Shown: positions 1-25,856 of the stretch, in pieces
How positions within the stretch are numbered: the stretch's first letter is position 1
Layout of the letters: every line of letters begins with the position of its first letter
DNA from: a virus
IMG/VR virus record: IMGVR_UViG_3300047276_000327
Span: 1 to 25,856 of that record
Direction: 5' to 3' (one strand)
DNA: 25,856 nt
Notes under the pieces: generated by a model
What the model saw: only the letters and a program-made list of their open reading frames with translations
Databases searched by the model: none
Told to the model about the DNA's origin: nothing
Program-made: the position numbers and the translations under genes

Positions 1-1376
1 ACAATGGACAAAAATCAATTAGCGGAACCAGAACTTCTTACGGAGCAACATACACAACTAATGATGTAATTGGCGTAGCATTAGATTTAGATTCTGGCAC
101 ACAAACAATTACATTTTATAAGAACAATTCATCTCAGGGTTCAATAAATTTACCGTCTGCAGGTCAAACGTGGATAGTTGCAACAGATTATTCTGAATCT
201 GGAACTCATGTTACCAACTTCGGTCAAAGAGCCTTTGCCTACACCGCCCCCTCTGGCTTCAAAGCACTCTGCACACAGAATCTGCCTACGCCTACCATAG
301 GCGCAACTAGCACGACACAGGCGAATGATTACTTTGATACGGTTTTGTATACTGGTACTAGTGCGACTCAGAATATTACTAGTTTAGGTTTTCAGCCTGA
401 TTGGGTATGGATTAAAATTAGAAATCAAGCCTATTCTCATAACACTTATGACGCAGTAAGAGGGGCAAACAAAAGATTACGACAAAATCAAACAGGAGCA
501 GAGGCAACTGTAACAGACCAACTAATGTCTTTTAACTCAAACGGGTTTACATTAGGTGCTGATTCTGGTGCAGAAGTAAACAGTAGTGGAAACACATTCG
601 TAGCATGGAACTGGAAAGCCAACGGTGCTGGCTCCTCAAACACGGCTGGCACTATTACCAGCACAGTCAGCGCGAATACGACTAGCGGGTTCTCGATTGT
701 TACTTATACGGGTAACGGTACAAATGGAGCAACAATTGGGCATGGTCTTGGCAGCACACCAAAAATGTTCATCACTAAAAATCGTAACGGATACAATTCA
801 TCTAATGGTTTTGCTGACTGGTCTGTATATCATGTAAATTCGCCTGTTTACACTGGTGGAGCGGCAATCGATGGAACTGCAAGACAGGCTTTATGGCTAC
901 ACCAAACTGCTGCCGCTAGTAACGGTGTTGGTGGTTTTCCAAAGGGGCCAACAAGTACGGTGTTTACACCAAATCAATCGGCATACGACAATGCTTCTGG
1001 TCAAACCTATGTTGCCTATTGCTTTGCCGAGATTGCTGGGTTTAGTGCCTTTGGTAGTTATTCTGGTAATAGTTCTGCGGATGGGCCGTTTGTCTATACA
1101 GGATTTAGACCAAGGTATGTGCTGATTAAAATTGCATCTGGAGGTTCTGGTTCTTGGGACATACACGATACCGCTCGGTCTCCATACAACGTAATGCAAG
1201 CACAATTGTATGCTGATCAGAGTGCGGCAGAAGCGTCTAATAGTGTTCAGATTTTGGATGCACTTTCTAACGGTTTCAAAATTCGTGGTTCATCAGGAGA
1301 CATGAACCTTAGTGGCGCAACTTATATCTACGCAGCCTTTGCCGAACATCCCTTTAAGTATTCTCTTGCGAGGTAA
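1..1376 (+). CDS. Tail fibre / receptor-binding protein, C-terminal part (SPRY plus repeated beta modules)
   Basis: The reading frame is open from base 3, so the gene begins outside the window; 457 codons are visible. A methionine-like TTG at 345 is internal, not the start. The first ~50 residues match the end of a SPRY domain (NDVIGVALDLDSGTQTITFYKN). A linker typical of aquatic phage fibres (FKALCTQNLPTPT) follows. Then come three related beta-rich modules, each opening with a Y-T-G pattern and a 'P-x-x-V/M-x-I-K' strand and closing with T-[FY]-[VI]-[AY]-[WYA]: roughly residues 114-210, 215-345 and 346-457. Such proteins form the distal fibre that binds the host surface. The gene is visibly richer in A and T than its neighbours, which suggests exchange of a host-range module. 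The assignment as a fibre is confident; the receptor cannot be told. Confidence 0.8.
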   Translation, partial: NGQKSISGTRTSYGATYTTNDVIGVALDLDSGTQTITFYKNNSSQGSINLPSAGQTWIVATDYSESGTHVTNFGQRAFAYTAPSGFKALCTQNLPTPTIGATSTTQANDYFDTVLYTGTSATQNITSLGFQPDWVWIKIRNQAYSHNTYDAVRGANKRLRQNQTGAEATVTDQLMSFNSNGFTLGADSGAEVNSSGNTFVAWNWKANGAGSSNTAGTITSTVSANTTSGFSIVTYTGNGTNGATIGHGLGSTPKMFITKNRNGYNSSNGFADWSVYHVNSPVYTGGAAIDGTARQALWLHQTAAASNGVGGFPKGPTSTVFTPNQSAYDNASGQTYVAYCFAEIAGFSAFGSYSGNSSADGPFVYTGFRPRYVLIKIASGGSGSWDIHDTARSPYNVMQAQLYADQSAAEASNSVQILDALSNGFKIRGSSGDMNLSGATYIYAAFAEHPFKYSLAR

Positions 1377-1378
1377 TC

Positions 1379-1894
1379 ATGTTTCAACTAAACGGTAATC
1401 CCATATCAATCGACTCTGAACAAGTCATCGGTGGTATTCGCTACCCGCACCTGCGTGACCCAGTCCTGCGTGAGCAGTTAGGCGTGATTGAGGTAGCAGA
1501 CCCAGAGCAGTATGACCAACGGTTCTACTGGGGCGTAGGCAATCCTAAGTTGCTGAATGACCGTGAGGAAGTAGACCAAGATGGCAACCCCATGTATGTC
1601 AAGGTTTACGATGCGGCTACACAAAGCATGGTGGACTCGACAGAGCGTCTGGTTGCCAAAGGACTCAAGAGCCAATGGATTGCACAGGTCAAGGACACGG
1701 CTGGCAAGATGCTTGCCCAGACTGACTGGATGGTAGTGCGTAAGGCTGAGCGCAATGTCGCTATACCCGCAGATGTTGTCGCTAAACGGGCGGCGATTGT
1801 GGCTGAGTGCGATAGGCTAGAGACTGCGATTGCGGCTTGCACGACTGTCGAGGCTTTGATTGCGGTGGTTGGCAACCAAGGATGGCCCGCATAA
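1379..1894 (+). CDS. Tail fibre assembly chaperone-like protein
   Basis: This 171-aa protein starts 2 nt after the fibre stop codon. The central block AQTDWMVVRKAERNVAIPAD followed by VVAKRAAI resembles the 'TDW..x..R' C-terminal region of phage tail fibre assembly proteins, and the last part (residues ~130-171) looks helical. Such proteins usually sit directly behind the fibre gene and help it fold or trimerise. The role is inferred from this resemblance and position. The N-terminal part (residues 1-70), with many charged and aromatic residues, is not recognised. Its stop codon overlaps the next start (TAATG). Confidence 0.6.
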   Translation: MFQLNGNPISIDSEQVIGGIRYPHLRDPVLREQLGVIEVADPEQYDQRFYWGVGNPKLLNDREEVDQDGNPMYVKVYDAATQSMVDSTERLVAKGLKSQWIAQVKDTAGKMLAQTDWMVVRKAERNVAIPADVVAKRAAIVAECDRLETAIAACTTVEALIAVVGNQGWPA

Positions 1895-2079
1895 TGGCTA
1901 CAATCGTAGAGGTCAAAGGCCAACTTGACACCCACGAAGCTGTCTGTGCTGAACGCTACCTGGGAATCAACGCCAGGCTCAAGCGCATTGAGCTTGGATT
2001 GATTGGTGCGGCAACCGCACTCATTGCCACAATGGGGTGGGCGATCAATCTTCTGATTAACTTAGTGGCAAAGCTGTGA
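1894..2079 (+). CDS. Small membrane protein, XhlA-like (helix plus one TM)
   Basis: The start was set at ATG 1894, which overlaps the previous stop by one base (TAATG); an in-frame ATG at 1882 and an open frame from 1837 also exist. The 61-aa product has a polar helical N-half (residues 1-33; VKGQLDTHEAV...RLKRIELGL) and one strongly hydrophobic segment (residues ~34-58). This is the layout of the XhlA/haemolysin-type small proteins in phage lysis cassettes, which associate with the membrane and assist the holin. It opens the lysis gene block. The exact role is inferred from shape and place only. Confidence 0.6.
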   Translation: MATIVEVKGQLDTHEAVCAERYLGINARLKRIELGLIGAATALIATMGWAINLLINLVAKL

Positions 2080-2162
2080 AATTTTTAGGCAGGTTATTGG
2101 TCGCAGCTGGCCTGCATCTACAACGCATTGGATACAGGCTCACCCGTGACAAAGCTACCTGA
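2076..2162 (+). CDS. Possible 28-aa basic peptide in the lysis cassette
   Basis: A GTG at 2076 overlaps the upstream TGA (GTGA), the coupling arrangement used repeatedly in this cassette. The frame encodes 28 aa with a short apolar stretch (FLGRLLVAAGL) followed by a basic amphipathic tail (RIGYRLTRDK). It bridges the 48-bp gap between the 61-aa membrane gene and the next gene and overlaps that gene's possible GTG start at 2146. It could be a real small membrane-active peptide or just a coupling ORF that carries ribosomes to 2146. Nothing else supports it. Confidence 0.35.
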   Translation: MKFLGRLLVAAGLHLQRIGYRLTRDKAT

Positions 2163-2604
2163 CCCAGGGAACCCAGCAGACGTAGCCAGGCAGGCCCTGG
2201 GTGGCATCAAAGAGGCCATCAAGGTTGGCCGCGAGATCAAGCAGACCGGTGCCGAGGTCTCCAGCTTTCTCGATGAGGAGGCCAGAGCTCGCATTGCCTG
2301 GAAGCGAAAGCAGCTCCAGCTGCAGCGCCGGGGTGACCTGGTATTCATCGATGCCGCCAACGAGTACCGCGAGGTGCGAAAGATTAGGGCAGCCGAGGAG
2401 GGGATGTACCAGGATGTTGAGAAAGAGTTTGGCAAAGCCGCGGTCAACGAAGTCAAAACATTGATCACACAGATGCGAAAAGAAAACAAGATACTTGACC
2501 ATGAGTTCCAGCGCCTGCGAGCTGAAGAGCGGCTCACCTGGATCATTATCTTTGTGCTATCTGGAATCATCTACGCAACATTCAAGCTGATGGGTGCGTG
2601 GTGA
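2128..2604 (+). CDS. Coiled-coil protein with C-terminal membrane anchor
   Basis: Up to 158 aa from a TTG at 2128. A GTG at 2146, giving 152 aa and beginning MTKLPDPGNP, is equally plausible and would be coupled to the 28-aa ORF. The body (residues ~25-130) is very rich in charged residues with heptad-like spacing, so a long coiled coil is likely. Residues ~136-154 (LTWIIIFVLSGIIYATF) form one transmembrane segment near the C-terminus. The gene sits inside the lysis cassette and its TGA overlaps the next GTG. A membrane-anchored coiled coil here could act in lysis (spanin-like function), but the anchor is at the opposite end from that of Rz-type i-spanins. I do not recognise the family. Confidence 0.7.
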   Translation: MDTGSPVTKLPDPGNPADVARQALGGIKEAIKVGREIKQTGAEVSSFLDEEARARIAWKRKQLQLQRRGDLVFIDAANEYREVRKIRAAEEGMYQDVEKEFGKAAVNEVKTLITQMRKENKILDHEFQRLRAEERLTWIIIFVLSGIIYATFKLMGAW

Positions 2605-3041
2605 CAACCATTGCTGCAAATTTTTTGACAGGTGAGATGGCCGCGGATTCAATGGTCAGCTCGGACGATAGCTACTATCTGATAAACAAATTGCGCCGAG
2701 GCAAGGGCTGTATCTACGGTGGCGCGGGGGACTTTGAGAAGTTGCTCAAGTTCTACCAGGTGCTAGACCAGGGCGGGGACTTGGATTCGGATACAGACAT
2801 CAGCATTCTGATGCTCAACGCACAGGGACTGTGGGTATATGAGAGCTCTGTCATACCTGTACCAATCAAAAATCCATTCTTTGCTATTGGAACCGGGGCC
2901 GGGTACGCAATGGGGGCCATGCACCTGGGCAAGAGCCCACGCGAGGCCGTAGAGATTGCCTGTATGTACGACACCAGCTCGCACGGGCCAATCGATGAGA
3001 TGAAATTGGAGAGAGTGCGTGGCACGAAAAAAAATACCTGA
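2601..3041 (+). CDS. HslV / 20S proteasome-like Ntn hydrolase
   Basis: GTG 2601 overlaps the preceding TGA (GTGA) and gives a protein beginning M-T-T-I-A-A-N, the same T-T-I start as mature HslV; a GTG one codon upstream would bury the threonine. Counting from Thr1 after Met removal, Asp15 (AADSM) and Lys29 (INKLRR) fall where HslV has Asp17 and Lys33. The block FAIGTGAGYAMGAM matches the HslV/proteasome beta segment around its AIGSGG motif. The length, 146 aa, is shorter than HslV (~175). These enzymes use the N-terminal threonine as nucleophile to cut peptides, usually inside an ATPase-gated barrel. No partner ATPase is visible, and the location among lysis genes gives no clear substrate. 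The fold call is fairly sure; activity is inference. Confidence 0.75.
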   Translation: MTTIAANFLTGEMAADSMVSSDDSYYLINKLRRGKGCIYGGAGDFEKLLKFYQVLDQGGDLDSDTDISILMLNAQGLWVYESSVIPVPIKNPFFAIGTGAGYAMGAMHLGKSPREAVEIACMYDTSSHGPIDEMKLERVRGTKKNT

Positions 3042-3960
3042 CGAAGAAATCATTGCGGCTATGAAAAAGTTTGGCAGCTCCAAGCTTGCCGCTGAACATA
3101 TTGGTATGACTGTTCGGGCGCTTTGCCACCGCAAGGCAAAAATTCAAGAACAATATGGCGTTGTGTTGCCAGCTTTCTCAGCGAAACAACACACCGTTGC
3201 CAACACATACATTCCAGATAATCGCAGGGTGATCCAGCACACAGTAGACAATGGCCATGTATTCATTGCCAGCGATTGTCACTACTGGCCAGGTGAATCT
3301 ACCGTAGCTCACAAGGCGTTTGTCAAATTGCTAACTGAGTTCAAGAGCAAAACTTTGATCCTCAACGGGGACGTTTTTGACGGGGCTAGGATTAGCCGTC
3401 ACGCTTCCTTGATGGGTACTAACCCACCAACACCAAAGCAAGAGCTTGAGGCTTGCCAGGATCGATTAGACGAGATTGCAAAGGCATCAAAGAACGCAAT
3501 CAAACTCTGGACTTACGGCAACCATGACGTTAGATTATTTAATTACATTGCCCAGAACGCACCGGAGTTATCTGAGTTCAGCGACTTGTTTTCGTACTTC
3601 CCTGGGTGGCACACAGGATGGAGAATAGACATCAACAAAGATGTGGTTGTCAAACATCGATGGGCTAACGGTCAACACGCGGTTTATAACAACACTTTAC
3701 GTTCAGGAAAATCATTTGTAACTGGCCACCTGCACAAACTGATGGTGACACCGTGGACGGACTATAACGGGCGCAGATACGGCGTAGACACGGGAACCCT
3801 TGCAGAGCCTACTGGAGACCAATTTGTGTATGTAGAAGAAAACCCTGTTAACTGGTGTGCGGGGTTCTGCGTGCTCACGTTTGAAAACGGCAAGCTGCTG
3901 CCACCAGAGCTCTGTGAGGTGATCAATGGCGTGGCCTACTTTAGGGGCCAGCGTGTATGA
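3019..3960 (+). CDS. Calcineurin-like metallophosphoesterase with N-terminal HTH
   Basis: This 313-aa protein starts at GTG 3019 behind a GAGAG ribosome site and overlaps the previous gene by 23 nt. Metal-binding motifs appear in the usual order: D86-x-H88 (ASDCHYW), GD-x2-D at 117-121 (LNGDVFDG), GNHD at 167-170, H213 (VKHRW) and GHLH at 236-239. This is the complete set for a two-metal phosphoesterase. Residues ~6-45 form a helix-turn-helix-like segment (DEEIIAAMKKFGSSKLAAEHIG, with recognition helix near TVRALCHRKAKI), suggesting nucleic acid contact. Members hydrolyse phosphomono- or diesters, sometimes of nucleic acids. Why it sits in the lysis cassette is unclear; possibly this block also collects accessory genes. 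The substrate is unknown. Confidence 0.85.
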   Translation: MARKKIPDEEIIAAMKKFGSSKLAAEHIGMTVRALCHRKAKIQEQYGVVLPAFSAKQHTVANTYIPDNRRVIQHTVDNGHVFIASDCHYWPGESTVAHKAFVKLLTEFKSKTLILNGDVFDGARISRHASLMGTNPPTPKQELEACQDRLDEIAKASKNAIKLWTYGNHDVRLFNYIAQNAPELSEFSDLFSYFPGWHTGWRIDINKDVVVKHRWANGQHAVYNNTLRSGKSFVTGHLHKLMVTPWTDYNGRRYGVDTGTLAEPTGDQFVYVEENPVNWCAGFCVLTFENGKLLPPELCEVINGVAYFRGQRV

Positions 3961-4103
3961 GTCCGTGGCTTATTATTTTTGTTGGCTGTGTCTACGCCTA
4001 CATAGGATTTGAACAGGGCACCAAAGGCAATCTAGCGATGGCCATTGTGTTTGCCGGGTACGCCTTTAGCAACATTGGTTTATATCTCGCAACGAAAGGA
4101 TAA
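3957..4103 (+). CDS. Small two-TM membrane protein, holin-associated
   Basis: An ATG at 3957 overlaps the phosphoesterase stop (ATGA), and the frame runs 48 codons to TAA 4101-4103, two bases before the holin start. The product has two hydrophobic segments, residues 3-17 (PWLIIFVGCVYAYIG) and ~27-45 (AMAIVFAGYAFSNIGLYLA), joined by a short polar loop (EQGTKGN). Size and position directly before a holin suggest an antiholin or a second small holin. No family is recognised. The junctions on both sides argue strongly that it is translated. Confidence 0.65.
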   Translation: MSPWLIIFVGCVYAYIGFEQGTKGNLAMAIVFAGYAFSNIGLYLATKG

Positions 4104-4105
4104 CA

Positions 4106-4546
4106 ATGCTACCAATCGCAGCTCTACTCTCAATCGGAGAGAAAGTTCTCGACAAGGTTCTGCCTGATCCAGGCGCGAAGGCAGAGGCTCAGGCCAAACT
4201 GATGGAGATGGCGCAGAAGGGCCAGCTCGCGGAGCTTGAATCTCATGTCAAGGAAATGGACTCAGCTCGCAAGCGCGAGATTGAGATTGCCACCAGCGCA
4301 GCTGCTCCAATACTTAACAAAATTGTTACACCCATCTTGGCGCTTGGTACCGTGGGGCTCACGTTCATTTTGTTTGCGGTCATTATTTTTGTGGACGTTG
4401 ACGCTAACTCCAAGGACATTCTGATCTATGTCCTGGGCGCGCTGACTAGCGCAGTCACAATGGTGCTGGGCTACTACTTTGGATCGAGCGCGGGATCGAA
4501 AGAAAAGAGCCAGCAGCTCGATGAGATCTTGGAGAAGAAGAAATGA
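4106..4546 (+). CDS. Holin, 3TM superfamily type
   Basis: The 146-aa product has a helical polar N-terminal region with GAKAEAQAKL (residues 23-32), then hydrophobic segments at ~73-97 and ~104-126. A GSSAGSKEKS turn and a charged C-terminus (LDEILEKKK) follow. The GAKAEAQAKL and FGSSAGSKEKS signatures are typical of the phage 3TM holin family. Holins form membrane lesions at a set time and release the endolysin to the cell wall. The next gene, an endolysin, overlaps its stop by 4 nt (ATGA), a classic holin-endolysin pairing. The start is supported by spacing to the upstream gene and by AAAGGA before it. Confidence 0.85.
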   Translation: MLPIAALLSIGEKVLDKVLPDPGAKAEAQAKLMEMAQKGQLAELESHVKEMDSARKREIEIATSAAAPILNKIVTPILALGTVGLTFILFAVIIFVDVDANSKDILIYVLGALTSAVTMVLGYYFGSSAGSKEKSQQLDEILEKKK

Positions 4547-5007
4547 ACCTGACGGCCAACTTTACGCTGTCTGAGATGGTTAAGAGCGAGACAGCTCTGC
4601 GCCACGACATGGACAACACGCCGGGCGAGGCAGAGATTGCGTCCCTGCGCCTGCTGTGCGAGAAGATACTCCAGCCGGTGCGCGAGCACTACGGCAAGGG
4701 TGTCAAGGTCAACTCAGGCTTTAGGCACCCAGAGGTCAATGCCAAGGTGGGTGGCTCCAAGACCTCGGATCATTGCAAAGGTCAGGCCGCCGACATCGAG
4801 ATACCAGGCGTGGCTAACGCAGACCTGGCCGCGCACATTGTTGATACCCACAAGTTCACCCAGGTCATTCTAGAGTTCTACACGCCTGGGGTTCCTGACA
4901 GCGGGTGGGTTCATGTGAGCTACGACCCGGCGAACCTGAAGAACCAGGTTCTAACAGCAACCAAGAAGGACGGGAAGACGGTCTATCTCCCCGGCCTTGT
5001 TGCTTAG
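4543..5007 (+). CDS. Endolysin, peptidase M15A (D-Ala-D-Ala/L-Ala-D-Glu type)
   Basis: The 154-aa protein has the M15A zinc site: SGFR at residues 58-61, then SDHCKGQAADI with H77 and D84 as ligands, and H124 in GWVHVSY as the third ligand. The N-terminal LSEMVKSETA is also typical of phage M15A endolysins. It cleaves cross-linking or stem peptides of peptidoglycan once the holin has opened the membrane. There is no signal peptide or SAR segment, so export depends on the holin. It ends in TAG 5005-5007, which overlaps by 4 bases the stop of recT on the other strand; no terminator lies between the two convergent units. Confidence 0.9.
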   Translation: MNLTANFTLSEMVKSETALRHDMDNTPGEAEIASLRLLCEKILQPVREHYGKGVKVNSGFRHPEVNAKVGGSKTSDHCKGQAADIEIPGVANADLAAHIVDTHKFTQVILEFYTPGVPDSGWVHVSYDPANLKNQVLTATKKDGKTVYLPGLVA

Positions 5008-5975
5008 TTCTTCTCAGCTGCGGCCATCTCTTTGAGTGGTGTGACAAACTTGGCCAGAGCTGCGGTGAGCTCCATGCGCTGCTCGACTGACAGTTTCTTG
5101 AGCGGCTCGGTATTAGAGTTCCTCAACTTCTGTAGACCATCGAGCCTGGCTTGAGCTGATGCCTTACCAGCTTTTGCGACCTTACCAACGAGCTCTAGAT
5201 AGCTTGCAACCCAGCCATCGGCGTTCTCGCAGGGTCTCGGATCGCCACCAGGAATCTGGAGCTCCCACGCAACGCCTGCCTCGATGGCCTCGGACAGCTC
5301 CACCGGCTCCAAGACCTGCTCCGGTGGCTGATCCAACGATTCGGATGGTGTTTGTAACTCCTCAGATGGTGTTTTGGTGGCGGGAGGAGCAAGAGCATCC
5401 AAAGGATTAGAGGGCCGTGGCGGGGTTATGTCTTTCTCCCCTTGGCTCGGATAGTCCTGTGCCTCTTCAACGGTAACCAGACCCTTTAAAACGTCTGGGA
5501 AAGCATCTCGCAAGGCAAACCCACGGGCTCGCATCTGCATCATCCGCTTAGGGTATGCCTGCCAGGGGCCGGCCTTGCCCCAGAGCCCAGCTCGCTTGGC
5601 ATCTTCGACCGAGAACTTGACCGTCACAGGCGTGCGGCCCTTGCGCCTGGCCACGCAAATGGCCACCGGGTTGGGGCTGCCCTCGCCCTCAAAGTATTCC
5701 TCGATGTTCTCGCAGACGGGGCTGGCCTGAACTAGCGCCATTGCCGCGTCTCCATAAACGCTGGGCTTGCCATTGATGCAGGCAATGTTCTGCAACGCCT
5801 GGAGCGGCGCCAGGCCCAGCTCGCGGCCCCATTGCACGGCCACCAATACATCTTCTGGCTTGCCTTGGTAAGCCTTGGGAACCATCTGTGACTTGGCCAG
5901 CATTTCAGAAAAGCGCATGGCCTCATCAAGGGTGACGGGCGCAAAGCCCTGGTTACTTGTTGTTGCTAGTTGCAT
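5004..5975 (-). CDS. recT: RecT-like single-strand annealing protein
   Basis: The first ~185 residues match the phage RecT-type annealing proteins: LAKSQMVPKAYQGKPEDV, GLAPLQALQNIACINGKPSVYGDAA, then KRAGLWGKAGPWQAYPKRMM and ARGFALRDAFPDVLKGL. The rest is a proline- and glutamate-rich linker (~190-235) and a helical C-terminal part that is less conserved. RecT anneals complementary single strands exposed by a 5'-3' exonuclease, here the YqaJ-type enzyme of the same operon. It is the last gene of the leftward transcript. Its start overlaps the preceding 69-aa gene by 23 nt and is preceded by GGAGAAACAAA on its own strand. Confidence 0.85.
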   Translation of the reverse strand: MQLATTSNQGFAPVTLDEAMRFSEMLAKSQMVPKAYQGKPEDVLVAVQWGRELGLAPLQALQNIACINGKPSVYGDAAMALVQASPVCENIEEYFEGEGSPNPVAICVARRKGRTPVTVKFSVEDAKRAGLWGKAGPWQAYPKRMMQMRARGFALRDAFPDVLKGLVTVEEAQDYPSQGEKDITPPRPSNPLDALAPPATKTPSEELQTPSESLDQPPEQVLEPVELSEAIEAGVAWELQIPGGDPRPCENADGWVASYLELVGKVAKAGKASAQARLDGLQKLRNSNTEPLKKLSVEQRMELTAALAKFVTPLKEMAAAEKN

Positions 5976-6162
5976 TTTGTTTCTCCTCGATTGCGTAAGT
6001 ATCTATCGTTGTCAACATCACAGTCACAAGCGCGTCCACTACATCCATCGCCCGGTCTCTGTTCATAAAGCTGCCCGGTGTTCTGTTAGCAGCATCGAAA
6101 CACAATGCCTGGAGCTTGAGTGCTGCTTGCAGGCGTGCGTTTATTAGTTTTGTATCACCCAT
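5953..6162 (-). CDS. Small helical protein of the recombination operon, unknown function
   Basis: The 69-aa product begins MGDTKLINARLQAALKLQAL after a strong ribosome site (AGGAGAGGAACA before ATG on its strand). It looks wholly helical, with a polar Asn/Arg-rich middle (NRTPGSFMNRDRAMD) and a C-terminal N-A-T-S-N-N-K tail. It overlaps the previous gene by 8 nt and recT by 23 nt, so translation of the three is probably coupled. I do not recognise the family. A role as a small partner of RecT is possible but unsupported. Confidence 0.65.
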   Translation of the reverse strand: MGDTKLINARLQAALKLQALCFDAANRTPGSFMNRDRAMDVVDALVTVMLTTIDTYAIEEKQNATSNNK

Positions 6163-6535
6163 TGTTCCTCTCCTTTAGTTTGGCTTCGATGGCTTGATAA
6201 AACTGGAACTCATCTACTGTATCTGCGTAGCATCTGTTAATTTCCTCATCCGTCAGCCCAACCCATTCACGCTTTGTGTGCTTGAAATAGATTATCCCAC
6301 CGCAAGTGCATTGAACGGATTGCCAAGGCTCATGTTCACGTTTTGCCGTTTCATCGACACGTTCTTGCGATATGTCGCTGGCGTGTACAGGTGTGGTGTA
6401 GTAATCCCTGACCAGCCGATACGACCCTGATTTTTTCCAACCTGATGCACGACCGCTATCGGTTGTATATTTAACACGCCCATCTTTGGCAATCGCTAAC
6501 CACAGACTCGGCTTTGGCTCCATTGAGATACTCAT
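6155..6535 (-). CDS. Conserved phage protein of unknown function, possible zinc site
   Basis: This 126-aa protein starts at the ATG ending at 6535, which overlaps the upstream gene's TGA (ATGA); a second in-frame ATG lies 4 codons in. Features are a basic N-terminal half (KDGRVKYTTDSGRASGWKKSG), a CTCGG pair of cysteines at ~79-81, and an acidic helical C-terminal segment (WVGLTDEEINRCYADTVDEFQFYQAIEAKL). The 'VGLTDEEI' phrase is frequent in small phage proteins annotated as hypothetical. Two cysteines only are too few for a confident zinc ribbon. No function is proposed. Confidence 0.65.
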   Translation of the reverse strand: MSISMEPKPSLWLAIAKDGRVKYTTDSGRASGWKKSGSYRLVRDYYTTPVHASDISQERVDETAKREHEPWQSVQCTCGGIIYFKHTKREWVGLTDEEINRCYADTVDEFQFYQAIEAKLKERNNG

Positions 6536-6879
6536 AATTCAACCCCAATTCTGCCTGCAATGCTTTCTAGTGGCCCAAAAACAGACTTACTTAATGCAAC
6601 TTTGATTAGTCTCAATGACGCATCAATTATTTCGTCGTGAGTTCCTGGGTCTGCACTTTTTATTGCTTCAAGCGTAAACTGAGCATCTGTTAGTGCTTCA
6701 ATGTCTGCGCTATTTGCTTTAAAAAGCAAGTCAAAGTCTGATTTGCAGTCAGATTCAGACTGCGCTAGTCGGTCACGCAAAGCCTCTACTGTTTCGCGCA
6801 TTTGTTTGTAACTTTTGCTTGATGGTCTACAGCCTTGGATTGTTTCCATTGCCAACTGCATTAATTCACGGTCTGTCAT
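6532..6879 (-). CDS. Helical phage protein of unknown function
   Basis: The 115-aa protein begins MTDRELMQLAMETIQG, an opening seen in many small phage proteins encoded near recombination genes. A likely coiled coil (RETVEALRDRLAQSESDCKSD, residues ~28-48) follows. The C-terminal half carries SLRLIKVALSKSVFGPLESIAGRIG. Its ATG overlaps the exonuclease gene by 4 nt and its TGA overlaps the next ATG, so it is coupled on both sides. The local base composition is somewhat more AT-rich than the neighbouring exonuclease gene. No function is recognised. Confidence 0.65.
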   Translation of the reverse strand: MTDRELMQLAMETIQGCRPSSKSYKQMRETVEALRDRLAQSESDCKSDFDLLFKANSADIEALTDAQFTLEAIKSADPGTHDEIIDASLRLIKVALSKSVFGPLESIAGRIGVEL

Positions 6880-7841
6880 TTCCGCACCTTGATCTTTAGT
6901 GTGGACTGACGCACCACACGGGCCTCTTTGGCCGGCGTGATCCGAGATGGTTGGGCCTCATAGTGGCGCATGGGCCAGTAGATCTCATGCTTGCTGGTTT
7001 GGCCATGCGTGTTCTTGCCCAAAATTTCTTTGAGCTTTTTCTCGGCATCGTCAATTTCCTTTTCAGCTGCCTCGATTTTCTTCTTGGCCTCAAGAATGCT
7101 GTGCGCCCAGTAGTCTTCTTCCTCGCCCAGGTAGACCACCTCATCGTCCTGGTTGCCCACCGGGAACATCCTGTTGGCATCAGCAGAATCCTTGGGCGGG
7201 TACCAATCGATAACCTTGGTCTCTCGGTACTTTTGCAGCTTTTCCTCAAACTCGATTACGGCACGCGAGATCATGGCGAGCGTTTGTTCGTGCCTGGCGA
7301 ATAGGAATATCCGCATCTTGGTTCCCTTGTAGAGCGTACACACAGCCCCCCAGCTGGCCCCAAAGCAATCCATCTGTGCCTGGAGCTGCACCGGGCCACG
7401 GTAAAGCGGTGGCGCGTCTTCTACGTCAGCTGCGGTGAGCTTGGCCTCCATGATGCCCACGCCATCAAGCTTGATGCTGGGCTGGCCCATGACGTAAATG
7501 CCCAGGTCGGGGTTGGTCTCGACCACCAGACCGCGGCCGTCAGCTGTGCCATCGAGCGAGCAGGCAAGCTTGAGCAGCTTGTGGTGATAGGGTGCCTCAT
7601 GGTCGAGCTCCAGGTTGTCGAGCCCCAACCTTTCGGCTGCGCGGATCAAAATGCGGCCCTCCAGGTCATTGCCCCACTCCATCGCCTCATTGCTAATGTT
7701 CTCGCGCTCAAGGCCGTCAATGGCCCGAATGCAGGTCTGTAGGCTGTCGTTGGGGGTTGAGTAGTCAGAGATGCCCAGAATGGCCGGCAGCATCGAGGCG
7801 CTGGCCTGATCGTCTGGTGTTACTTTTCCATAAGCTTTCAT
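6876..7841 (-). CDS. YqaJ-type viral recombinase / 5'-3' exonuclease
   Basis: The start was placed at the ATG ending at 7841 (MKAYGKVTPDDQASASM), because it overlaps the TGA of the preceding HTH gene (ATGA); the frame remains open further upstream. The 321-aa protein has the YqaJ/lambda-exo style PD-(D/E)XK core: NEAMEWGNDLEGRI (residues 51-64), SLDG with D97, and EAK at 132-134. VQLQAQMDCFGASWGAV (151-167) follows as in this family. A charged coiled coil follows at ~255-290 (KKKIEAAEKEIDDAEKKLKEI). Such enzymes resect 5' ends at double-strand breaks and hand the 3' strand to RecT, encoded downstream. The pair is a complete phage annealing-recombination module. Confidence 0.85.
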   Translation of the reverse strand: MKAYGKVTPDDQASASMLPAILGISDYSTPNDSLQTCIRAIDGLERENISNEAMEWGNDLEGRILIRAAERLGLDNLELDHEAPYHHKLLKLACSLDGTADGRGLVVETNPDLGIYVMGQPSIKLDGVGIMEAKLTAADVEDAPPLYRGPVQLQAQMDCFGASWGAVCTLYKGTKMRIFLFARHEQTLAMISRAVIEFEEKLQKYRETKVIDWYPPKDSADANRMFPVGNQDDEVVYLGEEEDYWAHSILEAKKKIEAAEKEIDDAEKKLKEILGKNTHGQTSKHEIYWPMRHYEAQPSRITPAKEARVVRQSTLKIKVRK

Positions 7842-8050
7842 TTCTTTTTTCCTTTTAATTTGATTAATCGATAGCTGGCGTACCGCTTGCCGTTGCTGTA
7901 AACCATCGTGGTGTGAATGTTGTGGCCAATATCGCGCAGCTCTGCGATCCTGGCCGCCAGGCGAAAGCATTGGCACCCGGCCAACGCACCGATTGGCGTA
8001 ACGTGAACACCGCGTTGCAGCTCCTCAAGAATCCACTCATTCTGTCTCAT
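7838..8050 (-). CDS. Small helix-turn-helix protein (HTH_39-like)
   Basis: The 70-aa product has ILEELQRGVHVTPIGAL then CFRLAARIAELRDIGHNI and a basic beta-like tail (KRYASYRLIKLKGKKK). This spacing is that of the small winged-helix domain common in phage and prophage operons: helix, short turn with 'TP-x-x-AL', recognition helix with 'RLaaRIxeLR', then a wing. GAGGAGCT precedes the ATG on its strand, and the TGA overlaps the exonuclease start. It probably binds DNA; the target could be the divergent promoter region or the recombination substrate. Which one cannot be told from the sequence. Confidence 0.75.
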   Translation of the reverse strand: MRQNEWILEELQRGVHVTPIGALAGCQCFRLAARIAELRDIGHNIHTTMVYSNGKRYASYRLIKLKGKKK

Positions 8051-8062
8051 AGGATGAGCTCC

Positions 8063-8230
8063 TCAAACAAACATTGCGGTCAGGATCACAGCCGCCAGGC
8101 AAACGGCTGCAATCACCTTGAGCCAGGGCGGGTCATCCTCCTGGGCCGGTTCCACCGGCAGGTTGTCGCGCCAGCTGCGTGCAAAGTTGGTACGCGGGTC
8201 GATGAAGTGGTCTTGCTTTACTTTTCTCAT
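8063..8230 (-). CDS. 55-aa membrane-anchored protein
   Basis: The ATG (complement of 8228-8230) is preceded by GAGGAGAAAGTCA, a strong ribosome site, and the frame runs 55 codons to TGA (complement of 8063-8065). The N-terminal 35 residues are polar (RKVKQDHFIDPRTNFARSW, then PVEPAQEDDPP). Residues ~36-55 (WLKVIAAVCLAAVILTAMFV) form one C-terminal hydrophobic segment. It sits between the serine recombinase and the HTH gene in the leftward operon. An early membrane protein could act in superinfection exclusion or anchor replication; neither is shown. Confidence 0.65.
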   Translation of the reverse strand: MRKVKQDHFIDPRTNFARSWRDNLPVEPAQEDDPPWLKVIAAVCLAAVILTAMFV

Positions 8231-8246
8231 TGACTTTCTCCTCAGA

Positions 8247-8888
8247 TTAAGCAGCTAGACGCTGCAATAGGTTGGATACCTGCGATGGTGACCAGGTGGT
8301 ACCGCCGCGAGGGGTCTGCACGCTCTCGGCCTGGAGCTGCTTGGCGATTGCGCGTAGGGATGCCGCACCCATCTTGGCCACGATTGAGCGAACAATCGGT
8401 GCCACGGTGGCTGCGTAATCATCAGCTGCCTGGGCGGTGACTGCACCACCAGCTGATGGGTTGGGTGAGCCCAGGCGCACGCCACGGGCTTTAGCTGCGG
8501 CCAGGGCCGCTTTGGTGCGGCGAGCTATTTCCTCGCGCTCATGCTGTGCGACCACAGCTCGGATACCGAATTCCAGCGTGCCTGCGTGCGGCATATCAGC
8601 TGCCACTATATCGACACCGGCTTTACGCAACGCAAGCAAGAAAGCTGCATCACGCGATAAGCGGTCAATTTTGGCAATCAGAATGGCTGCGTTGTGCTTG
8701 CGGCATTGCTCAAGCGCAAGCGCCAACTGTGGGCGCTGATCGACCTTGCCAGATTCAATCTCGGTGAACTCAGCGATGATGCTGTCGCGGTAGCTTGCAA
8801 CAGCTGCCTGCTGGGCCTCAAGGCCGAGGCCAGATTGGCCCTGCTTGTCGGTTGATACGCGGTAGTAAGCGATGTATTTGGTAGTCAT
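8247..8888 (-). CDS. Small serine recombinase (resolvase/invertase family)
   Basis: The start was placed at the ATG ending at 8888 (MTTKYIAYYRVSTDKQ), behind AGGAGGGAGATTGAAA; the longer open frame has no domain upstream. The 213-aa protein has the catalytic Ser12 in Y-R-V-S-T-D, the paired arginines of KIDRLSRD (R76, R79) and the long helix EREEIARRTKAALAAAKARG. A C-terminal HTH follows (SLRAIAKQLQAESVQTPRGG then WSPSQVSNLLQRL). That is a complete short serine recombinase, not the >450-aa large serine integrase. Possible jobs are resolving genome multimers, inverting a segment or integration; no inverted crossover sites were seen. It shares a 14-bp leader with the gene upstream. Confidence 0.85.
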   Translation of the reverse strand: MTTKYIAYYRVSTDKQGQSGLGLEAQQAAVASYRDSIIAEFTEIESGKVDQRPQLALALEQCRKHNAAILIAKIDRLSRDAAFLLALRKAGVDIVAADMPHAGTLEFGIRAVVAQHEREEIARRTKAALAAAKARGVRLGSPNPSAGGAVTAQAADDYAATVAPIVRSIVAKMGAASLRAIAKQLQAESVQTPRGGTTWSPSQVSNLLQRLAA

Positions 8889-8915
8889 TTTCAATCTCCC
8901 TCCTGGGTAGTTGAT

Positions 8916-8931
8916 GGGGGCCGAAGCCCCC
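8916..8931 (-). promoter_or_regulatory. UUCG-tetraloop hairpin between two early genes
   Basis: On the minus strand six base pairs (GGGGGC with GCCCCC) close a TTCG loop, one of the most stable RNA hairpins possible. It lies in the 49-nt gap between the YodL-like stop and the serine recombinase start and is flanked on both sides by ATCAAC. There is no T tract, so it is not a standard terminator. It may stabilise the upstream message or lower expression of the recombinase. Confidence 0.55.
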
Positions 8932-8937
8932 GGTTGA

Positions 8938-9246
8938 TTAGATATTGCAGTCAAGAAAACCGTAGTTGTTAACGACAACGCACTTACCCGTTGCCAGGTC
9001 TTTGATGACATCACCAACGGAAATCGAATGCATTGGTGCTTTACGGTCAATCAGATCCTCATGTTCTCCAGAATTAGAAATCAAGAAAACATTATCGTGA
9101 GTGCCGTTCCATGAATCGATATGCGCGACCAGCTTGTAATCGCTAGCGTGGGCAGCGACAAGTTCTGCTGTGGGCTTGAATGTGACATCCGAATTGCGGC
9201 GAATGTCGTGGTTGTGAATTTGATAAATTGCGAAGGTTTTAGCCAT
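8938..9246 (-). CDS. YodL-like protein, first gene of the leftward operon
   Basis: The ATG ending at 9246 follows AGGAGATTGAAA and gives 102 aa beginning MAKTFAIYQIHNH; an in-frame TTG two codons earlier is unlikely. The C-terminal part MHSISVGDVI, then GKCVVVNNYGFLDC, resembles the YodL domain (S-x-S-V-x-D-[IV]...VxxxGF) found in mobile elements and phages beside antirestriction-type genes. As the first gene after the leftward promoter it would be made very early, which suits a host-takeover or defence-blocking role. That role is inference; the domain match is moderate. Confidence 0.6.
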   Translation of the reverse strand: MAKTFAIYQIHNHDIRRNSDVTFKPTAELVAAHASDYKLVAHIDSWNGTHDNVFLISNSGEHEDLIDRKAPMHSISVGDVIKDLATGKCVVVNNYGFLDCNI

Positions 9247-9279
9247 TTTCAATCTCCTAATGTTGGTAGTTGACGGACA

Positions 9280-9355
9280 CAGATATCTGCGCCCAGACCA
9301 GAGTAGAGCACATGAGATATCTGCTTGTCAACCCCCTATTGCAAAAAAGATATCC
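9280..9355. promoter_or_regulatory. Three GATATC operators in the divergent control region
   Basis: GATATC occurs at 9282-9287, 9316-9321 and 9349-9354, with centres 34 and 33 bp apart, about three helical turns. The first is a 10-bp palindrome CAGATATCTG (9280-9289) and the second has GAGATATCTG. Sites two and three fall between the -35 and -10 of the leftward and rightward promoters. The adjacent RHH gene is the natural candidate for the protein that binds them. Confidence 0.5.
9302..9331 (-). promoter_or_regulatory. Leftward early promoter (sigma70-like)
   Basis: Read on the minus strand, a perfect -35 TTGACA (9326-9331) is followed after 18 nt by TCTACT (9302-9307), which matches TATAAT at four of six positions. 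A GATATC palindrome lies inside the spacer. Transcription would begin near 9295 and read into the YodL-like gene at 9246 and the recombination operon. Confidence 0.6.
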
Positions 9356-9366
9356 ACAGGTATATC
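9339..9366 (+). promoter_or_regulatory. Rightward promoter (sigma70-like)
   Basis: TTGCAA (9339-9344) and TATATC (9361-9366) are separated by 16 nt, with a GATATC palindrome (9349-9354) in the spacer. It would start transcription near 9373, directly before the RHH gene at 9394, and could drive the whole rightward block of replication, packaging and structural genes. It is weaker than the leftward promoter by consensus score. Confidence 0.45.
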
Positions 9367-9393
9367 CTTGCGATATTTAACCGGAGGGGATAT

Positions 9394-9609
9394 ATGGCCA
9401 CAACAGAGTTTTCGGGTTTCTACTTTCGCCTGCGCCCACAGGCTAGGCATCTTCTAGCGGCTGCCAGCAAGAAATTGGGCAAGGATCGCACGGCTATTTT
9501 GCATGAGCTCATCGAGACCCACCTGGCCGAGCACTTGGAGGTGAGTGACCGGATAGATGCTTTGATGGCCAACATTCCGGTGATAGATATCCAAGAGGTG
9601 AAAGCCTGA
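9394..9609 (+). CDS. Ribbon-helix-helix type regulator
   Basis: The ATG at 9394 follows GGAGGGGATAT, a strong ribosome site; the frame is open upstream to 9325, but that part covers promoter sequence. The 71-aa product has a short N-terminal strand (EFSGFYFRLRPQ) and two helices (ARHLLAAASKKLG and RTAILHELIETHLAEHL), the layout of an RHH DNA-binding protein. These act as dimers, inserting the strand into the major groove of short palindromes. Its place beside the GATATC sites suggests an autorepressor that also controls the leftward operon. The stop overlaps the next start (TGATG). Confidence 0.65.
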   Translation: MATTEFSGFYFRLRPQARHLLAAASKKLGKDRTAILHELIETHLAEHLEVSDRIDALMANIPVIDIQEVKA

Positions 9610-9965
9610 TGAACGGCAGGGGCAGGCGCAACAAGGGTGCGACAGGCGAGCGCGAGCTGGCTGCAATACTGACTGAGCAGCTGGGGTTTGAAGTCAAGCG
9701 CAAGCTTGGCCAGGCCAGAGACGGTGGCCACGACATCGAGATAGGTCGCTTTTGCATCGAGGTCAAGCGCCAGGAACGCCTGGCCATCGAGGATTGGTGC
9801 CGCCAGGTTGAGTTATCGGTTACCACCAGCTCAGAAATCGATTCTGAGGGCTCTGTAGGCTCGCCTGTGCCTGTGGTGATCTTTAGACGCTCTGGGCAAC
9901 CCTGGAGGGCTGTAGTGCCTCTGGATTGGTTTTGTAAGGCCGTGAGGGAGGATCTCAATGCCTAA
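9609..9965 (+). CDS. PD-(D/E)XK nuclease, Holliday-junction-resolvase-like
   Basis: The 118-aa protein has the compact nuclease core: RNKGATGERELAAIL with E14, GGHDIEI with D42, and CIEVKRQ with E51-x-K53. This order (helix with Glu, then D-x(n)-E-x-K) is that of archaeal-type Holliday junction resolvases and related small phage nucleases. It would cut branched intermediates produced by replication and RecT annealing before packaging. It overlaps the RHH gene by 1 nt and the next gene by 8 nt. The nuclease fold is well supported; the specific junction activity is inferred. Confidence 0.75.
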   Translation: MNGRGRRNKGATGERELAAILTEQLGFEVKRKLGQARDGGHDIEIGRFCIEVKRQERLAIEDWCRQVELSVTTSSEIDSEGSVGSPVPVVIFRRSGQPWRAVVPLDWFCKAVREDLNA

Positions 9966-10158
9966 CGAGCTATACCAGCACGTTACCAGGCGTGAGGAAG
10001 AACTGTTGGGAACCAGGTGGTGCTCGCATTGCAGGCACCGAAGACAAGCAGCGGGGGGATTATGGAAGACATTGAACCAGGGCAAGAACAGAAGGTGGCA
10101 ATGCGCGACCTGCGTGGAGAACCAGAAGGGTCGAGCTGTGCCGACTGCAAAAACGTAA
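9958..10158 (+). CDS. Small zinc-finger protein
   Basis: The ATG at 9958 follows GGAGGATCTCA. The 66-aa product carries C-x2-C twice (WCSHCRH at ~22-25 and WQCATC at ~49-52) with a basic linker between them (GKNRRW), a zinc ribbon likely to bind nucleic acid. Its last 97 bases overlap the next gene in another frame, a large overlap for this genome. A similar ribbon with a Gly-Gly-x-W linker and 'RRW-x-C' is common in small phage proteins near replication genes. Function unknown. Confidence 0.6.
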   Translation: MPNELYQHVTRREEELLGTRWCSHCRHRRQAAGGLWKTLNQGKNRRWQCATCVENQKGRAVPTAKT

Positions 10159-10247
10159 GCTTTCGTGGATGGTTTTTATGGTGTCGATTCTTTGATAAGC
10201 CAACGACCGGGAGGGTCAACGGATGTTCCGCATACCAGCCAGAGTGA
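10062..10247 (+). CDS. Small cysteine-rich protein, probable zinc binder
   Basis: The start was placed at ATG 10062 behind GGGGGGATT; an in-frame start at 10017 has no such site. The 61-aa product has C-x2-C (SCADCKN), then C (WCRFF) and C (NGCSAYQP), the pattern of small phage proteins that use four spaced cysteines for zinc and end in 'GCSxY'. It overlaps both neighbours in different frames. No function is known for this type of protein. Confidence 0.55.
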   Translation: MEDIEPGQEQKVAMRDLRGEPEGSSCADCKNVSFRGWFLWCRFFDKPTTGRVNGCSAYQPE

Positions 10248-10509
10248 CGAGCTACGCTGCCGGTCTTGCGGCTGTGTGCACCTTGATAGTCGGATGGTCA
10301 ATCTGTCTTACGGTGGCGCTGTTGGGAATTATTCTGAAAAGTTTTACCTGCACGGCGAGGCTGCGTGGGTACTCAAGAGATATCGCACCAAAAAGACTCG
10401 CCTGGCTTACCTCGATGCTGTGGAAGAGAAAAGAGGGCGAGCCGCCCGAGTGGCGTTACGGGAAGAGATGATGAGGATATGGGAACACAAACAAACACAG
10501 CGCAAGTGA
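10165..10509 (+). CDS. Zinc-ribbon protein with basic helical C-terminus; start uncertain
   Basis: The frame holds C-x2-C (LRCRSCGC) and a strongly helical, charged C-terminal part (AYLDAVEEKRGRAARVALREEMMRIWEHK). That part matches a widespread short phage module ('YL..VE..RG..AR..L...I...W'). The start could be GTG 10165 or TTG 10192; neither has a good ribosome site. The better site nearby (GGGAGGGTCAACGG) serves ATG 10222-10224 in another frame, whose product is an unlikely apolar sequence. The 3' end overlaps the replication initiator gene by 31 nt. The C-terminal part is convincing and the N-terminus is not. Confidence 0.55.
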   Translation: MDGFYGVDSLISQRPGGSTDVPHTSQSDELRCRSCGCVHLDSRMVNLSYGGAVGNYSEKFYLHGEAAWVLKRYRTKKTRLAYLDAVEEKRGRAARVALREEMMRIWEHKQTQRK

Positions 10510-11459
10510 TCGAGTTCAAGCTGCCAAAGCGGCCCAAGATAATTGAGAAGCAGGCACCGCCAGATCAGAGAAAATTCGCCGTGGTTCCGATGCGAGCTGC
10601 GCTGGACACCGAGCTGCATGGATTCTCGGTCAAGGTCTTAGTGCTGCTGTGCTCATACGCCAACAGGGCTGGGATTACATGGGTCGGTCAGCAGAGGATC
10701 GCCGAGCACCTGGGCGTGGCCAAGCAGCAGGTAGCGAGAGCTATGAAGCAGCTGCGAGACCGTGGCCACATCGAGGTGATGAGCAAGGGATTCAGAGGCG
10801 AGCGAGCCAACACCACCAGGGTGATCTATGACCCAGAGATCAAGGCCGATGATGCGATAGCTATCACCAGCGGCCAGGAAGACACCAGGCCACCGGAGAC
10901 AAGGCGCAGGGAGACCAAAGAGATGACCCGGTCGGGAAATAACCAGCCATTACAGGCCAACAAGGCACCAGACTTACCCGATCAGGAACCCGAGTTCACA
11001 GAGGAACAGATGGCCGCCAACAGAAAGCGGCTGCGAGAGATGCTCGGAGGATTAGCAGGCAGGGATGGATTTCACTACAACAGACCAGAGAAACTAGGAG
11101 ACATTATGGCCAGAAAACCAAAGGCAAAACCAACACCAAAGACACCTCACATAGACAACACACAGGTTGTCAATGAAGAGGCTCTCATAGACAACATCAT
11201 AGACAACACAGGTGTTGTCCAAACAAAGAAAAACATAGGTTATGAAGAGGTATTAAGTATTTATGAAGATATAAGTAAACATAGGTTTTCTAATGTTAGG
11301 ACAACACGGATCGATGAGGTTGACCTGCGATGCGCTGCGATCATGTGCGAGGTCGGGGTCGGCCGCCAGAAGTTCATCGATGCCTGCCAAACCATGCCGG
11401 TCTGCCTACGTTTGTCTGAGGTCTGTGAGCAATTGGCAGGGGAGGCTACAGGATTCTGA
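10479..11459 (+). CDS. Replication initiator, lambda O-like (winged HTH)
   Basis: The start was placed at ATG 10479 (MGTQTNTAQVIEFKL); the frame extends upstream only through sequence coding for the previous gene. Residues ~33-105 form a winged helix (KFAVVPMRAALDTELHG, then WVGQQRIAEHLGVAKQQVARAM and LRDRGHIEV), as in phage replication proteins that bind the origin. A low-complexity polar middle (110-275) follows, then a helical C-terminal domain (YEEVLSIYEDISKHRF to the end) that could contact a host helicase or loader. No helicase or loader gene is visible. Codons ~224-275 contain GACAAC iterons and an AT-rich block, so the gene probably holds its own origin, as lambda O does. Length is 326 aa. 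Confidence 0.7.
   Translation: MGTQTNTAQVIEFKLPKRPKIIEKQAPPDQRKFAVVPMRAALDTELHGFSVKVLVLLCSYANRAGITWVGQQRIAEHLGVAKQQVARAMKQLRDRGHIEVMSKGFRGERANTTRVIYDPEIKADDAIAITSGQEDTRPPETRRRETKEMTRSGNNQPLQANKAPDLPDQEPEFTEEQMAANRKRLREMLGGLAGRDGFHYNRPEKLGDIMARKPKAKPTPKTPHIDNTQVVNEEALIDNIIDNTGVVQTKKNIGYEEVLSIYEDISKHRFSNVRTTRIDEVDLRCAAIMCEVGVGRQKFIDACQTMPVCLRLSEVCEQLAGEATGF
11151..11305. other. Putative replication origin inside the initiator gene
   Basis: ATAGACAACA occurs at 11151, 11187 and 11199. GACAAC or its complement GTTGTC occurs six times: 11154, 11166, 11190, 11202, 11214 and 11300. Two pairs form inverted repeats, GACAAC/GTTGTC with 6 nt between and a perfect GACAACAC-AG-GTGTTGTC at 11202-11219. 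Immediately downstream (11221-11298) is an AT-rich stretch with a repeated AAACATAGGTT (11231 and 11277). Iterons beside an unwinding-prone region within the O-like gene is the lambda plan. Confidence 0.55.
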
Positions 11460-11751
11460 TGCCTCTAGGACGCGAATACAGACCCGTGGCTGGCTCCGTA
11501 GAAGTGGGTGGCTACCCTAGCCTACCCAGGGTAGCGCAAGCCCTACTAGAGCCTGCTATGCGATTCCGTACAAAGGCATACGTTCCTATGCGTTTGGACA
11601 CCGGTGGGAGGGGTGGGCAATGCGATCCTGGCCGTCCGCGGGAGGGGTACCTATGGCCCCCCCCGGTGTGGGCCTGCGCGTGTGGGTGACCCCCTCAAAT
11701 TTTCCCCATATTTTCATGGCACAGGTTTTTGACTTTACTTGGAGGAGATGC
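11460..11751. other. GC-rich intergenic region between replication and packaging genes
   Basis: About 290 nt with no convincing gene. It holds an inverted repeat CTACCCT (11512-11518) / AGGGTAG (11528-11534), a four-run G tract GG-GGG-GGGG-GGG at 11603-11617 that could form a quadruplex, a run of eight C (11657-11664), and then CCCCCTCAAATTTTCCCC near 11690. The only long frame (11459-11689) has an unlikely composition. It may hold a packaging or regulatory site, but nothing is proven. Confidence 0.5.
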
Positions 11752-11910
11752 ATGACGATGGAAGATATCTTGCGTGACTTTGTGTTGCAATTGCTACGCA
11801 GAGGATTTACCGTGGCACAGATTGCAGAGGCGTTAGCCTCGCAGAAAATAGCTCTGATGCAGGCTGACGAATACCTGTCTGCAATCAAAGAATCAGATCA
11901 ACAACCTTGA
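11752..11910 (+). CDS. 52-aa helix-turn-helix-like protein
   Basis: GGAGGAGATGC directly precedes ATG 11752; the frame is open further upstream, but that region reads as non-coding. The product has LLRRGFTVAQIAEALASQKIAL, which fits helix-turn-helix geometry, with an acidic N-terminus (MTMEDILRDF) and a polar tail. It is followed after GGAGATATATGC by the SSB-tailed gene. It might be a small regulator of late genes. There is no family match. Confidence 0.55.
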   Translation: MTMEDILRDFVLQLLRRGFTVAQIAEALASQKIALMQADEYLSAIKESDQQP

Positions 11911-11922
11911 GGAGATATATGC

Positions 11923-12219
11923 ATGGCATATGAGATGAAACCTGGTCAGGGGTCTGCCTGGCCAAACGAGAAGAGAACTGAGGATTGGCATTCTGCTTTC
12001 CGGGGTAAGGTGATGCTGCCAGATGGCAAGACCCATTGGCTGGACATCAACCCCAAGAACTCGGATGGCAAGACCTGGTACCAGGTAAAGATTGGCAAAG
12101 AGGTGGCAGCCCAGGGTGAATCCTACTCAGCTGCTCACAAACCTTTCCCGGCCCAGGACAACCACAACAAGGCCAAGGCCAACGGGTTTGTGGATCTCGA
12201 TGAAGATATTCCGTTCTGA
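11923..12219 (+). CDS. Putative single-strand DNA-binding-like protein with SSB acidic tip
   Basis: The 98-aa protein begins after GGAGATATATGC. The first ~65 residues look like a small beta-barrel (WHSAFRGKVML, THWLDINPKNS, KTWYQVKIGKEV), resembling DUF736-type and other OB-like small proteins. A polar linker (70-90) leads to a C-terminal D-L-D-E-D-I-P-F, which is the tip of bacterial SSB (D-D-D-I-P-F) that recruits replication and repair enzymes. It overlaps terS by 1 nt (TGATG). I infer a phage SSB that docks host or phage repair proteins. The tip is seen directly; ssDNA binding is inference. Confidence 0.6.
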   Translation: MAYEMKPGQGSAWPNEKRTEDWHSAFRGKVMLPDGKTHWLDINPKNSDGKTWYQVKIGKEVAAQGESYSAAHKPFPAQDNHNKAKANGFVDLDEDIPF

Positions 12220-12677
12220 TGGCCAGACCTAAGTCGCGTATATCCGAGCAGGTACCCAGCCTCAAGAACTGGGGCGGGGTGCGCTCAATCCAGCGGCGCA
12301 TGGAACGCTCGGCCACCATCATAGAAAACCGAGAGGCCATTGCGTTTTCTCTGCTGTGCATGGCCAACACCAAGATCACAGACATCTTAACGTGGGACGA
12401 GGACGGAAATGTCAAGGTTAAAGCGGCAAGTCAAATTCCAGATCACGCCTTGCAGGCAATCAAAAATATCAGGGTCAAGCGTGAGAAGGATGGTTCGCAG
12501 ACGCTTGACGTTGAACTCTACGACAAGGTTGGCGTGCTCCGTCTACTTGCTAAAGCGTCTGGATTACTTGATAACCCGGACGATGGATCGGATAAACCAT
12601 CAGTCATAGGCATCAACGTCCAGGCTCCTGAACCCATCGATGTGGAGGTAAAAGATGAAACAAGATTGGATCAATAG
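12219..12677 (+). CDS. terS: Terminase small subunit
   Basis: The 152-aa protein has the features of small terminases from this phage group: a basic N-terminus (MARPKSRISEQVPSLKNWGG), a helical DNA-binding region (residues ~25-60, RMERSATIIENREAIAF...KITDIL), then TWDEDGNVKVKAASQIPDHA and LDVELYDKVGVLRLLAKASGLL. It binds the phage DNA packaging site and passes it to the large subunit. The large subunit gene follows, separated by a small membrane ORF. The start overlaps the previous stop. Confidence 0.8.
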   Translation: MARPKSRISEQVPSLKNWGGVRSIQRRMERSATIIENREAIAFSLLCMANTKITDILTWDEDGNVKVKAASQIPDHALQAIKNIRVKREKDGSQTLDVELYDKVGVLRLLAKASGLLDNPDDGSDKPSVIGINVQAPEPIDVEVKDETRLDQ

Positions 12678-12786
12678 CATTGCCCACCTAAACGCACAAA
12701 GCGCAGGCATTTTCTTTCTTTCAATGATTGCCTTGATTGCGGCAGTAATCATCATAGATATACGAAAAGAGAATGACAAAAACTAA
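12655..12786 (+). CDS. 43-aa single-TM protein between the terminase genes
   Basis: ATG 12655 follows TGGAGGTAAAAG, a strong ribosome site inside the 3' end of terS, and the frame runs 43 codons to TAA 12784-12786, past the terL start at 12773. The product has a polar N-terminus (KQDWINSIAHLNAQSAG), one hydrophobic segment (residues ~19-35, IFFLSMIALIAAVIIID) and a charged tail (RKENDKN). Overlaps of 23 and 14 nt on the two sides suggest coupling of terS to terL. A membrane protein at this position is unusual; no family is recognised. Confidence 0.6.
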   Translation: MKQDWINSIAHLNAQSAGIFFLSMIALIAAVIIIDIRKENDKN

Positions 12787-14332
12787 AGAGCGCAGTCAAA
12801 AACAAATCCCATCTACTGGGCTAAATTTAAATTTTTCAAGGTCTCCGTCTGTCTGGGGATTCTTGCAGTCTGACGCATTTGTCCGTGGGCTGATGGGGCC
12901 GGTAGGATCTGGTAAGAGCTATGCCTGTGCAGCTGAGATAATGATGCGAGCTGTACGTCAAAAGCCCAGCCCGGTGGATGGCATCAGATATACCAGGTTT
13001 GTGATCGTGCGTAACAGCTACCCGGAGCTGAAGACCACAACAATCAAGACCTGGCAAGACCTGTTTCCAGAGAACACCTTTGGCCCAATGCTGTGGACAC
13101 CACCCATCACCCACCACATACGCCTGCCGTCCAGGGAAGGCGCATCTGGGATCGACTGCGAGGTAATCTTCCTGGCGCTCGATCAACCCAAAGATGTTAG
13201 AAAGCTGTTGTCCTTAGAGCTTACCGGCGCTTGGGTCAATGAGGCCCGAGAGCTGCCAAAAGCGGTGATCGATGGCCTCACCCACCGCGTAGGTCGATAT
13301 CCAACCAAGCGCGATGGTGGGGCCACCTGGCACGGTATCTGGCTCGACACCAACCCGATGGATGATGACCATTGGTATTTTCGTATGGCCGAAAAAGAAA
13401 AGATGACCGGCCCATATGCATGGAAGTTTTACAGGCAACCAGGCGGGGTGATCGAGGTATCTCCAAGCGACCTGCCAGAAAACCCAGAGGCCAATGACCA
13501 TATCTTTTCTGCTGGCCGGTGGTGGAAATTAAACCCCAAGGCAGAGAACGTGGGTAACCTACCGCCAGGCTATTACCAGCAGATGCTCCTGGGCAAAAAC
13601 CTAGATTGGATTCGGTGCTATGCCGAAGGCCAATACACCTACGTCCAAGAAGGCAAGCCCGTCTGGTCTGAGTACGATGACAACCTGATGAGTGGTGAGG
13701 TGGACTACGACCCATCCATACCGCTACAGGTCGGCTTAGACTTTGGTCTTACGCCAGCTGCGGTCATAGGTCAGCGGCTCGCTAACGGGCGTTGGATAGT
13801 TCTGCATGAGATTGTGACTTTTGATATGGGCCTGGAGCGGTTCGGCCAGCAGCTCCTGGCTGAGTTGAATGCGCGGTTTCCAAAGGCGCAGCTGATGGTC
13901 TGGGGTGACCCCGCTGGTATGCAGCGGGACGCGATCTACGAGGTCACCGCTTTTGACCACCTGAGAACCCTGGGGCTGCGAGCTCAACCCACGCCATCTA
14001 ACGACTTCAAGGTCAGGCGTGAGGCAGGTGCCGCCCCGATGCAGCGGCTCATAAACGGCAAACCTGGATTGATTGTCAATACGCAATGCAAGCTCCTCCG
14101 AAAATCATTAGCCGGTGGATATCATTTTAAACGCGTATCCGTTGGCGCAGGTCAGGAAAGATTCAGAGATAGCCCAAACAAAAACGAACACTCTCACGTT
14201 GGTGACGCATTTGGATATCTGCTGCTTGGTGGCGGCGAACACCGGCGCATGACTAAGAGTGCTTTTGCCCAAAACACACAGATAGCTCAAACGGTGGTCA
14301 ATGCCGACTTTGATGTCTTTACAACTCGCTGA
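12773..14332 (+). CDS. terL: Terminase large subunit
   Basis: The 519-aa packaging motor has a Walker A at residues 42-49 (GPVGSGKS), a Walker B region with catalytic Glu157 (LTGAWVNEARE) and a DTNP coupling motif at 192-195. The RNase H-like nuclease domain has D323 (VGLDFG), D379 (VWGDPAG) and D478 (HSHVGDAFGYLL). It pumps DNA into the prohead and cuts concatemers. Length and motif order are normal for podovirus/HK97-type enzymes. The ribosome site (GAAAAGAG) is weak, so translation may rely on coupling with the small ORF that overlaps its start. Confidence 0.95.
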   Translation: MTKTKERSQKQIPSTGLNLNFSRSPSVWGFLQSDAFVRGLMGPVGSGKSYACAAEIMMRAVRQKPSPVDGIRYTRFVIVRNSYPELKTTTIKTWQDLFPENTFGPMLWTPPITHHIRLPSREGASGIDCEVIFLALDQPKDVRKLLSLELTGAWVNEARELPKAVIDGLTHRVGRYPTKRDGGATWHGIWLDTNPMDDDHWYFRMAEKEKMTGPYAWKFYRQPGGVIEVSPSDLPENPEANDHIFSAGRWWKLNPKAENVGNLPPGYYQQMLLGKNLDWIRCYAEGQYTYVQEGKPVWSEYDDNLMSGEVDYDPSIPLQVGLDFGLTPAAVIGQRLANGRWIVLHEIVTFDMGLERFGQQLLAELNARFPKAQLMVWGDPAGMQRDAIYEVTAFDHLRTLGLRAQPTPSNDFKVRREAGAAPMQRLINGKPGLIVNTQCKLLRKSLAGGYHFKRVSVGAGQERFRDSPNKNEHSHVGDAFGYLLLGGGEHRRMTKSAFAQNTQIAQTVVNADFDVFTTR

Positions 14333-14798
14333 GAAACTCAACGACCAGCGCAGAAGAACGGGGCTGTTCTTTATGCCCTTTCACAAACACCACGCTACCA
14401 GGATAGATATCAAGTCCGAGGAAGTGCTGGTTGTGGCCAACCGAGAAGAGGCCATCGAGGTCTTTGACCAACAAGAACAGATGGGCGCAGCTGTTACCGC
14501 TTTCGTTTACAACCAGCCGGCAGCTATCTTTGGTTTTGTTTCAATTTGGAAGGGCGTTGCCGAGGCATGGTTAGTTGCGGATGACGTTATGAGATCAATG
14601 CCGGTTACCTTTACCAAGGCCGCAATACAAACCTTAGATATCTCTGCGATATCTATGGGATTGCATCGAACACAAATAACCGTTAGATCTACGGATACAC
14701 GGGCGTACAAATGGGCATCAGCAGTTGGATTCAAAGAGGAATGCCTGATGCAAAAGTACGGAACGGACGGCGTAGATTATTTTTTAATGGCGAGGTAA
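14301..14798 (+). CDS. T7 gp13-like / GNAT-fold internal virion protein
   Basis: This 165-aa protein starts at ATG 14301 behind GGTGGTCA and overlaps terL by 32 nt; an ATG at 14313 is also possible. It has a GNAT-like arrangement: TAFVYNQPAAIFGFVSIWKG, AEAWLVADDVMRSMPVTFTKAAI, then TDTRAYKWASAVGFKEECLMQKYG near the end, as in acetyltransferases. T7 gp13 and its relatives (DUF2833) have this fold without proven activity and are needed for virion assembly. The position beside the structural genes favours a virion role, but a true acetyltransferase is possible. Confidence 0.65.
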   Translation: MPTLMSLQLAEKLNDQRRRTGLFFMPFHKHHATRIDIKSEEVLVVANREEAIEVFDQQEQMGAAVTAFVYNQPAAIFGFVSIWKGVAEAWLVADDVMRSMPVTFTKAAIQTLDISAISMGLHRTQITVRSTDTRAYKWASAVGFKEECLMQKYGTDGVDYFLMAR

Positions 14799-14801
14799 AG
14801 C

Positions 14802-15044
14802 ATGAGCGGGATGTTTAAAAAACCAGACACCAGCGCACAAGAGCGAGCTATCGAAGAGACACGCAAAGAAAATGCGCGTCTCAAAATCCAGGCCGAAGAA
14901 GAGCGCCGGGAACTTGGCGAGCAGGCTGCATCAAAGCGCATGGCCAGATTACGCGGCGGTTCTCGGATGCTGTTATCGAGCGCCCGTTTAATGCCAGAGC
15001 AGGGTATTCAAACACTAGGTTCATCTAACACGGAGGCAGCTTAA
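14802..15044 (+). CDS. Small phage protein with RGG-LLS-RL-PEQG motif (copy 1)
   Basis: The 80-aa product has a coiled N-half rich in Glu, Arg and Lys (ERAIEETRKENARLKIQAEEERRELGEQ). A C-terminal motif RLRGGSRMLLSSARLMPEQG followed by LG comes next. This motif recurs in small proteins encoded just before podovirus portals and is likely structural. The next gene carries the same motif, so the pair looks like a tandem duplication that diverged at the N-terminus. No function is established. Confidence 0.65.
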   Translation: MSGMFKKPDTSAQERAIEETRKENARLKIQAEEERRELGEQAASKRMARLRGGSRMLLSSARLMPEQGIQTLGSSNTEAA

Positions 15045-15045
15045 T

Positions 15046-15309
15046 ATGAGTGCAGTAACTAAACCCGTTACTTCAGTAGTAAAAAAAGCAGGTGAGGCAG
15101 TAGGTCTTATAAAAGAAAAGCAAGGGACGGCGGCATCACCTCTTGCTGAAATGGCAAAAACCGCTGTAGCAAAATCTGCGTCTGCAGCTGACGAGACAAT
15201 GGCAGCTCGCCGCCGCGCTCGCCGTGGTGGTCGCGCTCTTTTGTCCGAACAGCGTTTAACACCAGAACAGGGCGTTGGCCAATCAACGCTCGGTGTTGGG
15301 CCGATGTAA
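15046..15309 (+). CDS. Small phage protein with RGG-LLS-RL-PEQG motif (copy 2)
   Basis: The 87-aa protein starts one base after the previous stop. Its C-terminus (RRGGRALLSEQRLTPEQG, then STLG) matches the end of the preceding gene product, while its N-half is different: Lys/Ala-rich and without a clear coiled coil (VVKKAGEAVGLIKEKQG). The shared ends suggest the same binding partner in the virion or prohead. The start has little room for a ribosome site (GGAGGCAGCTTAAT lies within the previous gene end) and is probably coupled. Confidence 0.65.
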   Translation: MSAVTKPVTSVVKKAGEAVGLIKEKQGTAASPLAEMAKTAVAKSASAADETMAARRRARRGGRALLSEQRLTPEQGVGQSTLGVGPM

Positions 15310-15320
15310 AGGAAACCACA

Positions 15321-15482
15321 ATGCCAAATAAAGACAAGATGCAAAAGAAGGTTGCTACCGTGATGCGTGAATACTCCAAAGGCAAACTAAAGTCTGGCTC
15401 TGGGCAGAAGGTTAAAAGTGAACAGCAGGCCAAGGCTATTGCCATGAGCGAGGGCCGCAAAGCTGGAGGGTACGGAAAATGA
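15321..15482 (+). CDS. DUF6496-like small basic protein
   Basis: ATG 15321 follows AAAGGAAACCACA. The 53-aa product has KKVATVMREYSKGKLKSGSG and VKSEQQAKAIAMSEGRKAG, matching the short DUF6496 pattern (VM-x-E-[FY]-x2-G-x-L-x-SGSG-x2-V...Q-A-x-AIA-x-SE). The protein is strongly basic. Its TGA overlaps the next ATG (ATGA). Function unknown; a nucleic-acid-binding role is plausible from charge alone. Confidence 0.7.
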   Translation: MPNKDKMQKKVATVMREYSKGKLKSGSGQKVKSEQQAKAIAMSEGRKAGGYGK

Positions 15483-15631
15483 AACCCGGCCTCTATGCCA
15501 ACATCCATAAAAAGCGTGAGCGCATAGCCGAGGGTTCTGGCGAGAAGATGCGTAAGCCTGGCGCACCAGGCGCACCAACTGCCGAGGCTTTTAAGAAAGC
15601 GGCTAAAACCGCAATGAAACCTAAGAAGTAA
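15479..15631 (+). CDS. 50-aa basic phage protein (GLYANIH-type)
   Basis: ATG 15479 overlaps the preceding TGA, and the TAA overlaps the next ATG, so it is tightly coupled on both sides. The product (MKPGLYANIHKKRERIAEGS, then GEKMRKPGAPGAPTAEAFKKAAKTA) is a very common short protein of phage structural regions, with 'GLYANIH-x-KR-x-RI', 'GSGEKMRKPG' and 'GAPT-x-x-AFK-x-xAK'. It is lysine-rich. The role is unknown. Confidence 0.75.
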   Translation: MKPGLYANIHKKRERIAEGSGEKMRKPGAPGAPTAEAFKKAAKTAMKPKK

Positions 15632-16209
15632 TGGCGCTATCAATTGGGCTTGAATCAACCAACACAAGATCACGGTTCGTAACGCCGTGCTATGTGGACA
15701 AGGATGGCGTTACTTACGCGGCATCCTCTGATAGGCCATTGCCAACAGTAGACGTAAACCACCTCAGACTGCATGAGGGGCGTGCATATTACGTCTATAA
15801 GCTATATCCGTATGCGGCAGGTCTTGGAGCTGGGTCTAGCATCAACATTGCAATTGCTTGGCCAGCCAATGTGTTTCCTCATGCCGTGTTCTCTTACGAA
15901 AGTCCTGGTGAAGCTGAGTTCTTTATGTACGAATCGCCCACAACTAGCGGCGGCACGGCCATGACTATTTACCGCCGCAATCGAAATCTAGTTACAACAA
16001 GTTCTGGAGCAGCGGTATTAGACCCAACGGTTACCAATACCGGAACGGAAATATATGCAGAATTTGTTCCCGCTGGAAATAAGGGCGGTGGCCAACTTGG
16101 CTTTACGTTTGAGTATGTGCTCAAGCCTTTGACAACTTACCTATTCAGATTTACTAACGTCAACTCTCAGGCTCATCCTGCCAATATGCGAATTGAGTGG
16201 TACGAATGA
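15631..16209 (+). CDS. Probable virion structural protein (beta-rich)
   Basis: The 192-aa product opens with short polar strands (NTRSRFVTPCYVDKDG) and has LRLHEGRAYYVYKLYPYAAGLGAG, then EAEFFMYESPTTSGGTAMTIYRRNRN and FEYVLKPLTTYLFRFTNVNS. The C-terminus is NMRIEWYE. The 'HEG-x-A-[FY]', 'YESPT', 'Y.RNRN' and 'L.P.TTYL.R.TN' series is shared by a family of phage proteins found near capsid genes and thought to be virion components or head decorations. The whole sequence reads as a beta-sandwich. It is coupled to both neighbours by overlaps. Confidence 0.6.
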   Translation: MALSIGLESTNTRSRFVTPCYVDKDGVTYAASSDRPLPTVDVNHLRLHEGRAYYVYKLYPYAAGLGAGSSINIAIAWPANVFPHAVFSYESPGEAEFFMYESPTTSGGTAMTIYRRNRNLVTTSSGAAVLDPTVTNTGTEIYAEFVPAGNKGGGQLGFTFEYVLKPLTTYLFRFTNVNSQAHPANMRIEWYE

Positions 16210-16478
16210 CATTAAAAAAATATCAAAACCCAGAAGGTGGACTAAATGAAGCAGGCCGCAAATACTTCAAGAACAAAGAAGGCAGCAACCTTAAAGCCCC
16301 GGTTAAGTCAGGAACGAACCCGCGGCGTGTTAGCTTTGCTGCGCGATTTGGCGGCATGGCTGGGCCTCTCACAGACGAAAAAGGTAGACCCACCCGCCTC
16401 AAGCTCGCGCTCAAGGCGTGGGGTTTCGGCAGCAAAGAAGCGGCCCGTAATTTCGCGCAAAGGCACAAAAAGGACTAA
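16206..16478 (+). CDS. DUF6321-like small basic protein
   Basis: ATG 16206 overlaps the upstream TGA (ATGA); a start three codons earlier is less likely. The 90-aa protein has KKYQNPEGGLNEAGRKYF, NLKAPVKSGTNPRRVSFAAR and KGRPTRLKLALKAWGFGSKE, the full pattern of DUF6321 proteins that occur in phage structural modules. It is strongly basic, like the two small genes before it. Its place immediately upstream of the portal is typical. Function unknown. Confidence 0.75.
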   Translation: MTLKKYQNPEGGLNEAGRKYFKNKEGSNLKAPVKSGTNPRRVSFAARFGGMAGPLTDEKGRPTRLKLALKAWGFGSKEAARNFAQRHKKD

Positions 16479-16480
16479 TC

Positions 16481-18058
16481 ATGGCTGAGATGATGAGACT
16501 ATTGCCAGAGGATGTGCTCAAGCGGCACGACATGGCGCTACGGAAGAAAGACGATTTCCGCGACCTTTACGAGGATGCCTATGAGTTTGCGCTACCGCAG
16601 CGCAACCTCTATGACGGATATTACGAAGGCAAAGTTGGCGGTGCAAAGAAAATGAATCGCGTATTTGATTCCACGGCAATCAACTCCACCCAGCGATTTG
16701 CTAACCGTCTGCAATCAGGAATCTTTCCACCGCAGCGCAAGTGGGCGAGGCTTGAGCCAGGCGCAGACATTCCAGATGATCGCAGGGGTGAAGCACAAGC
16801 TGCGCTTGATGTCTACACAGAAAAATTATTTGCTACGCTCAAGCAGTCAAACTTTGACATTGCTATGGGTGAGTTCTTATTAGACCTTTCGATTGGCACC
16901 GCAGTAATGATGGTGCAGCCGGGAGATGACGTTAACCCACTAAACTTTGTTCCCGTGCCTCAGTACCTGGTGGCATTTGAGGAAGGCGCAAATGGCCAGG
17001 TAGACAATGTCTACCGCCGTATGCGGATCAAAGGCGAATCAATCCAGCGCCAATGGCGAGATGCCAAAATTGATGGCCAACTAAAGCTGAAGATCGAGGC
17101 AAAACCAACAGAAGATTTTGAGTTTGTAGAGGCTACGGTTTTCGATAACCAGCGCGGCGATTACTGCTACCACGTTATTCAGAAAGAGACCAAGCAAGAG
17201 ATTGTCTATCGCAGGCTAAAGACTAGCCCCTGGGTAGTAAGCCGGTACATGAAGGTGGCTGGCGAGATCTATGGACGCGGCCCGGTAATAACCGCAATGC
17301 CAGATATCAAAACCTTAAACAAGGTCAAAGAGCTGGTGCTCAAAAACGCATCGTTATCGATTGCCGGTGTCTACACCGCAGCTGATGACGGCGTACTTAA
17401 CCCGGCAACCATCAAGATTGTGCCAGGCGCAATTATTCCCGTGGCGCGTAATGGTGGCCCCCAGGGCGAATCTCTCAAGGCCCTGCCGCGAGCTGGTGAC
17501 TTTAACCTGTCGCAGTTGGTGATCAACGACCTGGTGCAAAACATCAAGCGCATCTTGCTAGACGAATCGCTGCCACCGGACAATATGTCGGCTAGGTCAG
17601 CTACCGAGGTAGTCGAGCGGATGAAGGAGCTCTCGCAGAACCTGGGCTCTGCCTTTGGCCGGTTGATCAACGAAACCCTGATTCCCGTGGTTACCAAGAT
17701 TCTTGAGGTCATGGACGAGCGCGGAATCATTACGATGCCCCTGCGGGTCAACGGCCTGGAAATCAAGGTATCTGCTGTGGCTCCGCTGGCGATGGCTCAG
17801 AACATGGAAGATGTCAGCAACATTCTCCAATACGCTCAGATTGCAGCCCAGGCTGGCCCAGAGGGTCAGATGGCAATCAAGGTTGGGGATATGCTCGACA
17901 TGGTTGCTGAGAAGTTGGCCATCCCACAGTCGATCCGAATGACAAAGGCCGAGCGCGAGGCGAAAATGGCCGAGGCGCAAGAGATGGCCCAGCAGGCAGC
18001 CCAAATGGCCCAGGAGAACCCCGAGATGGTTGAGCAGCTGGTTGGGGGCATGACCTGA
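16481..18058 (+). CDS. Portal / head-tail connector protein (T7 gp8-like)
   Basis: The 525-aa protein starts 2 nt after the previous stop. LPQRNLYDGYYEGKVGGAKK, VFDSTAINSTQRFANRLQSG and PPQRKWARLEPG (residues ~42-95), with later PPDNMSARSATEVVERMKEL, are hallmarks of the podovirus head-to-tail connector family. Twelve copies form the ring through which DNA enters and leaves the head and which nucleates prohead assembly. The Q/M-rich C-terminus (AQEMAQQAAQMAQENPEM) is a helical barrel-like tail common in these portals. Length is normal for the family. Confidence 0.95.
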   Translation: MAEMMRLLPEDVLKRHDMALRKKDDFRDLYEDAYEFALPQRNLYDGYYEGKVGGAKKMNRVFDSTAINSTQRFANRLQSGIFPPQRKWARLEPGADIPDDRRGEAQAALDVYTEKLFATLKQSNFDIAMGEFLLDLSIGTAVMMVQPGDDVNPLNFVPVPQYLVAFEEGANGQVDNVYRRMRIKGESIQRQWRDAKIDGQLKLKIEAKPTEDFEFVEATVFDNQRGDYCYHVIQKETKQEIVYRRLKTSPWVVSRYMKVAGEIYGRGPVITAMPDIKTLNKVKELVLKNASLSIAGVYTAADDGVLNPATIKIVPGAIIPVARNGGPQGESLKALPRAGDFNLSQLVINDLVQNIKRILLDESLPPDNMSARSATEVVERMKELSQNLGSAFGRLINETLIPVVTKILEVMDERGIITMPLRVNGLEIKVSAVAPLAMAQNMEDVSNILQYAQIAAQAGPEGQMAIKVGDMLDMVAEKLAIPQSIRMTKAEREAKMAEAQEMAQQAAQMAQENPEMVEQLVGGMT

Positions 18059-18321
18059 TGTCTGGCGGCTGGGAAGACCTAGAGGCCATACCAACAGATA
18101 TCCGTGGAGCGCAGCAGGCGGTAGAAGATTTAAACAAGCTTTGCCTGCGGGTGCTTGGCTCAGAAGATGGCCAGAAATTGATGGGGTGGCTGCGAGCTGC
18201 CTTACTAGAGCAGCCCGTTGCCGTGCCGGGCAGCGATCCCTCATTCGCGTTCTACCGTGAAGGCCAGAACAGCGTAGTGCGAGACTTGGAAGCACGGATC
18301 AAAAAGGCAAGGAGCCTGTAA
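18058..18321 (+). CDS. Bbp19-like small structural protein
   Basis: The 87-aa protein overlaps the portal gene by 1 nt (TGATG). It contains LNKLCLRVLGSEDGQKLMGWL, then PSFAFYREGQNSVVRDLEARI, matching the 'F...DGq.vL..L ... FREG.RsvV..I' pattern of the Bbp19 family named after Bordetella phage BPP-1. Such proteins lie between portal and scaffold in podoviruses. The role is likely in the head but has not been defined. Confidence 0.75.
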   Translation: MSGGWEDLEAIPTDIRGAQQAVEDLNKLCLRVLGSEDGQKLMGWLRAALLEQPVAVPGSDPSFAFYREGQNSVVRDLEARIKKARSL

Positions 18322-19104
18322 ATGGAAACGCAAGTAAACGAGCCCAGCGGCGAAAGCCAAGACGCTGGCCTACTCGATTCGGTATCACTTACCGAAGACC
18401 AAGGCCAGCAGGCAAGCCCAAGCAGCACAGACATCGAGCACCGTGAGGAGCAAGATGACGATACACCACTAGAACGTCCAGATTGGTGGCCAGAGAACTT
18501 CTGGAAAAAGGACGATTCCTCACCAGACCTGGAAGGCATAGCTAAGAGCTGGCAAGACCTGCGTAAGCAGATAGCCCAGGGCAAGCATAAGCCGCCAGCA
18601 GACGGCAAATACGATACCTCTGTATTCGGAGATATCCCAGAGGATGACCCGGTACGCGGCCATGTCATGGGATGGGCCAAAGAGTACGGGATATCTCAAG
18701 CGGCTCTAGACAAGCTGGTTGGAGATGTTGTGGCCATGAATGGTGAACAGGCCCAGCAGATATCTCGCACCATCGAAGAGGAGCGCAGAGCTCTTGGCCC
18801 TAATGCAGATGCCATTATTAAAGGCATGGGCGATTGGGGGGCCGGCCTGGTTCGCAAGGGAATTCTCAGTAAAGATGATTTTGAGGAATTTAAGGTCATG
18901 GGCGGCACAGCTGCTGGGGTGCGTGTCTTTATGAAGATACGGGAAACCTACGAAGGGATGAAGATTCCCCTGCAGTCTGCGCCGGTTGAAGGGTCTGCCA
19001 GCAAGGATGAGCTCTATGCAATGGTGGCTGATCCAAAGTACAAAACAGACCCGGCATACAGGTCAAAGGTCGAGCGGATGTTTGCATCGACTTTTGGTAA
19101 CTAA
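18322..19104 (+). CDS. Capsid assembly scaffolding protein (T7 gp9-like)
   Basis: The 260-aa protein is very acidic at its N-terminus (DSVSLTEDQGQQ, EHREEQDDD), with PDWWPENFWKKDD, SWQDLRKQIAQGKHKPPADG and YGISQAALDKLVGDV, and a charged C-terminus (DPAYRSKVERMF). The pattern 'PEKFW...L..L..SY..L...L', acidic flexible body and basic C-terminal helix is that of podovirus scaffolds, which copolymerise with the capsid protein and are then released. It directly precedes the capsid gene, from which it is separated by a terminator and leader. Confidence 0.8.
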   Translation: METQVNEPSGESQDAGLLDSVSLTEDQGQQASPSSTDIEHREEQDDDTPLERPDWWPENFWKKDDSSPDLEGIAKSWQDLRKQIAQGKHKPPADGKYDTSVFGDIPEDDPVRGHVMGWAKEYGISQAALDKLVGDVVAMNGEQAQQISRTIEEERRALGPNADAIIKGMGDWGAGLVRKGILSKDDFEEFKVMGGTAAGVRVFMKIRETYEGMKIPLQSAPVEGSASKDELYAMVADPKYKTDPAYRSKVERMFASTFGN

Positions 19105-19113
19105 TCCTCCTCA

Positions 19114-19129
19114 CTCTCCGCAAGGAGAG
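19114..19129 (+). promoter_or_regulatory. GNRA-loop hairpin after the scaffold gene
   Basis: CTCTCC (19114-19119) pairs with GGAGAG (19124-19129) around a GCAA tetraloop, 9 nt after the scaffold stop codon. There is no T tract, so it is not a terminator by itself. It precedes the strong terminator by 8 nt and may protect the 3' end of the upstream message. Confidence 0.5.
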
Positions 19130-19137
19130 GCTTGAAC

Positions 19138-19167
19138 GCCACCGGCTAACCACCGGTGGCTTTTTTT
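19138..19167 (+). terminator. Rho-independent terminator between scaffold and capsid genes
   Basis: GCCACCGG (19138-19145) and CCGGTGGC (19153-19160) form a perfect 8-bp GC-rich stem with loop CTAACCA, followed at once by seven T (19161-19167). It would end or thin the message coming from portal and scaffold, so that the capsid gene needs its own promoter or antitermination. It is the only clear intrinsic terminator in the window. Confidence 0.9.
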
Positions 19168-19168
19168 G

Positions 19169-19197
19169 TTGCATTTTATTTTTAGAACCGTTAGATA
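19169..19197 (+). promoter_or_regulatory. Candidate capsid promoter
   Basis: TTGCAT (19169-19174) lies 17 nt before TAGATA (19192-19197), or 19 nt before GATATT (19194-19199), within an AT-rich segment right after the terminator. The match to sigma70 consensus is modest. The logic of a terminator followed by the highly expressed capsid gene makes a promoter here likely. Confidence 0.35.
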
Positions 19198-19301
19198 TTC
19201 GGTTAAGGCCAATCGATACCCATCGACCCTTACCGCAGCGGATGCTGACGAGTGGCTAGCGTAACTAGCAAGCAAGAGGCCCAGAACACCGGCTAACCGA
19301 A
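19198..19301 (+). ncRNA. Structured 5' leader of the capsid message (branched RNA candidate)
   Basis: TTCGGTTA (19198-19205) plus GCC (19208-19210) can pair with GGCTAACCGAA (19291-19301), giving 11 base pairs with a 2-nt bulge that close an 80-nt interior. Inside are three short hairpins: TCGAT-ACCC-ATCGA (19213-19226), CAGC-GGAT-GCTG (19236-19247) and GCTAG-CGTAA-CTAGC (19255-19269). The result is a four-way junction ending 36 nt before the capsid start codon. CACCGGCTAACC at 19287-19298 repeats the same 12 bases in the terminator (19140-19151). It is not a tRNA. Confidence 0.4.
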
Positions 19302-19337
19302 GCGACAAAACCTTTTTAACTTTCTTGGAGATTCCAA

Positions 19338-20180
19338 ATGGCGATTTCATTATCAAACGCCTTTGTAACGCTCTTTGACGCTGAAGTTAAGCAAGCCTAC
19401 CAGGGCAAAGCAATGCTGGTGGGTGCGGTTCGTCAGCGCCGGGGTGTCGAAGGCTCAACTGTAAAATTCCCTAAAGTCGGCAAGGGCGTGGCCACCGTGC
19501 GCGTTCCCCAATCCGATGTTAGCCCATTAAACGTAGCGTTCTCTAACGTCACTTGCACGCTGACTGACTACAATGCCGCTGAGTACAGCGACATCTTCAA
19601 TCAGGCTAAAGTCAATTTTGACGAGCGTTCAGAGCTTGTTCAGGTGGTTGGTTCCGCTATTGGCCGCCGTCAAGACCAAATCGTTTTGGATGCGCTCGCA
19701 GCTTCAAGCACAAGCTTAGTTGTGACTGAAGATGAGGGTGGCACCAACACCGGTCTGAACGTGGCCAAACTGCGTGCCGCTAAGAAACTGCTGGATAAAG
19801 GCAATGTCCCGATGGACAACCGCCACATGATTATCCACGCAAACTCTTTGGCATCGTTGTTAAGCGAGACCTCGGTAACCAGCGCAGACTTTAATACTGT
19901 CCGTGCCTTGGTATCTGGTGAGCTCAACACATTCCTCGGCTTTACTTTCCACACAATCGGTGACCGTACCGAGGGTGGTCTTCCCGTTGCATCGAGCGAG
20001 CGCAAGCTGTGGGCTTTCCACCGTGACGCAATCGGCTATGCAGAGGGTATCGCTCCTCGCACGGAAATCAATTACATCCCTGAGAAAACCAGCTTTTTGG
20101 TTAACGCAGTATTCTCAGCCGGTGCAATTGCCATCGATGCCGAAGGTATTGTCGAAGTCCAAACCACCGACTCGGTATAA
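19338..20180 (+). CDS. Major capsid protein (HK97 fold)
   Basis: The 280-aa protein begins MAISLSNAFVTLFDAEVKQAYQG after CTTGGAGATTCCAA. Typical capsid segments are VRQRRGVEGSTVKFPKVGKG, DIFNQAKVNFDERSELVQ and IGRRQDQIVLDALAA. The C-terminal part includes GFTFHTIGDRTEGGLP, then RKLWAFHRDAIGYAEG and FSAGAIAIDAEGIVEVQ, the P-domain/A-domain pattern of the HK97-fold capsid family in short-tailed aquatic phages. The length is small but usual for this group. Hundreds of copies form the head; the gene is set off from upstream genes by a terminator and a structured leader, consistent with separate high-level expression. Confidence 0.9.
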   Translation: MAISLSNAFVTLFDAEVKQAYQGKAMLVGAVRQRRGVEGSTVKFPKVGKGVATVRVPQSDVSPLNVAFSNVTCTLTDYNAAEYSDIFNQAKVNFDERSELVQVVGSAIGRRQDQIVLDALAASSTSLVVTEDEGGTNTGLNVAKLRAAKKLLDKGNVPMDNRHMIIHANSLASLLSETSVTSADFNTVRALVSGELNTFLGFTFHTIGDRTEGGLPVASSERKLWAFHRDAIGYAEGIAPRTEINYIPEKTSFLVNAVFSAGAIAIDAEGIVEVQTTDSV

Positions 20181-20191
20181 GGAGAACGACA

Positions 20192-20470
20192 ATGGCATTT
20201 TCTATTACTGGTTTAAACTCTGTCAGCCCTAATAAGCGCGGTAATGCACCATCGATCTACGCTTATAAGACAGCTGATTCCATTGCCGATGTCAATACAA
20301 CTGGATACTTCAACAGCCTGGCTGATACCCTGGAAGTTGGAGACCTGATTTACTGTGTTACATCAACTGGTTCAACTGCTGTAGCAACGCTGGTATATGT
20401 GTTGTCCAACGCATCTGGTGTAGTCGATGTGAACGATGGCACAACATTAGCCAACACGGATACGGACTAA
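20192..20470 (+). CDS. Probable head decoration / capsid-associated protein
   Basis: The 92-aa protein follows the capsid gene by 11 nt with AAGGAGAACGACA before its ATG, a strong ribosome site. The sequence PSIYAYKTADSIADVNTTGYFNS, then LEVGDLIYCVTSTGS and YVLSNASGVVDVNDGT, matches a family of small beta-rich proteins encoded immediately after capsid genes in many phages. It very likely coats or stabilises the capsid shell. It is probably co-expressed at high level with the capsid. Confidence 0.65.
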   Translation: MAFSITGLNSVSPNKRGNAPSIYAYKTADSIADVNTTGYFNSLADTLEVGDLIYCVTSTGSTAVATLVYVLSNASGVVDVNDGTTLANTDTD

Positions 20471-20476
20471 TCAAGA

Positions 20477-20493
20477 GGGGGTCACGAACTCCC
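20477..20493 (+). promoter_or_regulatory. Hairpin holding the ribosome site of the glycan gene
   Basis: GGGGGT (20477-20482) can pair with ACTCCC (20488-20493), five Watson-Crick pairs and one G-U, around loop CACGA. The G run is the only candidate ribosome site for the gene starting at 20498-20501, so the hairpin would hide it and keep translation low. Confidence 0.35.
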
Positions 20494-20500
20494 GATTGTG

Positions 20501-21052
20501 ATGCCGCAGCCGTATGACGTACAACACAAGGGGTGTGCCATTATTTGTGGCGCAGCCCCTTGTGTCTTTGAAGACCTAGAAAACGCACGCAAGCTGCGAC
20601 CAGATGCCACCATTATTGGCGTTAATAATGCGGCCGCAATGATTCCAGAAATTGAGCATATCTGGACGCAGCACAATAATTACGCCCAAGAATACAAAAC
20701 TAAAGCTGGCAGGCCAATAAAGGTTCACGCTAGGGCTGGCATCATGGGAAATGATGTGGACTACTGGTGGAACAATATGGTTGGTATAAAAGGATCAAGT
20801 GGGATTGTGGCCGCAATTTGGGCCAAGGCTATGGGTTTCGATGAGGTAATTATGGCTGGTATCCCTTTGAGCGTTAGCAGCACCAACTACCACGACCAAT
20901 ACCCAGACAGCAAGCCAGACAGGATATTTGCGCTTACCAATAACATTGAGCATTGGCAAAGGTTTCTGTATATACACAAAGAACATGGGCGCATGGATGG
21001 TGTAACCTCTCTTAGCGGATATACCCGCCAAGTTCTAGGAGCCCCATGTTAA
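20501..21052 (+). CDS. DUF115 / MptE-like Rossmann protein (glycan-related, putative)
   Basis: ATG 20501 is taken as the start; an in-frame GTG lies one codon earlier. The product of 183 aa has a Rossmann-like opening (CAIICGAAPCVFEDLENARK), ATIIGVNNAAAMIPEIEHIWT and then SSGIVAAIWAKAMGFDEVIMAGIPLS. This resembles the DUF115 / motility-accessory and sialyltransferase-like group, which act on sugars or sugar donors. The next gene is a glycosyltransferase and overlaps it by 7 nt, supporting a glycan role. Between capsid and tail genes, the pair may decorate a virion protein. A strong RNA hairpin covers codons ~9-22. The function is inferred. Confidence 0.55.
   Translation: MPQPYDVQHKGCAIICGAAPCVFEDLENARKLRPDATIIGVNNAAAMIPEIEHIWTQHNNYAQEYKTKAGRPIKVHARAGIMGNDVDYWWNNMVGIKGSSGIVAAIWAKAMGFDEVIMAGIPLSVSSTNYHDQYPDSKPDRIFALTNNIEHWQRFLYIHKEHGRMDGVTSLSGYTRQVLGAPC
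20524..20565 (+). promoter_or_regulatory. 16-bp RNA hairpin at the start of the glycan gene
   Basis: ACACAAGGGG (20524-20533) is the exact reverse complement of CCCCTTGTGT (20556-20565). The stem continues inward with T534-A554 (G555 bulged) and GTGCC (20535-20539) / GGCGC (20549-20553), one pair being G-U, leaving a 9-nt loop. Sixteen pairs with one bulge make it far more stable than expected inside a coding region. No T run follows. Confidence 0.6.
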
Positions 21053-21705
21053 CTGTTGCCTGTGTTCTCAAGTCTGGCCGTTTTAGCCAATCAGCTAGCA
21101 AAGAGCCCTACACCACAGCCGATGTGGAAAGATTGATGAATATGGTTGCCAAGAATCTTGGAGATCATAGGTTTGTTTGTTTTTCGGATGTAGATGTACC
21201 GTGTGAGCGCATACCGCTCAAACACGGGTGGCCAGGTTGGTGGTCTAAGATCGAGCTCTTTTCTTGGGTATTTGATGGCCCGGTGCTTTACTTTGACCTA
21301 GATACAGTTATCTGTGGTGACCTGACCGAGCTGGCCGAGTACCCACATAAATTCACGATGCTCAAAGACCTTGGCAAGCGCGATACCCCAGCAAGTGGGA
21401 TGATGGCCTGGAACGGTGACTATTCGCACATTTACCTGACATTTAGGTCAGACCCATCGTTTTACATGACTATGTACTCTGGCAGCCTGAACCTTGGTGA
21501 CCAGGCGTTTATTGCAAAGAATCAAAAGCCAGACTGCTTGTGGCAACAGATATTCCCCAATAGAATCTTCTCATACAAATTTCATCTTCTTGGCAAGCAA
21601 AAACCAGATGAGGCAAAAGTAGTTTGTTTTCATGGCGAGCCAAAAGGCTCTGGTTCAAGTGGCTGGGTAAGAGATATATGGAGTAATGCAAATGGCAGCA
21701 GGTGA
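21046..21705 (+). CDS. Glycosyltransferase, GT-A fold (GT8-like)
   Basis: The 219-aa protein has an N-terminal strand and helix (MLTVACVLKSGRF), HRFVCFSDVDVPCERIPL, then GWWSKIELFSWVFDGPVLYF followed by D-L-D at residues 84-86 (metal-binding DxD) and TVICGDL. Later come SGMMAWNGDYS, LGDQAFI and FHGEPKG, the usual order for a metal-dependent nucleotide-sugar transferase of the GT8 type. It overlaps the DUF115-like gene by 7 nt and the tail tubular A gene by 14 nt. Virion or host-surface sugar modification is likely; the acceptor is unknown. Confidence 0.75.
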   Translation: MLTVACVLKSGRFSQSASKEPYTTADVERLMNMVAKNLGDHRFVCFSDVDVPCERIPLKHGWPGWWSKIELFSWVFDGPVLYFDLDTVICGDLTELAEYPHKFTMLKDLGKRDTPASGMMAWNGDYSHIYLTFRSDPSFYMTMYSGSLNLGDQAFIAKNQKPDCLWQQIFPNRIFSYKFHLLGKQKPDEAKVVCFHGEPKGSGSSGWVRDIWSNANGSR

Positions 21706-22306
21706 TTCCGCACTATCGATTTGTTCAGACGCTCTATTGATGTTGGGCGCTAAAGCTATCTCATCGTTTAACGAGGGAACCAGCGCGGCCAACGTATGTG
21801 ACCGGCTATACCCAGATATTAAAAATCAGACACTTCTGAATTATCCGTGGTCATTTTTATACAAGAAGATTCAGCTATCTAAATTAATCACCACTCCAAC
21901 CACAGAATATTCCTACGAGTACCAGCTGCCAGGCGATAGGATCGGGCCACCTCGCCAGGTGTTTGTTACCAACGCTGTTGGGGCCAGGCCGATTAAAGGA
22001 TATCGGATATTCCAAGACAAGCTGCTGACCAACGAGACCACAATCTACGTTGACTATCCGTATGCCGTCCAAGAGTACGAGATGCCGGTCTACTTTGTGC
22101 AGCTGCTCAAGTACATGATGGCCTGGCACCTGTCACTACCAATTACAGACCAGATCGACAAAACTCAATACTGGCAGCAGATTGCTATTGGCTCTGCATC
22201 AGAAAATGGCCGGGGTGGATATATGCGAACCGCTACCACTATCGATGGCCAAGGGCAGCCAATCTCTGTGATTGAAGACTACAGCCTAATTGACGTGAGA
22301 AATTAA
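21692..22306 (+). CDS. Tail tubular protein A (T7 gp11-like)
   Basis: The start was set at ATG 21692 (MAAGDSALSICSDALLMLGA), 8 nt after GGAG; ATG 21686 is in frame but worse placed. The 204-aa product shows ALSICSDALLMLGAKAISSF, then NYPWSFLYKKIQLSKL, and ends with SLIDVRN. This is the standard head of the podovirus tubular A / gatekeeper family that attaches beneath the portal. Its stop overlaps the tubular B start (TAATG). The two form the tail tube. Confidence 0.9.
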   Translation: MAAGDSALSICSDALLMLGAKAISSFNEGTSAANVCDRLYPDIKNQTLLNYPWSFLYKKIQLSKLITTPTTEYSYEYQLPGDRIGPPRQVFVTNAVGARPIKGYRIFQDKLLTNETTIYVDYPYAVQEYEMPVYFVQLLKYMMAWHLSLPITDQIDKTQYWQQIAIGSASENGRGGYMRTATTIDGQGQPISVIEDYSLIDVRN

Positions 22307-24306
22307 TGGCACGCTTTACGTCAATCCAGACTAACTTTTCAACCGGAGAGCTCGACCCTCTGCTCCGAGCGAGGGTTGATTTGCAGTCTTATTCAAACGC
22401 CCTTGAGGAGGCCACCAATGTGGTGGTGCAGCCCCAGGGAGGAATTAGGCGCAGGCCCGGTTCTAAGTACATAATGTCCCTGCCAAACTCAAGCACGCCA
22501 TCTGCCGGCAACGGCGTGCGCCTGGTTCCGTTTGAGTTCTCTACGTCCGACAGCTATATGCTGTGCTTTACCGATAGCCGAATGTATGTTTTCAAAAACG
22601 GCGTTCAGCAGTTGGCCATCAACGGAGGGGCAGACAATTTTCTAAGTACTAGTTTATATGGCCTTACTGGTGATAGGCTGGCCAATCTAACCTGGACGCA
22701 ATCAGCTGATACCTTGATTCTCTGTCACCAGGATCTTGCCCCGGTAAAGATTGTTCGCGGTGCCAACGATTCTGCATGGACTGCCAGCAATCTATCATTC
22801 GACAGTATTCCCAAATATGCCTTTACGTTATCGGTATCTAATCCATCTGGAACATTGACACCGTCTGCTGTAAGCGGCAAAGTTACATTGACCGCATCTA
22901 CCGGCACGCCGTTTAGCGCAGGCTCAGTTGGCCAATATATAAACGCTAGCCCACAGGGCCGGGCCAAGATAGTCAAATACACAAGCGCAACAGTAGTTGA
23001 CGCAATAGTCGAATTCCCGTTCTTTAATACCTCTGCTATTGCAAACGGCTCATGGGAATACGAATCTGGTTACGAGGCTGTGTGGTCTGTTACTAAAGGT
23101 TGGCCAAGAGCGGTCACGTTCCATGAGGGAAGGCTTTACTTTGCTGGCTCTAAGTCGCGGCCATCAACCGTATGGGGTTCCAAGGTTGGGCTGTTCTTTG
23201 ACTTTGAGGCAACCGAGGGATTAGATGATGATGCAGTTGAGGCAACGCTAGACACCAACACCTTTAACGCAATTGTTGATGTAGCCTCTGGCCGAGACCT
23301 GCAAATCTTTACAACCGGCGGCGAGTTCTATTGCCCACAAGAAGGCTTAGAACCAATCACGCCAACCAACTTTTTTATGAAAGCGGTCACCCGCAATGGT
23401 GCCAAAGAAGGTGTCCGTGTCCAGCAGCTGGAATCAGGCACATTATTTTTGCAGCGCCAGGGAAAGTCGCTTAATGAGTTTGCTTTTACAGACACGCAGT
23501 TAACCTACGTTACAAGCAAGATATCTCTACTTGCTGGCCACCTTTTAAAGTCTCCAACAAGGATGGCTTTGCGCCGGTCAGTTGCTACTGATGAAAACGA
23601 TTTGCTATTGATCGTTAATAGTGCTGGCGGGACAATTGCTGCTTTTTCTTTATTGCGCGTGCAAAACATAATTGCCCCGTCTGAGTTTACAACGGATGGA
23701 GAATATCTTGATGTTGGTGTAGATCTCACCACAATTTATACGGTGGTAAAACGTACGATAAATAGTACGACTCAATACTTTGTTGAGGTCTTTGATGACA
23801 GCTTGCAGCTTGATTCTGCCAAGTCTGGCGGCGCAGCTGCGTCCGTCTCTATGTCTCACCTTGTAGCCAAATCCGTTCAGGTTATTTTAGATGGTGCTGT
23901 ACAAGCGGCCCAGACCGTGCCTGGTGGTGGAACGGTGACGTTTCCCAGGTCAGCCGCTAGCTCATACCAGGTAGGTCTTAATTTCACAACACAGGCAGTC
24001 ACTATGCCGGCAGATATTAAGATTGCATCTGGAACCAGGTTGGCTTACCAAAAGAGAATTCTTGAGGTTAATGCCATTGTTAAAGACACTCAACATATGG
24101 TGATAAACGACAATGAAGTCACTTTTAGAAACTTTGACACTCAAAATACGCTTGATGATCCAGTACCTGAATTTACTGGGACAAAAACTATTGACGGAAT
24201 TCTTGGCTATACAACAGAAGGCAAGATCACTATTAAGCAAACTATTCCGCTAAAGATGACCTTGCTTGGTTTGGAATACAAGATATCTACATATCCTGGG
24301 GCATGA
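22306..24306 (+). CDS. Tail tubular protein B (T7 gp12-like)
   Basis: The 666-aa protein begins with FTSIQTNFSTGELDPLLRAR and NVVVQPQGGIRRRPGSKYI, the invariant opening of podovirus tubular B proteins. It goes on with large beta-rich regions (LILCHQDLAPVKIVRG, AVTFHEGRLYFAGS, RDLQIFTTGGEFYCPQEG). It forms the distal tube/nozzle that carries the fibres. Length is somewhat below T7 gp12 (794 aa) but usual for this phage group. Stop TGA 24304-24306. Confidence 0.95.
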   Translation: MARFTSIQTNFSTGELDPLLRARVDLQSYSNALEEATNVVVQPQGGIRRRPGSKYIMSLPNSSTPSAGNGVRLVPFEFSTSDSYMLCFTDSRMYVFKNGVQQLAINGGADNFLSTSLYGLTGDRLANLTWTQSADTLILCHQDLAPVKIVRGANDSAWTASNLSFDSIPKYAFTLSVSNPSGTLTPSAVSGKVTLTASTGTPFSAGSVGQYINASPQGRAKIVKYTSATVVDAIVEFPFFNTSAIANGSWEYESGYEAVWSVTKGWPRAVTFHEGRLYFAGSKSRPSTVWGSKVGLFFDFEATEGLDDDAVEATLDTNTFNAIVDVASGRDLQIFTTGGEFYCPQEGLEPITPTNFFMKAVTRNGAKEGVRVQQLESGTLFLQRQGKSLNEFAFTDTQLTYVTSKISLLAGHLLKSPTRMALRRSVATDENDLLLIVNSAGGTIAAFSLLRVQNIIAPSEFTTDGEYLDVGVDLTTIYTVVKRTINSTTQYFVEVFDDSLQLDSAKSGGAAASVSMSHLVAKSVQVILDGAVQAAQTVPGGGTVTFPRSAASSYQVGLNFTTQAVTMPADIKIASGTRLAYQKRILEVNAIVKDTQHMVINDNEVTFRNFDTQNTLDDPVPEFTGTKTIDGILGYTTEGKITIKQTIPLKMTLLGLEYKISTYPGA

Positions 24307-24307
24307 C

Positions 24308-24883
24308 ATGAATAGATTCGATATTAACGTCCACGGCCTACCGCTCGGTGACCCACACAATCCACCTGGATCTAGCAGGGTTCAGAACGATCCGTTTACC
24401 GCCGCAGCTGTGGCCGCGTCAGTTATGTCTGCCTATAGCTCATACCAGCAGGGCCAGATTCAAGGCAAGCAGCTGGAGCTCAAGGGAAGGCTAGAGCAAA
24501 CCCAGTATGACCGCCGGGCGATCCAGTATCAGCAGAAGGCTAATCAGACCCTAGAGAAATTAAAGCGCACGCAGTCTAACCTGGCAGCCAAGGGCTATGC
24601 CGGTGGCATCGATCCATTTAGTGGGTCAGTAGATGTGGTGCGAGCTGCAAACGAAACGGCTGCCGGGCGAGAGTTTATGATTTACATGGACGATTCTGCC
24701 GCCGCTTTCCGGGCCGGTGACCTTGCTCTTGAATCAGGAATGGCAGCTGGTGCCGCAGCTCGCCAGGCAGGCAAACTCGATGCAGCCACCAAGCTTTTGA
24801 TGGCTACGGCAACGGCTGGCAAGGGCGTTAAACCATCGACCTATGCCGATATGTTTGCTCCAGCAAAATTTGTACCGAGTTAA
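24308..24883 (+). CDS. Internal virion protein (T7 gp14-like)
   Basis: The start was placed at ATG 24308 (MNRFDINVHGLPLG), just after the tubular B stop; the frame is open 14 codons further back but overlaps that gene. The 191-aa product has an Ala-rich apolar helix near residues 30-42 (FTAAAVAASVMSAYSSY), a long coiled segment (QGKQLELKGRLEQTQYDRRA), and further helices rich in Ala and Gly (GMAAGAAARQAGKLDAATK). This matches podovirus internal core proteins, which are ejected ahead of the DNA and extend the tail through the envelope. Confidence 0.75.
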   Translation: MNRFDINVHGLPLGDPHNPPGSSRVQNDPFTAAAVAASVMSAYSSYQQGQIQGKQLELKGRLEQTQYDRRAIQYQQKANQTLEKLKRTQSNLAAKGYAGGIDPFSGSVDVVRAANETAAGREFMIYMDDSAAAFRAGDLALESGMAAGAAARQAGKLDAATKLLMATATAGKGVKPSTYADMFAPAKFVPS

Positions 24884-24888
24884 AAAAT

Positions 24889-25856
24889 ATGGCACGCATT
24901 CCTAGATATCAAGAATCAGGCGTAGTGTCAGGAGATGTGCCTGCTATTAGCACGGCCAATCTTGCCGCCCAGGTAAGTATGCAGCAGGGCATTGGCGCAT
25001 CCTTAGATAGGTTGTCGCAGTTTGCTTTTGGTGAGGCTAAAGAAAGAGCTGACCAGCAAAACAGAATCCTTGGCATCCAGATGCGAGCCGACCTTGAGGC
25101 AGCCGTTGCCAAAGAATTAGAAACTATTGATATGGATGTAACCACAGGAAAGCTTGCTGACTTTGGTGAAATCCAATCCAGGGTTAAATCTTTGCAAGGC
25201 TATGCTTCAGGGTTATACAAAGTAGATGTTAACCAGGCTGCCGGGTTAATGAATTCAATAACCCAATCTGGCAAAGCATTGCTTAATAAAAGCAGCAAGC
25301 TTATAACCGATGTCTATGGTACAGAGCGAGATCGAATTACAGATCAGACAATTAAGTCATACCAGGTTGCGCTATCAAATGCCTGGCAAACAATAGAAGA
25401 CCCTCAAGAACTTAAAGCTTTTCAGGACAGGTTAAAAAACACAGTATCTGGAATAGCCTTTAACAACCCATCAAGCTATAACAAATATATGGCTCCTGGT
25501 GGCGAGTACGACAAAATGGCCACCAACGCTCGCAATAACGCAATGGCCGAATACTTTACGTCATCTGAATTTAGTCCCACCGGAACCGGCACAGAAATGA
25601 TTTTAAAACTTAATGCCAATAACGCCGGTAAATATGAGCAACAATGGGGGAGCATGGGTTTTGATGAGCGCAAGGCATTGTTTGAATTGATAGACCAGCG
25701 CACGACAATGATTAAACGTGGCATTGAAGCGCAATACACAAATGCTAATTTGCAAGCTGACCCAATCATTCGCAAAATTATGAATAGCGATGACCCAAAA
25801 GAGCAGACACGTTTATATGGTTTGCTAGCAGATTTGCCATTGGAACCATCTAAAAT
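24889..25856 (+). CDS. Internal virion protein (T7 gp15-like), N-terminal part
   Basis: ATG 24889 opens a frame without stops to the end of the window (322 codons plus two bases); no Shine-Dalgarno motif is seen, and the start lies 5 nt after the gp14-like stop. The sequence is mostly helical, starting MARIPRYQESGVVSGDVPA, with AFGEAKERADQQNRILGIQM and ADLEAAVAKELETIDMDVTTG. This resembles the long internal virion proteins that follow gp14-like genes and form the ejection channel with gp16. The gene is cut by the window end, so its full length is unknown. Confidence 0.7.
   Translation, partial: MARIPRYQESGVVSGDVPAISTANLAAQVSMQQGIGASLDRLSQFAFGEAKERADQQNRILGIQMRADLEAAVAKELETIDMDVTTGKLADFGEIQSRVKSLQGYASGLYKVDVNQAAGLMNSITQSGKALLNKSSKLITDVYGTERDRITDQTIKSYQVALSNAWQTIEDPQELKAFQDRLKNTVSGIAFNNPSSYNKYMAPGGEYDKMATNARNNAMAEYFTSSEFSPTGTGTEMILKLNANNAGKYEQQWGSMGFDERKALFELIDQRTTMIKRGIEAQYTNANLQADPIIRKIMNSDDPKEQTRLYGLLADLPLEPSK

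Follow-up and report, generated by a model that had tools for sequence, protein, structure and literature searches.

The window, by which we mean the whole stretch of DNA analysed here, is an IMG/VR virus record of 25,856 bases and is podovirus-like by its proteins. Two operons diverge from its early control region. Leftward from 9246, the gene for a 102-amino acid protein and those for a small serine recombinase, a YqaJ/RecE-like exonuclease and RecT form a recombination operon. Rightward from 9394, a ribbon-helix-helix (RHH) gene is followed by genes for a PDDEXK/RusA-like nuclease and an O-like replication protein, in an operon that covers replication and packaging. The genes needed below are:

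8247-8888, minus strand: small serine recombinase, 213 amino acids
8938-9246, minus strand: 102-amino acid protein of undefined function, heading the leftward operon
9394-9609, plus strand: RHH regulator, 71 amino acids, from Pfam matches of homologues, a CopG-family match and fold matches
9609-9965, plus strand: PDDEXK/RusA-like nuclease, directly 3' of the RHH gene, likewise in relatives
12773-14332, plus strand: terminase large subunit, the landmark for the late operator
16481-18058: head-tail adaptor
22306-24306: tail protein

Among cultured phages, the nearest one found is Methylophilales phage MEP301, the head-tail connector of which is 80% identical. Phage records searched at the DNA level with the window gave no match, and neither did an Rfam search of the window and two late-region pieces. 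Two terminase queries of viral contigs returned at least 600 matches each, indicating that phages of this group are very frequent in the collection. When 84,980 bacterial and archaeal species genomes were queried with the nuclease, two distant matches only and no close copy were obtained. There is no sign of integrated copies, a result that fits a lytic life style. Several hundred loci were collected by searching with four proteins (RHH, nuclease, recombinase and terminase). Nearly all of those that cover the region have an RHH gene placed between the divergent region and the nuclease gene. In most relatives the recombinase gene is close by, and relatives differ in the small genes between it and the control region. 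In the window, both leftward genes have a common leader (8888-8945 and 9246-9285; TCAACTACC ... GGAGATTGAAAATG). Such shared leaders are reminiscent of the start-associated sequences in mycobacteriophages and may aid the exchange of gene cassettes. Between the recombinase gene and the gene heading the leftward operon, at 8915-8940, there is a GC-rich hairpin, GGGGGC...GCCCCC.

The following elements were located between the two operons:

9280-9289: putative operator O1, CAGATATCTG, core invariant in 23 of 23 relatives, flanks compensating (C-G/T-A)
9302-9307, minus strand: candidate leftward -10, TCTACT, N18 spacer, weak and variable
9315-9322: putative operator O2, AGATATCT, in the leftward promoter spacer, kept in 23 of 23 relatives
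9326-9331, minus strand: leftward -35, TTGACA, invariant in 17 distinct regions
9339-9344, plus strand: rightward -35, TTGCAA, invariant
9348-9354: putative operator O3, AGATATC, in the rightward promoter spacer, kept in 23 of 23 relatives
9361-9377: TATATC-N5-GATATT, a 17-bp dyad of the family type, spanning the rightward -10 and start
9363-9368, plus strand: rightward -10, TATCCT, N18 spacer, invariant in class A and preferred over TATATC at 9361-9366 (N16)

The original prediction described two face-to-face promoters in this region. They are in fact divergent and back-to-back, with adjacent -35 boxes. The hexamers assigned to the leftward promoter (TTGACA-N18-TCTACT, 9331-9326 and 9307-9302) are present and the -35 is invariant, but the -10 is not conserved, its second position never being A among relatives. 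Similarly, both hexamers assigned to the rightward promoter (TTGCAA-N16-TATATC, 9339-9344 and 9361-9366) are present, but TATCCT with an N18 spacer is the better -10; the class A2 locus L052 has TTGCCA-N18-TATCCT. Neither early promoter reaches the threshold of a consensus promoter scan.

The three GATATC palindromes stand exactly where they had been placed, at 9282-9287, 9316-9321 and 9349-9354, with centres 34 and 33 bp apart. O2 and O3 each occupy the spacer of a promoter, leftward and rightward, respectively, and O1 lies at about +8 to +13 of the leftward transcript. Conservation in related phages, which had been proposed as a check on these sites, was observed for all three in 23 of 23 aligned relatives. 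Over the control region, 17 distinct relatives could be aligned, and in these the three GATATC, the leftward TTGACA, the rightward TTGCAA and TATATCCTT are all invariant. The flanks of O1 switch between CAGATATCTG and TAGATATCTA (C...G or T...A), always as a pair, which is the outcome expected from selection on a palindrome. There is also an invariant fourth element, TATATC at 9361-9366, previously taken solely as a -10 box: it forms the left half of the dyad at 9361-9377, the right half of which is not conserved. The proposal that the sites lie on the same DNA face holds loosely in the window, where 34 and 33 bp correspond to 3.1-3.2 turns, but is weakened by the spacings of other classes, which differ (30/48/12 in L052, 75/11 in L055).

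GATATC occurs 21 times in the window, against 18 expected from 5-mer content. A genome-wide enrichment, suggested by a dinucleotide shuffle, is ruled out by this 5-mer expectation. The hexamer is thus common for compositional reasons, which makes conservation more telling than frequency. Several of the remaining copies in the window are lost among aligned relatives, being kept in 0 of 11 at 13296, 16 of 23 at 9586 and 6 of 9 at 14214. An extra copy at 10379-10384, close to where the replication gene begins, is shared by 20 of 20 relatives. Overall, the palindromes of the control region are genuine conserved elements with the appearance of binding sites for the protein encoded by the adjacent RHH gene.

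That the first gene to the right (9394-9609, 71 amino acids) encodes an RHH protein is borne out by homologue profiles and fold matches. The window protein alone gave no Pfam or PHROG family match. Weak Pfam matches were obtained with its homologues, to RHH_1 in 8 of 18 and to TacA1 in 10 of 18; orthology with P22 Arc/Mnt was examined, and the Pfam Arc family matched 1 of the 18 (E 0.0029). A profile of the family matches a TacA/CopG-family antitoxin of known structure. In the predicted monomer model (pLDDT 75), helices H15-28 and H32-59 follow an N-terminal segment; the β-strand is absent from the model because it pairs only in the dimer. The top Foldseek matches of this model in the PDB are almost all RHH proteins (TacA, PutA, ParD, Arc, AmrZ, CopG) with weak E-values, such modest scores being expected for so small a fold. 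Judged by these sequence and predicted-fold matches, the 71-amino acid protein is a member of the RHH superfamily.

The RHH proteins of the relatives fall into more than a dozen classes by their β-strand. Most classes have not isolated GATATC but a 17-bp dyad of two hexamers separated by a 5-bp linker (xATATC-N5-GATATx), for example GATATCACTGTGATATC and GATATCGTTGCGATATC. The early sites of class A, to which the window belongs, are mostly single hexamers, unlike this family dyad. Isolated GATATC are found again upstream in a distant class with a similar strand (TGFYIRLRP, L288). We do not claim a simple strand-to-half-site code (Phe or Tyr at residue 10 specifying GATATC), because proteins of the FMVR class use TATTGC, GCTATC and GATATC.

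The comparison revealed a second putative operator, new to this analysis, directly after the terminase large-subunit gene and 5 kb from the early sites:

14637-14653: putative late operator GATATC-TCTGC-GATATC, GATATCTCTGCGATATC, within the ORF 14301-14798, best matrix match in the window (20.0)
14661-14666, plus strand: candidate late -35, TTGCAT, 16 bp from the operator centre (14645), the same offset as in the family
14683-14688, plus strand: candidate late -10, TTAGAT, N16 spacer, weak compared with TAGAAT of relatives

GATATCTCTGCGATATC is the sole perfect copy of the 17-bp form in the window. The late operator is kept in all aligned class A relatives, as GATATCTCCGAGATATC where the context is 74% identical; since it lies inside an ORF in the window, protein coding could contribute to its conservation. 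In class A2, the same kind of dyad is found in the intergenic gap directly after the terminase stop. In other classes, the dyad begins at the stop codon or just behind it, and TTGCNN-N16-TAGAAT comes next. Among 53 distinct regions having such a promoter, the dyad centre is 15-16 bp upstream of the first -35 base in 42, the promoter spacer is 16 bp in 50 and the -10 is TAGAAT in 51. Among the 42 regions with the centre at -15/-16, the distance from the terminase stop to the -35 varies from 15 to 31 bp. Thus, it is the promoter and not the stop codon that sets the position of the dyad. With the -35 starting at about -34, the late dyad spans about -58 to -41 (centre about -50). The combination of a poor -35 (TTGCNN) and a good -10 (TAGAAT, 51/53) suits an activated promoter.

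Three genomes, G008, G009 and G021, have no operator at the standard late position and carry other sequence after the terminase gene. Just after the terminase stop, they have a GC-rich stretch of several hundred bases that looks structured (L260-L261 in G008, L262 in G009, L237 in G021). In G008, it includes an HNH-endonuclease-like ORF, and an Rfam search of the post-terminase DNA of L262 and L237 gave no match. This DNA is possibly an intron-like or HNH-linked element.

Whether early and late sites represent one motif was assessed with a symmetric matrix derived from 40 late sites (about 9 after similarity weighting), none of them from class A. On 72 distinct early regions, this late-trained matrix gave a mean best score of 11.6, against 3.24 +/- 0.33 for dinucleotide shuffles, and 51 of the 72 exceeded the 95% level of their own shuffles. 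Across 22 genomes or genome pieces (689 kb), 33 matches scored 12 or more: 13 early, 12 after the terminase gene and 8 elsewhere, mostly weaker. Thus, 25 of the 33 strong matches fall in early and late zones which make up about 2% of the sequence; 22 of these 25 are outside the training set, to which three of the 12 late matches (G006, G013, G029) belonged. In the window itself, 14637-14653 is the best match and 9361-9377, over the RHH promoter, the second best (score 11.7). Late operators also match the early regions of their own class better than those of other classes, the observed value being reached in 98 of 20,000 class permutations; the preference is modest because half-sites are alike between classes. 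A free dyad search in the early regions was barely above chance, with 7 of 72 beyond the 95% level, and it is the late-trained matrix that carries the case for a common motif. All conclusions are comparative, and related contigs are not independent of one another. Taken at this level, the comparison supports the view that the palindromes act as operator sites for the neighbouring RHH gene.

A related arrangement exists in MEP301 (MW452941, L154). There, gp52 (32729-32890, minus strand), annotated as hypothetical, is an RHH homologue (E 9e-15). The likeness to the window is that the RHH gene lies beside RusA and that a dyad, GTATC-TATGA-GATAT, covers the promoter of its operon (TTGACA-N16-TATACT), extending across spacer and -10. 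The differences are that gp52 is not the first gene and that no obvious late operator is seen in the 220 bp after the terminase stop. The deposited annotation names no such regulator, and the text of the MEP301 paper mentions neither a repressor nor a promoter (PMC8024684). Separately, a possible start upstream of gp53, just past the TTGACA-N16-TATACT promoter, suggests that gp53 may start earlier than annotated.

What can be read directly from the sequence are the sites and their conservation, the RHH fold call, the operator-promoter geometry and the match between early and late motifs. From these we infer the following mechanism. The 71-amino acid regulator would form dimers and bind the palindromes as its operators. 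In most relatives, the full operator, two hexamers 5 bp apart, would accommodate a dimer of dimers; in class A, it appears to have shrunk for the most part to lone GATATC hexamers close to the early promoters. As it accumulates, the protein would repress its own operon and the leftward recombination operon, and the positions of the early sites, in spacers, over a -10 and in early transcribed DNA, fit repression. At about -50 of the late promoter, the same protein would most likely contact RNA polymerase and activate the virion operon, and the position of the late site, just upstream of a poor -35 at fixed spacing, fits activation. The outcome would be early transcription off and late transcription on. 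The two-way switch of the original prediction survives in so far as the sites do lie between the leftward recombination and the rightward replication/packaging operons. It does not stand as a toggle at the early locus alone: there is a separate late operator 5 kb downstream, and the late genes are probably switched at this second site, after the terminase gene.

Could the palindromes be incidental, kept merely as parts of promoters or codons? GATATC is frequent for compositional reasons and the late site of the window lies within codons, but the invariance of the early sites against the loss of other GATATC, the compensating flanks and the out-of-sample matrix result already disfavour this reading, and we regard it as highly improbable. 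Binding by another protein, either the adjacent serine recombinase at a res-like three-site element or a host regulator, is also improbable, if somewhat less so. In favour of this reading, most relatives have the recombinase gene close at hand, and a set of three dyad sites is reminiscent of the res sites of resolvases. However, the sites are not tied to the recombinase gene as those of a res element would be: the motif recurs at the terminase promoter, 5 kb off and with fixed promoter spacing, and in MEP301 the dyad stands at the head of the RHH operon, with the recombinase some 2-3 kb away. Furthermore, hexamer-N5-hexamer is the layout of RHH operators, and the motif differs between RHH classes.

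A more serious alternative, which we still consider unlikely, is that the RHH protein represses at all sites, including the late promoter. It would keep virion genes off early and regulate its own synthesis, late expression following once replicated DNA titrates the repressor. Viral RHH proteins of known function are mostly repressors, and SvtR of the archaeal virus SIRV1 represses its own gene and, from an upstream site, a structural gene (PMC5569661). A site centred at -50 could be compatible with repression too, and the good late -10 means that the promoter may need no help. Yet, the late -35 is poor (TTGCNN), and the late operator overlaps neither -35 nor -10, keeping instead a fixed spacing to the -35 in 42 of 53 regions, as for polymerase contact. 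We thus favour, as the rather more probable reading, that the RHH protein represses the divergent early region, its own gene included, and turns the late promoter on, with binding, repression and activation all deduced from comparison.

Extended to the family, the proposal is that in a large, mostly uncultured, aquatic podovirus-like group, one RHH protein serves to repress the divergent early promoters and, from about -50, to activate a late promoter of the sigma70 type, and that RHH classes travel with their own operator spellings, making up a natural specificity series. In this general form, we consider the proposal evenly balanced between right and wrong. It provides a candidate regulator, motif and promoter layout for late-gene timing in a group with over 600 environmental contigs; MEP301, its closest cultured member, has no RNA polymerase gene of its own (PMC8024684). 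A single cultured phage would suffice to test the proposal. With their matching dyads, the RHH classes, more than a dozen in number, also constitute a data set on how the RHH β-strand reads DNA.

A literature search for an RHH late activator of phages returned no paper that matched all terms. The Arc and Mnt repressors of phage P22 are, like the present protein, phage-encoded RHH proteins. They serve the immI/antirepressor circuit, whereas the gene described here stands first in an early nuclease-replication operon, and its motif is found again at a late promoter. Arc uses two half-sites with a 5-bp linker, as quoted in the AmrZ report, where this linker is given as the AmrZ/Arc/CopG arrangement (PMC3325190); the same layout is found in the late and early dyads of the family and, in the window, at 14637-14653. 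AmrZ of Pseudomonas, bound as a dimer of dimers across a 5-bp linker, autorepresses at one promoter and activates at another (PMC3325190), but it is a cellular regulator with a GGC half-site. SvtR, also a viral RHH protein, acts at its own promoter and at that of a structural gene, but it works with the archaeal transcription machinery and as a repressor only (PMC5569661). In terms of function, the likeness is to p4 of phi29, an early protein that binds inverted repeats, with repression as the outcome at early promoters and activation at a late promoter whose -35 is poor (PMC3100819). In both cases, operators are found at early and late promoters of one phage. The differences are that p4 has an N-hook motif and not an RHH fold, a p4 fold being absent from the 71-amino acid protein, and that the early and late sites of phi29 adjoin and form a hairpin with p6, while those described here are 5 kb apart. 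By the position of the late operator and the poor -35, from which late activation is argued, the RHH protein appears to work like p4 without being a member of the p4 family.

Follow-up and report, generated by a model that had tools for sequence, protein, structure and literature searches.

A probable replication origin inside the gene of a winged-helix initiator, and its covariation with the recognition helix in a family of uncultured phages with T7-like virion genes

A cluster of short repeats lies beside an AT-rich stretch within the gene of a putative replication initiator in IMG/VR record IMGVR_UViG_3300047276_000327, the 25,856 bases of which are referred to here as the window. The locus raises the question of whether the repeats act as DNA and, if so, whether the protein made from the same gene recognizes them and starts replication there.

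The initiator gene and its repeat module

The open reading frame extends from a GTG at 10365, and its first 38 residues overlap the upstream gene in another frame; the ATG at 10479 is the likely start, judging from the N-terminus that is conserved in relatives. Counted from this ATG, the overlap with the DUF7696 gene (10165-10509), which is read in a different frame, is ~30 bases. The product matches PHROG 270 “replication initiation protein” (E 7.6e-11), PHROG 391 “replication initiation O-like” (E 8.4e-9) and PHROG 345 (E 1.4e-7). The features of the locus are as follows.

10479-11459, + strand: initiator gene, 326 aa, winged-helix O-like replication initiator (PHROG 270, PHROG 391, HTH_36)
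10590-10823, + strand: winged-helix DNA-binding domain, residues 38-115 (AlphaFold2 pLDDT about 79-93)
10722-10760, + strand: predicted recognition helix, residues 82-94, with K82, Q84, A86 and R87 in the window (AlphaFold2 model; covariation ranks)
11150-11159, + strand: iteron half-site 1, CATAGACAAC
11166-11175, - strand: iteron half-site 2, CATTGACAAC on the - strand, facing half-site 1 (dyad 11154-11171)
11186-11195, + strand: iteron half-site 3, CATAGACAAC, with no half-site opposite it
11198-11207, + strand: iteron half-site 4, CATAGACAAC
11214-11219, - strand: iteron half-site 5, core GTTGTC, which makes an 18-bp palindrome with half-site 4
11221-11300, no strand assigned: AT-rich tract that is probably an unwinding element and carries AAACATAGGTT at 11231-11241 and 11277-11287 (synonymous diversity, AT maximum, repeats)
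11923-12219, + strand: downstream SSB-like gene, likely replication partner (phrog_18154 single strand DNA binding protein, E 3.6e-4)

The original prediction of a winged-helix initiator is borne out by the Pfam HTH_36 model, which was matched by 41/41 aligned relatives, and by an AlphaFold2 model built from 41 sequences (mean pLDDT 68.6). In this model, the C-terminal part is helical with moderate confidence, and residues 220-251, including the peptide coded by the repeats, are of low confidence (pLDDT below 50 for the repeat peptide). The repeats are thus placed by the model in a part of the gene that codes for a predicted disordered linker. A sequence search of solved structures returned two regulators and one aminotransferase-family protein (E 0.003-0.004). 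When 84,980 cellular genomes were scanned for the initiator domain, seven stretches matched the pattern and none of them encoded a relative.

GACAAC or its complement GTTGTC starts at 11154(+), 11166(-), 11190(+), 11202(+), 11214(-) and 11300(+), where six such elements had been predicted. The first five (11154-11219) make up a single module, in which successive starts are 12, 24, 12 and 12 bp apart. The full repeat unit, CATAGACAAC, is complete at 11150, 11186 and 11198 and is present with one mismatch on the - strand at 11166. The sixth element probably lies outside the module and was rejected as a member because it varies independently of the other five: at this position, GACAAC is retained in L033 and L035, whose modules are of the GTCAAC type, and L040 has AACAAC. 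The predicted palindrome, GACAACACAGGTGTTGTC, is present at 11202-11219 with 8-bp arms around an AG centre and occurs once in the record; the repeated element predicted in the AT-rich stretch was also found, as AAACATAGGTT starting at 11231 and 11277. Throughout the window, GACAAC/GTTGTC was observed 21 times (~14 expected from base composition), and the GACAAC cluster at 11154 is the only case of a 6-mer with at least five copies in 110 bp.

Relatives of the gene were collected from IMG/VR, and 171 distinct genes were compared. A scan with the window protein yielded 41 loci, and four alignment scans supplied the best 80 of 305 to 427 each, with many contigs fetched repeatedly. The window and L002-L363 make up 363 entries, nine of which the motif filter failed to catch; the remaining 354 contain 207 distinct genes (compared over the helix and 300 nt), 36 of which were dropped because less than 330 nt followed the domain (22 of these have helices like that of phage MEP301, described below). 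Each gene was labelled by its top 6-mer, and ties were resolved toward forms with CAAC. An earlier scan that demanded a facing pair of repeats gave the same classes wherever a pair was found, with the same tie preference, and returned no 6-mer or another one in, e.g., 9/16 VSRQAITRQ genes and 6/7 long TSRQNITNQ genes. Five of the 171 genes (L073, L077, L148, L182 and L349) have another top 6-mer; they are counted as misses in the helix-code count and left out of the counts of AT position, tree, frame and concerted change, and column scan. The remaining 166 genes are not independent and fall into about 50 clusters at 85% identity.

Some 6-mer reaches at least four copies in 156/171 real genes of relatives; after codon shuffling, four copies were reached in 7/855 shuffles and five never. 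Modules of relatives occupy the same place in the gene and have other sequences (CATAGACAAC, CATACACAAC and CATAGTCAAC in the first set). The peptides over the repeats vary by type (HIDNT versus HTQPN and HSQPN), as the frame in which the shared DNA motif is translated differs; L019 uses both frames in one gene, and plus-strand copies of the motif lie in more than one frame in 99/166 genes. Copies within a gene agree with each other, since full CAT[AT]XYCAAC sites match the gene's own base Y in 336/336 cases, with 0 discordant. One or more facing pairs with a spacing of 9-14 bp occur in 145/166 genes, and facing neighbours are spaced 10-14 bp apart in 273/291 cases.

Synonymous codon diversity, computed on 25 distinct genes of the window's type, is 0.048 over 11150-11220 and 0.069 over 11221-11300; elsewhere it is 0.34 just upstream, 0.29 downstream and 0.31 over all upstream codons scanned. 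AT content in relatives reaches its maximum, 0.74-0.76, at a distance of 20-60 bp on the 3′ side of the last repeat, and the AT-richest 50 bp (mean AT 0.78) begins at most 40 bp 3′ of the last iteron in 146/159 genes. Conservation of the iterons despite amino-acid change had been proposed as a check on the origin, and the outcome is strongly positive: the motif is read in other frames, its copies change in concert and synonymous diversity is low. By these sequence comparisons, the repeats and the AT tract are under selection as DNA. GC skew, also proposed as a check, shows no turn at 11.2 kb; it tracks gene strand and is uninformative on the origin.

Recognition helix and iteron type

As can be seen from the 171-gene set, the residue at position 82 accompanies the core of the repeat. 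Genes with Q82 have ACAAC in 75/76 cases, those with R82 and a residue other than N at position 87 have GCAAC in 39/41, and those with both R82 and N87 have GGACAC in 17/17. Among the 37 K82 genes, 24 have ACAAC and 11 have TCAAC, and base X of the XY-CAAC core is G in 35/35 K82 genes. The base that follows the core is A in 23/23 K82-Q84 genes, C in 75/75 Q82 genes and T in 17/17 R82-N87 genes. Arginine with G and glutamine with A are the usual contacts. One and the same K82 helix is found with GTCAAC in most genes and with GACAAC in L191 and L420, which indicates that other residues matter.

The helix and the repeats belong to the same gene and might therefore be linked simply by common descent, for which reason a tree and a column scan were made. 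The tree, for which the helix and the peptide of the repeats were masked, shows 15 changes of helix class and 16 of iteron label. Independent pairs that differ in having R or not agree in 7/7 cases (sign test p 0.016); Q versus R pairs agree in 4/4 and R versus R-N pairs in 2/2, numbers too few for significance. In an unbiased scan, residues 82, 86, 90 and 87 were the top four of 118 domain columns, every one of them within the recognition helix (scores 0.731 to 0.444, with 0.731 for residue 82), and residues 82, 86 and 90 are each one helix turn apart. The best column elsewhere scored 0.354 in the C-terminal domain of the initiator and 0.446 in the adjacent SSB-like protein (71 genes where it was found).

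The helix-iteron rule was fixed before two further scans and was then applied to 29 distinct, sufficiently long genes on which it had not been built. Three of these (L242, L244 and L246) had been fetched earlier and missed by the motif filter; as for the rest of the missed set, five loci are duplicates and L042 is without the domain. Definite predictions were correct in 16/20 cases (10/12 in one set and 6/8 in the other). In two of the failures, L448 and L451, another 6-mer is commoner, and each has three GGACAC-type module sites, including a facing pair. The other two, L404 and L405, combine R82 with GTCAAC and are true exceptions to the simple code. For nine K82 genes that have neither Q84 nor N86, the prediction was no more precise than “A or T”; all fit, which is little informative. 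Residue 71 is T instead of the usual Gln in L404, L405 and, within the L110 group, the genes with GTCAAC. An additional residue is therefore probably involved, and residue 71 may, from this pattern, be a second specificity switch. T71 accompanies GTCAAC whether residue 82 is R or K (L404, L405, L110 and L315).

DNA-level conservation, concerted change and covariation with the helix argue that the initiator very probably binds the repeats of its own gene, and that the module together with the AT-rich tract on its 3′ side is very probably a replication origin.

Origin function and its alternatives

The explanation that we consider highly likely as a whole is that the region from 11150 to about 11300 is an origin inside the initiator gene, at which the winged helix would bind half-sites, the AT tract would melt and the C-terminal part would bring host proteins. 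The N-terminal winged helix would bind CATA-XY-CAAC half-sites in both facing and tandem arrangement, two half-site pairs facing each other about one helical turn apart. A nucleoprotein complex would form and melt the AT-rich tract on its 3′ side, and the C-terminal part of the initiator would then recruit host replication proteins. Initiator binding, melting, helicase loading and replication start at this site are what we infer from the sequence.

The same repeats could be an operator at which the initiator represses or roadblocks its own gene, replication starting elsewhere. Initiators often autoregulate, and covariation of helix and repeats would equally be expected from a winged-helix protein that binds the gene encoding it. 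The site, however, lies ~670 bp inside the gene, and an operator needs no AT tract, yet the tract is constrained and kept 3′ of the repeats in 146/159 genes. We regard an operator in place of an origin as improbable; the two roles could coexist.

It is much less probable still that the facing repeats are mRNA hairpins that control the gene and not DNA sites. The + strand folds better than shuffled sequences (z -3.5), as any facing repeats would, but the number of half-sites is odd (three + and two -), which leaves one copy partnerless, and the copies change in concert, the changing base following a DNA-recognition helix; no Rfam match was found in the window. Equally small is the chance that the module is a pac site for the small terminase encoded about 1 kb downstream. 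Pac sites are often near the small terminase gene, and a small-subunit candidate is present at 12219-12677 (PF03592, just under its cut-off); in the column scan, which covered the initiator and the SSB-like protein, the repeat type, however, follows the initiator helix far better than any column of the initiator C-terminus or the SSB-like protein. That the repeats merely reflect a repetitive peptide (IDNT...VV) conserved for the sake of the protein is hardly credible, although they translate as HIDNTQVV, IDN and IDNTGVV, since synonymous sites hardly vary, the DNA motif is translated in other frames in relatives, pLDDT in the stretch is below 50 and two of the five copies are inverted.

Profile searches for replication partners were made in 20 records of 25.9-35.6 kb, some of which are perhaps incomplete. 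There were matches in 0/20 records to a phage DnaB-type helicase (PF03796), in 0/20 to a DnaC/IstB-like loader (PF01695), in 0/20 to lambda P (PF06992) and in 0/20 to a family A DNA polymerase; T7-type RNA polymerase (PF00940) also had matches in 0/20 records, in a search whose control was equally silent. With a phage helicase, loader, P protein and polymerase unmatched, host proteins or an unrecognised protein must do these jobs. The phage carries recombination genes of the RecT, YqaJ and RusA types, with a possible role in late replication. A serine resolvase/invertase gene (8247-9050, - strand; PF00239, E 1.3e-24) lies beside the RecT- and YqaJ-type genes and is found in MEP301 too.

The claim of a T7-like virion is upheld by matches of the virion genes to T7-type head-tail adaptor, tail tubular A and B and internal virion protein, that is, to a short-tailed T7-like set (phrog_332, E 2.7e-82; phrog_394, E 4.7e-29; phrog_9239 “tail tubular protein”, E 4.1e-6; phrog_376, E 8.2e-121; phrog_418, E 8.3e-5). 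Two ORFs (20498-21705) separate the capsid gene of the window from that of tail tubular A, where MEP301 has one small ORF; the second of the two looks, by eye, sugar-transfer-like, with a DLDT-like motif.

The arrangement had been called lambda-style, and this applies to its layout and probable way of working, with iterons, an AT tract and an O-like initiator. Passages in PMC7466680 place iterons and an AT-rich tract in the middle of O in lambdoid phages; the window likewise has iterons and an adjoining AT tract in mid-gene, as in ori-lambda, and its protein matches PHROG O-like families. Membership in the lambda O family is looser: the Pfam lambda-O model (Phage_rep_O) gave no match at E 0.01 among the 41 members. 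In contrast to lambda, no P-type loader was found (0/20 records, as were DnaB- and IstB/DnaC-like genes), the 10-bp half-sites of the window's family stand in facing and tandem pairs and belong to several sequence classes, and the phage combines them with T7-like virion genes and RecT/YqaJ/RusA recombination genes.

RepA_N plasmids are an equally close parallel, and the family resembles both systems and matches the Pfam models of neither (for the RepA_N domain, pfam06970, no match at E 0.01 among the 41 members). Foldseek hits 1 and 3 in PDB were 4pql (E 0.0066) and 4pt7 (E 0.015), mixed with MarR/ArsR/CodY regulators; they are described as the N-terminal domain of a DNA binding protein and the structure of an initiator, and we take both to be RepA_N plasmid proteins. 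According to passages in PMC5703833, the winged-helix N-terminal domain of such plasmids (pSK41) binds boxes central in rep, and the C-terminal domain is host-specific. Like these boxes, the repeats of the window lie inside the gene. The peptide that they code for is predicted to be disordered; unlike the plasmids, the window is a phage genome with virion genes. In Vibrio PLE satellites, as parts of PMC8263062 describe, the RepA_N domain varies together with the origin and is exchanged as a module; the origin there is noncoding.

Geminivirus Rep is an unrelated, HUH-type initiator. Its interaction with iterons is sequence-specific, and related viruses often differ in iterons, as stated in part of PMC12548392. 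The window's family would have a similar sequence-specific pairing of its initiator with iterons, which differ among relatives; geminivirus iterons, in contrast, are upstream of the gene, in a single-stranded DNA virus.

The closest named phage is Methylophilales phage MEP301, the sole match in searches of phage records with different initiator queries; its portal is 79.9% identical and its initiator domain 37.7%. It has the same set of recombinase, YqaJ, SSB and RusA genes. Unlike that of the window, its initiator gp55 (annotated as hypothetical; L043 34057-34662) has 201 aa and no long linker, and no iteron cluster was found in or near the gene. Short initiators of this kind were considered as carriers of the same iterons, and none were seen: around seventeen MEP301-like loci, from -200 to +900 bp where the sequence reached, there was no 6-mer with five copies in 110 bp. 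Members of the branch formed by L284-L310 and gp55 have initiators of ~200 aa that lack the linker, and neither the gene nor its surroundings contain iterons. Sections of PMC8024684 describe MEP301 as host-dependent and name five replication and metabolism genes, no polymerase being among those named there.

Specificity classes and their meaning

An origin within the initiator gene is not a new layout, because it is textbook for lambda and known for RepA_N plasmids. In the open-licence literature, we found no paper on the origin or the specificity switches of this family. What is new is an uncultured water-borne phage family in which the specificities of initiator and origin have changed in step on many occasions, inside a single reading frame.

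At least three iteron classes (ACAAC, GCAAC and GGACAC) were observed in one metagenome sample, 3300008266 (L037, L174, L249, L264 and L467), and different origin types thus coexist. A broader proposal, which we put forward tentatively and hold at somewhat less than an even chance, is that residue 82, together with residues 84, 86, 87 and probably 71, would set the bases of every iteron within the gene that encodes the initiator. There would be at least five classes (GACAACA, GTCAAC, nACAACC, nGCAAC and GGACAC), between which the phages would have switched repeatedly; replicons of different classes would share water samples without recognizing one another and in this would resemble plasmid incompatibility groups. 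The switching would perhaps be driven by competitors, satellites or nucleases directed at origins, and the initiator would load the host helicase without a phage loader.

The analysis assigns a probable initiator and replication start to a group for whose cultured relative MEP301 neither is named in passages of PMC8024684, words starting with “origin” being absent from its main text. Since the joint changes fall within one reading frame, partner residues and bases can be read from natural variants.
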